Shown here: positions 1-64,000 of the stretch, piece after piece
How positions within the stretch are numbered: position 1 is the first letter of the stretch
Layout: every line of letters starts with the position of its first letter
Source of the DNA: Reyranella massiliensis 521
Lineage (GTDB): Bacteria > Pseudomonadota > Alphaproteobacteria > Reyranellales > Reyranellaceae
Reading direction: 5' to 3'
Assembly: GCA_945862125.1 (NCBI GenBank)
Contig: CAMAYC010000006.1
Coordinates: forward strand, 1-64,000
Length of the DNA stretch: 64,000 nucleotides
Notes under the pieces: model-generated
Database searches by the model: none
Told to the model about the DNA's origin: nothing
What the model saw: the letters and a program-made list of their open reading frames with translations, nothing else
Translations under genes and position numbers: made by a program

Positions 1-991
1 GCAGGATCACGGTCGGCTGCTCCAGCTTGGGGTCTTCCCACAGGCTGCGAGCGGCGTAGATCATGGTCAGCGTCTTGCCCGAGCCCTGGGTGTGCCAGAT
101 CACGCCCGCCCTGCGGTCACCACCGGGAGCACTCGCCGCGATCGTCCGCTCCACGGCATGGCGCACTGCGTGAAATTGATGATAACCCGCGAGGATCTTG
201 GCAACGTCGCTACCGGTGTCGCCAAAGACGATGAAGTCCTTGATGAGATCGAGGAACCGGCGTCGGTCGAACACACCCCTGAGCACCGTCTCAAGTTCAG
301 GCGTGCCCTTGGGTGCCAGGTCTTTCCCGTCCACGGTGCGCCAAGGCATGAAGCGCTCGCGGTCGGCAGTGAGCGAGCCTATGCGCGCCGCAATACCATC
401 CGATATCACCAGCACCGTGTTCATGCGAAACAGCGACGGTATCTGCGCCTTGTAGGTCTGCAGCTGGTTGAATGCTCCATCGAGCGTGGCGTTCTCGTCA
501 CCGGGGTTCTTGAGCTCGATTACACCAAGCGGCAGGCCGTTGACGAGCAGCACGACATCCGGTCGCCGGTTCGCCTTGTTCTCGATCACCGTGTACTGGT
601 TGACGGCCAGCCAGTCGTTGTTGTCGATATCGTCAAAGTCGACCAGGCGAACCTGAAACCCCCTTAGTACTCCGTCGCCATCATACGCCTCGACATCAAC
701 GCCCTCGACCATCGCCCGGTGCAAACGGCGGTTCTCAACGATTGGCGCAGGACTTTCTACCTGAAGGATGCGCCTCAGCGCGTCTGCTCGCGCCTCCGCT
801 GGAACGACTGGGTTCAGACGGGCAATCGCGTCGCGCAGCCGCTTTACGAGGACGACATCGCCGTAACTCTCCCTCTCGCACTTGCCTCCCTCTGGCGCGA
901 TTTCAGGACCGGGGAGTACCACGTATCCCAGCTCGGCAAGCCAGCTTAGTGTTGCCTCTTCAACGTGACCCTCGTTGAACGAGTTACTCAT
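1..991 (-). CDS. hsdR: Type I restriction enzyme R subunit (HsdR), N-terminal part, runs off left edge
   Basis: Motor and nuclease subunit of a type I restriction-modification complex: it translocates and cleaves DNA lacking the host methylation. About 330 codons are visible, and the C-terminal part lies beyond the window. The nuclease core is at about residues 140-165, ending in E159-L160-K161 within VIELKNP. A Walker A motif TQGSGKT follows at residues 301-307, with LTMIYAARSLWEDPKLEQ after it, all typical of HsdR. The frame is open over the whole visible length, including a run of five G near 659-663. The start ATG overlaps the stop of the upstream Abi-like gene as ATGA, suggesting translational coupling. 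Whether the enzyme is complete cannot be judged from here. Confidence 0.93.
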   Translation of the reverse strand, partial: MSNSFNEGHVEEATLSWLAELGYVVLPGPEIAPEGGKCERESYGDVVLVKRLRDAIARLNPVVPAEARADALRRILQVESPAPIVENRRLHRAMVEGVDVEAYDGDGVLRGFQVRLVDFDDIDNNDWLAVNQYTVIENKANRRPDVVLLVNGLPLGVIELKNPGDENATLDGAFNQLQTYKAQIPSLFRMNTVLVISDGIAARIGSLTADRERFMPWRTVDGKDLAPKGTPELETVLRGVFDRRRFLDLIKDFIVFGDTGSDVAKILAGYHQFHAVRHAVERTIAASAPGGDRRAGVIWHTQGSGKTLTMIYAARSLWEDPKLEQPTVIL

Positions 992-1722
992 GCGATATCG
1001 TCCGCTGGTTTGGCCGAGCTTACTTGGCGCACAGCAATGGCTGCCTGCTTGTAGGCTTGGCGGTCGACATAGAACAGCAGTCGGGACGTTTCGATTGTAA
1101 GTGGGATTTCGTCGCCGCCCGGTAGGCACACCACGACCGCCATGAGACCATCTTCTGTGGTCTCTGCTGTAACCGAGGTTTTTTCATCAATCTCATCGTT
1201 CAAGTCGGCAAAGCGCTCGTAGGGCTCATTCGTTCTGATCGGGTCTGGCTCTCTCTCAAGATACGCAGTGTGCAGAAACATGATGATTGCATCTGCGGAC
1301 AACACCGCCGCGCGACGGTGATGTTCCGACAACTTGGCAATAAAGCCGTCTTTGCCGTGACTAACGGTACCCGCCTCATTTCGAAGTACGCGCAATGCTG
1401 CCGTTAGATCGTTGTATCGTCGGACAAGATCCTGAAAGCTCTTGTGCCTTACATCACCAAGCTTGAGGAGCCGAGTTGCAGCGCCAACCAGACTATGGAT
1501 GGGGGGAGCACTTTCATTTGGCTTGAGCGGGTTCGCTGGATCGTCGAGCTCTTCGATAATGACGCGACATGCACACTCGACAATACCCTTTGCCGCGTCG
1601 ATACAAGCGTCATGGTCCTTAGAAAACTCGAGTTCAAACGTCGAAAAAGTATCCTGGAGCATCCGCGCATCACGCCAATGCAAGCAGAAGGCGCGTATGC
1701 CAGGATACCAGTCCGCGCTCAT
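988..1722 (-). CDS. Abortive-infection-like protein (Abi_C type) embedded in the hsd operon
   Basis: A 244-residue protein between hsdS and hsdR. Its middle carries VLRNEAGTVSHGKDG (R114, N115, H122, G123), which resembles the RN...G..SHG signature of the abortive infection C-terminal domain family. That family is thought to be HEPN-like, but the R-to-H spacing here is seven residues, slightly longer than the usual HEPN RNase motif. The N-terminal 80 residues are helical and not recognised. It overlaps hsdS by 4 bp upstream and hsdR by 4 bp downstream (ATGA), so it is translated as part of the restriction operon. A role in phage defence or in control of HsdR is an inference from this position. 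The family assignment rests on the motif only. Confidence 0.72.
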   Translation of the reverse strand: MSADWYPGIRAFCLHWRDARMLQDTFSTFELEFSKDHDACIDAAKGIVECACRVIIEELDDPANPLKPNESAPPIHSLVGAATRLLKLGDVRHKSFQDLVRRYNDLTAALRVLRNEAGTVSHGKDGFIAKLSEHHRRAAVLSADAIIMFLHTAYLEREPDPIRTNEPYERFADLNDEIDEKTSVTAETTEDGLMAVVVCLPGGDEIPLTIETSRLLFYVDRQAYKQAAIAVRQVSSAKPADDIA

Positions 1723-2961
1723 GAAGCCTCACTCACGCTCGTCTCGGCATCCATCACGCGGATCTCGCCGGACATCAGTTTGGGAAGGAGGAGATCGCGA
1801 GCGGTGGCGAGAGTATCAATTTCGTGAACGGCCCTTATCTGCCTCGCAGCGAGAGGTGACGCGATTTCAAAATAGGCCTCGACTAATCGCGCCGATGGCA
1901 AGATAAACTCGAAAGATGGAATGGCATTTTTACCCAAGTGCAGAACGGTTGTTCCAGATGTGTGCGCGAAAGTATGCTGCGTAAATTTCTCTGTCCCCAT
2001 GAGGCGCAGAAGAAATTCGTTATCCAAGTATGTCGAAGCTAGTGGCCTGATGACTGCAACATCAAGAGATGCGATTAAGCGCTCGAAACGCGCATCAGAA
2101 ATAACTCGAGCTGGTCGCCCTATAACGTCCGCTGCTTGCGTGACGTCAGTTTGCGCTACAACTATTTCTCCTTCTTGCACGACTTGATCGGGTTTGCATT
2201 CACCGCTGAACGACTTGAGCCCATCGCGCCTATAGCCACCCCCTCTGGCAAATGACTTGAGTGTCACTAAAGCAGATTGCGCTTCTTGGAGTTCTTCACT
2301 CTTGTATGATTTGCCCTTTGTTATTGCTGCATGCTGCCCTAGCAAGGCCCACTTCCAACCCTCTGGCTTACCCTCGCCATCCAACCTGCCGGGAAACAAC
2401 GCCCATATATCCGGCGACAGGTAAGGTGCTCGCCCTTCCATCTTCGCCCGCGTGGGGCCGAAATCGACAAACCAGTCCTTGAAGATCGCCCGCGCCATTA
2501 CCTCAAGCGTCTCGTTTGTGCGGCGGTTGAGATCGATCTTGTCGTCGAGACCGCCGAGCGTGGATGCAATTGTCCGCTGCTCCTCCAAGTCTACCGGGTA
2601 TTTGACCGGTGCGGTATGCAAGTGATTGCGATTAAGGCCGGGAACTGCCGCCTTGTCCGAGTATGCATAGAAGTCGAGTGACCTCAAAAAGTAGGAGATG
2701 AACCGAGGGTCGTTTTTCTTAAAGTCTCGTACATATAGGGTGGTGTTTAGGGGCCAGAAGTCCTCGGCAACAAAATACACCTCGCCTAGTGTGCCGTAGC
2801 GGCCGGTGACTACTCCAGGGCCCTTCACCATAGGTGTCGAGTGGTGGCCAGTAATTCCAGATGAAGAAACGATCGGAATGGTTCCTGCAATACGATCCTG
2901 CCGAGGCAAATCGTAGCCACGCTTTAGTTCAATGACGTCGCCGAGTACGCCTTCAACAAAC

Positions 2962-2969
<8 letters not shown>
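1719..2969 (-). CDS. hsdS: Type I restriction enzyme specificity subunit (HsdS)
   Basis: The DNA-recognition subunit of the type I complex, 416 residues, about the usual length. Two target-recognition domains can be seen. The first (residues about 5-135) starts [14 protein letters not shown] and ends before the conserved spacer [28 protein letters not shown]. The second starts near [18 protein letters not shown] and ends with [16 protein letters not shown]. The recognition sequence cannot be read from the protein. It overlaps hsdM by 8 bp and the Abi-like gene by 4 bp. Part of the gene (about 1960-2360) is visibly more AT-rich than the window as a whole, as is common for exchangeable hsdS recognition domains. 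Confidence 0.95.
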
Positions 2970-4539
<1,570 letters not shown>

Positions 4540-4935
4540 TACCCTTCGTAGCTGGCGGCGAGTGTTGGCCAATGTCAGGGGGAACGCAACCGGCTGCGAT
4601 AACTCCGTTCGGCTAGTTTTAGCCCCCCGACGACGACGCCTGTCGTCTCGCACCGTTGCCGATCTGATCGCACGCATATGCCAACTGACGCATCCGAGGC
4701 TGGTGGCATCATGCTGGCATCGGTCGCTAGCCTCTGCGCGAGCGTTCGTGTGCTGCCCAAGCCCAAGGCTGGCTATTTCTGCGTGAGATCGGCTGCCTTG
4801 CCGGGAAGCCCCTGAAGTAAATGCTCCCAGCCTGTCACTCAATTGCCCACGCAGGCTGATCGTTTGTCATCTGGCGCCTGTAGGCTAAGCTTGATCCTTG
4901 CCAAACAACAAAGAAACCTCGTCCGGGAGCCAAAG
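4540..4935. other. Intergenic region between divergent hsdM and alcohol dehydrogenase
   Basis: About 400 bp that should hold the promoters of the hsd operon (leftward) and the dehydrogenase gene (rightward). The minus-strand frame of hsdM is open through most of it, but the translation looks non-coding. No convincing promoter pair, operator or RNA gene was identified. Confidence 0.5.
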
Positions 4936-5981
4936 ATGCGCGCGATGCAGATTGTCGAGTTCGCCAAGCCGCTCAAGCTCAACAACTACGCCACGCCTGC
5001 GCCTAAGGGCAGCGAGGTTCTGATCAAAATCCTGTCGGCCGGCGTCTGCCACTCCGACCTTCACATTTGGGAGGGCTTTTTCGACCTCGGCATGGGCCAG
5101 AAGCTCGATGTCAGCACGCGCGGCATGAAACTGCCCTTTACGCTGGGCCATGAAATCGCCGGCGAAGTGGCGGCGATTGGCTCCGACGTCAAGGACGTCC
5201 GGGTCGGCCAACGCTTCGTGGTCTTTCCCTGGATCGGCTGCGGCACCTGCGCCTTCTGCAACGACGGCGACGAGCTGCTGTGCCCAACTCCACGTACCCT
5301 TGGCACCCGCAGAGACGGCGGCTATGCCGACCACGTCATCGTCCCGCACCCTCGCTACCTCGTGGACCACGGCAATACCCCCATCGATCTTGCCTGTACC
5401 TATGCCTGCTCCGGCCTCACCGCTTACAGCGCCATTCGCCGTACCCAAAAGATCAAGAACATGAAGAAACTGCTGATCATCGGTGCCGGCGGTGTCGGCC
5501 TGGCCGGGCTTGAAGTCGCCCGCGCCATTCATGACGGCGAAATCTGGGTGGCCGACATCGACGAAGCCAAGCTCAAGATTGCCCGAGAGCACGGCGCCCA
5601 TCGCACCTTCAATCCCAAGGATCCCGAGATCGCCGCCAAGATCGCGGCCGATGGTGGAGCCGACTCTGCCATCGACTTCGTCGGCGCCCGGCCTCCTACA
5701 AGTTCGCCTTCCAGACCGTGCGGCGCGGCGGCAAGGTGGTGATGGTCGGCCTGTTCGGTGGCGACTCGCCGCTGTCGCTGGCCTCGATGCCGATGCGCAT
5801 GCTCACAATCGAAGGATCGTATGTCGGCAATCTCGAAGAGCTTCACGAGCTGATGGCGTTGGTCCGCAACGGCAAGGTCCAGCCGATGCCCTACTCCACA
5901 CGCCCCCTCGAAGCCGCCAACGATGTGCTCGAGGAACTGAAGGCCGGAAAGATCGTCGGCCGCGTGGTCCTGCGACCGTAA
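4936..5981 (+). pseudogene. Zinc-type alcohol dehydrogenase, broken by a single-base deletion
   Basis: A medium-chain NAD-dependent alcohol dehydrogenase. With one base restored it is 348 residues, close to full length. The catalytic zinc ligands C38 and H72 are present, as are the structural zinc cysteines C102, C105, C108 and C116, and the Rossmann motif GAGGVG (183-188). At about 5687-5689 the sequence has three C where the frame needs four (codons GCC CCG GCC TCC). The first frame therefore ends in nonsense soon after DFVGA, and the remainder (RRGGKVVMVGLFGG to the C-terminus VGRVVLRP) is read one frame over. The start has GGGAG at a normal distance. Everything else is intact, so this is either a very recent mutation or a homopolymer sequencing error. 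Confidence 0.85.
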
Positions 5982-6211
5982 CCCTGGAAACAACGGGCGC
6001 GAGGGCTATCCGCCGCATCGACGCCGGCACTGGGAGGAGCGATCTCGGCCATTGCCACCGTACCGGAGATTCGAAAAATCCCAGCGATTTCAATGGTGCG
6101 TTTGGATTTCAGGTACCTCTGCGCATCCATGAGGGATTCGAAAGGTACGGATTTTCGATGCCAAATACCCTAGCAATATCAGCCACTTAAAGTTCCGTAC
6201 TAAAATTGCAA

Positions 6212-6288
6212 AGTCAGGAGCTTTGGAGACAACGGGGCGGAGAGAGACCAAAGCGCCCCTGAGGCGGCGATCGGCAGTCAGGAGCTTT
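6212..6288 (+). repeat. Pair of 13-bp direct repeats (AGTCAGGAGCTTT)
   Basis: AGTCAGGAGCTTT occurs at 6212-6224 and again at 6276-6288, a period of 64 bp, in the non-coding gap left of tRNA-Ser. The intervening sequence is GC-rich. Function is unknown. It could be a scar of a small duplication or a recombination site. Confidence 0.6.
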
Positions 6289-6294
6289 ATGTAG

Positions 6295-6319
6295 AAAAGC
6301 CCGCGGTTCCTGGGCTTTT
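6295..6319 (-). terminator. Hairpin terminator downstream of tRNA-Ser
   Basis: AAAAGCCC (6295-6302) pairs with GGGCTTTT (6312-6319) around a 9-nt loop. It works in both orientations, with a T run on either strand, and lies about 45 bp past the 3' end of the minus-strand tRNA, as expected for its terminator. Confidence 0.7.
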
Positions 6320-6363
6320 CATCGGCCCTGACCGGCCCCGGAGACAGTTGTCTCGGGAGGTAA

Positions 6364-6456
6364 TGGCGGAGGGGATGGGATTCGAACCCACGAATGGGGT
6401 TTACCCCCATTAACGGTTTAGCAAACCGCCGCCTTCGGCCACTCGGCCACCCCTCC
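6364..6456 (-). tRNA. tRNA-Ser (anticodon GCT)
   Basis: Reads on the minus strand from acceptor GGAGGGG (6456-6450) to CCCCTCC with discriminator G and encoded CCA at 6366-6364. The anticodon loop TTGCTAA is closed by a 5-bp stem and gives anticodon GCT, serine codons AGC/AGT. A long variable arm is present, as in class II tRNAs, and the T-arm reads GGTTCGAATCC. Its 3' end faces the broken dehydrogenase and the hsd operon. Confidence 0.97.
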
Positions 6457-6603
6457 GCAGCCCGTTTAGACCCCGGCGACCATAACCACGACGGATGCGA
6501 GGCGGTTCTAACGGTGGCGCCCCGGGGTGTCAAACGACACCACAATTTCGCAAGCGATATCAGGCTCTTGGCGCTCCGGCCTGCGGCGTGCGACGGTGCG
6601 TGT

Positions 6604-7785
6604 ATGAGTGCCCCCGTCCCTCGTTCCGCCCCGAGTTCGATTGAAATGCTCAAGCGCCTGGTGGCGTTCGACACCACCTCGCGCAACTCCAACCTGGACC
6701 TGATCCAGTACATCCAAGGCTACCTGGACGAGTTCGGGGTCAGGAGCACGCTGGTACCGAACGAGGAAGGCACCAAGGCCAACCTCTACGCCTCGATCGG
6801 GCCGGAGGCCGAAGGCGGCATCGTGCTGTCGGGCCACACCGACGTGGTGCCGGTCGACGGCCAGGCCTGGGTCACCGATCCATGGACGCTGAGCGAGAAG
6901 CCCGACGGCAACCTCTACGGCCGCGGCACCTGCGACATGAAGGGTTTCATCGCCACCTGCCTGTCCCATGTCCCCGCGTTCCAGAACGCGCGGCTGAAAG
7001 TGCCGATGCATTTCGCCTTCAGCTACGATGAGGAGATCGGCTGCCTCGGTGCCCATTCGCTGGCCGAGAAGCTGATGGGCAACGTGCCGCGCCCGCAGGC
7101 GGTGATCGTGGGCGAGCCCACCATGATGGGCGTGGTCAACGCCCAGAATGCCGGCGGCGGACACATCGCCACTTTCACCGGCGTCGAAGCCCACTCATCG
7201 ATGACCCATCTCGGTGTCAGCGCCATCCATTTTGCCGGCGACTTCATCCACTGGCTGAACGAGTTGCAAGTCGAGCTGGCGCTTCGCCAGCGCACCGACA
7301 TCGACACCGTCCCCGGCCACACCACGATCAACGTCGGCATCGTAGCCGGCGGCACTGCGGGCAATATCCTCGCCCGCGAATGCACGCTCCGCTGGGGCTA
7401 CCGTACCCTGCCCGGCGACGATGCCTGGGAAGTGCAGCGCCGCGCCGAGAAGTATGTCGCCGAGCTGCTGCTGCCCAGGATGAAGGCCAAGCATCCCGAC
7501 GCCAATATCACCCTGGAGCGCCGGTCCTTCGTCCCCGGCCTCAAGCCCGAGGAGAACGAGGAAGCGGCCAAGCTCGCCCTGCAGTGGACCGGCGGCAACC
7601 GCACCTACGCCGTGCCCTATGGCACCGAGGCCGGCATCTTCCGCGGCCACGGAATCCCGACCGTGATCTGCGGCCCCGGCGACATCTCCCAGGCACATCA
7701 GCCCAACGAGTTCGTCGCCCGCTCGCAGATGGATGCCTGCGATGCCTTCATCGGCAGGATGATCGGCTGGGCCGAGCGCCAGTGA
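6604..7785 (+). CDS. argE: Acetylornithine deacetylase
   Basis: Hydrolyses N-acetylornithine to ornithine in arginine synthesis. It is an M20-family metallohydrolase of 393 residues. Metal ligands and catalytic residues are in place: H78 and D80 in SGHTDVVP, D111 in GRGTCDMKG, and E143-E144 in YDEEIGC; the dimerisation domain with VEAHSSMTHLG follows. The start MSAPVPRSAP was chosen because the open frame continues upstream through the tRNA gene, which cannot be coding. A weak hairpin with GC-rich loop follows the stop near 7810-7833 but lacks a T run. An acetyl-lysine or succinyl-diaminopimelate deacylase is a less likely alternative. Confidence 0.88.
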   Translation: MSAPVPRSAPSSIEMLKRLVAFDTTSRNSNLDLIQYIQGYLDEFGVRSTLVPNEEGTKANLYASIGPEAEGGIVLSGHTDVVPVDGQAWVTDPWTLSEKPDGNLYGRGTCDMKGFIATCLSHVPAFQNARLKVPMHFAFSYDEEIGCLGAHSLAEKLMGNVPRPQAVIVGEPTMMGVVNAQNAGGGHIATFTGVEAHSSMTHLGVSAIHFAGDFIHWLNELQVELALRQRTDIDTVPGHTTINVGIVAGGTAGNILARECTLRWGYRTLPGDDAWEVQRRAEKYVAELLLPRMKAKHPDANITLERRSFVPGLKPEENEEAAKLALQWTGGNRTYAVPYGTEAGIFRGHGIPTVICGPGDISQAHQPNEFVARSQMDACDAFIGRMIGWAERQ

Positions 7786-7856
7786 CGCGGCCTCGCTTCT
7801 TCCTGTCATAAGCCCGCCGACTCGCCGGGGCTTGACGCCGGTGACTTCGGTCAGCC

Positions 7857-7967
7857 AGCGTCGAGCGCGTGCTGGGACTGTTGCTGCTGGAAACCCGGGC
7901 CGCCATGATGCAACTCGGCGCACGGTCGCAGAAGCATCTCACGACGGCGATGGTCAAGCGTAGCTAA
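7857..7967 (+). pseudogene. Possible C-terminal remnant of an FMN-dependent alpha-hydroxy-acid oxidase
   Basis: About 36 codons ending in TAA read SVERVLGLL...ETRAAMMQLGARS...AMVKRS. The pattern VERVL.LL..E...AM..LG..S resembles the C-terminal helix region of FMN-dependent alpha-hydroxy-acid dehydrogenases. A stop codon lies just upstream in frame and no start is evident, so if the resemblance is real this is a leftover of a deleted gene. The stretch is short and chance similarity is possible. Confidence 0.3.
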
Positions 7968-7981
7968 GGGGGAGTTTCGTC

Positions 7982-8473
7982 ATGATCCTGGGCATGTCAC
8001 TCGCGACCTTCACGACCTTGCACGTCGCCATAAGCCTGATCGGCATCGCGACGGGCGTCCTCTGCCTGTTGGCCATGGTGGGCTCGCGGTTACCCGCTGG
8101 ATTGACCGCGACATTCCTGCTGACCACTGTCGCCACGAGCGTGACCGGCTTCTTCTTTCCCAATCTCAAGATCGGGCCGCCGGTCATCTTCGGCGTCATC
8201 TCCCTCGCAGTACTGACACCGGTCCTGTTGGCGGTTTACCATTACCATCTGACCGGTCCGTGGCGCTGGATCTACATCTCCGGCGCCGCCTTCGCGCTCT
8301 ATCTCAATTCGGTCGTGGCGGTCGTCCAGGCCTTCCAGAAGCTCGCCTTCCTGAAGCCGCTTGCGCCGACCCAATCCGAGCCGCCGTTCCTTATGGCGCA
8401 AGTCGTCGTTCTGGCCATCATCGCTGGACTCACCATCCTCGCGCTACGACGCTTCCGTCCGGCCATGACCTAG
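7982..8473 (+). CDS. Small integral membrane protein, four transmembrane segments
   Basis: A 163-residue protein with hydrophobic stretches near residues 10-32, 42-62, 68-90, 95-118 and 138-158, so four or five membrane helices with little outside them. The ribosome site GGGGGAG precedes the ATG at good spacing. The family is not recognised with confidence; it resembles uncharacterised alphaproteobacterial inner-membrane proteins. It is convergent with the Bug receptor downstream. Confidence 0.75.
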   Translation: MILGMSLATFTTLHVAISLIGIATGVLCLLAMVGSRLPAGLTATFLLTTVATSVTGFFFPNLKIGPPVIFGVISLAVLTPVLLAVYHYHLTGPWRWIYISGAAFALYLNSVVAVVQAFQKLAFLKPLAPTQSEPPFLMAQVVVLAIIAGLTILALRRFRPAMT

Positions 8474-8510
8474 GGTGCGTAGTCACAACTGGAATCCGCC
8501 GCGGCGAGCT

Positions 8511-9488
8511 CTATTCCGGCTTGATGCCTGCGACCTTGATGACCTTCGCCCACTTTTCGGTGGCCTCGGAGACGATCTTCCCGAATTCCGCCGCTGTGCC
8601 CCCCGTCACCGTGCCGCCGAGCTCGACGATGCGGCCCTTGATCTTGGGGTCGGCGAGGGCAGCATTGAGCTGCTTGTTCAGCAGATCGATGATGTCGGCC
8701 GGGGTGCCCTTGGGCACGCTGATGCCGGCAAACCCGCTGGCCTCATAGCCGGGCACGAACTCGGAAATCGTCGGCACGTCTGGCAGCACGTCCAAACGGG
8801 CCGCGGGCGTTACCGCAAGCGCGCGCAGCTTGCCGGACTTGATCTGCGGGATCGATTCCGAAATCGGCGCGAATATCACCTGGACGTGACCGGCAAGCAG
8901 ATCGGCCACAGCCGGCGCGCCACCCTTGTACGGGACATGAACCAGATTCACTCCGGTCATCATCTTGAAGAGTTCGCAGGTGATGTTCTGCGGCGTGCCC
9001 TGCCCGGCCGATCCGTAATTGATTTTGCCCGGGTTGGCCTTGGCTAGGGCGATGAGCTCGGGCAGCGTCGTGGCCGGAAGCGACGGATTCACCACGACGA
9101 CGTAGGCCAGCCGCGCGAGGTAGATGACCGGCGCGAAGTCCCGGATGAAGTCGAAACCCAGATTGGTGTAGAGCGCGGGATTGATCGCATTCGGGGTCAC
9201 GACCTGCAGGAGCGTGTAGCCATCCGGGGCCGACTTTGCGACCATCTCGGTCCCGATGTTGCCGCTTGCGCCTGGCTTGTTTTCGACGAGGAATTGCTGG
9301 CCGAGGCGCTCCGTCAGCCAGTCACTCATCAGGCGCGCCATGATGTCGGTTGCTCCGCCGGCGGGAAAGCCGACGACGATGCGTGCCGGCCGCGACGGAT
9401 AGGCTTGCGCCTGCGCAACGCCGGACAGGGCCGGCAGCGCGGCAGCGCTCACGGTGCCGTGCAGGAATGAGCGGCGGGGAATTTTCAT
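8511..9488 (-). CDS. Tripartite tricarboxylate transporter (Bug family) substrate-binding protein
   Basis: A periplasmic receptor of 325 residues for small organic acids. The N-terminus MKIPRRSFLHGTVSAAALPAL looks like a twin-arginine signal, with cleavage after AQA. Typical Bug features follow: PARIVVGFPAGGATDIMAR, a VENKPGASGNIG segment, YGSAGQGTP and HVPYKGGAPAVADLLAGH. No TctA/TctB membrane partners are nearby, as is usual for the many orphan Bug receptors, so the ligand cannot be inferred. GGAGG lies 8 nt before the start. Confidence 0.92.
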   Translation of the reverse strand: MKIPRRSFLHGTVSAAALPALSGVAQAQAYPSRPARIVVGFPAGGATDIMARLMSDWLTERLGQQFLVENKPGASGNIGTEMVAKSAPDGYTLLQVVTPNAINPALYTNLGFDFIRDFAPVIYLARLAYVVVVNPSLPATTLPELIALAKANPGKINYGSAGQGTPQNITCELFKMMTGVNLVHVPYKGGAPAVADLLAGHVQVIFAPISESIPQIKSGKLRALAVTPAARLDVLPDVPTISEFVPGYEASGFAGISVPKGTPADIIDLLNKQLNAALADPKIKGRIVELGGTVTGGTAAEFGKIVSEATEKWAKVIKVAGIKPE

Positions 9489-9559
9489 GATGCTGCCTCC
9501 AGAGTTTGCATTACGACGCGGCTACGCAACGCAACTCAACTGGACGCCAAGCAGGTACA

Positions 9560-9705
9560 AGCTACACCGGTCTTGTGAAGGGTTGGAAGAGGCCAACGAC
9601 GCCTTCTGGCAATTCTCCGACGTTGCGGACCGCGAGCTCTTGATCAACAAGTTGAAGCATCGCGTGAAGAACACGATCACCAAGGCGCAGCCGATCGCAG
9701 CGTAA
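9560..9705 (+). pseudogene. Remnant of an HWE-type sensor histidine kinase (H-box)
   Basis: The frame reads ADRELLINKLKHRVKNTITKAQ, a clear match to the phosphoacceptor box of HWE/HisKA_2 kinases (consensus-like ELLINELNHRVKN), with the histidine at codon 9658. A stop follows at 9703 and no ATPase domain is present. The open frame continues back into the promoter and start of the Bug receptor, so no proper gene start exists. This is a decayed fragment. Confidence 0.65.
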
Positions 9706-9733
9706 CCCTTCAAGGGTGCCGATTCAGGGGCGC

Positions 9734-9906
9734 AACATCGACGTCGACTTCGCTGTGCTCGATCTCAACCTGAACGGCCGACTGAGCAATCCCCCTGGCC
9801 GACGTGCTGCGCCAGCGCGTCGGGCCCTTCATCTTCGCCGCTGGCCACGGCGCCAAGAAACTGGTGGCGCCCTATACCGGCACGCCGACTCGAGGACTCG
9901 CGGCGG
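9734..9906 (+). pseudogene. Remnant of a response-regulator receiver domain, frameshifted
   Basis: One frame reads NIDVDFAVLDLNLNG, the phosphoacceptor region of the receivers attached to HWE kinases. After a one-base shift near 9789-9794 another frame continues PLADVLRQRVGPFIFAAGHG, which matches the following segment of the same domain (PVADALxxRGVPFxFATGYG). It lies just behind the kinase H-box fragment, so both probably come from one hybrid kinase that lost its ATPase part. Confidence 0.6.
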
Positions 9907-9930
9907 ATGCTGGCCATTGCCGGCCTCGGA

Positions 9931-10359
9931 CTAGACGCCGGCGCAGACCGCGCGTTCGACCTGGAATACGGCGATCTGGGAGAAACGCCTGTTGTAGGCC
10001 TCGACAATCGCCTGGACCTTGGCCCGGTGCGCGGGCGCATCGAAGACGACGACGATCAGAAGCTTGGTGCGCTCGCGCAGCGTCTGGTTCGCGGAGTTGC
10101 GCGACTGTCCGGCAACGTTGAGGATGCTGAGCCCATCGGGAAAGCGCGGCGTCACCTCGCTCGCCACGAACTCCGCCCACTGCCGCTCACTCACCTCGCC
10201 GCTACCCTCGATATTGCGCCCGAAATAGAGATTGAGCTCAAGTGCAGGCTTGAGAGGTGCGGCGCAGGACGCCGCCACCTGCGGTGGCTGGGCCGGCGTG
10301 GTGGTTTGCGCGCAAGCGGACAGGAGCCCGAGCGCGGCCGACAACGCAAGCTTCCGCAT
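9931..10359 (-). CDS. DUF3574 family lipoprotein
   Basis: A 142-residue protein with a lipoprotein signal (LGLLSAC, so Cys16 would be lipidated). The rest matches the DUF3574 pattern: ELNLYFGRNI, SERQWAEFVASEVTPRFPDG, an NVAGQSRN stretch and TKLLIVVVFDAPAHRAK. The function of the family is unknown. AAGGA precedes the ATG. It is followed 11 bp from the GST stop and could be co-transcribed with the GST upstream. Confidence 0.82.
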   Translation of the reverse strand: MRKLALSAALGLLSACAQTTTPAQPPQVAASCAAPLKPALELNLYFGRNIEGSGEVSERQWAEFVASEVTPRFPDGLSILNVAGQSRNSANQTLRERTKLLIVVVFDAPAHRAKVQAIVEAYNRRFSQIAVFQVERAVCAGV

Positions 10360-10369
10360 GTGCAGATCC

Positions 10370-10996
10370 TTAGTTCAGGTAAGGAACGGCCATCCCCTTG
10401 GTCACGGCGGGGCGGGCGTTGACGATGTCGTACCAGCGCTTGACGTTGGGGAAGTCGGCCAGGTTCACCGTGTGCCATTCATGGCGCGCCGCCCACGGGA
10501 AGATCGACATGTCCGCGATCGTGTATTCCTCGCCGGCGACGAAGGCGTTGCTGGCGAGCTGCTTGTCGAGGACGCCGTAGAGACGCTTGGCCTCGTCCAC
10601 GTAGCGCTTCATACCGTACTCGATCTTGGTGGGTGCGGCGCGCAGGAAGTGATGGGCCTGGCCAAGCATCGGGCCGAATCCGCCCATCTGCCACATCAGC
10701 CACTGCAGCGCCTCGTAGCGCTTGGCGGCGTCGGCCGGCATGAACTTCTTCGTCTTGTCGGCAAGATAGATCAGGATCGCGCCCGATTCGAACAGGCTGA
10801 TGGGCTTGCCGCCCGGACCGTCGGGATCGACGATTGCGGGAATGCGGTTGTTGGGGCTGATGCGCAGGAACTCGGGCTTGAACTGCTCTCCCTTGGAGAT
10901 GTCGACCTTGTGCACGCTGTAGGGGAGCCCGCACTCCTCGAGCATGATGGAGATCTTGCGGCCGTTGGGCGTGCCCCAGGTGTGAAGTTCGATCAT
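10370..10996 (-). CDS. Glutathione S-transferase family protein (YfcG/YghU-like)
   Basis: A 208-residue two-domain GST. The thioredoxin-like half begins IELHTWGTPNGRKISIMLEE, with the TPN in the position seen in Nu-class disulfide-bond reductases, and the glutathione-binding ESGAI segment follows. The helical C-terminal half has WLMWQMGGFGPMLGQAHHF. Nu-class members reduce disulfides and peroxides with glutathione. AAGGGGA lies 9 nt upstream of the start. Confidence 0.88.
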   Translation of the reverse strand: MIELHTWGTPNGRKISIMLEECGLPYSVHKVDISKGEQFKPEFLRISPNNRIPAIVDPDGPGGKPISLFESGAILIYLADKTKKFMPADAAKRYEALQWLMWQMGGFGPMLGQAHHFLRAAPTKIEYGMKRYVDEAKRLYGVLDKQLASNAFVAGEEYTIADMSIFPWAARHEWHTVNLADFPNVKRWYDIVNARPAVTKGMAVPYLN

Positions 10997-11037
10997 CTCG
11001 GTATTTCCCCTTTCATTACGAAATCACTACAGCGGGA

Positions 11038-11694
11038 TCAGGCGAAGTCGTCGCCGCCGCCCATATCCTGCCCCATATCCTGGTCGAGCGACGCGGTATC
11101 GTACTCCTCCGAGGCGCCGCCATCGGCCATCTGGCTGTCGTCCTGCACTGTCGCCTGCTGCTGCTCCTGCGCGTCGGGCACCTGGCCTGGCTGGGCCGCT
11201 GCCTGCTGCTGGCCGCCGAACGGATTGCTGCCCATCAAGGAGCTGATGCCTTGGAACAGCAGGGCGCCACCGGCCACACCAGCAGCCGTCGCCATCGCCG
11301 TGCGCAGGAAACTGCCGCCTGCAGGTGCGGCAGCCGGAGCCACCGCCGCCTGTAACGGCGAACGGGTCGACGGCACCATGGAGGGCCGCGCCGGCTGCCC
11401 GCCACCAGCTTGCGCGCCGCCCCACGGGCTCACTTTCGGCGCATTGCCGAGGAAACTCGTCGCCGCGGCCGGCGCGGCAGTCACCTTGGCCTCGAGCTCA
11501 GCGATACGCTCCTGCGCCGCCTTCAGGGCCTGCTCCTGCACCAGGACCGTCTGAATCAGCAAATAGGGCGCCGCGGGTTGACGCGCGATCGAGCTCGCAA
11601 TCAGCGCCTCGGCCTCGGGATCGCGCGGCTGCGTCTCGAATTGCTGGATTCGCCCGAACAGGCCGGAAATGAGGTCGCGTTCCTGGCTTTGCAT
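11038..11694 (-). CDS. DUF2076 domain protein
   Basis: A 218-residue protein from the ATG at 11694, which has GGGAGG upstream; the frame is open further but without a ribosome site. The N-terminal 85 residues are the DUF2076 core: ERDLISGLFGRIQQFE, PRDPEAEALIASSIARQP, then a coiled-coil ALKAAQERIAELEAKV. The middle is Ala/Pro/Gly-rich with a glycine-rich hydrophobic stretch, and the tail is acidic and Gln-rich (QQQAAAQPGQ and many Asp). Members of this family are uncharacterised; localisation at the periplasm is only a guess. Confidence 0.8.
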   Translation of the reverse strand: MQSQERDLISGLFGRIQQFETQPRDPEAEALIASSIARQPAAPYLLIQTVLVQEQALKAAQERIAELEAKVTAAPAAATSFLGNAPKVSPWGGAQAGGGQPARPSMVPSTRSPLQAAVAPAAAPAGGSFLRTAMATAAGVAGGALLFQGISSLMGSNPFGGQQQAAAQPGQVPDAQEQQQATVQDDSQMADGGASEEYDTASLDQDMGQDMGGGDDFA

Positions 11695-11804
11695 GACAGT
11701 GCCTCCCGCCCCTCCCAATTTCCGGGGCTCCGCCAACGTGGTTGTCCGTTGGCAGAGCGTCAAGGGCTGCCAGGCGAGGCAGTTACGCGATCGTCATGAC
11801 ACTA

Positions 11805-13094
11805 TCAGTTCACCATCGCCTGATAGACGAGGTCGCGCATCAGGTAGCGGTAGCGCAGACGCGCCGCCGGCGACTGCATCATGTAGACGACGAACAGGCG
11901 TTCCTTTGGATCGTGCCAGAAATAGGTCCCGTAGGCGCCACCCCAGTAGTAGTCGCCGGGCGTTCCCGGCAGCGGATTGCGACCAACGTCCGTGCGCACG
12001 GCAAAGCCCAAGGCGAAGCCCTGGCCCATGCGGGCACTGGGCTCGAGCGCCTCGAAGCGGAACATGTCGGCGCCCATCTTGATGTCCGGCGGCAAAGCGT
12101 CGGCGGTCATCAGGTCGATGCTCTTGCGCGAGATGAGGCGCACGCCGTCGAGCTGGCCGCCGTTGGCGAACATCTGCAGGAAGCGCGCGTAGTCGGCTGC
12201 AGTCGAGACCATGCCGCCGCCGCCCGACCTCCAGGTGAACTTTTCGGCGACGTCGGGGATCGACGGCACTTCGTTCTTGGGCCCCTCCTTCATCGGCTTA
12301 GCGCCGCGCGCCTTCTTGTCGGCGGCGACCTCAAAGGCGGTGTCGCCCATCTTGAGCGGTTTGGTGATGCGATCCTCGATGAACTTGTCGAGCGGCATAC
12401 CCGAGGCGACCTCGACGACGCGGCCCAACACGTCGGTCGACATCGAATATTCCCAGGTCGTGCCGGGCTGGTAGAGCAGCCCAAGCTTGGCCAGTTTTTC
12501 GGCCATCTCGGCGTTGGTCTGGCCGCGATCATTCACCTTCATATCGAGGTAGGACTGCTTCACCGGATTGGCGCCGATCGCGCCATAAGTCAGGCCCGAT
12601 GTGTGGCGCAGCAGATCCTGCACCGTCATCGGCCGAGCCTGCGGCACGAGCTCGATCTCGACCGTGCCATCGTCCTTTTTCTTCGGCACCGCCACCTTGG
12701 TTTCGGCGAAAGCCGGGATGTAGCGTGCCACCGGGTCGGCCAGGGTGAGCTTGCCCTCCTCCATGAGGACCATCGCCGCCACCGAAACGATGGGCTTGGT
12801 CATCGAGGCGATGCGGAAGATGGTGTCGTTGGTCATCGCCACCTTGGCTTCCTTGTCGCGGAAGCCGAACGAGTCGAACATGACGATCTTGCCGTTGCGC
12901 ACGATCAAGACGACGGCCCCCGGCAACTCGTTGTTCTTCACGCCGTCGTTGATCCTGTCGCTGAGGGTCTTGAGGCGTGTCGACAGAAAGCCGACCTCTT
13001 CCGGTGACTGCACCCTGGGGATGCCTTGTGCGCTGGCGGTCGCTGCCATGCCGAGGACAAGCGCTGCCGCGGCGGCCATACGGAACATCGACAT
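11805..13094 (-). CDS. Serine hydrolase, class C beta-lactamase fold (EstB-like)
   Basis: A 429-residue secreted hydrolase. The signal peptide is cleaved after ATASA. The active-site SxxK is S97-M-T-K100 and the tyrosine motif is Y216-S-M. The C-terminal half has the SGGGGMVSTAADYARF segment of esterase-type members. These enzymes are usually esterases or peptidases, not antibiotic resistance proteins. GGAGGA lies before ATG 13094; the longer reading from 13127 lacks a ribosome site. Confidence 0.88.
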   Translation of the reverse strand: MSMFRMAAAAALVLGMAATASAQGIPRVQSPEEVGFLSTRLKTLSDRINDGVKNNELPGAVVLIVRNGKIVMFDSFGFRDKEAKVAMTNDTIFRIASMTKPIVSVAAMVLMEEGKLTLADPVARYIPAFAETKVAVPKKKDDGTVEIELVPQARPMTVQDLLRHTSGLTYGAIGANPVKQSYLDMKVNDRGQTNAEMAEKLAKLGLLYQPGTTWEYSMSTDVLGRVVEVASGMPLDKFIEDRITKPLKMGDTAFEVAADKKARGAKPMKEGPKNEVPSIPDVAEKFTWRSGGGGMVSTAADYARFLQMFANGGQLDGVRLISRKSIDLMTADALPPDIKMGADMFRFEALEPSARMGQGFALGFAVRTDVGRNPLPGTPGDYYWGGAYGTYFWHDPKERLFVVYMMQSPAARLRYRYLMRDLVYQAMVN

Positions 13095-13131
13095 TGTCTT
13101 TCCTCCAGATTTCCTTGGTCGCATCAAAGCA

Positions 13132-13159
13132 AAACGCCCCCGCTTGCGCGAGGGCGTTT
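13132..13159 (-). terminator. Hairpin terminator after the cyclase gene
   Basis: AAACGCCC (13132-13139) pairs with GGGCGTTT (13152-13159) around a 12-nt GC-rich loop. On the minus strand it lies 22 bp past the cyclase stop and ends in a short T run. Confidence 0.72.
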
Positions 13160-13181
13160 AAGGTCGCGAACCGCCTTGCGG

Positions 13182-14264
13182 TCAGGTCACGGCGATGGGC
13201 CCACCGTTCGATCCCGTGGCGCCCTTGATGGGGGCCGGCGAGAAGATGTAGGCGAACTGGTACTTGCGATCGGCGATCAGGGCCGTGAAGTCCAGGTTTT
13301 CGTGGTTGAAGATACCCTGCTTGGCGATCAGCTCGGTATGCACCGCGAAAGCCAGGTCCTTGTTCGGGTTCGGCACCACCTCCGTGGCCCACTGATCGGC
13401 CCCGGTGAGGCTGATTCCCTTGTCGACGCACCACTTGGCAATTTCCAGGCCGATGCCGGGTTCGCCGCTGTTGAACTTGTCGTTGTTCTTCATCCAGAGC
13501 TTGCCCCAACCGGTGTTGAAGAAGACAGCATCGCCCTCCTTCACATCCGCCTCGTTCATGCCCTGCTTCTGCATGGCAGCGCGAACGTCGGCGAGCGTAA
13601 TCTCCTCACCTGCCTCCATCATGCGGCCCTTGAGCGCCTCGATATCGAACAAATGACCGCGCGTGAAGAACGGCTTCACATGCTCGACACCTAGCTTGCT
13701 CAGGCCGTACGCGCCGCCCATCTCCTGCTCTGTCACGCCGTTGTAGTAGCGCATTTCGTTCTTGTCGCCGTCCTTGCCCATCTGGATGCCGATGTGGCCG
13801 AGCCCGTCGAACTGGGTGCCGGTCTGACCGATCTCGGTGGCCAGGAACTCGTCGTGCCAGATCACCTTGTTGGTACCGAACGGGCCGCCGGTCGGCGAAC
13901 CTGGAATGCGCAGCGTGAAGGCGCGCTCGCCGAATTTCGGCATCGCTGATTCGTAGGTGCGGCCGATGCGGTAAACCTTGCCGTCCTTGATCAGTTTGAC
14001 CGTATCGAGTGTCTTGGCCGGGGTCATATAGTTCGATGCGCCCGCCTGATCGTCCTTGCCCCACTTTGGATGCGGCCACCAGGGTTTGTCGGACAGGGCC
14101 GGCGCCTGGGCGATCTGCTGCGCATGGACAGCGCCCGCCATCAGCGTCCCGGCTGCAACCGCACCACCGACGAGACCGGCCGTCAGGAAGGTTCGACGGT
14201 CGTCGTCGACGGTCTGTGCCGCCTTCTTGAGATCTTCCTTGTCCTTGAGATATCTCGAGTCCAT
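13182..14264 (-). CDS. Cyclase family protein (kynurenine-formamidase-like fold), Tat-exported
   Basis: A 360-residue member of the cyclase family (PF04199 type). The N-terminus has DDRRTFLTAGLVGGAVAAG, a twin-arginine-like signal ending at VHA. The metal-site region reads GTQFDGLGHIG, where the canonical formamidase motif is HxGTHxDxPxH; two of the canonical His are Gln or absent here, a variant I believe is common in this exported subgroup. The substrate is unknown. AGGAGG precedes the ATG, and the gene is divergent from the COG0523 operon. Confidence 0.83.
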   Translation of the reverse strand: MDSRYLKDKEDLKKAAQTVDDDRRTFLTAGLVGGAVAAGTLMAGAVHAQQIAQAPALSDKPWWPHPKWGKDDQAGASNYMTPAKTLDTVKLIKDGKVYRIGRTYESAMPKFGERAFTLRIPGSPTGGPFGTNKVIWHDEFLATEIGQTGTQFDGLGHIGIQMGKDGDKNEMRYYNGVTEQEMGGAYGLSKLGVEHVKPFFTRGHLFDIEALKGRMMEAGEEITLADVRAAMQKQGMNEADVKEGDAVFFNTGWGKLWMKNNDKFNSGEPGIGLEIAKWCVDKGISLTGADQWATEVVPNPNKDLAFAVHTELIAKQGIFNHENLDFTALIADRKYQFAYIFSPAPIKGATGSNGGPIAVT

Positions 14265-14377
14265 GGCGCTCCTCCTAGGTTATCTTTAGTTTTGCAACCG
14301 TCCTGCCGAGGTGGACGACCGTCAAGTCAAAGCGCCAACGTTACTTTGTTACATGTGCGAAAATGGGAGGCGTACGG

Positions 14378-15412
14378 ATGAGCCTGTTCGATCGCGACAA
14401 GTCGTCCGAGCGCCTGCCGGTGGCCTTGATCACCGGCTTCCTGGGCAGCGGCAAGACCACCCTGCTCAACCGCGTGCTGGGCGATCCGCGCATGGCGCGC
14501 AGCCTGGTGCTGGTGAACGAGTTCGGCGAAACAGGCCTCGATCACTTGTTCATGGAGCAGGTCGACGGCGACATGGTGCTGCTGCAATCGGGCTGCGTCT
14601 GTTGCACCATCCAGGGCGATCTCGACCGAACCTTGCGCGATATCGCCAAGCGCCGCGCATCGGGTACGGCACCGCCGTTCGACCGCGTGCTGCTGGAAAC
14701 GACGGGCCTCGCCGATCCGGCGCCGATCCTGCAGCTCTTGCTCAATAACCCGATGATCAGCCACGACTATCGTCTCGACAGCGTGGTGGCGACCGTCGAT
14801 GCCGTGAATGGCGCGCGCCAGCTCGACGAACATGCCGAGGCGGTGAAACAAGCCGCGGTCGCCGATCGGCTGCTCATCAGCAAGACCGACCTCGCGGACA
14901 TCGACGCCAGCGCCGGTCTTCGGGTCCGCCTCGAGGCGCTCAATCCTGGCGCTGCACTTTTCGAGATCGTGCAAGGCGAGATCGACCCTGCGCTCCTCTT
15001 CGATTCCGGTCCATTCGATCCGGCCGGCAAGAGCGATCGGGTGCGTGCCTGGCTCGGCGCCGAAGCGCATGACCATCACCATCATCACGTCGACCGCTCC
15101 CGCCACGACGCCCACATCGGCTCGTTCTGCCTCACCTTCGACGAACCGCTCGACTGGGACCGCTTCAACCCATGGCTGATGGCAGTCCGCGCCTCCTGGG
15201 GTGACCGCCTGTTGCGCGTGAAGGGCGTGCTGAATGTCCAGGGCGAGAGCCAGCCGCTGGTGATCCACGGCGTTCACCACACCTTCCATCCACCCACACT
15301 GCTCGCCCGTTGGCCCGATGCCGAGCGACGGTCACGACTGGTGTTCATTACCCGCGACCTTGACCGAAAGAGCGTCGAGGAGAGTTGGAAACAGATGATG
15401 GAGGAAACCTGA
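14378..15412 (+). CDS. COG0523 GTPase, putative metallochaperone
   Basis: A G3E GTPase of 344 residues. The P-loop is GFLGSGKTT (20-28), the metal site is C73-V-C-C76 in SGCVCCTI, and the C-terminal CobW_C domain (about 245-335) follows a histidine-rich hinge HDHHHHHVDR. COG0523 proteins deliver zinc or other transition metals to client enzymes. GGGAGG sits 7 nt before ATG 14378, preferred over ATG 14363 which overlaps that site. A short TGTTACAT half-site lies upstream, but not enough for a Zur box. The stop overlaps the next gene by one base. Confidence 0.87.
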   Translation: MSLFDRDKSSERLPVALITGFLGSGKTTLLNRVLGDPRMARSLVLVNEFGETGLDHLFMEQVDGDMVLLQSGCVCCTIQGDLDRTLRDIAKRRASGTAPPFDRVLLETTGLADPAPILQLLLNNPMISHDYRLDSVVATVDAVNGARQLDEHAEAVKQAAVADRLLISKTDLADIDASAGLRVRLEALNPGAALFEIVQGEIDPALLFDSGPFDPAGKSDRVRAWLGAEAHDHHHHHVDRSRHDAHIGSFCLTFDEPLDWDRFNPWLMAVRASWGDRLLRVKGVLNVQGESQPLVIHGVHHTFHPPTLLARWPDAERRSRLVFITRDLDRKSVEESWKQMMEET

Positions 15413-15882
15413 TGCGTTTTCGTGTCCTGGCCTGTGCTCTTCTCCTGGCGGGTATCGCCCCGCCCGCCTTCGCCCAGACGGAGATCAAGGCGACCTGCTT
15501 CTGCCAGCTCGGCAACAACCCCAAGCAATTCAGCGCCGAGATTGAGCTGACCGACGCAAACCGCGGCGCCGTCCGCAAGCTGATCGAGGATGGCGAGTTT
15601 GACCTGCGCAAGTTGGTCAAAGTCGTCGGCAACGGCTGCGCGCCGGCCACTTGGCGCAAGAACAGGCTGTGCGGACAGACGTCGGTGAGCACGACCAAGC
15701 CCGACGGCAAGCGCGAGAGTCAGAACTTCGACAATACGCCGGTAACCGGCTCCAAGACGCTGCGCATCACCCATACCGGCAACATCCCGCGCAAGCGCGG
15801 CACGCCACCCAAGCCCTTCATCGTCGATGACGAGCAATGGCCGAAGGTTCAGGTGATCCTGGTAGGCGGTACGGAGGAGTGA
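15412..15882 (+). CDS. Secreted protein with four cysteines, partner of the COG0523 gene
   Basis: A 156-residue protein with a signal peptide cleaved after AFAQ. The mature part has C-F-C near its start, then two more cysteines in GNGCAPATWRKNRLCGQ, and a lysine-rich C-terminal half. No family recognised. It is translationally coupled to the COG0523 gene by TGATG, with GGAGGA as ribosome site inside the upstream gene. Four cysteines in an exported protein coupled to a metallochaperone suggests metal binding or disulfides, an inference only. Confidence 0.78.
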   Translation: MRFRVLACALLLAGIAPPAFAQTEIKATCFCQLGNNPKQFSAEIELTDANRGAVRKLIEDGEFDLRKLVKVVGNGCAPATWRKNRLCGQTSVSTTKPDGKRESQNFDNTPVTGSKTLRITHTGNIPRKRGTPPKPFIVDDEQWPKVQVILVGGTEE

Positions 15883-15885
15883 CGA

Positions 15886-15901
15886 CAGGCCGGACGGCCT
15901 G
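15886..15901. terminator. Hairpin between convergent genes
   Basis: CAGGCC (15886-15891) and GGCCTG (15896-15901) form a 6-bp stem with a GGAC loop between two convergent stops. There is no T run, so termination activity is uncertain. Confidence 0.4.
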
Positions 15902-15921
15902 CCGCCCGGCCCGCCCGTCGA

Positions 15922-16548
15922 TCAGGCTGCGTCTTGCTGCGGCAGCAGGTCGGCGTACTTCTTGAAGCCGGGCAGCTTCTCGACCCGTCCCATCCACGCC
16001 TTCACGTTGGCGTAAGGCGCGAGGTCGATGGCGCCCTCCTCGGCATAGGCGACATCGCCATAGACCGCGACGTCGGCGATGGTGGCCTCGTTGCCGACCA
16101 GGAAGGACGACTTGGCGAGCGAGGCGTCCAGCACCTTCAGGGCATCGTTGGCAAGGCCGGTGTAGAGCTGCAGGACGTTGTCGTCAGCCTTCATGAAGCC
16201 CTTCTTGATGGCGCGCGGGCGGTAGATGTTGGGCGCCAGGCGGTCGAACTCCCAGAACAGCCACTCGCGTACCCGCGCCTTCTCCTCGGCGGTCTTGCCG
16301 CCCATCTTCCCGAACTTGTCGGCGAGATAGATCAGGATCGAGCCCGACTGGCAGAGCTTGAGGTCACCGTCGACCAGCGCCGGAACCTGTCCGTAGCGGT
16401 TGACCGCGAGATAGTCCGGCTGCTTGTGAGCACCGGCGCGAAGATCGACGTGCTTGTAGGCAAAAGCCTGGCCCATCAGCGACAGGGCGAGTCCGGCCTT
16501 GTAGGTCGGGCCGCTCAGCCAGATGCCGTAAAGTGTCATCTTGGACAT
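15922..16548 (-). CDS. Glutathione S-transferase family protein
   Basis: A 208-residue GST. The N-terminal thioredoxin-like domain begins KMTLYGIWLSGPTYKAGLAL and has the glutathione-binding CQSGSILIYLADKFG segment with cis-Pro in GQVPALVDG. The C-terminal helical domain has NEATIADVAVYGDVAYAEEG, the conserved N-capping box. GGAGGAG is placed well before ATG 16548. The substrate is unknown. Confidence 0.88.
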   Translation of the reverse strand: MSKMTLYGIWLSGPTYKAGLALSLMGQAFAYKHVDLRAGAHKQPDYLAVNRYGQVPALVDGDLKLCQSGSILIYLADKFGKMGGKTAEEKARVREWLFWEFDRLAPNIYRPRAIKKGFMKADDNVLQLYTGLANDALKVLDASLAKSSFLVGNEATIADVAVYGDVAYAEEGAIDLAPYANVKAWMGRVEKLPGFKKYADLLPQQDAA

Positions 16549-16647
16549 ATTCTTCTCCTCCAAATGGTGAATACCGCGGCATTAGCACGCCGCCTGAGGA
16601 CAAGCATCCCACTTGAGCGTGAGGCCGTTAAGCCTGTATGACCGGGC

Positions 16648-17400
16648 ATGAAAATTTCGGCCCGCGACATCGATCATCTCTCGGTCAATGACACCGACCT
16701 CGAGACCACCGCCGCCAAGCTGCAGCAGCTCGGCTTCAACCTGACGCCTGAAGGGGTTGAGCCGCGCTGCATCTGCTTCCAGCCCGACAGCGACGACATT
16801 CCGAACTATATCGAGTTGCTGGCCGGCGACACCACGCGCGTCGCGGTGGCGCTAAATGTCGAGGAACTCGAGGGCGAGGAGCGTACCCACGCCTGGGAGA
16901 CCGAAGACGGTTTCGAGGTCGATGTCGGCGTCGTGATCGGCGAGACCGGTGGCCCGCTGCCGTGGTTCGCGGTCAAGAACGAGACACCTGACGGCTTCAT
17001 GGAGCCGGAATGGATCGTTCATCCCAACGGTGCACTCGGCATGATGGCAATCCATGCCGTCGCCGAGAATCCGCGCGAGACCGCGAAGGCGCTGAAGGTC
17101 GCCTGGGGCGGCAAGACCGAAGAAATCTTCGACGGCTGCATGATGGTCAAGGCGGGCTCAGTGGAGCTGCTGATCTGGTCCCCGCTCGCCTACCAACTCG
17201 AGTACAAGGCGCTCGAGATCATGGCGCCGCAGAACCTGCCGGTCATCGTCGGCGCCGCTATCGCGATCGAGCGCTCACGCCCCCTCCAGGCGCTGCTGCG
17301 CGCCAACAACGTGCCTTTCGCACTGACCGAAGGCGACCGCGTGCTCATAGCCCCCGAGCAGTCCGGCGGGCTGATGCTCGAGTTCATGCCGCAGACCTGA
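16648..17400 (+). CDS. VOC family (glyoxalase-like) protein
   Basis: A 250-residue protein with the start IDHLSVNDTDLETTAAKLQQLGF, typical of the vicinal-oxygen-chelate fold and closest in style to the glyoxalase-like domain of two-module proteins. The second module begins near residue 130. Metal ligands include the N-terminal His10 and probably E58. The substrate is not inferable. Ribosome site is weak. Confidence 0.8.
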   Translation: MKISARDIDHLSVNDTDLETTAAKLQQLGFNLTPEGVEPRCICFQPDSDDIPNYIELLAGDTTRVAVALNVEELEGEERTHAWETEDGFEVDVGVVIGETGGPLPWFAVKNETPDGFMEPEWIVHPNGALGMMAIHAVAENPRETAKALKVAWGGKTEEIFDGCMMVKAGSVELLIWSPLAYQLEYKALEIMAPQNLPVIVGAAIAIERSRPLQALLRANNVPFALTEGDRVLIAPEQSGGLMLEFMPQT

Positions 17401-17414
17401 ACGCAACGATTCGC

Positions 17415-18182
17415 CTAGAAGGCCGGCGCCGGTGCCTGGGGCACGTCCTTCCAGAACTCCGGGTCGTGGCCGAAGAAGAGCCTCGCCCCGCCCCGCTCCA
17501 ACGCTTCGAGGCGATCGAGCGACGCCAGCATCTGCTCGCGGTCGTAGACAAAGCGCGGCAGCCGGCGCTCGCGCAGCGTCCGGCAAAAATAACAGGCGTC
17601 GCCGGTCAGCACAATTTCTCCGGCTTCGGTGCGCACCTTGAGTGATTGATGGCCTGGCGTGTGGCCGTAGGTCGGCAAACAAACCACGCTGCCGTCGCCG
17701 AACAGATCATGCTCGCCCTCGACCTGTTTCACCGGATGGCCGTGGTCGAAGTCGGCCTTGAAGAAACCGACCTTGGCGGCGGTCTCGGGATCCTGCGCCG
17801 CCTGCCATTCCGGCCGCTGCACCACCATGGTGGCGTTGGGCACGAGCTCGTTGCCGCCGGCGTGATCAAAATGCAAATGTGAATTCACGATGTAGTCTAC
17901 CTTGCCGGGATCGCGATCGATCGACTCCAGGCGCGACTTCACGTCGTCGGCTGAGCCGTACTGCTCGAAGCCGAAGAGCCTGGCCACGCGCTCCCCCATC
18001 CGGCCGGCGGCGTCGGTCCGGCATTGCGGATGCATACCGGTGTCGAACAGCGCGCGCCCCTTGGGGTGCTCGATCAGGTAGGACGGGATGGGTAGCGCGA
18101 CCGCGCCGTCCTCGCCCTCGATCATGTCCTTGAGCCGTCCAATCAGCCGCCCGCAGGTCATCGCGTAGAGTTTCGCGGTCAT
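17415..18182 (-). CDS. Metallo-beta-lactamase-fold hydrolase, AHL-lactonase family
   Basis: A 255-residue hydrolase with the dinuclear metal motif H102-L-H104-F-D106-H107 in NSHLHFDHAGG, a later metal His in YGHTPGHQS, Asp in LTGDACYF and His in FGHDPEFW. This arrangement and length match the quorum-quenching N-acyl-homoserine lactone lactonases (AttM/AiiB-like), though many members have other lactone or ester substrates. A run of G precedes the ATG. Confidence 0.87.
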   Translation of the reverse strand: MTAKLYAMTCGRLIGRLKDMIEGEDGAVALPIPSYLIEHPKGRALFDTGMHPQCRTDAAGRMGERVARLFGFEQYGSADDVKSRLESIDRDPGKVDYIVNSHLHFDHAGGNELVPNATMVVQRPEWQAAQDPETAAKVGFFKADFDHGHPVKQVEGEHDLFGDGSVVCLPTYGHTPGHQSLKVRTEAGEIVLTGDACYFCRTLRERRLPRFVYDREQMLASLDRLEALERGGARLFFGHDPEFWKDVPQAPAPAF

Positions 18183-18219
18183 CGCCCCCCCGCTCTTTCA
18201 TCGGGCGAGCCTAACACAT

Positions 18220-19398
18220 ATGATTCGCGTCATGCGCCTCTTGCCGATTCTCGCCCTCGCCCTGCTCTGCAGCCCCGCCCTCGCCCAGCCGCAACCGCGC
18301 GTCACGCTCGACATCGCCTTGCCGCCACCGCCGGATCACCAGCTGTCGAGCTTCGGCCCGCCGGGCCGCCTGGCCATCGGACCGGACGGTACGCAGTATG
18401 TGCTGCTGAGCAGCTTTAGCCCCTCGCCCGACGGCATAGCGCCGGCGGCCAGCGCCCGCGTCGAACTGTTGGCCTACCGGGCCGACGGCGGTCTCAAGTT
18501 CCGGACCATGCTGCCCGTGCAGGCCAACATCGGCCCACGCGGCTTCAACGCCGCCTCGCTCGGCGTCGCAGTCACCCCCTCGGGTGAGACGGCGGTCTTC
18601 CTCAGCAGCTCCAACCAGGCGATGGCCACGCCGCAGCGGGAACGCTCGGTGACGTCGATCTATCGGGTAACCGCCGACGGCAAGGTCCGCCGCGCCACTT
18701 CCGTGCCGCCAGCGACGACAGACAATCCGGCGTCCTACTACCAGACCAAGTTCTATATTCCGACGACCGACAACGGCCTGTTGGTCGGCGGCGGCTTCGG
18801 ACCCGGTCCGTTCAACTGGTGGATCGGCAAGTTTGATGCCGAGGGGCGGCGGAGCTGGCAGGCAGGCCCGGGCCCGGGCTATCCGGAAGATGTCTATGGC
18901 CTCGCCATGAGACCGGACGGCGGCATCACGGCTGCGGTGCAGGAAATCCAGCGCGAGACGGCGCTCAGCCAATGGTACATCGCGCGCTTTGCCGCCGACG
19001 GGACGTCACAGGGCCGGATCCCGTTCAGCACGGAGGGCACGTCGTTCGCGCTGCTGCCGACTGGATGGGTCTCAGCACTCAGTCGCTTCGACACGTCGCG
19101 CCCGCCCGAGATCGTGCGGATCGACGACACCGGAAACGTCGCCAGCCGTGCGCCATGGCGCTACGGGCAGACGCGCCGGATGATCGCCGACGGCGACGGG
19201 TTCGTGGCCATCGTCTGCGACACGATGGATGGCCCTCCCTGCTACGTTGTGGCGGGCCGGATCGATGGACAGGTGCGCTGGCGGAGCCCGGTCGGAAACT
19301 TCAGCGATATCGCCCGCACGCCCGACGGACAGATCGCGGCCATGGTCTGGTCGGACGACAGCCTGACGGCGCGGCTGGTGCGCTACGCTACGCCCTGA
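18220..19398 (+). CDS. Secreted beta-propeller-like protein of unknown function
   Basis: A 392-residue protein with a signal peptide cleaved after ALAQ (start at 18220, or MRLLP at 18232). The mature part holds repeated blade-like units of the form hydrophobic strand-DGxhyV strand (for example RLAIGPDGTQYVLLSS, SIYRVTADGKVR, GLAMRPDGGITAAV, GRIDGQVRW), as in NHL or PQQ-like propellers. Two cysteines in the late region (CDTMDGPPC) may form a disulfide. No closer family was recognised. Its stop is 3 bp from that of gatB. Confidence 0.75.
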   Translation: MIRVMRLLPILALALLCSPALAQPQPRVTLDIALPPPPDHQLSSFGPPGRLAIGPDGTQYVLLSSFSPSPDGIAPAASARVELLAYRADGGLKFRTMLPVQANIGPRGFNAASLGVAVTPSGETAVFLSSSNQAMATPQRERSVTSIYRVTADGKVRRATSVPPATTDNPASYYQTKFYIPTTDNGLLVGGGFGPGPFNWWIGKFDAEGRRSWQAGPGPGYPEDVYGLAMRPDGGITAAVQEIQRETALSQWYIARFAADGTSQGRIPFSTEGTSFALLPTGWVSALSRFDTSRPPEIVRIDDTGNVASRAPWRYGQTRRMIADGDGFVAIVCDTMDGPPCYVVAGRIDGQVRWRSPVGNFSDIARTPDGQIAAMVWSDDSLTARLVRYATP

Positions 19399-19401
19399 AG
19401 A

Positions 19402-20853
19402 TCAGGCAGCGTCGAGTGCCTTCTTCAGAAGTTCGTTGACGATCTTGGGATTGGCCTTGCCGCCGGTGGCCTTCATCACCTGGCCGACGAACCAGCCCAT
19501 CAGGGTGGGCTTGGCCTTGTACGCCGTGACCTGCCCGGGATTGCCGTCGATCACCGCCTTGATGGCAGCTTCGATGGCGCCGGTGTCGGTCACCTGCCTC
19601 AGGCCGCGCTCCTCGACCAGAACGGCCGGGTCCTTGCCGGTCTCCTCCATGGCGATGAACAAATCCTTGGCGATGCGGCCCGAGATCGTGCCATCGGCCT
19701 GCAGGTCGAGAAGCTTGCCGAGATGCTCCGCCTTGATGGGAGATTCCGCGACCGTGGCGCCACGCCGGTTCAGCATCGCGAAGAAATCGCCCGTGACGAG
19801 CTTCACGGCTTCCTTCGCGTCGCGGCCCTTCGCTACCGTGTCGAAGAACGCTGCCGTCTCCTTCTCGAGGACCAGCACGCCCGCGTCGTAGGGCGTGAGG
19901 CCATAGTCCTTGATGAAGCGGTTCTTCCGCGCATCCGGCAGCTCCGGCAGGCTGGCGCGGATCTTGTCGACATATTCCTGGGTAAACACCAGCGGCAGCA
20001 GGTCAGGATCGGGGAAATAGCGATAGTCTTGCGCGTCTTCTTTCGAGCGCGACGAGCGCGTCTCGCCGCGACCCGGATCGAAGTGCCGCGTCTCCTGCTT
20101 GATCGTACCGCCGCCTTCGATCACTTCGATCTGGCGGCGCGCCTCGTATTCGATCGCCTGTTTCACGAACCGGATCGAGTTCACGTTCTTGACCTCGCAG
20201 CGCGTGCCCAGCGGGTCGCCCGGCTTGCGTACCGAGACGTTGACGTCGCAACGCATGGAGCCCTCGTCCATGTTGCCGTCGCAGGTGCCGAGATAGCGCA
20301 CGATCGAGCGCAGCTTTGTCAGGTATGCCGCCGCCTCGTCGGCATTGCGCATGTCGGGCCGGCTGACGATTTCCATCAGCGCCACACCCGACCTGTTGAG
20401 GTCGACGTAGGTCTGGCTCGGATGCTGGTCGTGCAGGCTCTTGCCGGCGTCCTGCTCCAGATGCAGCCGCTCGATCCCGATCTTCTTGGTTGTGCCGTCG
20501 GGCAGGTCGATCTCGACCACGCCCTCGCCCACGATCGGGTCCTTGTACTGCGAGATCTGGTAACCCTGCGGCAGGTCCTGATAAAAGTAGTTCTTGCGGT
20601 CGAACACAGAGCGCAGGTTGATCTGCGCGTTGAGCCCGAGCCCTGTGCGCACCGCTTGCTCGACGCAGCGCTCGTTGATGACTGGCAGCATGCCCGGCAT
20701 GGCGGCATCGACCAGCGACACCTGGGTGTTGGGGTCAGCACCGAATGTGGTCGGAGCGCCGGAAAAGAGCTTGGCGTCGGAGATGACCTGCGCATGGACT
20801 TCCAGCCCCAGCACGATCTCCCAGTCGCCTGAATTGCCTTTGATATATGACAT
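19402..20853 (-). CDS. gatB: Aspartyl/glutamyl-tRNA(Asn/Gln) amidotransferase subunit B
   Basis: The 483-residue tRNA-binding and kinase subunit of GatCAB, which converts misacylated Glu-tRNA(Gln) and Asp-tRNA(Asn). The start [13 protein letters not shown], the GLGLNAQI and [19 protein letters not shown] segments, and the C-terminal YqeY-like domain ending in [10 protein letters not shown] are all typical. Here it is separated from gatA and gatC by two unrelated genes (20933-23650). The ribosome site is weak. Confidence 0.97.
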
Positions 20854-20932
20854 GAAAGGGTAAATAGGGACTTGAACGCCGCCTGTCCATGCTTAGGCTC
20901 GCGGCCAACGAAGACATCTCTGGGAGGCTAGA

Positions 20933-21925
20933 ATGACCGTACTCCGCCGCCGGGCCGTATTGGCCGGCGCCGCCGCCGCGACGCTGGGCGCGCCCGCCAT
21001 CGTTAACGCGCAAAATCTTGCCCAAGGATCTGACTGGCCCAAGGGCCCGATCAAGATCATCGTGCCCTTCCCACCGGGCGGCTCGACCGATCCGGTGGCC
21101 CGCATCATCCAGGCCAAGCTCACCGACAATACCGGCTGGCAGGTCGTGGTCGACAACAAGCCGGGCGGCGCCAGCGTCGTCGGTGCCAACATCGCCGCCA
21201 AGTCGCCGCCGGATGGCCAGACCTGGATGGTGACGTTCGACAGCCACATCCTCAATCCGGCCTTCGCGCCGAACCTGCCCTACAAGGATTCCGACCTCGT
21301 CAACGTCATGCTGATCGGCCGCACGCCGCAGACGATCGCGGCACATCCCGACCGCCCCTACAAGACGTTTGCCGAGGTGGTGGCCGATGCCAAGGCGCGG
21401 CCCGGCAAGGTAAACTTCGGTGTGCTGGGCGGCAGCCAGGCGCTGGTGCTGGCCAACCTCATCAAGAAAGAGAACAACGTCGACCTGAACCTGATCCCCT
21501 ACAAGGGCGGCGGGCCGCTGGTGCAGGACCTGCTGGCCGGCGTCACCGACATCGGCATCTCGAGCCTGACCTCTTTCAGCCCGCACATTCGCGCCAACAA
21601 GATCCGGGCGATCGCCGTCACCGGCGAGAAGCGGACGCCGGCGCTGCCCAACACGCCGACTCTCGAAGAGCAGGGCATCAAGAGCTTCCCGTCCTACTCA
21701 TGGTGGGGCGTCTACGCGCCGGCCGGCGTGCCGCGTCCGCTGATCGACCGCATGCATGCCGAGATCAAGAAGGCCGTGCTGGCGACCGACGTGACACAGA
21801 AGTTCATCGAGCAGTTCAACATGGAGATCCTGACCAGCTCGCCGGAGGACTTCGCCGCCTACCAGAAGAGCGAGCAGGATCGCTGGTTCAAAGTCATCAA
21901 GGAAAACGACATCAAGGGCGACTAG
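20933..21925 (+). CDS. Tripartite tricarboxylate transporter (Bug family) substrate-binding protein
   Basis: A periplasmic receptor of 330 residues with a Tat-like signal (LRRRAVLAGAAAATLGAPA). Bug hallmarks are PIKIIVPFPPGGSTDPVARI, VVDNKPGGASVVGAN, PGKVNFGVLGGSQ and LIPYKGGGPLVQDLLAG. No TctA/TctB genes are nearby. It converges on an N-acyl-D-amino-acid deacylase gene with which it shares the space between gatA and gatB. GGGAGG precedes the ATG. The ligand is unknown. Confidence 0.92.
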   Translation: MTVLRRRAVLAGAAAATLGAPAIVNAQNLAQGSDWPKGPIKIIVPFPPGGSTDPVARIIQAKLTDNTGWQVVVDNKPGGASVVGANIAAKSPPDGQTWMVTFDSHILNPAFAPNLPYKDSDLVNVMLIGRTPQTIAAHPDRPYKTFAEVVADAKARPGKVNFGVLGGSQALVLANLIKKENNVDLNLIPYKGGGPLVQDLLAGVTDIGISSLTSFSPHIRANKIRAIAVTGEKRTPALPNTPTLEEQGIKSFPSYSWWGVYAPAGVPRPLIDRMHAEIKKAVLATDVTQKFIEQFNMEILTSSPEDFAAYQKSEQDRWFKVIKENDIKGD

Positions 21926-21932
21926 CAGATCA

Positions 21933-21956
21933 GGTCAGGGGCGCGCGCCCCTGACC
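21933..21956. terminator. Perfect 24-bp palindrome at the end of two convergent genes
   Basis: GGTCAGGGGCGC (21933-21944) is followed directly by its reverse complement (21945-21956). It includes the stop codon and last codons of the minus-strand deacylase and lies 8 bp after the stop of the plus-strand receptor. It would form a strong hairpin in both transcripts, though without a T run. Confidence 0.55.
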
Positions 21957-23650
21957 AGCTTGCCCGGCAGTGCGCCGGTCGCCTCGCCGTCGCGATAGGT
22001 GACGGCGCCCGAAACGATGGTGGCGCGGTAGCCGCGCGCCTTCTGTAGCAGGCGCTTGCCGCCGGCCGGCAGGTCCCACTTCATCACCGGCGCCTCAACG
22101 CGCAGCCTGTCGAAGTCGATGACGTTGAGGTCAGCCTTCTTGCCAGCCGCCACGACGCCACGATCGCCGAGGCCGACGGCGTTGGCGTTGTCCTGGGTGT
22201 GACGCTTGACCAGCCACGAAACGTCGAGCTTGCCGCTGTTGCGGTCACGACCCCAGTGCGCGAGCAGGTAGGTCGGATATGAACCGTCTGAGATCAGGCC
22301 GACATGCGCGCCGCCGTCGCCGAGACCAATCAACGTGTGCGGGCTCTGCATCATCTCGCTGCAGCAATCGAGATTGTAGGCCGCATAGTTGGCGAAGGGC
22401 GCAAAAATGAAGCCCTTACCCTCACCCGAGACGAGAAAGTCGTAGACCAGCTCGCGCGGATGCCTTCCCTCGCGCGCCGCCCGGGCGCCGAACGAGCTTT
22501 CCCTGGGCGGTTCATAGTCGGGCGGATCGCCCAACACGAACATGCGGTCGAAATCCGTGAGGCGCGTGGCCATCTCTGACCGCAGCGGCGCCTCGGCCTC
22601 CTGCATCAGCTTCGCGCGGAATGCGGGGTCGCGCATGATCGCGAGCTTCTCGGCAACCGGCTTGTCGTTGATCGCCTTATAGGACGCACACATCGAGAAC
22701 GGCGTCCGGCTCGCCTGCAGTCCCTGCAGCACGCCGATCGGCCGCGGCGCCACCTGCGCCTTGGCTTGATGGCCCGAGGCGACCAGCCCCTCGACCAGTC
22801 CGAGCAGGCGCCGCCAACCGTCGGGCCGGGAATGGCGCTGCGCCAGCGAGACGGAGAACGGCCGACCGCTGGCGTCGAGCAGACGCTTCAGCATGGCGAA
22901 CTCGCTCTCGGGATCGGGCGTGTTGAAATCGGAGATGAACTCGATGACGCCGCGGCCCGCATCCTTCATGCCGAGCGCGATGCCGAGGAGCTCCTCCTCG
23001 GAGGCGCGCAGCGACGGCGTCGGATCGCCCGTCACCGTGCGATGATTGAGGGTGCGCGATGTGGTGAAGCCCAGGGCGCCGGCGCGCATGGCCTCAGCCG
23101 TGAGGGCACGCATCTGCGCCACTTCTTCCGTGGTGGCCTCTTCCAGCCGGGCCGCGCGCTCGCCCATTACGAACACGCGCAGCGCGCCGTGCGGCAACTG
23201 TGCCCCGAGGTCCATGTCGCGCGGCCGGGCGTCCAGCGCATCGAGATACTGGCCGAACGATTCCCACGACCACTTGAGCCCTTCGTCGAGCGCCGCACCG
23301 GGAATGTCTTCCACACCTTCCATCAATTCGATCAGGCGCCGGCGGTCCTCGATCTTCACCGGCGCGAAGCCGACGCCGCAATTGCCCATCACTGCCGTAG
23401 TCACGCCATGCCAGCTCGAAGGCTGCAGCCGCGAGTCCCAGGTGGCCTGGCCGTCGTAATGTGTGTGGATGTCGACGAAGCCCGGCGTGACCAGCAGGCC
23501 CTTGGCGTCGATCTCCTCAGCGCCCTGCCCGCTCACCTTGCCGACGGCAGCGATCTTGCCGTCCTTCACCGCGACGTCGACTTCCCTGATCGCAGCACCC
23601 GTGCCGTCCGCCACGTTGCCGCCGCGTACCACCAGATCGAAATCCGCCAT
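21935..23650 (-). CDS. N-acyl-D-amino-acid deacylase family amidohydrolase
   Basis: A 571-residue amidohydrolase. The N-terminal composite sandwich and metal site are in LVTPGFVDIHTHYDGQATWD (HxH), with NCGVGFAP, and the late metal Asp in GLGDGGAHVG. The C-terminal strand region is DLNVIDFDRLRV. The family removes acyl groups from D-amino acids; related members act on other cyclic amides. GGGAGAG precedes the ATG. It lies between gatA and gatB in the same orientation, so it may be on the gatCA transcript, with 60 bp between. Confidence 0.85.
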   Translation of the reverse strand: MADFDLVVRGGNVADGTGAAIREVDVAVKDGKIAAVGKVSGQGAEEIDAKGLLVTPGFVDIHTHYDGQATWDSRLQPSSWHGVTTAVMGNCGVGFAPVKIEDRRRLIELMEGVEDIPGAALDEGLKWSWESFGQYLDALDARPRDMDLGAQLPHGALRVFVMGERAARLEEATTEEVAQMRALTAEAMRAGALGFTTSRTLNHRTVTGDPTPSLRASEEELLGIALGMKDAGRGVIEFISDFNTPDPESEFAMLKRLLDASGRPFSVSLAQRHSRPDGWRRLLGLVEGLVASGHQAKAQVAPRPIGVLQGLQASRTPFSMCASYKAINDKPVAEKLAIMRDPAFRAKLMQEAEAPLRSEMATRLTDFDRMFVLGDPPDYEPPRESSFGARAAREGRHPRELVYDFLVSGEGKGFIFAPFANYAAYNLDCCSEMMQSPHTLIGLGDGGAHVGLISDGSYPTYLLAHWGRDRNSGKLDVSWLVKRHTQDNANAVGLGDRGVVAAGKKADLNVIDFDRLRVEAPVMKWDLPAGGKRLLQKARGYRATIVSGAVTYRDGEATGALPGKLVRGARP

Positions 23651-23710
23651 GTTCGTCTCTCCCGGGTTGCCGGAAGTGTACGCCTCGAGACGACGCCGCG
23701 GAATGCTGAC

Positions 23711-25183
23711 TCAGTACCCCGCCGGCCGCGAAGCGAAAGCCGCTGCCTTCTCGAGCGCCGCCGCGACACGCAGCAGTGTCTCCTCGTCGAAGGCACGGCC
23801 GATGAGCTGCAAGCCGAGCGGCAAGCCGTCCTTGTCGAGGCCAGCCGGCACCGAGATGCCGGGCAAGCCCGCCATCGACGCCGGGATGGTGAACATATCG
23901 TTGAGGTACATGGTCACCGGATCGTCCATCTTCTCACCGGCGGCAAAGGCCGCAGTGGGCGCAGTCGGCGTCAACAGCACGTCGCACTTCTCGAAGGCCT
24001 GCTTGAAGTCGCGGGCGATCAACGAACGGATCTGCTGCGCCTTCTTGTAATAGGCGTCGAAGTAGCCTGCCGAGAGCACGTAGGTGCCGATCATGATACG
24101 GCGGCGCACTTCCTTGCCAAAGCCGGCACCGCGCGTGTTCTGGTACATGTCGGCCAGGTCCTTGCCCGGCACGCGCAAGCCGAAGCGTACGCCATCGTAA
24201 CGTGCCAGGTTCGACGAACACTCCGCCGGCGCCACGATGTAATAGGCCGGCAGCGCGTACTTGGTATGCGGCAGCGAGACCTCGACCGGCACGGCACCGG
24301 CCGCCTTCAGCATTTCCATGCCGCGCGTCCACAGCGCCTCGATCTCGGGCGACGTGCCATCGACACGGTACTCCTTGGGAATACCGACCCTGAGCCCCTT
24401 GATGTCCGGGTTGCGCGCCGCGGCGGCGAAGTCCGGCACGGCGTGCGGCGCCGAGGTCGAGTCCTTGGGATCGTGGCCGGCCATCGCCTGCAGCAGCAGG
24501 GCCGAGTCCTCGACGGTGCGGGCAAACGGACCGGGTTGGTCGAGCGAACTGGCGAAGGCCACGACACCCCAGCGCGAGCAGCGCCCATAGGTCGGCTTCA
24601 GGCCGACGATGCCGCAGAACGACGCCGGCTGCCGGATCGAGCCGCCTGTGTCGGTGCCGGTGCTGCCCGGCACCATGTAGGCCGCGACCGCCGCCGCCGA
24701 CCCGCCGGACGAGCCACCCGGCACCAGCTTGCGGTTGTCGCCCTTGCGCTTCCACGGATTCTCGACACCGCCGAAATGGCTGGTCATGTTCGACGAGCCC
24801 ATGGCGAACTCATCGAGGTTGGTCTTGCCGACCATTACCGCACCCGACTCCCAGAGCTTGGTCGTCACCGTGCTCTCATACTGGGGCACGAAACCTTCGA
24901 GAATGTGCGAGGCTGCCGTGGTCTGCACGCCCTCGGTGCAGAACAGATCCTTTATGGCGAGCGGAATGCCTTCGAGGAGACCTGCCTCGCCCTTTGCGCG
25001 ACGAGCATCGGAGGCGGCCGCCATGGCGAGCGCTTTCTCCGGCGTCTCGGTGATGAAGGCGTTGAGCGCGCGATGCTCGTCCAGCTTCTTCAGATGGGCA
25101 TCGGCGACCTCGACGGCGCTCGCCTCCTTCTTTGCGAGCGCTGTGCCAAGCTGGGCGATGGTGAGATCGGTAAGAGCTGCCAT
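23711..25183 (-). CDS. gatA: Aspartyl/glutamyl-tRNA amidotransferase subunit A
   Basis: The 490-residue glutaminase subunit of GatCAB. The amidase catalytic triad is K78 ([10 protein letters not shown]), cis-Ser S158 ([10 protein letters not shown]) and nucleophile S182 ([11 protein letters not shown]). Start with GGTGGAG upstream, 3 bp after the gatC stop. Confidence 0.97.
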
Positions 25184-25186
25184 GAC

Positions 25187-25504
25187 CTACTCCACCACCT
25201 TCGGAACGGTGAAGAAGCCGCCGGCATTCTTGTCGGACGGATCGATGTAGACGGCGCCGCCGGGCGCATTGGCCAGCACCTTGGCCGCCATGCCGCCGTC
25301 AGTGACCTTGTCGGCGCGCAGCGGCAGGGTGACATCGGAGACGCTGGACAACGGCTCGACGCCCGCCGTGTCGACTTCGTTCAACTGCTCGATCCAGGAA
25401 AAAATTCCCGACAGCTCGCCCGCCAGGGCGCCGAGCTCCTCGTCCGGAACCTTCAGACGGGCAAGCCGCGCGATGCGTGCCACCGTGTCCTTGTCGAGCG
25501 CCAT
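25187..25504 (-). CDS. gatC: Aspartyl/glutamyl-tRNA amidotransferase subunit C
   Basis: The 105-residue stabilising subunit of GatCAB. The sequence MALDKDTVARIARLARLKV followed by LSGIFSWIEQLNEVDTAGVEPL is characteristic. The open frame extends upstream of ATG 25504 but without coding character. First gene of the gatCA operon; a TATAAG-like element lies about 20 bp before the start. Confidence 0.95.
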   Translation of the reverse strand: MALDKDTVARIARLARLKVPDEELGALAGELSGIFSWIEQLNEVDTAGVEPLSSVSDVTLPLRADKVTDGGMAAKVLANAPGGAVYIDPSDKNAGGFFTVPKVVE

Positions 25505-25589
25505 TCCCTCGTCTCCAAAACCCTTATAGGGCGCGGTTGGTAGCCGTTTTGCCCTGCCCGAGCAACCGCGAGCGGTCGAGCCGGACCCT

Positions 25590-28109
25590 CTAGGACGCGG
25601 CCTTGCTCTGCTCCGGCGTGGCGATCCGGCGGGCCGCCACTGCCTCGATCTCGGCGCGAACCTCGGGCCGGCTCGCCAGCAGCTGATTGAAGTCCTTCTT
25701 GTAGAGCACCAAGAGGTGGCAATAGCCGTTGGCCACGACGTCGGCGTTGCGTGGCTGGGCACTGAGCAGTCCCATTTCGCCGAAGAAGTCGCCCTCCTTG
25801 AGCGTCACCATCACGGTGCGGGTATGCACCGTCACCTCGCCGGCCGCGACGAAGTACATCGCATCCGGCTTGCCACCAACCGCGACGATCTTCTCGCCCG
25901 GCAGCGCCACGAGAGCGCGCAGGCGCCTGCCGACAGCGACGATGGCGTCGCGGTCGAGGGCTGCGAACAGCGACACACGACCGATCATGGCAACCAGTTC
26001 GAGGCCGAGGTCGAGCGGTGGACGACTACTGATGGCGCCGCGGCGCTCGGCGAGCTGTTCCCGCAGGTCGTTGTAGACCTCGCGGCTGATGATGCCCTCG
26101 CGCAGACGCCGGGCATATTCTGCCGATTCGAAGCGGATCGCCGCCCGCTCGAGCTGCCGCGCCTGGATCGATTCCGCATAGCCTGGATACTGCAGGGAGA
26201 GCGCACGCAGCGCCCCTTCGACGGCGGTCTGCCGCTGGCCGATGAGCTCCGCCAGACGAGTCTCGGCGTCCGGCCCCAGCAGATCGGCAATCGAGCTGAT
26301 GTTGAAGGCAGCAAGTTCGCCCAGAACGCTTTGAGAGACCATGAGGACCTCAAAGCGGTCGGCCAATTGCTCGGTCACCATGCCTTCGATGCCGAAGCGC
26401 CGGTGCAGCCAGAGCGCTAGACGGAAGCCGAGATCGGGCCGGGCGATCTTGTCCAGCCACTCCTCGTAACCTGCGACGCCGCGATCCCGAACCGTGTCGA
26501 TCAGCCGGTCAGCGCGCGCCGCCAGCACCGCCACCATGCGCCGGGACAGGATCTGCTGCTCGAAGAGTTCGAGATAGAGTTCTTTCTCACGCGTGCACAG
26601 GGTGACAAGGCCGATCTTGACGCGCTCCTCGATATCGAGCGCGAGATCTTTGGGCACAGCCTCGACCTCGGCATCGCCGGCCGACGCCGGGTCGACGTCA
26701 ATCGCACCGGCTCGTGCGTTCTGCTGTCTCATGATCTGTCGCAGGTGCCGGTCGACGTTGACCCGTGATAGCGCTAGCACGCGATCACGCAGCGCAAGTT
26801 CGAGGCGGCTCAGCTTGTCGAGGCCGAGCACGCTCATGATGAGGCCAAGCGTCGTGGCATTGACGAACAGGGTGAACAGCACGAACAGCACCGCCGAGAT
26901 TGCAATGAACTCGCGCACCTGGATCGGCAGCCGCAGATCGCCAGCCGCCACCATCGCCAGCACGATGGTCACCGCGCCGCGCAGCCCACCCCAGACGAGA
27001 ATCGCCTTGTAGCGGCTGTCGACGGGCTGGACGAGCTTGGTGGCTTCGAGCACGGGCAGCATGCCGAACACGACGAGAGCGCGCGCCAGGAAGGCGCCCA
27101 CGGCTACGGCAACAACGCCCCAGACGTAGAGCCAACTGATGTGCAGCAGCACGTTGGCTGCCAGCATCGAGGCCAGAACGAAGATGAGGCAGCTCGCCCA
27201 GAATTCGAGCTGCGTCCAGATCTGGCGGAGCGCCGTCCATTGGCGTGGATGAAGATGCGTGGGCCCGTAGGCCGCCAGCGTGAGTGCCGCCATGACGACC
27301 GAGACGACACCGGACACGTGGAGATAGCGGTCGGCCAAAACGAAGCTCAGGTAGCAAAGGCTGACCGTCACGGACGCGATGGCCGCGTCCGACTCGCCCA
27401 GTCTCGGCAGGATCACCATTGCGGCCCGGGCCATTGCGAAGCCCAGCAACAGACCGCCGATGAACTCGCGCAGGAACACCCCTACTGCGGAAGTCGGATC
27501 GTTCTCGATGGTGGCCACGGGATCGGGGAACGACTGCGAGGCGATGATGCCGATGAAAAGGCCGAACGCGGCGATGGCCACGGCGTCGTTCAGGAGCGAC
27601 TCGCCTTCGGCCAGGATCGACAGCCGCTTGGGTGCACCGACGTCGCGAAAGATGCCGATGACCGCCGCCGGATCGGTGGTCGATACCACGGCACCCAGCA
27701 GCAGGCAGACCATGAGGTCGACGCCAGTGGCAAAATGGACGACGCCTGCCACACAGGCGATGCACACCAGCACCGCCACGATGGCAAGCAACAACACGGC
27801 ATGAATCTCGTCCAACAGGCGCCGCACGTCGATGGTCAAGCCGGCGGTGAACAGCAGCGGCGGCAGAAACAGCGGCAAGAACACGTCGGTGCCGACCTCG
27901 AGCTTATCGAGGCCGATGAAAGCGTCACCCACCGCCCACAGCTTCAAGTCCGCCGAGATGATCCACGACCCGAGAAAGCCCATGCCCATGCCGGCGATGG
28001 CCAACAGGACAGTGTGCGGTAGGCGAAATCTCTCGGCCAGGGGCACGAGGACGCTGACCACCAGCAGCACCATCGCAATCGCCAGAAGAGCGTAGATCGT
28101 GTCGTTCAC
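25590..28109 (-). CDS. CPA1-type Na+/H+ antiporter with a C-terminal cyclic-nucleotide-binding domain
   Basis: An 839-residue inner-membrane antiporter. About 12 membrane segments fill residues 1-420, including the transport core STTDPAAVIGIFRDVGAP and AEGESLLNDAVAIAAFG. A long helical cytoplasmic region follows (about 430-690), then a cNMP-binding fold (about 690-810) with LPGEKIVAVGGKPDAMYFV and FFGEMGLLSAQPRNADV, the phosphate-binding cassette. It is probably gated by a cyclic nucleotide. The start is GTG (28109) with a distant GGAG. It is in the same orientation as gatCA but 85 bp separate. Confidence 0.9.
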   Translation of the reverse strand: MNDTIYALLAIAMVLLVVSVLVPLAERFRLPHTVLLAIAGMGMGFLGSWIISADLKLWAVGDAFIGLDKLEVGTDVFLPLFLPPLLFTAGLTIDVRRLLDEIHAVLLLAIVAVLVCIACVAGVVHFATGVDLMVCLLLGAVVSTTDPAAVIGIFRDVGAPKRLSILAEGESLLNDAVAIAAFGLFIGIIASQSFPDPVATIENDPTSAVGVFLREFIGGLLLGFAMARAAMVILPRLGESDAAIASVTVSLCYLSFVLADRYLHVSGVVSVVMAALTLAAYGPTHLHPRQWTALRQIWTQLEFWASCLIFVLASMLAANVLLHISWLYVWGVVAVAVGAFLARALVVFGMLPVLEATKLVQPVDSRYKAILVWGGLRGAVTIVLAMVAAGDLRLPIQVREFIAISAVLFVLFTLFVNATTLGLIMSVLGLDKLSRLELALRDRVLALSRVNVDRHLRQIMRQQNARAGAIDVDPASAGDAEVEAVPKDLALDIEERVKIGLVTLCTREKELYLELFEQQILSRRMVAVLAARADRLIDTVRDRGVAGYEEWLDKIARPDLGFRLALWLHRRFGIEGMVTEQLADRFEVLMVSQSVLGELAAFNISSIADLLGPDAETRLAELIGQRQTAVEGALRALSLQYPGYAESIQARQLERAAIRFESAEYARRLREGIISREVYNDLREQLAERRGAISSRPPLDLGLELVAMIGRVSLFAALDRDAIVAVGRRLRALVALPGEKIVAVGGKPDAMYFVAAGEVTVHTRTVMVTLKEGDFFGEMGLLSAQPRNADVVANGYCHLLVLYKKDFNQLLASRPEVRAEIEAVAARRIATPEQSKAAS

Positions 28110-28175
28110 GCGGCCAATTTACTCCGGTTGCGGCCCATGTCGACCCGGGCCCGGGACCGCCTTATAACCTTGTCG

Positions 28176-28943
28176 ATGGCCCGGCTGGCAGTCCTGATTC
28201 ACGGCATGTGGGGAACCTCCGACGTCTGGCGGAACTGGCGTCCTCTCCTTGAAGCGCGTGGATGGCAGACACTCGCGCCGTCGCTCCGCCATCACGACGC
28301 GCCTCCGGAGTCTCCACCACCCGCTCTCGGCACGACCAGCCTGCACGACTATGTCGCCGATCTCGAGACGGCGCTGCGAGCCTTGCCCGAGAAGCCGGTT
28401 GTCATCGGACATTCGATGGGTGGTCTCATCGCCCTGCTGCTTTGTGCAAAAGGACTGGCAACGGCGGGCGTCCTGCTGACTCCGGCGCCACCCGCCAGTG
28501 TAGTCGCCCTCAGGCCGTCCAACCTGCTGGCCTTCCTGCGCATCCAGACGACGTGGGGGTGGTGGCGCAAGCCGCACCGGGCAACGCTCGACGAAGCGTT
28601 GGCCTACACCTTCAACACCACCGACGCTCGCGAAGGCACGGAAGTCCATGCTTCGTTCGTGCACGAATCAGGCCGCGCCCTCTTCGAGATCGCCCTGCCC
28701 TGGCTCGATGCCACGAAGGCGGCGACGGTCGATCCGCGGCTTGTGACCGTGCCGCTGCTGTTCGTGGGCGCCGAAAAGGATCAGCTCGTGCCGCCCGGCG
28801 TCGTGCGCCGCACCGCGCGCCAGTTCGCCCACGTGTCGGATCATGCAGAGTACAGGGACCAGGGTCACTGGGTCCTGGGGCAGCCGGGTTGGGATCGCGT
28901 CGCTGAGGACACGATGACCTGGCTCGACGCCCAGGCAAGCTGA
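28176..28943 (+). CDS. Alpha/beta hydrolase
   Basis: A 255-residue hydrolase beginning MARLAVLIHGMWGTSDVW, with the oxyanion HGMWG, nucleophile elbow GHSMGG, Asp in VGAEKDQLVPP and His near the end (DQGHWVLG). Substrate unknown. An upstream ATG at 28137 would add 13 residues with no better ribosome site. It is divergent from the antiporter and 1 bp ahead of ruvX, so the two are likely co-transcribed. Confidence 0.85.
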   Translation: MARLAVLIHGMWGTSDVWRNWRPLLEARGWQTLAPSLRHHDAPPESPPPALGTTSLHDYVADLETALRALPEKPVVIGHSMGGLIALLLCAKGLATAGVLLTPAPPASVVALRPSNLLAFLRIQTTWGWWRKPHRATLDEALAYTFNTTDAREGTEVHASFVHESGRALFEIALPWLDATKAATVDPRLVTVPLLFVGAEKDQLVPPGVVRRTARQFAHVSDHAEYRDQGHWVLGQPGWDRVAEDTMTWLDAQAS

Positions 28944-28944
28944 T

Positions 28945-29421
28945 ATGGCGATCGTGGATTTTCCCGAGCTGAAGGCGCTGCTGATCCGCGACGGTCGCCT
29001 GATGGCGCTCGACGTCGGCAGCAAGACGATCGGCCTCGCCACCTCCGATGCACTCCGCATGCTGGCAACGCCGCTCACCACGATCAGACGCAGCAAGCTC
29101 GCGGCCGACCTCGCAGCGCTTGCCGAGCTGGCGAAGAAGCACGAGATCAAGGCTCTGGCGATCGGACTGCCGCTCAACATGGACGGCACAGAGGGTCCAC
29201 GCTGCCAGTCCATCCGCCAGTTTGCCGCCAACATCGCGGCCCATGGGCCGCCGTTGCTCGCCGCCCTCCCGATCGTCCTCCAGGACGAGCGCATGAGCAC
29301 CGCGGCCGTTACCCGGGGCATGATCGACGACTACGACATGAGCCGCGCCAAGCGCGCCGAACGAGTCGATGCGGCAGCGGCAGCCTGGATTCTGGAATCG
29401 GCGCTCGCGCGCCTGCGCTAG
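28945..29421 (+). CDS. ruvX: Putative Holliday junction resolvase / pre-16S rRNA nuclease (YqgF)
   Basis: A 158-residue RNase-H-fold protein. The first catalytic Asp is D23 in LMALDVGSKTIGLATSD; GLPLNMDGTEGPRC and QDERMSTAAVTR carry the other signature positions, and the last catalytic Asp is in ERVDAAAAAWIL. In alphaproteobacteria it normally lies between gatC and pyrB, as it broadly does here. Its stop overlaps the convergent MauG-like gene by 4 bp. Confidence 0.93.
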   Translation: MAIVDFPELKALLIRDGRLMALDVGSKTIGLATSDALRMLATPLTTIRRSKLAADLAALAELAKKHEIKALAIGLPLNMDGTEGPRCQSIRQFAANIAAHGPPLLAALPIVLQDERMSTAAVTRGMIDDYDMSRAKRAERVDAAAAAWILESALARLR

Positions 29422-30590
29422 GGGCAAAGCGGCGGCGGCGGCGGGCGTGGTGGCGGATCGGCGTCGAGCGAGCGCAGGAACGCCACCAGGTCGCTGCGCT
29501 CCTGCGGCGACAAGCCCAGAGGACGCACCAGCGGCGTGCCGTCGCTGTGCAGGCGATCTGGATTAACTTCGGCATAGTGGCGCACGACCTCCTCCAACGT
29601 GGCGATGCTGCCGTCGTGCATGAAGGCCGAGTTGCGGCCCACTTGGCGAAGGCCGGGAACGCGGAACTCGCCGAAGTTGCTGTGCAGGCGCTGGACGTGG
29701 CGCGTCCGCGCAGTGTTCGCGCCCGATACATCGTCGTTGTAGCGGCCGAGCAGATTGAAAGGACTGGCCGCCAGTCTCGTCAATCCGCCGAGGCGGCCCG
29801 AGTCGACCTCGCCCGGCCGTACGAAGAAGGCGATACCGACATCACCGAACTCGCCGTTGGTGAAGCGCGGTCCAAAGTGACAGGTGTCGCAGTTGCCGGT
29901 GCCGATGAAGAGTTTCAAGCCGCGCTGTTCGGACAAGGGATATCGCGCCGCGCCGGCGCGATCGCCGGCCACGAGCGCATCCCGAAAAGCATCGAACCTG
30001 GTCCGAGGCGTCACCAGGGTCGCCTGGAAGGCCGCCAATGCCTTGGCGGCATCGACCAACAATAATTCGTCGTCGCCGCCGACGGCAGCGCCGAAGGCGC
30101 GCTGATAGCCGCAAGCAAGCTGCATGTCGTTCCGCAGCAGGCCGGCGATTTGCGCAACGCTGCCGCCCATTTCCAACGGATCCACGATTGGGCGGATCGT
30201 CTGGGCCCAGAGTGAATCACCCGCCCCGTCCCAGCCGAACCAGTGGGAGTAACCGATGTTCCACAAGGACGGCGTGCGGCGATGAAGATCGACGGTGCCG
30301 AACCCCTTCGCCCGGCCGTCACTCCAGTCGCGTCCGGCCTGATGGCAGGTGGCGCAACTCATCTTGCCGCTTCCGGAGAGCCGGGGGTCGTTGAAGAGAT
30401 GCTCGCCGAGAGCGATCCCGGCCGGCGTGCCGGAAACCCGGTTGGATGGATCGCGCACTTGAGGCGGCGGCCACGGACCGTGCCGTGCGACTGCGCGAAC
30501 CTCGTCGGCCGACCAATCGAGCAACTGCTGCGCCACGGCTGCCGGCACGAATGTCGCCAGCAAAAGCAGCGACGCCAGAAAGCCTCTCAC
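29418..30590 (-). CDS. Di-heme cytochrome c peroxidase / MauG family protein
   Basis: A periplasmic 390-residue protein with a signal peptide (cleaved after AVAQ) and two heme-binding sites, C79-ATCH83 and C234-DTCH238. Other family features are HRRTPSLWNIGYSHWFGWDG and FRVPGLRQVGRNSAFMHDGS. Such proteins either reduce peroxide or, as MauG, oxidise residues of a partner protein; the sequence alone does not decide. The tail is proline-rich (PPPRPPPPPLCP). It is the last gene of a four-gene operon and overlaps the YtkA-like gene by 4 bp. Confidence 0.9.
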   Translation of the reverse strand: MRGFLASLLLLATFVPAAVAQQLLDWSADEVRAVARHGPWPPPQVRDPSNRVSGTPAGIALGEHLFNDPRLSGSGKMSCATCHQAGRDWSDGRAKGFGTVDLHRRTPSLWNIGYSHWFGWDGAGDSLWAQTIRPIVDPLEMGGSVAQIAGLLRNDMQLACGYQRAFGAAVGGDDELLLVDAAKALAAFQATLVTPRTRFDAFRDALVAGDRAGAARYPLSEQRGLKLFIGTGNCDTCHFGPRFTNGEFGDVGIAFFVRPGEVDSGRLGGLTRLAASPFNLLGRYNDDVSGANTARTRHVQRLHSNFGEFRVPGLRQVGRNSAFMHDGSIATLEEVVRHYAEVNPDRLHSDGTPLVRPLGLSPQERSDLVAFLRSLDADPPPRPPPPPLCP

Positions 30591-30988
30591 TTGAGTATGA
30601 AGTCGTGCGTCAGGCGTTCGCTTTCCTCGCCTGCCCGCACGTCGATGGAGAGCTCCCAGCGTCCGGGCATGTGAAAGATCAGGCCATCGACGCGATAGCG
30701 CCCGTCCTTCCCGGCCAGGATGGTCGGCCGGTAGTTCATGCTGTGCTTGTGCTCCGGCATCGAAGCGTCAATCGCCACAAGCTCGGCCGGGCTATTGGAC
30801 TTTGTGCAGACGTTGAACAGCAGGGAGAACGGCTGGCCGACCTCGATCTGCATCGGATCCGGGCGAAAAGAGACCATGTAGTGATCGGAGAACACCACCC
30901 AGCCGGTTCCGCGTCCCAAGTCGAGCGGGCAGTCCGCCCACGCGGCGTTCGCAAACAGGAACGCGAACAGCGCCGCGACAAATTTCAT
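30587..30988 (-). CDS. Small periplasmic YtkA/FixH-like protein
   Basis: A 133-residue protein with a signal peptide cleaved after AWA. The mature part is a single beta-sandwich with the family motif DASMPEHKHSMNYRP, rich in His and Met, and the end strand LIFHMPGRWELSIDVRAG. These residues could bind copper, but that is inference. Two cysteines (C20 and C62) may pair. It overlaps the amidohydrolase and MauG-like genes by 4 bp each, so the three are translated together. Confidence 0.82.
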   Translation of the reverse strand: MKFVAALFAFLFANAAWADCPLDLGRGTGWVVFSDHYMVSFRPDPMQIEVGQPFSLLFNVCTKSNSPAELVAIDASMPEHKHSMNYRPTILAGKDGRYRVDGLIFHMPGRWELSIDVRAGEESERLTHDFILK

Positions 30989-31809
30989 TGGGCGCCGCCG
31001 AACAATCGATCGCCATTCTCGTAGGCGATCTTGCGCGCGACGTCGGGCGGCAGATCGGCCAGCCAGGCCCGCGACCAGCGCGCGTGCTCGATCACGTAGT
31101 GCCAGCGCTCCGGGGTGAAGGTGTCGGTGCCGACGACGAAGCGATCCGGAAATTCAAGAAATGCCTCGCGCCAGCCCGGCGATACCTTGCCGTTGGAGGC
31201 GTGCGCGGTGAGGAATGCCAGGTCGCAGGTGAGCCTGGGATAACGGCGCAGCATCTCGCGCACCTTCTCGGGACGCTCGAAGCCGGAATGGGCCCACAGC
31301 ACCCTGGCATCGGGATCCTGCTGGAAATGGCGCACGACGGCGTCGGCATCGGAATGGGAATGCAGGAACAATCCGTATTTCTTGGCAAGCTGGACGACGC
31401 CGCGCATGTTGGGCAGGTCGGCGTCGGCGCCGTAGATGTGGAACTCACCAATGGCGACATATTTGCGTTTGGAAAGGAGGTCCTCGAGGAACGGCAGGAC
31501 CGTCGGGTCCTTGGCCCAGGTCGAGAGCTCGCCGCGGGAGCGATAGGGCCGCAACTCCGGCACAATCACCTGAGGCGCCACATCCTGCAGCATCTTGGTG
31601 CCCTCGTTGTTCGAGCTCGACACCATGGCGCGCTTCACGCCCGCCTTTTTCAGGATCTCAACGACCTCCTTCGGCGGCACCACTGTCCAGGCGTCGTGGC
31701 TGTAGTGCATGTGCGCGTCGAAAATCGGCAGTTCCTGATCGGCGTGGACCACGCCGGCGGCGGCGACCAGGGCCAAGGGCAGGGACAGCCAGACAAGCCC
31801 ATTGCGCAT
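30985..31809 (-). CDS. Exported amidohydrolase (amidohydrolase 2 family)
   Basis: A TIM-barrel hydrolase of 274 residues with a signal peptide cleaved after VHA, so periplasmic. The metal site begins with FDAHMHYSHD (HxH), continues with H in FLHSHSDAD and VLWAHSGFE, and the Asp in VVGTDTFTP. Substrate unknown. AAGGAGC precedes ATG 31809. It follows the 2OG-oxygenase gene by 11 bp and overlaps the YtkA-like gene. Confidence 0.85.
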   Translation of the reverse strand: MRNGLVWLSLPLALVAAAGVVHADQELPIFDAHMHYSHDAWTVVPPKEVVEILKKAGVKRAMVSSSNNEGTKMLQDVAPQVIVPELRPYRSRGELSTWAKDPTVLPFLEDLLSKRKYVAIGEFHIYGADADLPNMRGVVQLAKKYGLFLHSHSDADAVVRHFQQDPDARVLWAHSGFERPEKVREMLRRYPRLTCDLAFLTAHASNGKVSPGWREAFLEFPDRFVVGTDTFTPERWHYVIEHARWSRAWLADLPPDVARKIAYENGDRLFGGAQ

Positions 31810-31820
31810 AAGATGCTCCT

Positions 31821-32468
31821 TCAACGGCGAGGCTTGGGTGCCCTGACCTCAGGGGTCCAAGCGTAGTTGAAACTAATTGAGATGCGCTCGCCGGAGAAGT
31901 GGGCCGGCGGCACCTCGTGACGCAGCCAGCTCTCGAACAGGACCAGGTCGCCCTCCCTCGCCGGCACGCCGACAAACGAGCGAAAGCGCTCGGGCGCGTC
32001 GCCGCGCCGGGGCGGCGCCGCCATATGGTGCGGCAGTCGCGGATCCTCGAACTTTAGCGCACCGGCGCCCTTCGGAACGGCGGCATAATAGGTGCCGCTG
32101 ATGAACGAGGTCGGGTGCAGATGCATCGAATGCACCACGCCGGCCGGCATCACGTTTGCCCAGCAATCTGTCATCGCCACGGTGCGGCCGCCAAGATCGT
32201 AGTGCAGGCTGCGGGCAAACCGCTTCACGACGGGATCGATGCGGCGGCGCAGGCGGTCGAACAGCGACGAGACGAGGTGCAGGCGGTCGAGCGACCCATA
32301 GGAGGTGTAGCCGCCGAGATAGTGGCGCGCCGACCAGCGCCGCCCCGCCGCGTCGGAGACGGCAAGGGAGCTGCATTCGTCGGCCAGACTTCGGTTGAAG
32401 GCGGGCCATCCCGGCCGAACCAGGGACTCCTGGAGGATTAATGTCGGAAAAAGGGCACGCATCGCCAT
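31821..32468 (-). CDS. Putative 2OG-Fe(II) oxygenase, TIGR02466 family
   Basis: About 215 residues. The double-stranded beta-helix iron site starts with SMHLHPTSFISGTYYAAVPKG (HxH/D region), with the C-terminal His in SWLRHEVPP and Arg-Ser in GERISISFNYAW. This matches the conserved TIGR02466 oxygenase family of unknown substrate. ATG 32468 or 32462 is the start; no strong ribosome site. First gene of the four-gene operon and divergent from the PhyH dioxygenase with only 44 bp between starts. Confidence 0.78.
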   Translation of the reverse strand: MAMRALFPTLILQESLVRPGWPAFNRSLADECSSLAVSDAAGRRWSARHYLGGYTSYGSLDRLHLVSSLFDRLRRRIDPVVKRFARSLHYDLGGRTVAMTDCWANVMPAGVVHSMHLHPTSFISGTYYAAVPKGAGALKFEDPRLPHHMAAPPRRGDAPERFRSFVGVPAREGDLVLFESWLRHEVPPAHFSGERISISFNYAWTPEVRAPKPRR

Positions 32469-32512
32469 ACCGTGATTATCTGCCAACCGGGCCGCTCGTG
32501 CTATTGTTTCGC

Positions 32513-33403
32513 ATGCTTACCGCGACACAAATCGAGACCTACCGGCGCGATGGCTATCTGGTCATCCCGAGCCTGATCGAGGGTGACCAGCTTGCCGAAT
32601 TGAGGGCGCTCACCGACCGCATCGTGGCTGAAGCGCGCGGCGTGGCAGCCAACGACGAGCTTTACGATCTCGAGCCCAGCCACAGCGCCACCCTGCCCCG
32701 GGTGCGAAGGCTGAAGCCCGCTATCTTCAAGCGATACAAGTTCTTCCACGATCTCGTGCGCGATCCCAAAATCACGGCCATCCTTGCGCAGCTGATCGGC
32801 CCGACAATTCGCCACTATGGCGGCAAGCTCAACATGAAATCGGCGGGCTACGGCTCGCCGGTGGAATGGCACCAGGACTGGGCGTTCTACCCGCACACCA
32901 ACGACGATGTGCTGGCCACCGGCATCTATCTCGACGACTGCGACCTCGGCAACGGACCGCTGCAGGTGCTGCCCGGCACGCATCACGGCCCGACCTACAA
33001 CCATCACGCCGATGGCCGTTTCTGCGGCGCCATGGACCCTGAGGCCTGCGACCTCGACTTCAGCAAGGCGGTGCCGCTGATGGGCCCGGCGGGCTCGATG
33101 ACTATCCATCACGCCCGCCTGGTGCACGGCTCGGCGCTCAACACCTCGAACCAGCAGCGACGGCTTTTGCTGCACGAATACACCGCGGCGGATGCCTGGC
33201 CGCTGATGGGCATCGCCGACTTCGATGAATTCAACAGCCGCATGGTCCTGGGCGAGCCCAACGTCGAGCCCCGCGTCATGCCTGCGCCCGTCCGCATGCC
33301 GTTGCCGGCGGCCGATCATCAGGGGTCGATCTACGAGAACCAGCGTGCGGCCAGCCGGCGATTCTTCGAGACCCATGCTGAGCGCGCCGGCGTTGCCAAC
33401 TAA
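32513..33403 (+). CDS. Phytanoyl-CoA dioxygenase family protein
   Basis: A 296-residue Fe(II)/2-oxoglutarate dioxygenase. The iron ligands are H120 and D122 in VEWHQDWAFYPH and H205 in ARLVHGSALN; the 2OG-binding Arg is at about 216. The start MLTATQIETYRRDGYLVIP is the normal family start; the frame is open upstream over the divergent promoter. Substrate unknown. It is divergent from a second non-heme oxygenase. Confidence 0.88.
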   Translation: MLTATQIETYRRDGYLVIPSLIEGDQLAELRALTDRIVAEARGVAANDELYDLEPSHSATLPRVRRLKPAIFKRYKFFHDLVRDPKITAILAQLIGPTIRHYGGKLNMKSAGYGSPVEWHQDWAFYPHTNDDVLATGIYLDDCDLGNGPLQVLPGTHHGPTYNHHADGRFCGAMDPEACDLDFSKAVPLMGPAGSMTIHHARLVHGSALNTSNQQRRLLLHEYTAADAWPLMGIADFDEFNSRMVLGEPNVEPRVMPAPVRMPLPAADHQGSIYENQRAASRRFFETHAERAGVAN

Positions 33404-33431
33404 AGCAGCCCAACACTAAGGAAGGCAGGCC

Positions 33432-33968
33432 TTGCCTCCGACCTATCACGCTGCCGCCAAAGCGCTACATTGGCTCACGGCCCTCGCGGTCTTCGGCCTG
33501 CTGGGCATCGGTCTGTGGATGACAGGCCTGCCGATCGGCCTGCAGAAGCTCCAAGTCTACAACTGGCACAAATGGGTCGGCCTCGTGGTGCTGGCACTGA
33601 CGGCGGCCCGCCTGTTGTGGCGATGGTGGCATCCGCCGCCGCCGCTGCCCGATGTGGTCACGCGTTGGGAACGCGCGCTGGCGCCGATCGGTCATTGGGG
33701 GCTGCTGTTCCTTCTGCTCGCCATGCCGGTCAGTGGCTGGCTGATGAGTTCGGCCGCAGGGGTCAGCGTCTCCTGGTTCGGTGTCGTGCCTCTGCCCAAC
33801 CCGGTGTCACCCGATCCCGCACTTTTCGAGGCGCTGCGCTCCTTGCACTTCGTGCTGTCGCGGTGCCTGATCCTGGTTGTGGCGCTGCACATCGCGGCCG
33901 TGCTGCACCATGATGTCCTGCGCAGCGATGGCATTTTCCGCCGCATGTGGCCATTAGGGAGAAATTGA
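33432..33968 (+). CDS. Cytochrome b561
   Basis: A 178-residue membrane cytochrome with four helices and the b561 heme-ligand histidines (AKALHWLTALAVFG, YNWHKWVGLVVL, LHFVLSRCLILVVALHIAAVLHH). It carries electrons between the quinone pool and periplasm or oxygen species. The start appears to be TTG (33432), with AGGCAGG upstream; no ATG is available near the family start. It overlaps the YceI gene by one base (TGATG), a pairing often seen. Confidence 0.88.
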   Translation: MPPTYHAAAKALHWLTALAVFGLLGIGLWMTGLPIGLQKLQVYNWHKWVGLVVLALTAARLLWRWWHPPPPLPDVVTRWERALAPIGHWGLLFLLLAMPVSGWLMSSAAGVSVSWFGVVPLPNPVSPDPALFEALRSLHFVLSRCLILVVALHIAAVLHHDVLRSDGIFRRMWPLGRN

Positions 33969-34564
33969 TGCGTCGTTGGCTGATCGTCGCCGCCTTGCTG
34001 CTGGCCCCGTCCGGACTCGCCGCGCCCGCGTTGGCTGGGCCCCAGGATGCGTGGACCATCGATCCGCGCGCCAGTTCGCTCACCTTCACCGCCACCCAGA
34101 CCGGCGCCTTCGTCAACGGACGTTTCCCGGCCTGGAGCGGTACTATCGTGCTCGATCCCGCGGCGCTCGCCGGAGCGCGCATCGACATCGGCATCCAGAT
34201 GCCGGCAATGACCGCCGGCAATTTGGATGTCGACTCCCTGATGAAGGGCGCAAACTTCCTCGACGTTCGGAAGTTTCCCGAGGCGCGTTTCGTCGCCAGC
34301 ACCGTCGTTGCATCGGGTGGCGACCGCTATGAAGCCCGCGGCAAGCTCACACTCCGCGATGTCACGCGCGATGTCGTGTTGCCCTTTACCCTGGCGATCG
34401 TCGACAGTCCGGCCCAGCCCGGCGCGCTGCGCGCCACGGCCCGCGGAAAGTTGGTCATCAAGCGTCTCGACTACGGCATCGGACAGAACGAATGGGCCGG
34501 AACCGGCCAGGTCGCCAACGAGGTCACGATCGATCTCAACATCGTGGCGAGCCGCCCCAGATGA
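33968..34564 (+). CDS. YceI family periplasmic protein
   Basis: A 198-residue lipocalin-like protein with a signal peptide cleaved after ALA. Typical segments are AWTIDPRASSLTFTATQTGAF, MKGANFLDVRKFPEARFVAS and LTLRDVTRDVVLPFTL. YceI proteins bind isoprenoid quinone-like lipids in the periplasm. Coupled to cytochrome b561 upstream and to the next gene by ATGA. Confidence 0.92.
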   Translation: MRRWLIVAALLLAPSGLAAPALAGPQDAWTIDPRASSLTFTATQTGAFVNGRFPAWSGTIVLDPAALAGARIDIGIQMPAMTAGNLDVDSLMKGANFLDVRKFPEARFVASTVVASGGDRYEARGKLTLRDVTRDVVLPFTLAIVDSPAQPGALRATARGKLVIKRLDYGIGQNEWAGTGQVANEVTIDLNIVASRPR

Positions 34565-35118
34565 TCGGACGCCGGCGCGCCCTGGGCGGCGCCGGCGCAA
34601 TGCTGCTGCTCGGCTCTTCGGTTCGCGCCCAAGAGAGTTCGTGGCGGGATCGGGTCGGAACCTACGTCGGTGCAGTGGCCTTCAACCGTTCGATTCCGCT
34701 CCAGGACATCTTCCCTCCCCCCAAGAATCCACACGCCGACCTCGACGACCGCACGCCCTTCGGCGTGCAGTTCGCGATCAGGTCGACCGACCTCGGCGGG
34801 GCGGTCTGGCTGCGCATCGACGGCGGGCCAATGCAGACCGCCGAGCAAGGCGAAACCCTGCGTTTCGGCGCACTGGTCGACGGCGTGGCTTTGCTGACCT
34901 CGACCGAAGGCCGCCCGGCTCCTCGCTCCGCGACCCTCACCGTGCGTCCCGACCTCATCGGCACGGAGGCGCTCTTCAGCCACGCCGACGGCAGTTTCTG
35001 GCGACGTCACTTCACTGTGCGCTTCCTGGCGGACAGGATCGACATCATCGTGTGGGTGTTCGACGCCGCCGGCACCCGTGCCCGCACCTGGCGCGGTGCG
35101 GCGGTGAGGTGGGATTGA
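34561..35118 (+). CDS. Exported protein of unknown function
   Basis: A 185-residue protein with a Tat-like N-terminus (MIGRRRALGGAGAMLLLGSS) cleaved near VRAQ. The body is beta-rich, with PFGVQFAIRSTDLGGAVWLRIDG and VRFLADRIDIIVWVFDAAG. No family recognised. Third gene of the b561-YceI operon by its 4-bp overlap with yceI. Confidence 0.75.
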   Translation: MIGRRRALGGAGAMLLLGSSVRAQESSWRDRVGTYVGAVAFNRSIPLQDIFPPPKNPHADLDDRTPFGVQFAIRSTDLGGAVWLRIDGGPMQTAEQGETLRFGALVDGVALLTSTEGRPAPRSATLTVRPDLIGTEALFSHADGSFWRRHFTVRFLADRIDIIVWVFDAAGTRARTWRGAAVRWD

Positions 35119-35122
35119 AGCG

Positions 35123-36211
35123 TTACATCGAAGGTCGTGGCCCGACGTAGTTCGATTGAGGGCGGATGATGCGGCCGCCCTTCTCCTGTTCGAAGATATG
35201 CGCGCACCAGCCCGCGGCGCGGCCGACCGCGAACAGCGCCGTGAAGGCACTACGCGGCACTTCAAGGGCTTCGAGCAGGAGCGCGGTGTAGTACTCGACG
35301 TTGGTATCGAGCCGCCGACCAGGCTTGTGCCGGCGTAGTGCTGCGATGGCACTCTTCTCGACTTCGACGGCAAAAGCGAGCCGGCCCGCGGTTTGCGGCA
35401 AGGTCGCGACGGTGTTCTTGAGAACGTCGGCACGCGGATCGCGCACCTTGTAGATGCGATGGCCGAACCCCATCAGGGTCGTGCCCTTGGAGAAGGCATC
35501 ATCGAACCAGGCTGCGGCGCGGTCGAGCGAGCCGATTTCGTCGAACATGTCGAGCACGGGACCGGGCGCGCCACCATGAAGCGGACCTTTCAGGGCGCAG
35601 AGTCCCGCCAGCACCGAGGAGATGAGGCCGGCATGGGTCGACGCCACGACGCGTGCCGTGAAGGTCGACGCGTTGAACCCGTGATCGGTGATGGTGGCGA
35701 GATAGGCGTCGAGCGCCCGCTCGAAAACGGCGGACGCACGCTGGCCGCGAATCATGCGCAGAAGATCCTGCGCAGTCGTCAGCGTAGGATCCGGCGCAAG
35801 CGCCGACTTACCTTCCGCGATCCGCAGCAGGGCCGCGAGGAACACCGGCAGTGCGCCGCAAACCAGATAGTGGTGCGGCATCGGCTCGGAGTCGGCCAGC
35901 ATGCCGAGCCCGACGCGTAGCCCTTCGACCGGTGTCAGGCCTTTGGCGGCTTGCAGCAGCTTCGGCACTTCGGCAAAGGCCCTTACCCGTGCCAGAGCGA
36001 AGCCTTCGCGGACCGCCGGTTCGTTGCCCCCGCCTTGAGCGAAGCCGTCCCATAAGAGCGCCGCCACCCCTTCGAAGCCGCGGGTGGCGACCAGTTCCTC
36101 GATGGCGTGGCCGCGCACGATCAGCCGGCCGGCCTCGCCGTCGACTTCGCTCATCACCGTATCGGCCACGATGATGCCGTCGAGGCCGCTGTTCACCCGT
36201 GTCTGCAGCAT
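35123..36211 (-). CDS. Citrate synthase / 2-methylcitrate synthase family protein
   Basis: A 362-residue type I citrate synthase. Active-site residues are H212 (GPLHGGA) and H251 (MGFGHRIYK), with conserved DPRA following. The third catalytic position, usually Asp in NVDFY, is E306 here (NVEYY), a variant seen in some relatives. AAGGGGA precedes ATG 36211. It condenses oxaloacetate with acetyl-CoA or propionyl-CoA; which one is not decidable here. Divergent from the HTH-citrate synthase fusion. Confidence 0.9.
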   Translation of the reverse strand: MLQTRVNSGLDGIIVADTVMSEVDGEAGRLIVRGHAIEELVATRGFEGVAALLWDGFAQGGGNEPAVREGFALARVRAFAEVPKLLQAAKGLTPVEGLRVGLGMLADSEPMPHHYLVCGALPVFLAALLRIAEGKSALAPDPTLTTAQDLLRMIRGQRASAVFERALDAYLATITDHGFNASTFTARVVASTHAGLISSVLAGLCALKGPLHGGAPGPVLDMFDEIGSLDRAAAWFDDAFSKGTTLMGFGHRIYKVRDPRADVLKNTVATLPQTAGRLAFAVEVEKSAIAALRRHKPGRRLDTNVEYYTALLLEALEVPRSAFTALFAVGRAAGWCAHIFEQEKGGRIIRPQSNYVGPRPSM

Positions 36212-36260
36212 CTGTTTCCCCTTCGTTGTGTCATCCGGAAGGTCGATCTGCACAAATATA

Positions 36261-36290
36261 TTGTCAATCTTGATTATATTGATCAATATA
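36261..36290. promoter_or_regulatory. AT-rich divergent promoter with a perfect 16-bp palindrome
   Basis: In a GC-rich genome, the 84 bp between the two citrate synthase genes hold an AT-rich core. TATATTGATCAATATA (36275-36290) is a perfect palindrome. For the plus-strand fusion gene, TTGTCA (36261-36266) and CAATAT (36284-36289) make a promoter pair with 17-bp spacing, so the palindrome overlaps the -10. A mirrored pair for the minus-strand gene, TTGATC with 17 bp to CAATAT, also crosses the palindrome. It is the natural operator for the MerR-type protein next to it. Confidence 0.65.
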
Positions 36291-36295
36291 TAGAA

Positions 36296-37513
36296 ATGAC
36301 CTTGGAATTACTGACCTCCCGGGAGGCGGCCCGCCGGCTGGGCGTGTCGGCCGCCACGCTCTACGCCTATGTCAGCCGCGGCCTGCTGCGCTCGGAGGCG
36401 GTCGACGGCAGCCGGGAGCGGCGCTACCGCGCCGACGACGTCTTGCGCCTGAAGCGCCGCCGCGATGTAGGCCGCAAGGCCGAGTCGATCGCCAACCACG
36501 CTCTGGACTTCGGCACGCCGGTGCTCGAGTCGGCCCTGACGCTGATCGAGAATGGCCGTCTCTACTATCGCGGCATCGACGCCGCCCGGCTGGCCGAGAC
36601 GGCGTCGCTGGAGGATGTCGCCCGGCTCCTGTGGGACTGCGATGACAAGCCCTTCTCCGCCGATAATCTGCCACCGCTCACCACCGCCTTGCGCCGCGCC
36701 TGGATCGCCGCAGCGACCCTGTCGCCATCCGATCGCTGCCTCGTGCTGCTGCCGGCCGCGGCGGCGCTCGATCATCCGAGTTGGGTCGAGGATCGTTCGG
36801 CCATGCTGGAAACCGGAGTGCGCGTGCTGCGCCTGCTGACAGCGGCGGTGACGGCGCGCCCACTGTCCACTCTCCCCGTACACGAACAGCTCGCGGTGGC
36901 GTGGCGCGTGCCCGCCGATCGCCTGGCGGTAGTTCGGGCCGTGCTGGTGCTTCTGGCCGACCATGAATTCAATGCCTCGGCGTTCGCCGCGCGGGTCGTG
37001 GCCTCCACGGGCGCCAATCTCTACGGCGCCACCATGGCGGGCCTGGCCGCGCTCAACGGTCCGCGCCATGGCGGCGCCACGCGACGGGTTGCCGCGATGT
37101 TCGACGAACTCAAGAACACCAAGGACCTCGATGCGGATCTGGGGGGCATGCTGCGCGCCCGCGTCTACATCCCCGGGTTCGGCCACCAACTTTATCCCGA
37201 TGGCGATGTCCGGGCGGCGACCTTGATGGCCCTGCTGCGCAAGGCTCTGCCGAACTCGCCGGAACTGGATTTCGCCGAGCGCCTGTCGGCGGCGGTCGAG
37301 CGGCTGATCGACCGCAAGGCCAATGTCGATTTCGCCAGTGTGACGGTCGAGCGCGTACTCGGCCTGCCCAAGGATTCAGCCCTGGCGTTGTTCCTGCTCG
37401 GCCGCACGGTCGGCTGGATCGCCCATTCCCTGGAGCAGGCAAATGGCGGATTGATCCGGCCCCGCGCGCGATATACGGGTCCCCCTCCTGGAGTCCCGCG
37501 ACCCGAAGCCTGA
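36296..37513 (+). CDS. MerR-type HTH fused to a citrate synthase domain
   Basis: A 405-residue protein. Residues 6-60 are a MerR-like helix-turn-helix: TSREAARRLGVSAATLYAYVSRGLLRS, then RRYRADDVLRLKRR. Residues about 70-395 are a citrate synthase fold with H258 (GPRHGGA), H297 (PGFGHQLYPDGDVRA) and D345 (NVDF), so the catalytic trio is kept, although GHRIYK is GHQLYP. It may be a metabolite-sensing regulator, an enzyme, or both. No Shine-Dalgarno precedes the ATG, and the proposed promoter would start transcription at about the ATG, so a leaderless mRNA is likely. Confidence 0.88.
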   Translation: MTLELLTSREAARRLGVSAATLYAYVSRGLLRSEAVDGSRERRYRADDVLRLKRRRDVGRKAESIANHALDFGTPVLESALTLIENGRLYYRGIDAARLAETASLEDVARLLWDCDDKPFSADNLPPLTTALRRAWIAAATLSPSDRCLVLLPAAAALDHPSWVEDRSAMLETGVRVLRLLTAAVTARPLSTLPVHEQLAVAWRVPADRLAVVRAVLVLLADHEFNASAFAARVVASTGANLYGATMAGLAALNGPRHGGATRRVAAMFDELKNTKDLDADLGGMLRARVYIPGFGHQLYPDGDVRAATLMALLRKALPNSPELDFAERLSAAVERLIDRKANVDFASVTVERVLGLPKDSALALFLLGRTVGWIAHSLEQANGGLIRPRARYTGPPPGVPRPEA

Positions 37514-37524
37514 GACCTTGCCCC

Positions 37525-38097
37525 ATGACCGACGCCCTGATCGTCATCGACATGCAACAAGGTTCATTCGGCGAGACCGCCCAACGGCACGACGCCGAGG
37601 GCCTCGTCGGCCGGCTGAACGAACTGGCCGGCGCGGCGCGACGCAACGGCGGCGCCGTCGTCTTCATCCAGCACGATGGCCCCACGGGCGACCCCCACCA
37701 TCCGGATCTCCCCGGCTGGCGGCTCCTGGCCGACCTTGATGTGGATCAGGACGACACCATCATCCGGAAAACATCTTGCGATGCCTTCCTTGAGACGACG
37801 CTCGAGGCCTTCCTGCGTGCGCGCGCGATCGACCGTCTGGTCATCACCGGGTGTGCCACTGACTATTGCGTCGACACCACGGTCAGAAGTGCGCTTGCCC
37901 GCGGCTATCCGACGATCGTTCCCTCGGATGGCCACACCACGTCGAACCGGGCTCATCTGTCGGCCGAAAAGATCATCGAGCATCACAATGCGATCTGGGC
38001 GGACTTCATTGCGCCGCGTGGGCCGGCGACGGTCTGTCCCAGCTCGGACGTTATCCACCAAATCGCCGCCTTGCGGGACCGGCACCTGCGTGCTTAA
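37525..38097 (+). CDS. Isochorismatase-family cysteine hydrolase
   Basis: A 190-residue hydrolase with the complete triad of the cysteine-hydrolase branch: D9 (LIVIDMQQG), K82 (IIRKTSCDAF) and C115 (GCATDYCVDTT). Such enzymes cleave amides such as nicotinamide, N-carbamoylsarcosine or ureidoacrylate; the substrate is not evident. It starts 12 bp after the HTH-citrate synthase fusion and may be co-transcribed with it. Confidence 0.88.
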   Translation: MTDALIVIDMQQGSFGETAQRHDAEGLVGRLNELAGAARRNGGAVVFIQHDGPTGDPHHPDLPGWRLLADLDVDQDDTIIRKTSCDAFLETTLEAFLRARAIDRLVITGCATDYCVDTTVRSALARGYPTIVPSDGHTTSNRAHLSAEKIIEHHNAIWADFIAPRGPATVCPSSDVIHQIAALRDRHLRA

Positions 38098-38109
38098 CGT
38101 CGCGTTTTA

Positions 38110-39078
38110 GTGACAAAGAAACGCATGGGCCTGCCGAGGCTGCCCCACCTCCTCGGCATCGAGGGACTTGCTCCCGAGACTATTTCGGGATTGCTCGACC
38201 TATCCGAAAATTACATCGACCAGAACAGATCGATCGACAAACGGCGCGACATGCTCGCAGGCCGGACCGTCATCAACCTGTTCTTCGAGAATTCGACGCG
38301 AACGCGGACCAGCTTCGAGGTCGCCGCCAAGCGGCTGGGCTCCGACGTCATCAACATGGATGTCGCCACCTCCTCCGTGCGCAAGGGCGAGACGCTGCTC
38401 GATACGGCGATGACGCTCAACGCGATGCGGCCCGACGCCATCGTCGTACGTCATCACGAGTCGGGCGCCGTGAATCTGCTGTCGCAGAAGGTCAATTGCG
38501 CCGTCATCAACGCCGGCGACGGCCAGCACGAGCACCCGACCCAGGCGCTGCTCGATGCGCTCACCATCCGACGACGACGCGGCAGCCTGCAGGGGCTGCT
38601 GGTGGCGATCTGCGGCGACATCATGCACAGCCGCGTGGCGCGCTCGAACATCCATCTGCTCCAGATCATGGGCGCGCGCGTGCGCGTCGTCGGCCCACCT
38701 ACGCTGATGCCGACCGACATCGACAAGATGGGCGTAGAAGTCCACTACAACATGAAATCCGGCCTGGCCGACGTCGACATCGTCATGATGCTGCGCCTGC
38801 AGACCGAGCGCATGCAGGGCATCTTCGTGCCCTCGATCAGCGAATACTTCCATTTCTTCGGCCTCGACCACGCCAAGCTGAAATATGCCAAGCCCGACGC
38901 ACTGATCATGCATCCCGGTCCGATGAACCGTGGCGTCGAGATCGACTCCGAGGTCGCCGACGATCTCGATCGCAGCGTCATCCACGAGCAGGTCGAGATG
39001 GGCGTGGCCGTGCGCATGGCCTGCCTCGAGGCCTTGATCGGCGAGCGGCGCAATGCCCTGGTCGGAGCCGTGGCATGA
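38110..39078 (+). CDS. pyrB: Aspartate carbamoyltransferase catalytic subunit
   Basis: A 322-residue enzyme of pyrimidine synthesis with carbamoyl-phosphate motif [21 protein letters not shown], and the aspartate-site [14 protein letters not shown] 38110 or ATG 38125 is the start; neither has a strong ribosome site. Its stop overlaps the dihydroorotase-like gene as ATGA, so the two are coupled. Confidence 0.96.
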
Positions 39079-40424
39079 GCGGCAACACCTACAAGACGGC
39101 GCCTCCGCACTCTGGGTCCACCGCCTACATCAATGCCCGCATCATCGATCCGACGGCCGATAGCGAGTATCTCGGCGCTGTCCTGATCAGCGACGGCAAG
39201 ATTGCCGACTTCGGCCCCAACCTGTTCGCCTCGGGCGCACCCTACGGCATCGAGTCGGTCGATTGCCGCGGACTCGTGCTCGCACCGGGCCTGGTCGACA
39301 CCCGCGTCCATACCGGCGAGCCCGGTGAGGAACACAAAGAGACTCTGGAGAGCGCCGGCGCCGCCGCGGCGGCAGGCGGCATCACGTCGCTGGTGCTGCT
39401 GCCTGACAACGAGCCGCCATTCGACGATGCCTCGCTGATCGAGTTCGTGGCGCGCCGCGCCCGGCTGATCAAGCTGGTGAACATGTACGCCTACGGCGCA
39501 CTCACCGTGGGCCTCGAGGGAAAGGAACTGGCCGAACTCGGCCTGCTGGCCGAGGCCGGGGCCGTCGCGTTCACGGACGCCGACCACGCCGTGGGCAGCG
39601 CCCAGGTGATGCGCCGCGCCCTTTACTACGCCAAGGCATTCGACGCGCTGATCGTCCACCTGCCGCAGGAACCGACACTCTCGGGCGGCCACATGACCAG
39701 CGGCGAGATGGCGACTCGGCTCGGCCTCTCGGGCAATCCGCCGCTCGCCGAAGTGATGATGGTCGAACGCGACATCCGGCTGGTCGAGATGACCGGCGGG
39801 CGGATGCACCTGGCCAAGATCTCGACCGCCGAGTCGGTGCAGGTGATCGCCGCAGCCAAAGCGCGCGGGCTGAAAATTACCTGCGATACGGCGGCGCCCT
39901 ATTTTGCGCTGAACGATCTGGCCGTCGGCGACTACCGCACCTTCGGCAAGCTGGTGCCGCCGCTGCGCGCCGAGAAGGATCGCGCCGCAATCGTCGAGGG
40001 CCTCAAGAGCGGCGTGATTGACGCCATCGTCTCCGACCACCGACCGCAGGACCAGGACAGCAAGCGCGTGCCGTTCGCCCAGGCGTTGCCGGGCGGTATC
40101 GGGCTCGAAACCCTGCTGCCGATCTCGCTCGAGCTGGCGCACAACGGCCATCTCACCCTGCCGCAACTTTTCCAGCGGCTGTCGAGCACGCCGGCCCGCC
40201 TGTTCGGCCTGCCGGGCGGCCGTCTCGCCAAGGGCGCGCCTGCCGACCTCGTGGTGTTCGATGCCGACTATGCCTGGCAGATCGACCGCACCGATCTGTG
40301 GAGCAAGACCAAGAACACGCCGTTCGATGAGCGCCCGGTGCAGGGCCGCGTCATGGCCACCATCGTCGGCGGCCGCACGATCTACCGCGACGACAGTTTC
40401 ATGATCGCTGCCGCTGCGGCCTAG
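39075..40424 (+). CDS. Dihydroorotase-like protein (PyrC' type) with degenerate metal site
   Basis: A 449-residue amidohydrolase-fold protein. In active dihydroorotases the metal site opens DxHVHxR; here it is D75-T-R77-V-H79-T-G, so the first His is Arg. The late segment is [15 protein letters not shown], where active enzymes have DHAPHxxxK, so the last His is Gln. This pattern fits the non-catalytic dihydroorotase-like partner that forms a complex with PyrB in some bacteria. It is coupled to pyrB by ATGA. A functional pyrC would then be elsewhere in the genome. Confidence 0.82.
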
Positions 40425-40441
40425 CGGCCGCGGACGGCCGC
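40424..40441 (+). terminator. Hairpin after the dihydroorotase-like gene
   Basis: GCGGCCG (40424-40430) and CGGCCGC (40435-40441) form a 7-bp stem with a CGGA loop directly at the stop codon. No T run, so it is a weak or processing-type terminator at most. Confidence 0.4.
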
Positions 40442-40511
40442 GAATTCACGCCTCGAAACCGCCACTTCGTCTGGTATTGTTGCGAAGAATTCACGGATCA
40501 GGTCAATCACG

Positions 40512-41294
40512 ATGCTTCGACAGTCGATTATTCTTGGAATGGCGACCCTGGCGTTCGCCGGCGTGGGCCATGCGCAGACGCGTGGCCCGTCGCGCGACGA
40601 CCTGCTCGACGCGCTGACGCGGCACATCCAGATTTGCGGCGAGATGACCGCGACCGAGGCGCGGCTCGCCTGCTACGATAGGCTGCAGACGCAGGTTGGC
40701 GGCGTCCAGGGGACCGCGCCTGCCGCCGCTGCGGCCGCCCCCACGCCGACACCGTTGCAGCCCGGGCCCGCAGCGACACCGTCGACCGGCTCGTCGATCA
40801 GTTCCACGCCACTCACACCGCAGCCGCTCGGCGTTCCCGGCGGCGGCGTGGCGACGTTGGGGTCAGGCGCGCAGCCGCCGGCGAGTCCGCTCGGCCAGCC
40901 GCAGGATCCCAATGCCGCCTTCGACCCGCGCACCGCGACCCAGCCGCGCCCGCCCGAGGGATTGCAGCCCAAGCCGCGGCCGGCCGTCCGCCGCACAGGC
41001 ACGCGCCCGATCCCCTACTCGGCAACGCCGCAGCCGCTCGTCGTGCTGGGCGCCGCCAACCTGACCTACGGCGACTCGCGGTACTGGCAGGTCTCGATCA
41101 CGCTGACGTCCAACACGCCGCGGCCGATCGAGACGCAGGCCCAGTGCACCTTCATGAACGCCGGCCGGCCGGTCGAGGATGTCTACTTCGGTCCGGTGAC
41201 GATCCAGCCCGGCGAGCAGATCAGCACCGATCTGGTCGGCCCTCCGACCACCGCATACATCGATTCCACCAACTGCCGGGTCGTGAGCCCCTGA
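40512..41294 (+). CDS. Secreted protein with a proline-rich linker, unknown function
   Basis: A 260-residue protein with a signal peptide cleaved after HAQ. Residues 25-57 hold LDALTRHIQICGEMTATEARLACYDRLQ, with two cysteines. About 66-160 is a low-complexity Pro/Ala/Thr/Gly linker. The C-terminal 95 residues form a beta-rich domain (VVLGAANLTYGDSRYWQVSITLTS) with two more cysteines near the end. The small N-terminal segment is found in several periplasmic proteins of unknown role. It lies between the pyr genes and plsY. Confidence 0.72.
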   Translation: MLRQSIILGMATLAFAGVGHAQTRGPSRDDLLDALTRHIQICGEMTATEARLACYDRLQTQVGGVQGTAPAAAAAAPTPTPLQPGPAATPSTGSSISSTPLTPQPLGVPGGGVATLGSGAQPPASPLGQPQDPNAAFDPRTATQPRPPEGLQPKPRPAVRRTGTRPIPYSATPQPLVVLGAANLTYGDSRYWQVSITLTSNTPRPIETQAQCTFMNAGRPVEDVYFGPVTIQPGEQISTDLVGPPTTAYIDSTNCRVVSP

Positions 41295-41304
41295 GCCTGC
41301 CGCG

Positions 41305-41907
41305 ATGGTCTCGACCGTGATCCTGCTTCTCGGACCGTTCCTGCTGGGTTACCTGCTGGGATCGATCCCATTCGGCCTTGTGCTGACGCGCGCTGCGGGA
41401 CTCGGCGATATTCGCAAGGTGGGCTCCGGCAATATCGGCGCCACCAATGTGCTGCGCGCAGGCGGCAAGGGTTTGGCGGCGGCGACCCTGCTGCTCGACG
41501 CGGCGAAGGGCTGGGTTGCGGTCATGATAGCCCACTACATCGGACTCGAGCCTGCGGTGGCAGCCGGCGCCGGCGCGGTGCTCGGGCACGTGTTCCCGGT
41601 GTGGCTGGGCTTCAAGGGCGGCAAGGGCGGGGCGACGGTGCTTGGCGTATTTCTGGGCTTGAGCTGGCCGGTCGCCGCTGTCGGCGCCGTTATGTGGCTG
41701 CTGATCGCCGCGATCTTCCGTTATTCTTCGCTCGCCACCCTGCTCGCCACCGCGTTCGCCGCCGCCTCGGCATGGTGGCTCGCGCCGCGCCCGGTCGCGA
41801 TGCTGGCTGCGATGCTGGTGCTGCTGGTATGGGCCAAGCACCATGAAAATATCCGCCGCCTGCTTGCCGGCAGCGAGAGCAGGATCGGCCAAAAGAAGAG
41901 CGCCTAG
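41305..41907 (+). CDS. plsY: Acyl-phosphate:glycerol-3-phosphate acyltransferase
   Basis: A 200-residue membrane enzyme that makes lysophosphatidic acid from acyl-phosphate. The signature segments are LLGSIPFGLVLTR, GSGNIGATNVLRAGGKG, and HVFPVWLGFKGGKGGAT; five helices are evident. Its neighbours pyrBC upstream and dprA-topA downstream are the normal order, but a 4.9-kb insertion now separates it from dprA. Confidence 0.95.
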   Translation: MVSTVILLLGPFLLGYLLGSIPFGLVLTRAAGLGDIRKVGSGNIGATNVLRAGGKGLAAATLLLDAAKGWVAVMIAHYIGLEPAVAAGAGAVLGHVFPVWLGFKGGKGGATVLGVFLGLSWPVAAVGAVMWLLIAAIFRYSSLATLLATAFAAASAWWLAPRPVAMLAAMLVLLVWAKHHENIRRLLAGSESRIGQKKSA

Positions 41908-42021
41908 CTCACTCCCAGGATCCGGTTGCCCGAGACCTCGGGGATGTTTTTGCCCGCGGTCTCGTCAAGCACGCAGGCCTGCGTTAGGGTCACTACACAA
42001 CAACTGCAGGAGGCAATGACC

Positions 42022-43602
42022 ATGTTCGTTGCTCGTATCGCCGCGCTGACTGTCGCCACCCTTTGCCTGGCCTCGGCCGTCGAGGCCAAAACCTTGCGCT
42101 GGGCCAGCCAGGGAGACGCCCTCACCCTCGATCCGCATTCGCAGAACGAAGGCCCGACCACCGCGATGAACCAGCACATCTACGATCCGCTGATCCAACG
42201 CGACCCCAAGCTCGCCAAGGTCCCGAACCTGGCACTGTCGTGGAAGCCGATCGCGCCGGACACCTGGGAGTTCAAGCTCAGGCCTGACGTCAAGTTCAGC
42301 GACGGCACGCCCTTCACCGCCGACGACGTGGTGTTCAGCTACAACCGCGCGCTGGCACCGACCTCCGACTTCCGCGCCTATATCTCGAGCGTCAAGGAAG
42401 TGAAGGCGATCGATCCGCTGACCGTCCACATCATCACCAACGGGCCCAACCCCATCCTGCCCGACTACACGACCAGCATCATGATCATGTCCAAGGCATG
42501 GGCAGAGAAGAACAACGTCACCAAGCCGCAGAGCTACAAGGACAAGGAAGAGACCTTCGCAGTGCGCAATGCGATGGGCACCGGCCCCTACACGGTCAAG
42601 CAGCGCGACGCCGACGTGCGCACCGTGATGACGAAGAACCCGACCTACTGGGGCGCCAAGCAGTTTCCCGACTATCCCGACGAACTGGTCTACACGCCGG
42701 TCAAGGAACCCTCGACCCGCGTCGCCGCGCTGATCTCGGGTCAGGTCGACTTCGTGCTCGATGCGCCGCTGCAGGACATCGCACGCATCAAGCAGACGGC
42801 AGGGCTGAAGACCGAGGAGACCGCGCAGGTCCGTTCGATCTTCCTAGGCCTCGACATGGGCTCGGCCGAACTCAAGTACTCCGACGTCAAGGGCAAGAAC
42901 CCGTTCGCCGACAAGCGCGTTCGCCAGGCCATGTACCAGGCGCTCGACATGAACGCGATCAAGACCAAGGTGATGCGCAACTTCGCGGCGCCCGCCGGCC
43001 TGGTCACCTCGCCCGGCGTGCACGGCTATACGCCTGCGCTCGACCAGCGCCAGAAGTACGACGTGGCCGCCGCCAAGAAGCTGATGGCCGACGCAGGCTA
43101 TCCCAACGGCTTCGGCGTCACGCTCGACTGTCCCAATGATCGCTACAACAACGACGAGCAAATCTGCCAGGCGGTCGCTGGCATGCTGGCGCAAATCGGC
43201 ATCAAGGTAGATTTGCAGGCGCGCTCCAAGACGCTGCACTTTCCCAAGCTGCAGAAGAAGGACTCCAGCTTCTTCCTGCTGGGCTGGGGCGTTCCGACGC
43301 TCGATTCGCACTATGTCTTCACCTTCCTCTACCAGACCAGCGACGCGGCAAAGAAGGTGGGGAGCTGGAACTTCACCGGCTACAGCAACGCCAAGCTCGA
43401 CGAGCTGAGCGACGCGATGCTGAAGGAGGTCGACCAGGCCAAGCGCGACAAGATGGTCGCCGACGCCTGGGCGACAGTGGTCGCCGACATGCCTTACCTG
43501 CCGTTGCATCACCAGCTGATCGTCTGGGCGATGAGCGACAAGGTGACGATGCCGATCTTCGCCAACGACGCGCCCAACTTCAAATACTCGAAGATCAAGT
43601 AA
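42022..43602 (+). CDS. ABC transporter substrate-binding protein, peptide/oligopeptide type (SBP_5)
   Basis: A 526-residue periplasmic binding protein with a signal peptide (cleaved after VEA). The SBP_5 start KTLRWASQGDALTLDPHS and the loop VKFSDGTPFTADDVVFSY are typical of dipeptide/nickel/glutathione-type receptors. AGGAGG lies 8 nt before ATG 42022; ATG 42016 is too close to it. First gene of an operon with two permeases and an MFS gene. No ATPase gene follows. Confidence 0.92.
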   Translation: MFVARIAALTVATLCLASAVEAKTLRWASQGDALTLDPHSQNEGPTTAMNQHIYDPLIQRDPKLAKVPNLALSWKPIAPDTWEFKLRPDVKFSDGTPFTADDVVFSYNRALAPTSDFRAYISSVKEVKAIDPLTVHIITNGPNPILPDYTTSIMIMSKAWAEKNNVTKPQSYKDKEETFAVRNAMGTGPYTVKQRDADVRTVMTKNPTYWGAKQFPDYPDELVYTPVKEPSTRVAALISGQVDFVLDAPLQDIARIKQTAGLKTEETAQVRSIFLGLDMGSAELKYSDVKGKNPFADKRVRQAMYQALDMNAIKTKVMRNFAAPAGLVTSPGVHGYTPALDQRQKYDVAAAKKLMADAGYPNGFGVTLDCPNDRYNNDEQICQAVAGMLAQIGIKVDLQARSKTLHFPKLQKKDSSFFLLGWGVPTLDSHYVFTFLYQTSDAAKKVGSWNFTGYSNAKLDELSDAMLKEVDQAKRDKMVADAWATVVADMPYLPLHHQLIVWAMSDKVTMPIFANDAPNFKYSKIK

Positions 43603-43637
43603 CAAGGCTGCACTGAAGCAACAGGAAAGCCGGCGCC

Positions 43638-44666
43638 GTGCTGGCTTTCATCGTGTCCCGTCTCCTCCAGTCGCTGGCAGTCATGCTGGCGGTGTCGTTC
43701 CTGTGCTTCGTGCTGTTCAACTTCGTCGGAGACCCGGTGAACAACATGGTCGGTCAGGAGGCGACGGCCTCCGACCGCGAGGAGATGCGGCGCGACCTCG
43801 GGCTGGAGGACTCCGTGGCGGTGCAGTTCGTGCGCTTCCTCGGCAATGCCGCGACCGGCAACTTCGGCAAGAGCTATCGCCTGGCCCGGCCGGTCTCCGA
43901 CCTGATCGTGGAACGAATGCCGGCGACGCTGGAACTGGTGGCGGTGGCGGCCTTGCTGGCGCTGGCCATGGGCATCCCGCTGGGCGTACTGACGGCGCTC
44001 CGGCGCCACAGCGTCGGCAGCGGCGCGATCATGACCTTCTCGCTGGCGGGCGTGGCCATGCCCACCTTCGTCATCGGCATCCTGCTGATCTATGTCTTTT
44101 CGGTCGAGTGCATATCGTGGGCGCCGGCGATCGGCCTGCCGGCAGGTTGGTGCTTCCCCTCCTTCGGCCGTGGCGAGACAGTGAAGCTCGGCTGGTGGAA
44201 TACGGGGCTGCTGACCGCGTCGGGGCTGAAGGCGATCGTGCTGCCGGCCTTCACGCTCTCGCTGTTCCAGATGACCCTGGTGCTGCGCCTGGTACGCTCG
44301 CAAATGCTCGAGGTCCTGCGCACCGACTACATCAAGTTCGCGCGCGCGCGCGGCCTCACCAACCGCGCCGTCCACTTCCGGCACGCGCTCAAGAACACGC
44401 TGCTGCCGGTGATCACCGTGATCGGCATCCAGATCGGCGGCCTGATCGCGTTCTCGATCATCACCGAAACGGTGTTCCAGTGGCCCGGCATGGGCCAGCT
44501 CTTCATCCAGTCGGTGCAGTTCGCCGACATTCCGGTGATGGCGGCCTATCTCGTGATGGTCTCGTTCATCTTCGTGGCGATCAATTTCTTCGTCGACCTG
44601 CTCTACGCCACCATCGACCCCCGGCTCCGGCTCGATCGCGCCCAGCTCGGCACGGCGGGCGGATGA
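43638..44666 (+). CDS. ABC transporter permease, DppB/OppB family
   Basis: A 342-residue membrane permease with six helices and the EAA loop DYIKFARARGLTNRAVHFRHAL. N-terminal LAFIVSRLLQSLAVMLAVSFLCF is the usual first helix. The start is GTG (43638). Its stop overlaps the MFS gene by 4 bp (ATGA), an unusual interruption between the two permease genes. Confidence 0.93.
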   Translation: MLAFIVSRLLQSLAVMLAVSFLCFVLFNFVGDPVNNMVGQEATASDREEMRRDLGLEDSVAVQFVRFLGNAATGNFGKSYRLARPVSDLIVERMPATLELVAVAALLALAMGIPLGVLTALRRHSVGSGAIMTFSLAGVAMPTFVIGILLIYVFSVECISWAPAIGLPAGWCFPSFGRGETVKLGWWNTGLLTASGLKAIVLPAFTLSLFQMTLVLRLVRSQMLEVLRTDYIKFARARGLTNRAVHFRHALKNTLLPVITVIGIQIGGLIAFSIITETVFQWPGMGQLFIQSVQFADIPVMAAYLVMVSFIFVAINFFVDLLYATIDPRLRLDRAQLGTAGG

Positions 44667-45844
44667 ACGCGCGTCCTACCGCCTCCCGCGCGATGCCATG
44701 GGCCCTGATCGCGGCGGCCTGCCTAGGCTCGTTCGCCGCCACTTCGAGCGGCACGACGCGCGCGCCCTTCCTGCTCGAGATGGCGCGTGACCTTGATGTC
44801 AGCATGCCGCTGGTCGCCAACCTCGTGTCGATGACGGCGACGGCCTGGGGCATCGCCTCGGCGCTGGGCGGTTGGCTCTCCGACCGGTTCGGTCGCCGCC
44901 CGCTGCTGATTGCCGCGCCCTTCGCGCTGGCGCTCGCCATGACGGCCCAAGCTTTCGCCGGCAATTTCCTCTGGGTTGCCATTTGGGCCAGCGTCGGCGG
45001 CGCCTGCGCCGGCACCTACACCGGCGTGGTCTTCGCCGAGGTCTCGGGCCGGGTCGAGGACCGCCAGCGCGGCCGCGCACTGGGTTGGGTGATGAGCGGC
45101 CAGTCGCTCACCCTGGTCGTGGGCGTTCCGATGGCCGCCGCCGTCGGATCGCTGATCGGGTGGCGTGGCTGGAATATCTGCGTGGCCGGCCTGGCGCTGG
45201 TCGCCTGCCTTTGCCTGTTCGTCACGCTGGGACGCGGCACCGCCGGCCACATCCGCCCGGCGACACGTCCATCGATGCGCGCCGTCTTCTCGCCCCGGGT
45301 GCTGGCGCTGCTCACCACCGGTATCGCCGAGCGAATCTGCTACGGGTTGGCGGCCGTGTACTTCGCCACCTTCCTGCAGGCGGTCTATGGCCTGTCGCTG
45401 GCCGAGATTGCCATTCCCCTTGCCGTCTTCGCGCTCGGCAATGTCGGCGGCACGATCCTGGGCGGCCAACTCGCCGACCGCGTGCGCGACCGGCTGATGA
45501 CCTTCGCCGTCGCGATGGCTCTGTCAGGCGTTGCCGCGCTCTTCCTCTTCATGTGGCATCCGGGACCAGCGACGTCGGTCGCCCTGGGCTTCGTATACGT
45601 GCTGCTGAACGCGCTCGGCCGGCCGTCCTTCATGGCGGCGCTGGCGGCGGTGCCGGAAGAGGTGCGCGGCACGGTGCTGGGGCTGAACGGCACCTCTGCC
45701 AGCCTCGGCTGGATCGGGGCGGCCGCCCTGGGCGCCGCCATGATCAGCTGGGGAGGGTTCGACGGCTTCGGTCCGCTGGCCGCGGCGCTGGCGCTGCTGG
45801 GCGCAATCGGCGCTCTCCTCAGCAAGCGAACGGCGGCGGCATGA
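44663..45844 (+). CDS. MFS transporter between the ABC permease genes
   Basis: A 393-residue major-facilitator protein with about 12 helices. The MFS signature GGWLSDRFGRRPLL follows helix 2, and GGQLADRVRDRLM is its second-half counterpart. The substrate is unknown. It is joined to the permease genes on both sides by 4-bp ATGA overlaps, so all three are co-translated. An MFS gene inside a peptide ABC operon is unusual and may report a two-step import-export scheme, or a later insertion that kept the coupling. Confidence 0.92.
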   Translation: MNARPTASRAMPWALIAAACLGSFAATSSGTTRAPFLLEMARDLDVSMPLVANLVSMTATAWGIASALGGWLSDRFGRRPLLIAAPFALALAMTAQAFAGNFLWVAIWASVGGACAGTYTGVVFAEVSGRVEDRQRGRALGWVMSGQSLTLVVGVPMAAAVGSLIGWRGWNICVAGLALVACLCLFVTLGRGTAGHIRPATRPSMRAVFSPRVLALLTTGIAERICYGLAAVYFATFLQAVYGLSLAEIAIPLAVFALGNVGGTILGGQLADRVRDRLMTFAVAMALSGVAALFLFMWHPGPATSVALGFVYVLLNALGRPSFMAALAAVPEEVRGTVLGLNGTSASLGWIGAAALGAAMISWGGFDGFGPLAAALALLGAIGALLSKRTAAA

Positions 45845-46764
45845 GCGATCGCAGCACGGCCATCGGTCGCTTTCGCGACAGCGACATGTGGTGGAGCTTC
45901 CGCCGCTCGCCCCTCACCATCGTGGCCGCACTGGTCACGCTGGTCTATTTCATCGGCGCTGTCTTCGCGCCCTGGGTCGCGCCGTTCGATCCGTTCGACG
46001 TGAAGTCGCTCAACCTGATGGACGCCTTCACGCCGCCAGCCTGGAACGAGGGCGGCACGGCCAAGCATCCGCTGGGCACCGACAACCAGGGCCGCGACAT
46101 GCTGTCGGCCATCCTCTACGGCTGCCGCGTCTCGCTCATGATCGGCCTCGCCGCCATCCTGCTGTCGGTCACGACCGGCGTGCTGCTGGGGCTGCTGGCG
46201 GGCTTCCGCGGTGGCTGGGTCGAGGCGGTGATCATGCGCGTAGCCGACATCCAGCTCACGGTGCCCGCCATCCTGATCGCGCTGACCCTGGACGGCGTGG
46301 CCCGCGTAATGTTGCCCAAGGGCGTCCACGACAGTGTTGCTATCTGGGTGCTGGTGCTGTCGATCGGCTTCGCCTACTGGCCGCAGTTCGCGCGTGTCAC
46401 GCGGGCCACGACGCTTGCCGAAAAGAACAAGGACTACGTCAACGCCGCCCGCATCATCGGCGTCCCCGGAGTGCGGATCGCGCTGGGGCATGTGCTACCC
46501 AACGCCTGGGGACCCGTGCTGGTGATCGCCACCATCGAATTGGCGCTGGCGGTCATCGCCGAGGCCTCACTCTCCTATCTCGGGGTCGGCATGCCGGCCA
46601 CCCAGCCTTCGCTCGGAACGCTGATCCGCATCGGCAACGCCTTCCTCTTCTCGGGCGAGTGGTGGATCGTGATCTTCCCGGCGCTGGCCCTGGTGATCCT
46701 CTCGCTGTCGGTCAATCTCCTGGGCGACTGGCTGCGCGACGCGCTCAACCCCAGACTGCGTTGA
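45841..46764 (+). CDS. ABC transporter permease, DppC/OppC family
   Basis: A 307-residue permease with the OppC-type N-terminal helix and the segment HPLGTDNQGRDMLSAILYGCRVSLMIG, the EAA loop ...KDYVNAARIIGVPGVRIALGHVLPN, and the end VNLLGDWLRDALNPRLR. Coupled to the MFS gene by a 4-bp overlap. No dppD/dppF-like ATPase gene is in the window; dprA follows. Confidence 0.93.
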   Translation: MSDRSTAIGRFRDSDMWWSFRRSPLTIVAALVTLVYFIGAVFAPWVAPFDPFDVKSLNLMDAFTPPAWNEGGTAKHPLGTDNQGRDMLSAILYGCRVSLMIGLAAILLSVTTGVLLGLLAGFRGGWVEAVIMRVADIQLTVPAILIALTLDGVARVMLPKGVHDSVAIWVLVLSIGFAYWPQFARVTRATTLAEKNKDYVNAARIIGVPGVRIALGHVLPNAWGPVLVIATIELALAVIAEASLSYLGVGMPATQPSLGTLIRIGNAFLFSGEWWIVIFPALALVILSLSVNLLGDWLRDALNPRLR

Positions 46765-46806
46765 ATACTACTTATGGTTGTTTTACTCTAACTACCTTCT
46801 CGTCAT

Positions 46807-47874
46807 ATGCTTGCCGGCATGTTTGATGGTCCACATGCACTCGAACTCGATTCCGCGGAACGCCGTGCCCGGCTGAGACTAGCGCGCAGCGCCCGCATCG
46901 GGCCCGTCACCTTCCATGAGGCGCTCGCCCATTTCGGCTCGGCGCAAGCGGCCTGCCAACGGCTCGCCACCTTCGCCGACGCCGACATCGACCGTGAGGA
47001 GACGAATCTCACCAAGGCCGGCGGACGCTTCCTGGTGATAGGCGACGCAGCCTATCCCGAAGCCTTGGCGGCCGTGGCCGGAGCGCCGCCGGTCCTGTCG
47101 GCGATCGGCGATGTTGCGCTGCTGGGTCGGCCGACCCTGGCGCTGGTGGGTGCCCGCGATGCCTCCCTGGCCGGCCGGCGTTTCGCCGCTGAACTGGCGG
47201 CGACCCTGGGTGCCGCGGGTTTCGTCAGCGCCTCGGGCCTGGCGCGCGGCATCGATGCCGCCGCCCATGAAGCAGCCCTCGTCACGGGCACTGTGGCCGT
47301 CTTGGCAGGTGGGATCGATCAGATCTACCCGCCGCAGAATGCCGACCTGCATGGCCGTATCGCGGCCCAGGGGCTGATCCTGAGCGAAGCCCCCCTGGGT
47401 ACGCCGCCGGTCGCCCGCGCCTTTCCCCGACGCAACCGCATCGTCAGCGGCCTGTCGGCGGGCGTGATCGTGATCGAAGCCGCTGCCCGGTCGGGCTCCC
47501 TGATCACCGCCCAGCGGGCCGCTGAACAGGGGCGCGAGGTCTTCGTCGTACCGGGTTCTCCAATGGATCCGCGCTATGCCGGATCCAATAGCCTTATCCG
47601 GGACGGGGCTATTTTGGCCCGCGATGCCAACGATATTCTGGACGTCCTGGGCCGGCCCTCGGCTCCCCCTCAACTCCTTGAGCAGAAAGGGCAAAAGCGG
47701 CCCGACAGCGAGGCGTCGAAGGTGCTCGAAGCCCTGGGGGCTGTCCCGACTGCGGTTGACGAACTGGTGCGCCGGTGCCAAGTGTCCGCCGCCTCCGTGG
47801 CGGAGGTCCTACTGGCCCTGGAGCTGGAGGGCCGCCTGGAGAGGCACCGGGGTAACCGCGTATCTCTGATGTAA
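46807..47874 (+). CDS. dprA: DNA-processing protein A
   Basis: A 355-residue protein that protects incoming single-stranded DNA in natural transformation and loads RecA. The Rossmann-like core has LALVGARDASLAGRRFAAEL, SGLARGIDAAAHEAAL, GGIDQIYPPQN, SEAPLGTP, FPRRNRIVSGLS and ARSGSLITAQRAAEQGREVF. A C-terminal winged-helix region is from about 295. Start 46807, or MFDGP at 46819. Confidence 0.94.
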   Translation: MLAGMFDGPHALELDSAERRARLRLARSARIGPVTFHEALAHFGSAQAACQRLATFADADIDREETNLTKAGGRFLVIGDAAYPEALAAVAGAPPVLSAIGDVALLGRPTLALVGARDASLAGRRFAAELAATLGAAGFVSASGLARGIDAAAHEAALVTGTVAVLAGGIDQIYPPQNADLHGRIAAQGLILSEAPLGTPPVARAFPRRNRIVSGLSAGVIVIEAAARSGSLITAQRAAEQGREVFVVPGSPMDPRYAGSNSLIRDGAILARDANDILDVLGRPSAPPQLLEQKGQKRPDSEASKVLEALGAVPTAVDELVRRCQVSAASVAEVLLALELEGRLERHRGNRVSLM

Positions 47875-47925
47875 GTCAGTGATTTAGCTCCGGAAATTAA
47901 TGTTTCACTGGAGCATGTTTCGCCG

Positions 47926-50667
47926 ATGGACGTGCTGGTCGTCGAGTCCCCGGCCAAGGCTAAGACCATTGGGAAGTACCTCGGCCCCGGGTTCACCGTG
48001 TTGGCCTCCTATGGTCATGTCCGCGATCTGCCGTCGAAGGACGGCTCGGTCCGCCCGGATGAAGATTTCGCCATGGACTGGGAGATCGATCCCCAGTCGC
48101 AGAAGCGCCTTGATGCCATCGCCAAGGCCATCACCAAGGGCGGCAAGCTCTATCTTGCGACCGATCCGGATCGCGAGGGCGAAGCCATCTCCTGGCACGT
48201 GATGGACATTCTCGGGCGCAAGAAGGCGCTCGATGGCGTCGACGTGAAGCGGGTCACCTTCAATTCCATCACCAAGCAGTCGGTGCTGGATGCCGTCGCC
48301 AATCCGCGCGATCTCGACCAACCGCTGATCGACGCCTACATGGCCCGCCGGGCGCTCGACTATCTCGTCGGCTTCAACCTGTCGCCGGTGCTGTGGCGCA
48401 AGCTGCCCGGCAGCCGCTCCGCCGGCCGCGTGCAGTCGGTGGCGCTGCGCCTGATCTGCGAGCGCGAGGCCGAGATCGAGGTCTTCAAGACCCGCGAATA
48501 CTGGACGGTCGATGCCATCTTCGGCACCGCCAAGAATCAGGCGCTGAAAGCCCGCCTCACCCATCTCGACGGCCGCAAGCTCGAGAAGTTCGACCTCGAC
48601 AACGAGGAGCGCGCTCAATCGGCCAAGCGCGAGATCGAGCGCCGCGCCTTCTCGGTGGCCTCGATTGACCGCCGCCAAGTACGTCGCAACCCACCGCCGC
48701 CGTTCATCACTTCGACCCTGCAGCAGGAAGCCTCGCGCAAGTTGGGCGTCGGCGCCGCCACCGCCATGCGTATCGCCCAGCGCCTATATGAAGGTGTCGA
48801 CATCGGCGGCGAGACCGTCGGCCTCATCACCTATATGCGCACCGACGGCGTCCAGCTCGCCCCCGAGGCGATCGGCCAGACCCGCCGCCTGATCGAGACC
48901 AAGTACGGCCAGAGCTACGTCCCGGAAAAGCCGCGCGTCTACACGTCGAAGGCCAAGAACGCGCAGGAAGCCCATGAGGCGATCCGCCCGACCGATCTCT
49001 TCCGCACGCCGCAGGATGTCGCTGCACATTTGGACAAGGACCAACTCGGCCTCTACGAGCTGATCTGGAAGCGTACCGTGGCCAGCCAGATGGAAAGCGC
49101 CGTTCTCGACCAGGTGACGGTCGATATCGCGAGCGGCGACAAGAACGTGCAGTTGCGCGCCACCGGCTCGGTCGTGAAGTTCAACGGCTTCCTCACCCTC
49201 TACGACGAGGGCCAGGACGAAAAGAGCGAAGACGAGGACGGCAATTCGATCCTGCCTGACGTCACCGAGAACGAGGCGATGGAACGGCGCGACGTGGTGC
49301 CGGAACAGCATTTCACCGAGCCGCCGCCACGCTACTCCGAAGCCAGCCTCGTGAAAAAGATGGAGGAGCTCGGCATCGGCCGGCCTTCGACCTACGCCAG
49401 CATCATCGAGGTCCTGCAGCGCCGCAACTACGTGAAGATCGACCGCAAGCGCTTCGTGCCCGAAGACCGCGGCCGCATCGTCACGGCGTTCCTGCAGACC
49501 TATTTTCCGCGCTACGTCGAATACGACTTCACCGCCCATCTCGAGGAAGAGCTCGACGATATCTCGAGCGGCAAGATCGACTGGCACCAGGTCCTGCGTG
49601 AGTTCTGGAAGGCCTTCTCCGCCGCGGTGGGTGAGACCAAGGAACTGCGCGTCCGCGAAGTGCTCGACAAGATCGATGCCGAACTCGGTCCCCACTTCTT
49701 TCCCGAGGCCAAGGACGGCAAGAATCCGCGCGATTGCCCGTCGTGCGCCAACGGTCGCCTCGGCCTCAAGCTCGGCAAGTTCGGTGCCTTCATCGGCTGC
49801 TCGAACTATCCGGAGTGCCGTTTCACGCGCAAACTTGGCATCGTCGATGCTGAAGCGGACGCAGCTTCCGGCGTCAACATGGACGGTCCCAAGATCCTGG
49901 GCGACGATCCCGTCACCGGCAAGCAGGTCACGCTGCGCAAGGGGCCGTATGGCCTCTACGTCCAGCTCGGCGAACCCGAGGGCAAGGAGAAGCCCAAGCG
50001 GCAATCGCTGTTGAGGGACATGGTCCCGGACGACGTGACGCTCGACAAGGCGCTGGCGCTGCTGGCGCTGCCGCGCGAACTCGGACCGCATCCCGAAGAC
50101 AGCGAGATGATCCTGGCCGGCGTTGGCCGCTTCGGCCCCTACGTGAAGCACGGGCCGAAATACAAATCGATTCCCGCCGACGAGAGCGTGCTGGAGATCG
50201 GCATGAACCGCGCCGTGGCGCTGCTGGCCGAGGCCCGCGTGCCCGGCCGTGGCCGGGCCGCCGTCAAGCCGTTGCGCGTCGTCGGCAATCATCCCAACGA
50301 TGAAGCCCCGATCGAGCTCTACGACGGCCGCTACGGCCACTATGTGAAGCACGGCGGCATCAATGCGACGGTGCCGAACGACATCAAGCCGGAAGAACTG
50401 ACGCTCGACCACGCCGTGTCGCTACTGGCCGAGCGCGCCGCAAAAGGCGGCGGCAAGAAGCCGGCGCGTGCCAAGAAGGCCGCGGCCCCCAAGACGAAGC
50501 CGAAGGCCAAAGCCAAGTCAGCCAATGGCGCGGCCGAGGTTGCGGTGCCGGCCAACGACACCGACGCCAAGCCGCAGATCAAATCCAAGCCCGCCGCCAA
50601 GAAGAAGGCGGCGCCCAAGCGCAAGGCCAAGGTCGAGCCCCCGCCCCGCACCGGGACCGATGGCTAA
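47926..50667 (+). CDS. topA: DNA topoisomerase I
   Basis: A 913-residue type IA topoisomerase. The toprim domain starts MDVLVVESPAKAKTIGKYLG with DPDREGEAISW; the active-site Tyr is Y303 in GLITYMRTDG. A zinc ribbon CPSCANGRLGLKLGKFGAFIGC follows near 600, then two DUF-type repeat modules, and the last 90 residues are a Lys/Ala/Pro-rich tail that binds DNA. Overlaps rnr by 8 bp. Confidence 0.97.
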   Translation: MDVLVVESPAKAKTIGKYLGPGFTVLASYGHVRDLPSKDGSVRPDEDFAMDWEIDPQSQKRLDAIAKAITKGGKLYLATDPDREGEAISWHVMDILGRKKALDGVDVKRVTFNSITKQSVLDAVANPRDLDQPLIDAYMARRALDYLVGFNLSPVLWRKLPGSRSAGRVQSVALRLICEREAEIEVFKTREYWTVDAIFGTAKNQALKARLTHLDGRKLEKFDLDNEERAQSAKREIERRAFSVASIDRRQVRRNPPPPFITSTLQQEASRKLGVGAATAMRIAQRLYEGVDIGGETVGLITYMRTDGVQLAPEAIGQTRRLIETKYGQSYVPEKPRVYTSKAKNAQEAHEAIRPTDLFRTPQDVAAHLDKDQLGLYELIWKRTVASQMESAVLDQVTVDIASGDKNVQLRATGSVVKFNGFLTLYDEGQDEKSEDEDGNSILPDVTENEAMERRDVVPEQHFTEPPPRYSEASLVKKMEELGIGRPSTYASIIEVLQRRNYVKIDRKRFVPEDRGRIVTAFLQTYFPRYVEYDFTAHLEEELDDISSGKIDWHQVLREFWKAFSAAVGETKELRVREVLDKIDAELGPHFFPEAKDGKNPRDCPSCANGRLGLKLGKFGAFIGCSNYPECRFTRKLGIVDAEADAASGVNMDGPKILGDDPVTGKQVTLRKGPYGLYVQLGEPEGKEKPKRQSLLRDMVPDDVTLDKALALLALPRELGPHPEDSEMILAGVGRFGPYVKHGPKYKSIPADESVLEIGMNRAVALLAEARVPGRGRAAVKPLRVVGNHPNDEAPIELYDGRYGHYVKHGGINATVPNDIKPEELTLDHAVSLLAERAAKGGGKKPARAKKAAAPKTKPKAKAKSANGAAEVAVPANDTDAKPQIKSKPAAKKKAAPKRKAKVEPPPRTGTDG

Positions 50668-52930
50668 GGGCAAGGTTCCGACCCGCGACGAACTGCTGGC
50701 CTTCATCCGCGAGAGCACTACGCCGGTCGGCAAGCGCGAGATCGCGCGGGCCTACGGTCTCAAGGGCGACCAGCGGATCGAACTGAAGGAACTGCTGCGC
50801 GACCTGCGCGACGCCGGCGAAATCACGCCCGACCGCGCCAAGACCTTCCGCGATCCCGCGGCGCTGACCGACATCACGGTTCTGGAAATCGTCCGCGTCG
50901 ACAACGACGGCCACCTGATCGCCGTTCCACGCCGCCATGACGAGGACAAAGACGGCCCGTCGCCCCGCATCGAGATCGATCCGGAGACGTCGCCGCGCAG
51001 CGGCCCGGCGCCGGCCGTCGGCGACCGCGTGCTGGCGAGCCTGAAGCGCCGCGGCAAGGACACCTACGAGGCCAAGATCATCCGCCGGCTGGGCAGCGGC
51101 CCCAAGAAGATCCTCGGCCTTTACGAGGAGCCGCCGGGCCGCGACGGGCTCGGCCTGGTGACGCCCACCGACCGCAAGCTCAGGATGAGCTTCGATATCC
51201 GCCCGGCCGACAGGAACGGGGCGCTGGCAGGCGACATCGTCTGGGTCGAAGCCACCGGCGGGGCGCTTGCCCGCCGCGCCCGCGTGCTCGAGCGCATCGG
51301 GCCGATGAGCGATCCGCGCACCGTCAGCCTGATCTCGATCGCCGCCAACAATATTCCGGTGGAGTTTTCGAGTGCCGCGGTGGAGGAAGCCGAGCGCGCC
51401 AAGGCAGCGCCGATGGGCGACCGGCTCGATCTCCGCCAGACACCTCTTGTGACCATCGACGGCGAGGACGCCCGCGACTTCGACGACGCCGTTTTCGCCG
51501 AGCCCGATCCGGCCCATCCCGGCGGCTGGCGCCTGCTGGTCGCCATCGCCGACGTCGCATGGTACGTGCGCCACGACAAGCCGCTCGACCGCGCCGCCTA
51601 TCTGCGCGGCACATCGGTCTATTTCCCTGACCGTGTCGTGCCGATGCTGCCCGAGGCACTCAGCAACCACTGGTGCTCGCTGGTGCCGCGCGAGGATCGC
51701 CCGGTGCTGGTGGCCGAGATGTGGATCGACGCCCAAGGCCATCTCAAGCGCCACAAGTTCCACCGCGCCATGATGCGCTCGGCCGCCCGCCTCACCTACA
51801 ACCGGGTTCAGCGCGCCATCGACGGCGCGCCAGACGAGGAAATCGCGCCGCTGATGGACGAGGTCGTGCGGCCGCTCTACGGCGCTTACCGGGTGCTGCT
51901 GGCGGCGCGCGAGGCCCGCGGCGCACTCGACCTCGACCTGCCTGAGCGGCAGGTGACGCTGGGCGACGACGGCCGGATCGCCGAGATCGGCGCGCGCGAG
52001 CGGCTCGACAGCCACAAGCTGATCGAGGAATTCATGGTGCTGGCCAACGTGGCTGCGGCCCAGGCGCTGGAGCAGCGCCATGCACCTTGCCTCTACCGCG
52101 TCCACGACCAGCCCGACCTCGCCAAGCTCGAGTCGCTGCGCGAGTTCCTGGGCACCCTGGGAATCAAGGTGCCGACCGGACAACGGCTGCGGCCGGCCGA
52201 TCTCAACCGTGTGCTACACGAAGTCTCCGGCAAGCCTGTTTCCCAGCTGGTCAGCCAGACGGTGCTGCGCAGCCAGAGCCAGGCGATCTACAGCCCCGAC
52301 AATCTCGGCCATTTCGGCCTGGCCCTCGCGCGCTATGCCCACTTCACCTCGCCGATCCGCCGCTATCCCGACCTGATCGTCCATCGCGCCCTGATCGCCG
52401 CCTATGGGCTGGGCGACGGCGGCCTGGCCGCAGCCGATAGCGGTCGCTTCGTTGAATTCGGCGAGCATCTGTCGATGTGCGAGCGCCGCGCTGTCGCCGC
52501 CGAACGTGGCGCCATGGACCGCTATGTCGTGGCCTTCATGGCTGAGCACGTAGGCGCCACCTTCGCCGGCCGCATCACCAGTGTCACCCGCTTCGGCCTG
52601 TTTGCCGCCCTCGACGGCACCGGTGCCGACGGCCTCATTCCCATCCGCTCGCTGGGCCAAGAGTTCTTCCGGCACGACGAGGGCCGCCAGCTCCTGATTG
52701 GCGAACGCACGGGTGAGACGTTCGGCCTGGGCGATCGGCTCCGCTTCAAGCTTGTGGAGGCCGATGCCGCCACCGCCGGCCTGCTTTTCGAGATCGTCGA
52801 CGTGATCGAGCGGGTCGAGCGCCAGGCCTTGCCGGCCGGTGCCCGGACCGACTCCCATCGCGGGCCTCCGCGGCGTCCGGTCGCGCATCGCGGGCCCCCT
52901 CGGGACAAACGGTCACGCCGACGAAAGTGA
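50660..52930 (+). CDS. rnr: Ribonuclease R
   Basis: A 756-residue 3'-to-5' exoribonuclease. The N-terminal winged helix begins KVPTRDELLAFIRESTTPVGKREIARAYGLK, two cold-shock modules follow, the RNB catalytic domain has DFDDAVFAEPDPAHPGGWRLLVAIADVAWYV, and the S1 domain is near 630-710 (FAGRITSVTRFGLFAALDG). The basic tail ends KRSRRRK. Follows topA in the usual order. Confidence 0.96.
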   Translation: MAKGKVPTRDELLAFIRESTTPVGKREIARAYGLKGDQRIELKELLRDLRDAGEITPDRAKTFRDPAALTDITVLEIVRVDNDGHLIAVPRRHDEDKDGPSPRIEIDPETSPRSGPAPAVGDRVLASLKRRGKDTYEAKIIRRLGSGPKKILGLYEEPPGRDGLGLVTPTDRKLRMSFDIRPADRNGALAGDIVWVEATGGALARRARVLERIGPMSDPRTVSLISIAANNIPVEFSSAAVEEAERAKAAPMGDRLDLRQTPLVTIDGEDARDFDDAVFAEPDPAHPGGWRLLVAIADVAWYVRHDKPLDRAAYLRGTSVYFPDRVVPMLPEALSNHWCSLVPREDRPVLVAEMWIDAQGHLKRHKFHRAMMRSAARLTYNRVQRAIDGAPDEEIAPLMDEVVRPLYGAYRVLLAAREARGALDLDLPERQVTLGDDGRIAEIGARERLDSHKLIEEFMVLANVAAAQALEQRHAPCLYRVHDQPDLAKLESLREFLGTLGIKVPTGQRLRPADLNRVLHEVSGKPVSQLVSQTVLRSQSQAIYSPDNLGHFGLALARYAHFTSPIRRYPDLIVHRALIAAYGLGDGGLAAADSGRFVEFGEHLSMCERRAVAAERGAMDRYVVAFMAEHVGATFAGRITSVTRFGLFAALDGTGADGLIPIRSLGQEFFRHDEGRQLLIGERTGETFGLGDRLRFKLVEADAATAGLLFEIVDVIERVERQALPAGARTDSHRGPPRRPVAHRGPPRDKRSRRRK

Positions 52931-52952
52931 GTCGAGCGCCCATTGTCCTTTA

Positions 52953-53363
52953 ATGAGCGACGATGAGTATTACGCCCCGGTCGAATTCTGGACCGCTCTG
53001 CTGCGCGGCTGGTCCGGACGCTGCCCCCGCTGCGGCAAGGGCGCCCTGTTCGGCCGTTTCCTCAAGATGCAAAGCCACTGCCCGGCCTGCAACCAGGCGT
53101 TCGAACCATATCGCGCCGACGATGCGCCGGCCTATTTCACGATCTTCGCCGTCGGTCACATTGTCGTGCCCCTGGTCCTGATCGTGGAGCGCTACGGCCA
53201 GCAGCCGCCGCTCTGGTTTCATGCGCTATTGTGGCTGCCTTTATCGGTTTTTCTGGCGCTTTATCTGCTTCCCCACATCAAGGGAGCGGTCATTGCGCTG
53301 CTCTGGGCGCATCGGATCGGCGCACCCAAACCTTCGGCCGGGGGACTCGACGGCTCCGCTTGA
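52953..53363 (+). CDS. DUF983 family membrane protein
   Basis: A 136-residue protein with a cytoplasmic zinc-ribbon (RCPRCGKGALF and HCPACNQAFEPY, two CxxC pairs) and two membrane helices (FTIFAVGHIVVPLVLIVERY and LLWLPLSVFLALYLLPHIKG). The family is common in alphaproteobacteria, often near rnr, and its role is unknown. Start ATG 52953, 22 bp after rnr. Confidence 0.88.
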   Translation: MSDDEYYAPVEFWTALLRGWSGRCPRCGKGALFGRFLKMQSHCPACNQAFEPYRADDAPAYFTIFAVGHIVVPLVLIVERYGQQPPLWFHALLWLPLSVFLALYLLPHIKGAVIALLWAHRIGAPKPSAGGLDGSA

Positions 53364-53411
53364 ATCGTGGCAGGCGGTCAACGGCTTGTGCTAGACTGAA
53401 AACAGTTCGGT

Positions 53412-55004
53412 ATGATCGGTCCGTTGACTTCCTTCCTCCGGTGGACGCTGCCAGGTACGGCAGGCATTTTGCTCGTCGGTGCCTTGGTTGCCTCCTGCGC
53501 GACGTCGACTGACGCCCCCCAAGGCCAGGCCAAAGGCGGCCCCGCGGTCGCCGCCGACGTCAATATCGAGCGCGTCGTGCTGCAGGCCTATCGCGCGATT
53601 GGCGATCGCCACCTCTACGAGCCCAATTTCCGCGCTTTGTCGGCCGAGACCTATCGCGGATTCGCCAATGCCGATCCGGCGCTGGCCCTCGAAACCTCCG
53701 ACACCAGCTTCACGGTCAAGCGCGACGGCCGAGAAGTACTGAGCCGGCCCACGCCCAACAGCACGTCGGACGGCCGGGCCTGGGGTGGCATGCTGGCCGA
53801 ACTGATGGCCGGCTCGATCGACACCTCGCCGGCGCTGCGCGACAGCGACCGCCAGGCGCTCATCCGCCAGGCCATGGCCGCCACCACCAAGCAACTCGAC
53901 CGCAACAGCCGCTACGCCGACCCCGAGGAGGCACGCGACAACCGCTTCCAGCGCGACGGCGGCGGCGGCATCGGCATCACCGTCGAACGCACCGACGACA
54001 AGAAGATCATGATCCGCGCCATCCAGGACGGCTCGCCCGCGGGCAAGGCCGGCGTCCAGGTTGGCGATCAGATCCTGGCCATCGACGGCGAAAACATGGT
54101 CGACCGCCCACTGGGCGACGTCGTACGCTACCTGCGCGGGACGATCGGGACACCGGTGATTCTCACCGTGCTGCGCCCCTCCCAGGGTCGCGAAGTCACG
54201 GTCGGCATGAAGCGCAGCCGCATCGTGCCCACCACGGTGGTCTACGAACGCCGCGGTGACGTCGGCCTGATCGTGCTGAGCGGGTTCAACACCGCTACGA
54301 CCGACAACCTGCGCACCGCCATCGACAAGGCACGGACCGAGATCGGACGCGATATCGCCGGCCTCATCATCGACATGCGCGGCAATCGCGGTGGCCTGCT
54401 CGACCAGGCGCAGGCGGTGGCCGAAGTATTCATCGGCGACGGCACCATATTCTCGACCCAGGGCCGCCATCCCGACAGCCGCCGCACATACAAGAGCACC
54501 GCCGCCCGCAAGGCAGCCGACCTGCCGGTCGTCGTGCTGATGAACGGCGGCTCGGCATCGGCCGCCGAGATCGTGGCGGCGGCGCTGCAGGACCGCGGTC
54601 GCGCCGTCGTGGTCGGCACGACCAGCTACGGCAAGGGCACGGTCCAAACGGTCGTGCGCCTGCCCAACGAGGGCGAACTCATCCTGACCTGGTCGCGCCT
54701 GCAGGCGCCGTCGGGCTACACTTGGAACGAGCTGGGCGTGCTGCCCAGCATCTGCACGGCCAAGACGGGCACCGCCAGCGAGGCCGCGACGACGACGTCG
54801 GTCGATTCCAACCAGGCGTTGCTGATGCGCTGGCATGCGCTCCGCAACCCGACCCAGCAGGAAGTGGCCGACCTGCGCAAGATCTGTCCGCCGGCCGACA
54901 ATTCGCCCGAACGCGATATCGAGATCGCCAGCCAGCTGCTGCACGACCGCGCCCTTTATGCTCATGCCGTGCAGGCCGCGACCTTCCAGGCGGCTCGCCA
55001 GTAG
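53412..55004 (+). CDS. S41 family C-terminal processing protease (CtpA-like), lipoprotein
   Basis: A 530-residue serine protease. A lipoprotein signal ends LVGALVASC (Cys29). After a helical region, a PDZ domain (about 175-265) has GGGIGITVERTDDKK and GVQVGDQILAIDGENM; the protease domain has LIIDMRGNRGGLL, catalytic S383 in GGSASAAEI and K408 in TTSYGKGTVQ. It degrades or trims periplasmic proteins. A C-terminal helical extension of about 60 residues has two cysteines. Confidence 0.92.
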   Translation: MIGPLTSFLRWTLPGTAGILLVGALVASCATSTDAPQGQAKGGPAVAADVNIERVVLQAYRAIGDRHLYEPNFRALSAETYRGFANADPALALETSDTSFTVKRDGREVLSRPTPNSTSDGRAWGGMLAELMAGSIDTSPALRDSDRQALIRQAMAATTKQLDRNSRYADPEEARDNRFQRDGGGGIGITVERTDDKKIMIRAIQDGSPAGKAGVQVGDQILAIDGENMVDRPLGDVVRYLRGTIGTPVILTVLRPSQGREVTVGMKRSRIVPTTVVYERRGDVGLIVLSGFNTATTDNLRTAIDKARTEIGRDIAGLIIDMRGNRGGLLDQAQAVAEVFIGDGTIFSTQGRHPDSRRTYKSTAARKAADLPVVVLMNGGSASAAEIVAAALQDRGRAVVVGTTSYGKGTVQTVVRLPNEGELILTWSRLQAPSGYTWNELGVLPSICTAKTGTASEAATTTSVDSNQALLMRWHALRNPTQQEVADLRKICPPADNSPERDIEIASQLLHDRALYAHAVQAATFQAARQ

Positions 55005-55091
55005 GCCATTTCCGGCGCTTGACACCGCGCCCGCCGCGACTAATTTGCCGCCTCCCAAGGAATTCGCCCTTCCGGGCATAAGGACAAGACC

Positions 55092-55259
55092 ATGGCCAAG
55101 CCGACCTCGATCCTGATCAAGATGGTGTCCAGCGCCGACACCGGCTTCTATTACGTCACCAAGAAGAACCCGCGCACCAAGACCGAGAAGCTCGAGCTCA
55201 AGAAGTACGACCCGGTCGCGCGCAAGCACGTCGTCTTCAAGGAATCCAAAATCAAGTAA
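55092..55259 (+). CDS. rpmG: 50S ribosomal protein L33
   Basis: A 55-residue protein [18 protein letters not shown]... ending VFKESKIK, the standard alphaproteobacterial L33 without the zinc cysteines (Cys-minus type). It has AAGGA upstream and a strong terminator downstream. The short gene lies in the normal position near the rnr-linked genes. Confidence 0.97.
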
Positions 55260-55281
55260 GGTGGTCCCACCGCCTGCCGCC

Positions 55282-55307
55282 AAAGCCGCCCTTTCGGGCG
55301 GCTTTTT
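55282..55307 (+). terminator. Rho-independent terminator after rpmG
   Basis: AAAGCCGCCC (55282-55291) pairs with GGGCGGCTTT (55296-55305) around a TTTC loop, followed by T's. A classic strong intrinsic terminator 23 bp after the rpmG stop. Confidence 0.93.
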
Positions 55308-55362
55308 CGTGGGCCGATTTGCGGCTGGGCTCCGCCCCATCCAAGCAACCGGAGGAAATGAA

Positions 55363-56862
55363 TTGAGCGCCCAGCTTTCGCGCGACGGCTGGAAGACCCG
55401 AGTCGGCGCCATCGCCTACCGCAACCAGGCCTTCATCGGCGGCAAGTTCGCACCCTCCGTCTCGGGCAAGACCTTCGACTGCATCAACCCGGCGACCGGC
55501 CAGGTCCTGACCTAGGTCGCGGCCTGCGATACCGCTGACGTCGACGCCGCCGTAAAGGCCGCGCGCGCCGCCTTCGACAAGGGCACCTGGGCCAACATGG
55601 CGCCGGCCCAGCGCAAGCGCATCATGCTGAAGCTCGCCGAGCTGATGATGAAGAACCGCGAGGAGCTGGCCCTGCTCGAGACGCTCGACATGGGCAAGCC
55701 CATTGCCTTCTCGACCACGGTCGACGTCCCGGGCTCGGCCAACACGGTGCAGTGGTTCGCCGAGGCCATCGACAAGATCTATGACGAGGTGGCGCCGACC
55801 CCCGGCAACGTGATCGCCATGATCACCCGCGAGGCCGCAGGCGTGGTGGCCTGCGTCGTGCCCTGGAACTTCCCGCTGCTGATGGCCTGCTGGAAGATCT
55901 CGCCGGCGCTCGCCGCCGGCAACTCGGTCATCCTGAAGCCCGCCGAGCAGTCGCCGCTCACCGCCATCCGCCTAGCCGAGCTCGCGGCCGAGGCCGGCAT
56001 CCCCGAGGGCGTGTTCAACGTCCTGCCGGGCTTCGGCGAAACCGCGGGCCAGGCACTCGGCCGTCACATGGACGTAGACGTGCTGGCCTTCACCGGCTCG
56101 ACCGAGGTCGGCAAGTACTTCCTCAAGTACTCCGGCGACTCCAACATGAAGCAGGTCTGGCTTGAGTGCGGCGGCAAGTCGCCCAACATCGTGCTGGCCG
56201 ACGCGCCCAACCTCGACATCGCCGCCCGTCGCACCGCCTTCGGCATCTGGTTCAACCAGGGCGAGGTCTGCACCGCGGGCTCCCGCCTGATCGTCGAGGA
56301 CAAGATCAAGGACGAGTTCCTCGCCAAGGTGATGGCGATCGGCCAGAAGATGATGCCGGGCGACCCGCTCGACCCCAAGACACAGATGGGCGCCATGGTC
56401 GACGAGACCCAGACCAAGCGGGTCATGGGCTATATCGACGCCGGCCAGAAGGAAGGCGCCAGACTCGCCATGGGCGGCAAGCAAGTCCATATCGACAATG
56501 CCGGCAGCTTCATCGAGCCCACCGTGTTCGACGGCGTGGACAACAAGATGAAGATCGCCCAGGAGGAGATCTTCGGGCCAGTGCTGTCGGTCATCTCGGT
56601 CAAGGACGCCGAGCAGGCGCTGACCATGGCCAACGACACGATCTACGGCCTCGCCTCCGCGATCTTCACCTCGGACATCAACAAGGCCTTCAAGTTCGCC
56701 AAGGGCCTGCGCACCGGCTCGGTGTGGGTCAACACCTACGACGGCGGCGACATCACCACGCCATTCGGCGGCTACAAGCAGTCAGGCAACGGCCGGGACA
56801 AGTCGCTGCACGCTTTCGACAAGTTCACCCAGATCAAGACGACCTGGATCCAGCTCGGCTGA
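55363..56862 (+). pseudogene. Aldehyde dehydrogenase with an in-frame amber codon
   Basis: An ALDH-superfamily gene, 500 codons in a single frame from TTG 55363 (GGAGGA 6 nt upstream) to the stop at 56862. Codon 51 (55513-55515) is TAG, in GQVLT(stop)VAACDTADVDAAV, where relatives have Glu, Gln or Lys; one base change is enough. Downstream the catalytic E268 (LECGGKSPN) and C303 (GEVCTAGSR), and the glycine motif FTGSTEVGK, are intact. Internal ATG 55597 could only give a truncated protein missing part of the NAD domain. A recent mutation, a sequencing error, or readthrough are the options. Confidence 0.87.
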
Positions 56863-56885
56863 TCCAGGCTCTCTTCCCAGACGAG

Positions 56886-56913
56886 AACGGGGCGGCCGCG
56901 AGGCCGTCCCGTT
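56886..56913 (+). terminator. Rho-independent terminator after the aldehyde dehydrogenase
   Basis: A 12-bp stem (56886-56897 with 56902-56913, one G-T pair) closed by a GCGA tetraloop (GNRA type) and followed by a short T run. It lies 23 bp after the stop and serves the plus strand; the next gene is convergent. Confidence 0.8.
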
Positions 56914-56930
56914 TCCATTCGGGCTTCAAT

Positions 56931-57488
56931 TTAGATACGCCCCTCAAACGCGAGAATCTCCTCCGACGAAGTCACCGCCGCATACTCGCCCTGGAGCAGT
57001 GCCAGGGTGAGCTGGTGCACGTCCTCGGCCGGCCACAGCCGCCCGGTCAGGTCTCGCTTGTCGCACGACCAGCAGGCATCGGCCGGCAGGCGGATCGAGA
57101 AACCGAGATTTGCCCCTACCCGCACGGTTGCCTCGACCGAGTTGGCCAGCAGTACGCCGCAGATCACCAGCTTCGGGCGGCCCATCGCTTTAAGACGCTG
57201 AGTCAGGTCCGTCCCGATGAAGGCACTGTGCACCTTCTTGGCTACGACGACCTCGCCGGGAAGCGGCGCGGTGAGCGGCAGGAAGTCGTTGCCCTCCTGC
57301 CCCGGCCTGAACGGCGACTCCGGCCTGGTGCCGTCGTGCTTTACATGGATGACCGGGCCGCCCCGCGCGCGCCAGGCCGCCAGCAGCCGGGCGATATTCC
57401 GTTCCGCGTCGGGATTGTTGCGGGGTCCCCATTTGGGATGCTCCATCGCCTTCTGCTGGTCGATGAGAATCAAAACGTCGTCAGCCAT
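56931..57488 (-). CDS. Isochorismatase-like protein lacking the catalytic cysteine
   Basis: A 185-residue protein with the isochorismatase fold: LILIDQQKAM with D10, a lysine pair K84-K85, and the core segment VICGVLLANSVEATVRVG. In cysteine-hydrolase members the residue at S117 is Cys (as C115 in the homolog at 37525-38097), so here it is Ser. It could work like the non-cysteine isochorismatases, or be a non-hydrolytic member. A GAGG ribosome site supports ATG 57488. It is divergent from the flavin-dependent oxidoreductase. Confidence 0.82.
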   Translation of the reverse strand: MADDVLILIDQQKAMEHPKWGPRNNPDAERNIARLLAAWRARGGPVIHVKHDGTRPESPFRPGQEGNDFLPLTAPLPGEVVVAKKVHSAFIGTDLTQRLKAMGRPKLVICGVLLANSVEATVRVGANLGFSIRLPADACWSCDKRDLTGRLWPAEDVHQLTLALLQGEYAAVTSSEEILAFEGRI

Positions 57489-57564
57489 GCATCCTCGCAT
57501 CTTGCGCCGCCCCCGGGATGGTAGTCGACTTCCTCCAACAAACACAAAAACCCAGGAGGAAACG

Positions 57565-58671
57565 ATGCAGTTCGGATATTTCACGATGCCGTCTCATCCG
57601 CCCGAGCGCTCCCTCAAGGACGGGCACGAATGGGACCTGCAAGTCATCCGCTGGCTCGACGAGCTGGGCTTCACCGAGGCCTGGATCGGCGAGCATCACA
57701 CCGCGCCGTGGGAGCCGCACCCCTCGCCTGACCTGCTGGTGGCGCAGGCGCTGATGCAGACCAAGAACATCCGCCTCGGGCCCGGCGGCTTCCTGCTGCC
57801 CTACCATCACCCGGCCGAACTCGCGAACCGCGTGGCCATGCTCGATCACATCTCGGGCGGACGGCTCAACTTCGGCGTCGCAGCCTCGGGCCTGCCCAGC
57901 GACTGGGCGATGTTCAATGTCGACGGCATGTCGGGCCAGAACCGCGACATGACCCGCGAAGCGCTCGACATCATCCTGAAGCTGTGGAGTTCGACCGAGC
58001 CGTTCGATTACAAGGGCAAGTTCTGGCACGTCACCAAGCCCGACACGATGTTCGGGTTCCTGAAGCCGCACATCAAGCCGCTGCAAAGCCCTCACCCACC
58101 GATCGGTGTCGCCGGCCTCTCCAAGGGCTCCGACACGCTGAAGCTCGCGGGCGAGAAGGGCTACCTGCCGATGAGCCTCAACCTCAACCCGGCCTACGTG
58201 CGCAGCCATTGGGAATCGGTCGAGATCGGCGCGGCGAAATCCGGCCGCACGCCCGACCGCGGCCAATGGCGCATGGTGCGCGAGGTCTTCGTCGCTGACA
58301 CCGACGAGGAGGCGATGAAGCTCTCGGTCGGCTCGCACATGGGCCGCATGATGCGGGAGTACTTCCTGCCGCTCCTCGCCCAGTTCGGCTTCCTCGAATA
58401 CCTCAAGGTCGACCCGAACGTCGCCGATTCCGACGTGACGCCGGAATACTGCGCCAGGCACAACTGGATCGTGGGCTCGCCGAAAACCGTCATCGAGAAG
58501 ATCGAGAAGATCTACGACGAGGTCGGCGGCTTCGGGCAGCTCCTGGTGTTCGGCTTCGACTATGTCGAAAACCCCAGGGCGTGGCGGCACTCGCTGGAAT
58601 TGCTCTCCAGGGAAGTGATGCCCAAGGTGCAGCACCTCAAACCCAAGGCGGAGAAGCTGGCGGCAGAGTAA
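57565..58671 (+). CDS. LLM-class flavin-dependent oxidoreductase (luciferase-like)
   Basis: A 368-residue TIM-barrel monooxygenase. The start MQFGYFTMPSHPPERSLKDG, LGFTEAWIGEHHTAPWEPHP, GPGGFLLPYHHPAELANR and the late GSPKTVIEKIEKIYDEVG are typical of bacterial luciferase-type FMN enzymes. They oxidise alkanes, aldehydes or other substrates with reduced flavin; this substrate is unknown. AGGAGGA lies 6 nt before ATG. Confidence 0.92.
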   Translation: MQFGYFTMPSHPPERSLKDGHEWDLQVIRWLDELGFTEAWIGEHHTAPWEPHPSPDLLVAQALMQTKNIRLGPGGFLLPYHHPAELANRVAMLDHISGGRLNFGVAASGLPSDWAMFNVDGMSGQNRDMTREALDIILKLWSSTEPFDYKGKFWHVTKPDTMFGFLKPHIKPLQSPHPPIGVAGLSKGSDTLKLAGEKGYLPMSLNLNPAYVRSHWESVEIGAAKSGRTPDRGQWRMVREVFVADTDEEAMKLSVGSHMGRMMREYFLPLLAQFGFLEYLKVDPNVADSDVTPEYCARHNWIVGSPKTVIEKIEKIYDEVGGFGQLLVFGFDYVENPRAWRHSLELLSREVMPKVQHLKPKAEKLAAE

Positions 58672-58677
58672 CCGCCC

Positions 58678-59916
58678 CTATGCCGGGCCGGCGTGGCGCC
58701 TCGACAGCCACGCCGCCGCGGCGAAGCCGATGGCGGCGACCAGCATGATTCCGGCCAGTCCCCACAGCACAGCGGTGTAGCCACCGAAGGCACCCCAGGC
58801 GAGCGAGGCCACGATCGGACCGACGGCACGCATGATGTTGGTGGGCATGGTGAGCGCGCCCGAGACCACGCCATAGCCCTCGGGTCCGATGAATTCCGGT
58901 ACCGCCATGCCGCGCAGGATCGTGATCAGCCCGTTGGCGACGCCGTAGATGATGGCGAACAGGATCAGGCCGTAGACGTCGCTGACGCCCAGCGCCAGCA
59001 TCGTCATCGCCACCGGAAAGGCGAAGTAGATCCCCGCGCCGAGCTGGATGGTGGTGATGTGCTTCTGCCCGACCATCAGCAGGACACGGCCCACGACCTG
59101 CATCGGGCCGATCAGCGCGATGATGGCCATCACCACCGCAATCGGCACGCCGCGGTCGTCGAGCAGCGGGATCAGGTGGAAGCTCATGGCGGAGAAGGCA
59201 AGTCCGTAGCCGGCGAAGGCCACGACGAGGCCCCAAAAGGCGGGCATGCGGACCGCCGCGGCCAGCGGGCTCTTCCTCTTGGCGCCGTCGACGGGCAGAA
59301 TCGGCACGGCGATGGCGATCGCCTCGTCCTTCGGTCCCGGCACGAACAGCCAATGCATGAGCGCGACGCCCAGGATGATCGCGGCCATCACATCGAGCGT
59401 CGGCCGCCACCCGATGCGCTCGATCAGTAGTTGAGCGAACGGAATGCCGAAGGTGCTGGCGAGGCCGCCGAGGAAGGTCATCAGCAGGATGGCCTGCTTG
59501 TAGCGTGGCCCGTAGACCCGGGTGATCACGGCGAAAGCGGGTTCGTAGAGGATGACGGCCTGGCAGGCACCGAGCCCGATCCACATCAGGTAGAAGACCG
59601 GCAGCGAGTCGACACGCGACCAGACTATCAGCAGGGCGGCGGCGAACACCGATCCGCCCGTCATCAGCAGGCGACCGTGGCCTCGGTCGATCCAGGCGCC
59701 GACCGGGATCGAGCACAGACCGGCCACCAGCAGTCCAGCCGACAGCGCCCCGAACATGCCGCTGCGCGACCAGCCGAGTTCCTGCGTCATCGGCACGACA
59801 AACAGCGGAAAGGTGTAGTAGACGAGGCCCCAGGAGATGAGCTGGCCGATCGAGAGCATCCAGAGAATGGTCGCCGGGCGCTTTCGCCACGGTCCGCCTG
59901 CTCTGCTCTTCGCCAT
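58678..59916 (-). CDS. MFS transporter
   Basis: A 412-residue protein with 12 membrane segments. The second-loop motif is GAWIDRGHGRLLMTGGS and the end is a basic ARRHAGPA tail. The overall look resembles monocarboxylate- or oxalate-type MFS carriers, but the substrate is not inferable. GAGGG precedes the ATG. Convergent with the flavin oxidoreductase. Confidence 0.9.
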   Translation of the reverse strand: MAKSRAGGPWRKRPATILWMLSIGQLISWGLVYYTFPLFVVPMTQELGWSRSGMFGALSAGLLVAGLCSIPVGAWIDRGHGRLLMTGGSVFAAALLIVWSRVDSLPVFYLMWIGLGACQAVILYEPAFAVITRVYGPRYKQAILLMTFLGGLASTFGIPFAQLLIERIGWRPTLDVMAAIILGVALMHWLFVPGPKDEAIAIAVPILPVDGAKRKSPLAAAVRMPAFWGLVVAFAGYGLAFSAMSFHLIPLLDDRGVPIAVVMAIIALIGPMQVVGRVLLMVGQKHITTIQLGAGIYFAFPVAMTMLALGVSDVYGLILFAIIYGVANGLITILRGMAVPEFIGPEGYGVVSGALTMPTNIMRAVGPIVASLAWGAFGGYTAVLWGLAGIMLVAAIGFAAAAWLSRRHAGPA

Positions 59917-59986
59917 AATGAAGCCGCCCTCGACACGCGCCTGCTAGAGTTAAGCCTACCGCCCCGCCCGCGCAGAGGATAGACGG

Positions 59987-61012
59987 ATGACCGAGACCAA
60001 GCGCATCAATCTCGCCTTGCAGGGCGGCGGCTCGCACGGCGCTTTCACCTGGGGCGTGCTCGACGCGCTGATCGAGGACGGAAGGCTGGAATTCGAGGCG
60101 GTGAGCGGCACCAGCGCCGGCGCCATGAATGCTGCCATCCTGCTGCAGGGTTGGGCGAACGGCGGCCCCGAGGGCGCGCGGACGGCGTTGCGCGCCTTCT
60201 GGACCGAACTCGGCTCGATGTCGGTCGCGAGCCCCATCCAGCGCACGCCGCTCGACCGCCTGCAGGGCAACTGGAACCTCGACGATTCGGCCGGAGCCCT
60301 GTGGGCCGACCTGATCCAGCGCACCCTCTCACCCTGGCAGCGCAATCCGCTGAAGTTCGACCCGCTGCGCGAGCTGCTGCGCCGGCACTTCGACGAAAAA
60401 TCGGTGCGCGCCTGCCATCAGGTCAAGGCCTTCATCGCCGCGACCAACGTGCGGACGGGCAAGGTCAGGATCTTCACCCGCGACGAGCTCTCGATCGACG
60501 CGCTGCTCGCCTCGGCCTGCCTGCCCAACGTTCACGACGCGGTGGTGATCGAGGGCGAGGCCTACTGGGACGGCGGCTTCCGCGGCAACCCGCCGATCTG
60601 GCCGTTCATCTACAACAGCGACAGCGCCGACGTGGTGATCGTCGAGGTCGACCCGCCGAGCCGCGAGGTCGTGCCGCGCTCCAACGCCGAGATCGCCGAC
60701 CGGCTGAACGAGATCACCTTCGGCGGCGCGCTGATGGCCGAGATGCGCGCCATCGCCTTCGTGCAGGAGCTGATCGACATGGGCGCCGTCACCGGCGAGT
60801 TCGGCACCCGCCTGAGGAAGCTGCTCATCCACTCCATCGCCGATCCGGCGGTGCTGTCGCCGTTGGGTGCCGTGAGCAAGTTCAATATCGAACAGGATTT
60901 CCTGGAATTCCTCTTCACGGCGGGACGGCAGGCCGCAACCCGATGGCTGACGTCGACGTTCGACAGGATCGGCGTGGAGAACAGCGTCGACATACGCACG
61001 CGTTTCCTGTGA
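59987..61012 (+). CDS. Patatin-like phospholipase
   Basis: A 341-residue hydrolase with the oxyanion stretch LQGGGSHGAF (residues 11-20), nucleophile S43 in SGTSAGAMNAA and the catalytic Asp D195 in YWDGGFRG. No signal peptide. The family cleaves acyl esters of membrane lipids. AGAGGA precedes the start. Confidence 0.93.
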   Translation: MTETKRINLALQGGGSHGAFTWGVLDALIEDGRLEFEAVSGTSAGAMNAAILLQGWANGGPEGARTALRAFWTELGSMSVASPIQRTPLDRLQGNWNLDDSAGALWADLIQRTLSPWQRNPLKFDPLRELLRRHFDEKSVRACHQVKAFIAATNVRTGKVRIFTRDELSIDALLASACLPNVHDAVVIEGEAYWDGGFRGNPPIWPFIYNSDSADVVIVEVDPPSREVVPRSNAEIADRLNEITFGGALMAEMRAIAFVQELIDMGAVTGEFGTRLRKLLIHSIADPAVLSPLGAVSKFNIEQDFLEFLFTAGRQAATRWLTSTFDRIGVENSVDIRTRFL

Positions 61013-61049
61013 GATCGCGGCCAACGGACAATCGGGAGGAGAGAAAACC

Positions 61050-62147
61050 ATGACGCCACGGCACTCGAGGCTCTCGGTACTGGCACTTTCGGCTGCGCTC
61101 ATTGTCAGCACGGCGATCGGCACCGCCCTCGCCTGCACGCGCACGCTCTATGTCGGCACCGACAACATGGTGATCACCGGGCGCAACATGGACTGGCAGG
61201 AGGACATGTTCTCCAATCTCTGGGTCTTCCCGGCCGGCCTGAAGCGTAATGGCGCGGCCGGTCCGAAGTCCCTCGAATGGACGTCGAAGCACGGCAGCGT
61301 CGTCGTCTCGGGCTACGAGATCGGCAGCACCGACGGCATGAACGAGAAGGGCCTAGTCGCCAATCTGCTCTACCTCGCTGAGTCGGAGTACCCCAAGGCC
61401 GACCCTGCCCGTCCCTACCTCTCGATCTCGACTTGGGTGCAGTACGTCCTCGACAATTTTGCGACGGTAACGGAGGCGGTGGCGGCGCTGCGGGCACAGC
61501 CCTTCAACATGCTCGCCCCTTCACTGCCCAACGGAGCGCCGACTGCCTTGCATCTGGCGATCTCCGATTCCTCCGGCGACTCCGCGATCTTCGAGTATGT
61601 CGGCGGCAAACTGGTGATCCACCACGGCAAGCAGTACACCGTGATGACCAACTCGCCGGTCTACGATCAGCAGCTCGCTCTCAACGACTACTGGAAGAGC
61701 ATCGGCGGCTTGACCTTCCTGCCCGGCACCAACCGGGCCGCCGACCGTTTCGCGCGCGCCTCGTTCCTGCTGGGTGCGATCCCGACGAAGGCAGACCCGA
61801 ACTACATCAAGAGTGTCCCGCAGCAATCCTTCGCCTATCAGGCGGTGGCGAGCGTCATGAGCGTACAGCGTGCCGTCAGCGTGCCGCTCGGCATCACGAC
61901 ACCGGACCAGCCCAACATCGCGTCGACCATCTGGCGCACCGTCTCGGACCAGAAGAACCTCGTCTATTATTTCGACTCGGCGACCCGGCCCAACACCTTC
62001 TGGGTGTCGTTCGACAAGCTTGACCTCAAGCCTGGCGCCCCGGTGAAGAAACTCACCATCCAGAACGGCGAGGTCTTCTCCGGCGAGACCGCGAGCCAAT
62101 TCAAGCCGGCCGAGCCCTTCAAGTTCCTCCCGGCCACCCCGAATTGA
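61050..62147 (+). CDS. Linear amide C-N hydrolase, choloylglycine/penicillin-V-acylase family
   Basis: A 365-residue Ntn hydrolase with signal peptide ending TALA, so that C29 (TALACTRTLYVG) becomes the N-terminal nucleophile after cleavage. The conserved RNMDW follows, then DGMNEKGLVANLLYL and NSPVYDQQ. Substrates of the family include bile acid amides, penicillin V and N-acyl homoserine lactones. GGAGGAG precedes the ATG. The start of the ROK kinase frame overlaps it. Confidence 0.91.
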   Translation: MTPRHSRLSVLALSAALIVSTAIGTALACTRTLYVGTDNMVITGRNMDWQEDMFSNLWVFPAGLKRNGAAGPKSLEWTSKHGSVVVSGYEIGSTDGMNEKGLVANLLYLAESEYPKADPARPYLSISTWVQYVLDNFATVTEAVAALRAQPFNMLAPSLPNGAPTALHLAISDSSGDSAIFEYVGGKLVIHHGKQYTVMTNSPVYDQQLALNDYWKSIGGLTFLPGTNRAADRFARASFLLGAIPTKADPNYIKSVPQQSFAYQAVASVMSVQRAVSVPLGITTPDQPNIASTIWRTVSDQKNLVYYFDSATRPNTFWVSFDKLDLKPGAPVKKLTIQNGEVFSGETASQFKPAEPFKFLPATPN

Positions 62148-62167
62148 GCCTCTCGCAAGCTGAGTGC

Positions 62168-63094
62168 ATGCGGATCGGCCCCATGCGAATTGGCATCGAC
62201 CTCGGCGGCACCAAGATCGAAGGCATCGTGCTCGGTGCCGATGGCGACGAGCGGGCGCGGCTGCGCGTGGCGACGCCGCAGGACGGCTATGCAGCGACGG
62301 TCGATGCGGTCGCGCGTCTCGTTCGTGATCTCGAGGCGCAGGTCGGCGCGCGCTGTCGCGTCGGCGTCGGCCATCCCGGCGCACTGTCGCCGGCGACCGG
62401 CCTGATCAAGAACGCCAACTCGACCCACCTGAACGGCCATCCACTCGACGTCGATCTCAAGCGCGCACTGGGACGCGACGAGGTACGTCTCTCCAACGAT
62501 GCCAACTGCCTCGCCGTGTCGGAGGCCTCCGATGGCGCCGCGGCCGGCTGCCAGATCGTGTTCGGCGTGATCCTGGGAACCGGCGTGGGCGGCGGCGTCG
62601 TAGTCGATGGCAAGCCGCTGACCGGCGCCCAGGCGATCGCCGGCGAATGGGGTCACAATGCGCTGCCTCTGCCCCGCGACGACGAACGGCCCGGACCGCG
62701 TTGCTACTGCGGCGCCATCGGCTGCATCGAAACCTGGCTGAGCGGCCCCGCGTTGCAAGGCCAGTTCGCCGCACGCACCGGCCGGACGCTGCGCGCCACC
62801 GACATCGCCGAGGCCGCGCTGGTGGGCGATGCCGAAGCTGCCGCCGAGATCGAACGCTATTGCGACCGGCTGGCGCGATCGCTGTCGATCGTCATCAACA
62901 TCCTCGACCCGCATGCCATCGTGCTGGGCGGCGGCCTGTCGCGCATCGCGCAGCTCTACAGGCGCGTGCCGGAACGATGGAAGGAATACGTGTTCTCCGA
63001 GCGCGACAGCATCGCGACCCGGCTGCTGCCGCCCAAGTACGGCGATTCGAGCGGCGTGCGCGGCGCCGCCTGGCTTTGGCCGGAGAGCGCCTAG
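62168..63094 (+). CDS. ROK family sugar kinase (fructokinase/Mak-like)
   Basis: A 308-residue kinase. The ATP site is GIDLGGTKIEG, the sugar site is NANSTHLNGHPL, and the ROK zinc motif is in CYCGAIGCIETWLSGPAL. GEWGHNALPLP fits fructokinase (Mak). Starts at ATG 62168 or 62183; neither ribosome site is strong. Its stop overlaps the convergent EipB-family gene by 3 bp. Confidence 0.9.
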   Translation: MRIGPMRIGIDLGGTKIEGIVLGADGDERARLRVATPQDGYAATVDAVARLVRDLEAQVGARCRVGVGHPGALSPATGLIKNANSTHLNGHPLDVDLKRALGRDEVRLSNDANCLAVSEASDGAAAGCQIVFGVILGTGVGGGVVVDGKPLTGAQAIAGEWGHNALPLPRDDERPGPRCYCGAIGCIETWLSGPALQGQFAARTGRTLRATDIAEAALVGDAEAAAEIERYCDRLARSLSIVINILDPHAIVLGGGLSRIAQLYRRVPERWKEYVFSERDSIATRLLPPKYGDSSGVRGAAWLWPESA

Positions 63095-63906
63095 TTACAG
63101 GTCGGCTTTGGCAGCGCCTCGAGACGGGTGATGCGGTATTCGATGCCGCCGTCGGACTCTTCATGGGTGCCGAAGAGTTCGATGCCATTGTCGAGGGTGA
63201 GGCTCGCCATCTCGAACGCGGGCTCACCCTGTCCCTTGCTTCCGGCGTCGAAGAAGCCCGCGCGGTAGTAAATCCGCGGGCGGCCGTCGACCAGGGCCTC
63301 CGCCCCCTCCGGTATCTTCACCTCGGCCAGGCGCTTCGGCACCTTGCCGATCAGGATGTTCACCGACTGCGGCGGCTTCACCTTGTCGCCGAAGAAGAAC
63401 AGGGCATCGAACCCGGTCTCGCCCGCCTTGGCCTGACGGATCGTGGCGCGCGCGATGGCGACGGGAAACAGCGTACCGGCCGGCAGTGCCACGGTCTGCC
63501 CCTCGGGGTCGGTGAACCTCGCCTGGCCGTTGCCGTCGTCGGCGATCAGCGCCTCCCCCTTGACCAGCGCCGTCTGCTTGCCGCTGGAGGTCGTGCGATG
63601 TTCGAAGACGAGCTTCCTGCCGTCACGACTCTCCGTCATCTGCGATTGCTGCTCGGACACGATCGAGCCTCGCGCACCGGCTGTTTCCAGCCGCAGGCGC
63701 TGATGGACGATGTAGCCGTCGCAGGTGAGCTTGAGTTCGAAGGCATAGGTGCCGGGCGCGTCGCCGCTCGGCTTTCCCTTGTCCATCGTGGTGACCGAAT
63801 AGACGGCGCGATGCGGTGCGAAATCCTGCGCCGTCGCAGGCGCGGCGGCGGCGATACCGAAGGCTGCGGCGAGAACCGCGGGCGTGGCATGGCGGAAATT
63901 CAACAT
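63091..63906 (-). CDS. EipB-family (DUF1849-like) envelope protein
   Basis: A 271-residue protein with a signal peptide ending at ATA and a beta-rich mature part. It begins DFAPHRAVYSVTTMDKG with LTCDGYIVHQRLRLETAGARG and ends YRITRLEALPKPTCN. The two cysteines C62 and C270 match the disulfide of EipB, a periplasmic protein that stabilises the envelope in Brucella and related bacteria. The assignment is by pattern; DUF3108 is another possibility. It overlaps the upstream partial gene by 7 bp. Confidence 0.75.
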   Translation of the reverse strand: MLNFRHATPAVLAAAFGIAAAAPATAQDFAPHRAVYSVTTMDKGKPSGDAPGTYAFELKLTCDGYIVHQRLRLETAGARGSIVSEQQSQMTESRDGRKLVFEHRTTSSGKQTALVKGEALIADDGNGQARFTDPEGQTVALPAGTLFPVAIARATIRQAKAGETGFDALFFFGDKVKPPQSVNILIGKVPKRLAEVKIPEGAEALVDGRPRIYYRAGFFDAGSKGQGEPAFEMASLTLDNGIELFGTHEESDGGIEYRITRLEALPKPTCN

Positions 63907-64000
63907 TTGGGCCTCGGCAGCGCTTGGAGTTGAACGAGACGAGCATCGACTGCGAAGTCACCGTAGTCGAGCAACATCGACCGGGCGATCCCGTTGCCCA
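63900..64000 (-). CDS. Partial EipB-family gene, C-terminal end only
   Basis: The last 32 codons of a gene entering from the right edge read GNGIARSMLLDYGDFAVDARL..., ending QALPRPKC and TGA. The end ALPRPKC and NGI aligns with the end of the next gene (ALPKPTC, NGI), so the two are likely tandem paralogs. DYGDF near the end is a pattern I associate with EipB. Too little is visible to say more. Confidence 0.6.
   Translation of the reverse strand, partial: GNGIARSMLLDYGDFAVDARLVQLQALPRPKC

Follow-up and report, generated by a model that had tools for sequence, protein, structure and literature searches.

A citrate synthase fold fused to a MerR-type helix-turn-helix as a proposed sensor and regulator of an adjoining citrate synthase gene

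The gene at positions 36296–37513 (plus strand) of the analyzed window, a 64,000-nucleotide stretch of Reyranella massiliensis 521, encodes a 405-residue fusion of a helix-turn-helix (HTH) to a citrate synthase (CS) domain. From its open reading frame, domains and family, we propose that this protein is, with high probability and with DNA binding inferred, a one-component transcription regulator that uses the CS fold as a sensor and controls the adjoining CS gene. The initial annotation had suggested such a sensor role for a metabolic enzyme fold, and comparative genomics now supports it through an obligate divergent pairing with the CS gene, an operator that tracks both the fusion and the target promoter, exchange of targets, and catalytic residues that were lost repeatedly while the HTH was kept. 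The domain make-up, the pairing, the operator links, a single origin and the catalytic loss with HTH retention can be read from the sequences themselves, whereas DNA binding, the ligand, the sign of regulation and the conformational coupling are inferred.

Pfam analysis confirmed the predicted union of a MerR-type HTH with CS, placing the two domains at residues 5–56 and 73–390. The N-terminal winged HTH (36308–36463, plus strand) scored 35.9 bits with MerR_1 (cut-off 21.6) and 34.5 bits with HTH_17 (cut-off 27), both over residues 5–56; the older PF00376 model gave 27.3 bits, below its cut-off of 28.2. SoxR is its nearest solved sequence (E=2e-4). The recognition segment, T21-LYAYVSRG, is nearly invariant across the fusion family, and the wing carries R40 and Y44. 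Residues 73–390 (36512–37465, plus strand) constitute a complete CS domain (Citrate_synt, PF00285, 219.6 bits, cut-off 27), which we propose to act in both sensing and dimerization. An AlphaFold2 model (41 sequences, mean pLDDT 87.8) comprises a winged HTH with helices 8–15 and 19–27, strands 33–35 and 42–45 and helix 46–58, followed by an all-helical CS body that Foldseek matched to citrate and methylcitrate synthases of the PDB with E-values down to 8e-15. The linker between the two domains (residues 57–72; 36464–36511, plus strand) has low model confidence, with pLDDT below 50 at residues 60–75; this flexible stretch occupies the place of the MerR dimerization helix, and the CS fold begins directly after it.

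Divergence from an independent CS gene was likewise verified: the partner CS, the proposed target, lies on the minus strand at 35123–36211, across a gap of 84 bp. It belongs to the NF009005/PRK12350 type, exceeding the NCBIfam cut-off for NF009005 (401 versus 332 bits), and a third CS, of the housekeeping GltA type, is found on another contig of the same genome. At the catalytic Asp position, the partner carries Glu306 (35294–35296), an almost unbroken rule among partner genes (60 of 61). Even so, Caulobacter CitB, a probable member of this Glu-bearing clade, restores E. coli gltA (PMC7083601); a CS that works with Glu as its base would merit kinetic study.

The comparison of fused and stand-alone enzymes across genomes, suggested at the outset, revealed that the partner CS always adjoins the fusion. 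Searching 387 sampled alphaproteobacterial genomes with a profile built from the first 114 positions of the fusion, we found it in 49 (matches above 84 bits plus one frame-split gene); within the genus, it is present in 35 of the 37 sampled genomes. The partner CS (P0002-like, E ≤ 1e-80) occurs in 35 of the 387 genomes, in every case divergently adjoining a fusion and never elsewhere (Fisher p 9e-39 for partner versus fusion presence). Related genomes are not independent, and the Fisher p-values given here overstate the evidence. The gap stays at about 84 bp almost throughout Reyranella. Among 37 related loci with full flanks, aspartate carbamoyltransferase (pyrB) is present at all 37, and an isochorismatase-like gene, here at 37525–39078, follows the fusion at 20; pyrB and the fusion locus keep their synteny across the genus, probably with no link in function. 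Beyond Alphaproteobacteria, the fusion was found in Beta- and Gammaproteobacteria. Plasmid records from Agrobacterium, Azospirillum, Comamonas, Burkholderia and Deinococcus carry it, annotated as ‘citrate synthase family protein’ or similar.

The intergenic palindrome proved to be real. Intergenic conservation and a genome-wide pattern search define a putative operator, TCAATCTTGAT-N7-ATCAA, at 36264–36286 (plus strand), which fits our strict pattern TCAATMTTGAT-N7-ATCAA with 0 mismatches; the dyad TTGAT-N7-ATCAA spans 36270–36286, and a third half-site, GTCAA, lies at 36263–36267. With up to three mismatches allowed, 0.13 chance matches are expected in 64 kb, and the single further match lies on the opposite strand and overlaps this one. 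The strict operator occurs just once in the whole 5.2-Mb genome. An intergenic alignment places GTCAATMTTGAY-N7-ATCAA beside the fusion start codon in nearly all Reyranella loci. Across the 387 whole genomes, the strict pattern gave 35 matches, at most one per genome, 32 of them directly upstream of the fusion gene (Fisher p=6e-31 for operator versus fusion presence) and the remaining three in genomes without a fusion, and a reversed-pattern control gave 0 matches in the same set. Outside Reyranella, TTGAY-N7-ATCAA was present at the fusion start (−120 to +25) in 71 of 92 loci, against 0.06 expected from shuffles, with the spacer fixed at 7 (71 loci; no other length exceeded 3); the information profile comprises three half-sites, RTCAA-TM-TTGAT-N7-ATCAA. 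A chance palindrome was rejected on the genome-wide matches, the 71 of 92 non-Reyranella loci and the 0.13 matches expected in 64 kb.

Both genes have inferred promoters that involve this site. The fusion promoter (36261–36289, plus strand) would combine a TTGTCA −35 and a CAATAT −10 across 17 bp, with a leaderless start at the A of ATG; for a start at A36296, CAATAT falls at −12 to −7 and the dyad, lying between TTGTCA and the start codon, spans −26 to −10. The 17-bp spacing is compatible with a leaderless transcript, whose start site is inferred. The fusion mRNA is probably leaderless, because an SD-like core precedes only 1 of 55 Reyranella fusions versus 59 of 61 partner genes; in the window, the partner’s Shine-Dalgarno sequence, recognized from sequence and intergenic conservation, is AAGGGGAA at 36216–36223 (minus strand). 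The partner promoter was placed at 36239–36267 (minus strand), with TTGACA (36267–36262), 17 bp and a weak −10, GACCTT (36244–36239). Its spacing is conserved in the intergenic set, its −35 overlaps the third half-site of the operator, and the dyad is centered near −46. A sigma-70 consensus scan returned no promoter at its threshold, and the elements of both promoters are therefore inferred from position and conservation. The 19–20 bp spacing of MerR-type promoters was considered as well; a TATATA spaced at 20 bp would place the first transcribed base within the gene, and the 17-bp leaderless reading is accordingly preferred.

Neighbor genes, assigned by codon-based calling and tblastn, differ among the fusion loci. 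CS is the neighbor in most; elsewhere we found CoA-transferase III (annotated so in Azospirillum and Comamonas), the methylcitrate operon (PrpB and AcnD over their NCBIfam equivalog cut-offs), 2-hydroxyacid dehydrogenase, TctC, DUF2332, methyltransferase and cation efflux genes, and, on Deinococcus plasmids, pyruvate carboxyltransferase with an operator spacer of 6 instead of 7. Parsimony requires at least 16 changes of neighbor type. The shared operator precedes CS, CoA-transferase, prpB/acnD, 2-hydroxyacid dehydrogenase and DUF2332 genes, and such exchange under one operator is the behavior of a local regulator, not of an isozyme. Loci in which fusion and neighbor are separated indicate where the site resides. 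Two of them (L018 and L028) have an insert of about 680 bp between the genes, with the perfect site staying by the CS gene and a degraded copy at the fusion; the insert bears a small ORF of 191 codons. In Caballeronia (L110) and a relative (L162), the fusion closes an SDR-MFS-VOC operon and has no site of its own, and two operator copies lie 2.7–2.9 kb upstream of it, in the intergenic stretch ahead of SDR; those of L110 (about 2065 and 2240) stand, by annotation, between this operon and a divergent D-glycerate dehydrogenase. This pair of operators locates the promoter of the catabolic operon, whose final gene is the regulator. We take the operator to belong to the target promoter, judging from its location and without binding data.

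The usual operator is missing in the clades beside cation-efflux or MipA genes, a point against the regulator reading. Beside MipA, MFS and hydroxyacid dehydrogenase genes, L186 and L187 carry another palindrome, TTTACAAGAMTGTAAA, in the roughly 70 bases that precede the fusion start, and their recognition segment is altered to VGRK from VSRG. Because a palindrome between divergent promoters could suit any local factor and no binding data exist, it may be that another regulator binds the site and the fusion HTH acts elsewhere. We consider this improbable, as the site follows the fusion through many neighbor types and does so with no other common gene, and the clade with VGRK for VSRG has a palindrome of its own.

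All three catalytic-position residues reported initially are present in the window fusion, namely H258 (37067–37069), H297 and D345 (37328–37330, all plus strand), and the remaining oxaloacetate residues H223, R306, R370 and R388 are present likewise. Residue conservation over 148 fusions, among which fragments lack some columns, showed the carboxylate-binding arginines to be nearly invariant (R306, 37211–37213, plus strand, 146/146; R388 145/145; R390 145/145; R370 143/145) and the catalytic positions to be less fixed (H258 138/146, thus lost in 8 homologs; H297 137/144; D345 137/145). At least two catalytic residues are gone in 8 of the 148 homologs, all of which retain T21, L22, Y23, A24, Y25, V26, R28, R40, Y44 and D48 as well as R306, R370, R388 and R390. 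One degenerate homolog (L195) keeps the operator exactly, and another (L184) has it with a 6-bp spacer. In the cation-efflux (CDF) clade (L150, L154, L185, L188, and also L122), the operator upstream of the fusion is lost and the HTH kept; in L150, L154, L185 and L188 none of the three catalytic residues remains, and L122 lacks just H297.

The noted change from GHRIYK to GHQLYP is genuine (Q298, P301) and extends across the family. In the window, the segment HQLYP, His297 to Pro301 (37184–37198, plus strand), keeps the catalytic His and has Pro in place of the usual CoA-contacting Lys/Arg; a Pro stands at position 301 in 134 of the 146 fusions, whereas each of the 61 partners has Lys or Arg there. 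Known enzymes contact the phosphates of CoA through the basic residue that follows GHxxY. Five PrpC sequences have Thr at this contact, hence a basic residue is not absolute. The GHxLYP trait fits weakened CoA-phosphate binding in the fusions without proving it, and the altered CoA or substrate binding that the change had suggested at the outset remains unproven. We infer from these residues, in the absence of ligand-binding data, that the fusion still binds a carboxylate ligand and that its CoA binding is weakened.

The same residues bear on whether the protein is also an enzyme. With the three catalytic and the oxaloacetate-binding residues intact in the window fusion and most homologs, it could be a trigger enzyme that, like PutA or BirA, regulates and also condenses acetyl-CoA or another acyl-CoA with a 2-oxoacid. 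We regard this as possible but unlikely, given the Pro that replaces the CoA-contacting residue in 134 of 146 fusions, the at least eight homologs without catalytic residues and the failure of CitC, a probable Caulobacter ortholog, to complement gltA (PMC7083601). Catalysis by the window fusion is not excluded, all its catalytic residues being intact, but the fusion is not shown to be an enzyme. An ordinary citrate or methylcitrate synthase isozyme, whose HTH-like domain served merely structure or regulation, would account for a CS fold with catalytic residues and for the RefSeq-type label ‘citrate synthase family protein’, but it leaves the operator co-occurrence and target exchange unexplained. 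Moreover, the HTH is better conserved than the catalytic residues in the degenerate members, and the fusion falls below every listed curated NCBIfam enzyme cut-off (170 bits for NF009005, cut-off 332; 165 bits for TIGR01800, cut-off 421). The isozyme, rejected on the operator and target evidence, is the least credible of the readings considered here.

Phylogenetic analysis of the CS domain placed the fusions in one clade (99 of 99 rows in one tree, support 100/100 in IQ-TREE), and their sequences indicate that the family has one evolutionary origin. In the IQ-TREE analysis, the partner CS clade is the sister of the fusion clade (support 99/95), and the fusion stem is long (1.69). Given the length of this stem and the small number of other CS subfamilies in the sample, the sister relation is provisional. 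The simplest reading of the trees would be that a CitB-type enzyme was duplicated once, captured an HTH once and changed fast thereafter.

Our favored regulator reading suggests the following mechanism. A single fusion event would have joined a CitB-type CS duplicate to a MerR-type winged HTH. The CS domain would dimerize and bind a small carboxylate in its old active site, most likely oxaloacetate, citrate or a related 2-oxoacid or tricarboxylate, and less likely an acyl-CoA. Domain closure or a rearrangement of the dimer could then shift the two HTHs on TTGAT-N7-ATCAA. Since the operator lies within the inferred −35/−10 spacer of the fusion, its occupancy is predicted to repress the fusion’s own leaderless promoter. 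The third half-site is overlapped by the −35 of the divergent CS promoter, which would be controlled too, either by repression or by activation from about −46.

More broadly, we think it likely, if less firmly than the regulator role itself, that the fusions form a widespread, previously unrecognized regulator family with a CS-fold sensor, a single origin, one operator, many target changes and repeated loss of catalysis, which has spread through Proteobacteria and Deinococcus plasmids and in one clade holds the regulator’s place beside the methylcitrate operon. Searches of the open-access literature returned no description of an HTH-CS regulator; subscription papers were not covered, and an earlier mention in connection with propionate regulation is not excluded. 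If the proposal is true, many database ‘citrate synthases’ are regulators, and annotations of ‘citrate synthase family proteins’ would need correction. The family would be a clear example of an enzyme from central metabolism that became the transcriptional sensor of its paralog, with intermediates still alive (catalytic residues intact, partly lost or fully lost), and would supply candidate oxaloacetate, citrate or methylcitrate sensors with a known operator. It would also explain why Caulobacter CitC does not work as a citrate synthase.

The closest known systems include the pair of adjacent CS paralogs CitB (CCNA_03757) and CitC (CCNA_03758) of Caulobacter crescentus; CitB restored E. coli gltA and CitC did not, with identities to GltA of 33% for CitC and 30% for CitB (PMC7083601). 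Like the fusion in the window, CitC is one of an adjacent CS-like pair, and the fusion is carried by 52 of the 60 genomes of its group, the family grouping with named Caulobacteraceae loci. In Caulobacteraceae-like genomes, gap-counted identities to E. coli GltA are 32–38% for fusions and 27–29% for partners, close to the published CitC and CitB values. We therefore infer that CitC is the fusion ortholog, from this family distribution, the adjacent locus tags and the identity values and not from its sequence. Its complementation failure could instead reflect poor expression, and in the part of the paper available CitC is treated only as a CS paralog, with mention of neither an HTH nor citB regulation (PMC7083601). 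The closest sampled relatives of the fusion’s CS domain are the CitA/PRK12350-type CSs, its sister clade (99/95), which differ in having no HTH, Lys/Arg at the CoA position and, in 60 of 61 partners, Glu for the catalytic Asp. With the MerR family (SoxR, CueR, BmrR) the fusion shares an N-terminal MerR-type winged HTH; by the inferred promoter, its dyad would also lie within a −35/−10 spacer. It lacks, however, the antiparallel dimerization helix, in whose place the CS domain stands, and its inferred spacer is 17 bp, unlike the 19–20 bp of MerR-type promoters (compare PMC9909328). Because no dimerization helix is present in the model, we do not count it as a MerR-family member.

Regulators of related pathways provide a further parallel. 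PrpR activates the 2-methylcitrate operon, and B. subtilis CitR is a LysR regulator of citA. The fusion is similar in being a divergent regulator beside prpB(C)/acnD or a CS gene with a probable tricarboxylate-type signal, but the protein families are unrelated, and the fusion’s sensor is a relative of the regulated enzyme itself. MocR/GabR-type regulators join a winged HTH to an aminotransferase fold that acts as sensor and dimerizer, and they usually lie divergent from their target. The fusion agrees with them in two respects, a DNA-binding domain fused to an enzyme fold and a conserved operator at its own and the target promoters. Although its HTH is MerR-type and not GntR, its enzyme fold is that of CS and it has no covalent cofactor, the likeness lies in the use of a whole metabolic-enzyme fold as sensor and dimerizer of a DNA-binding protein, a role that for the fusion is proposed. 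By this analogy, and with DNA binding inferred, the fusion would work like regulators of the MocR kind, its enzyme fold serving as the sensor of a DNA-binding protein.
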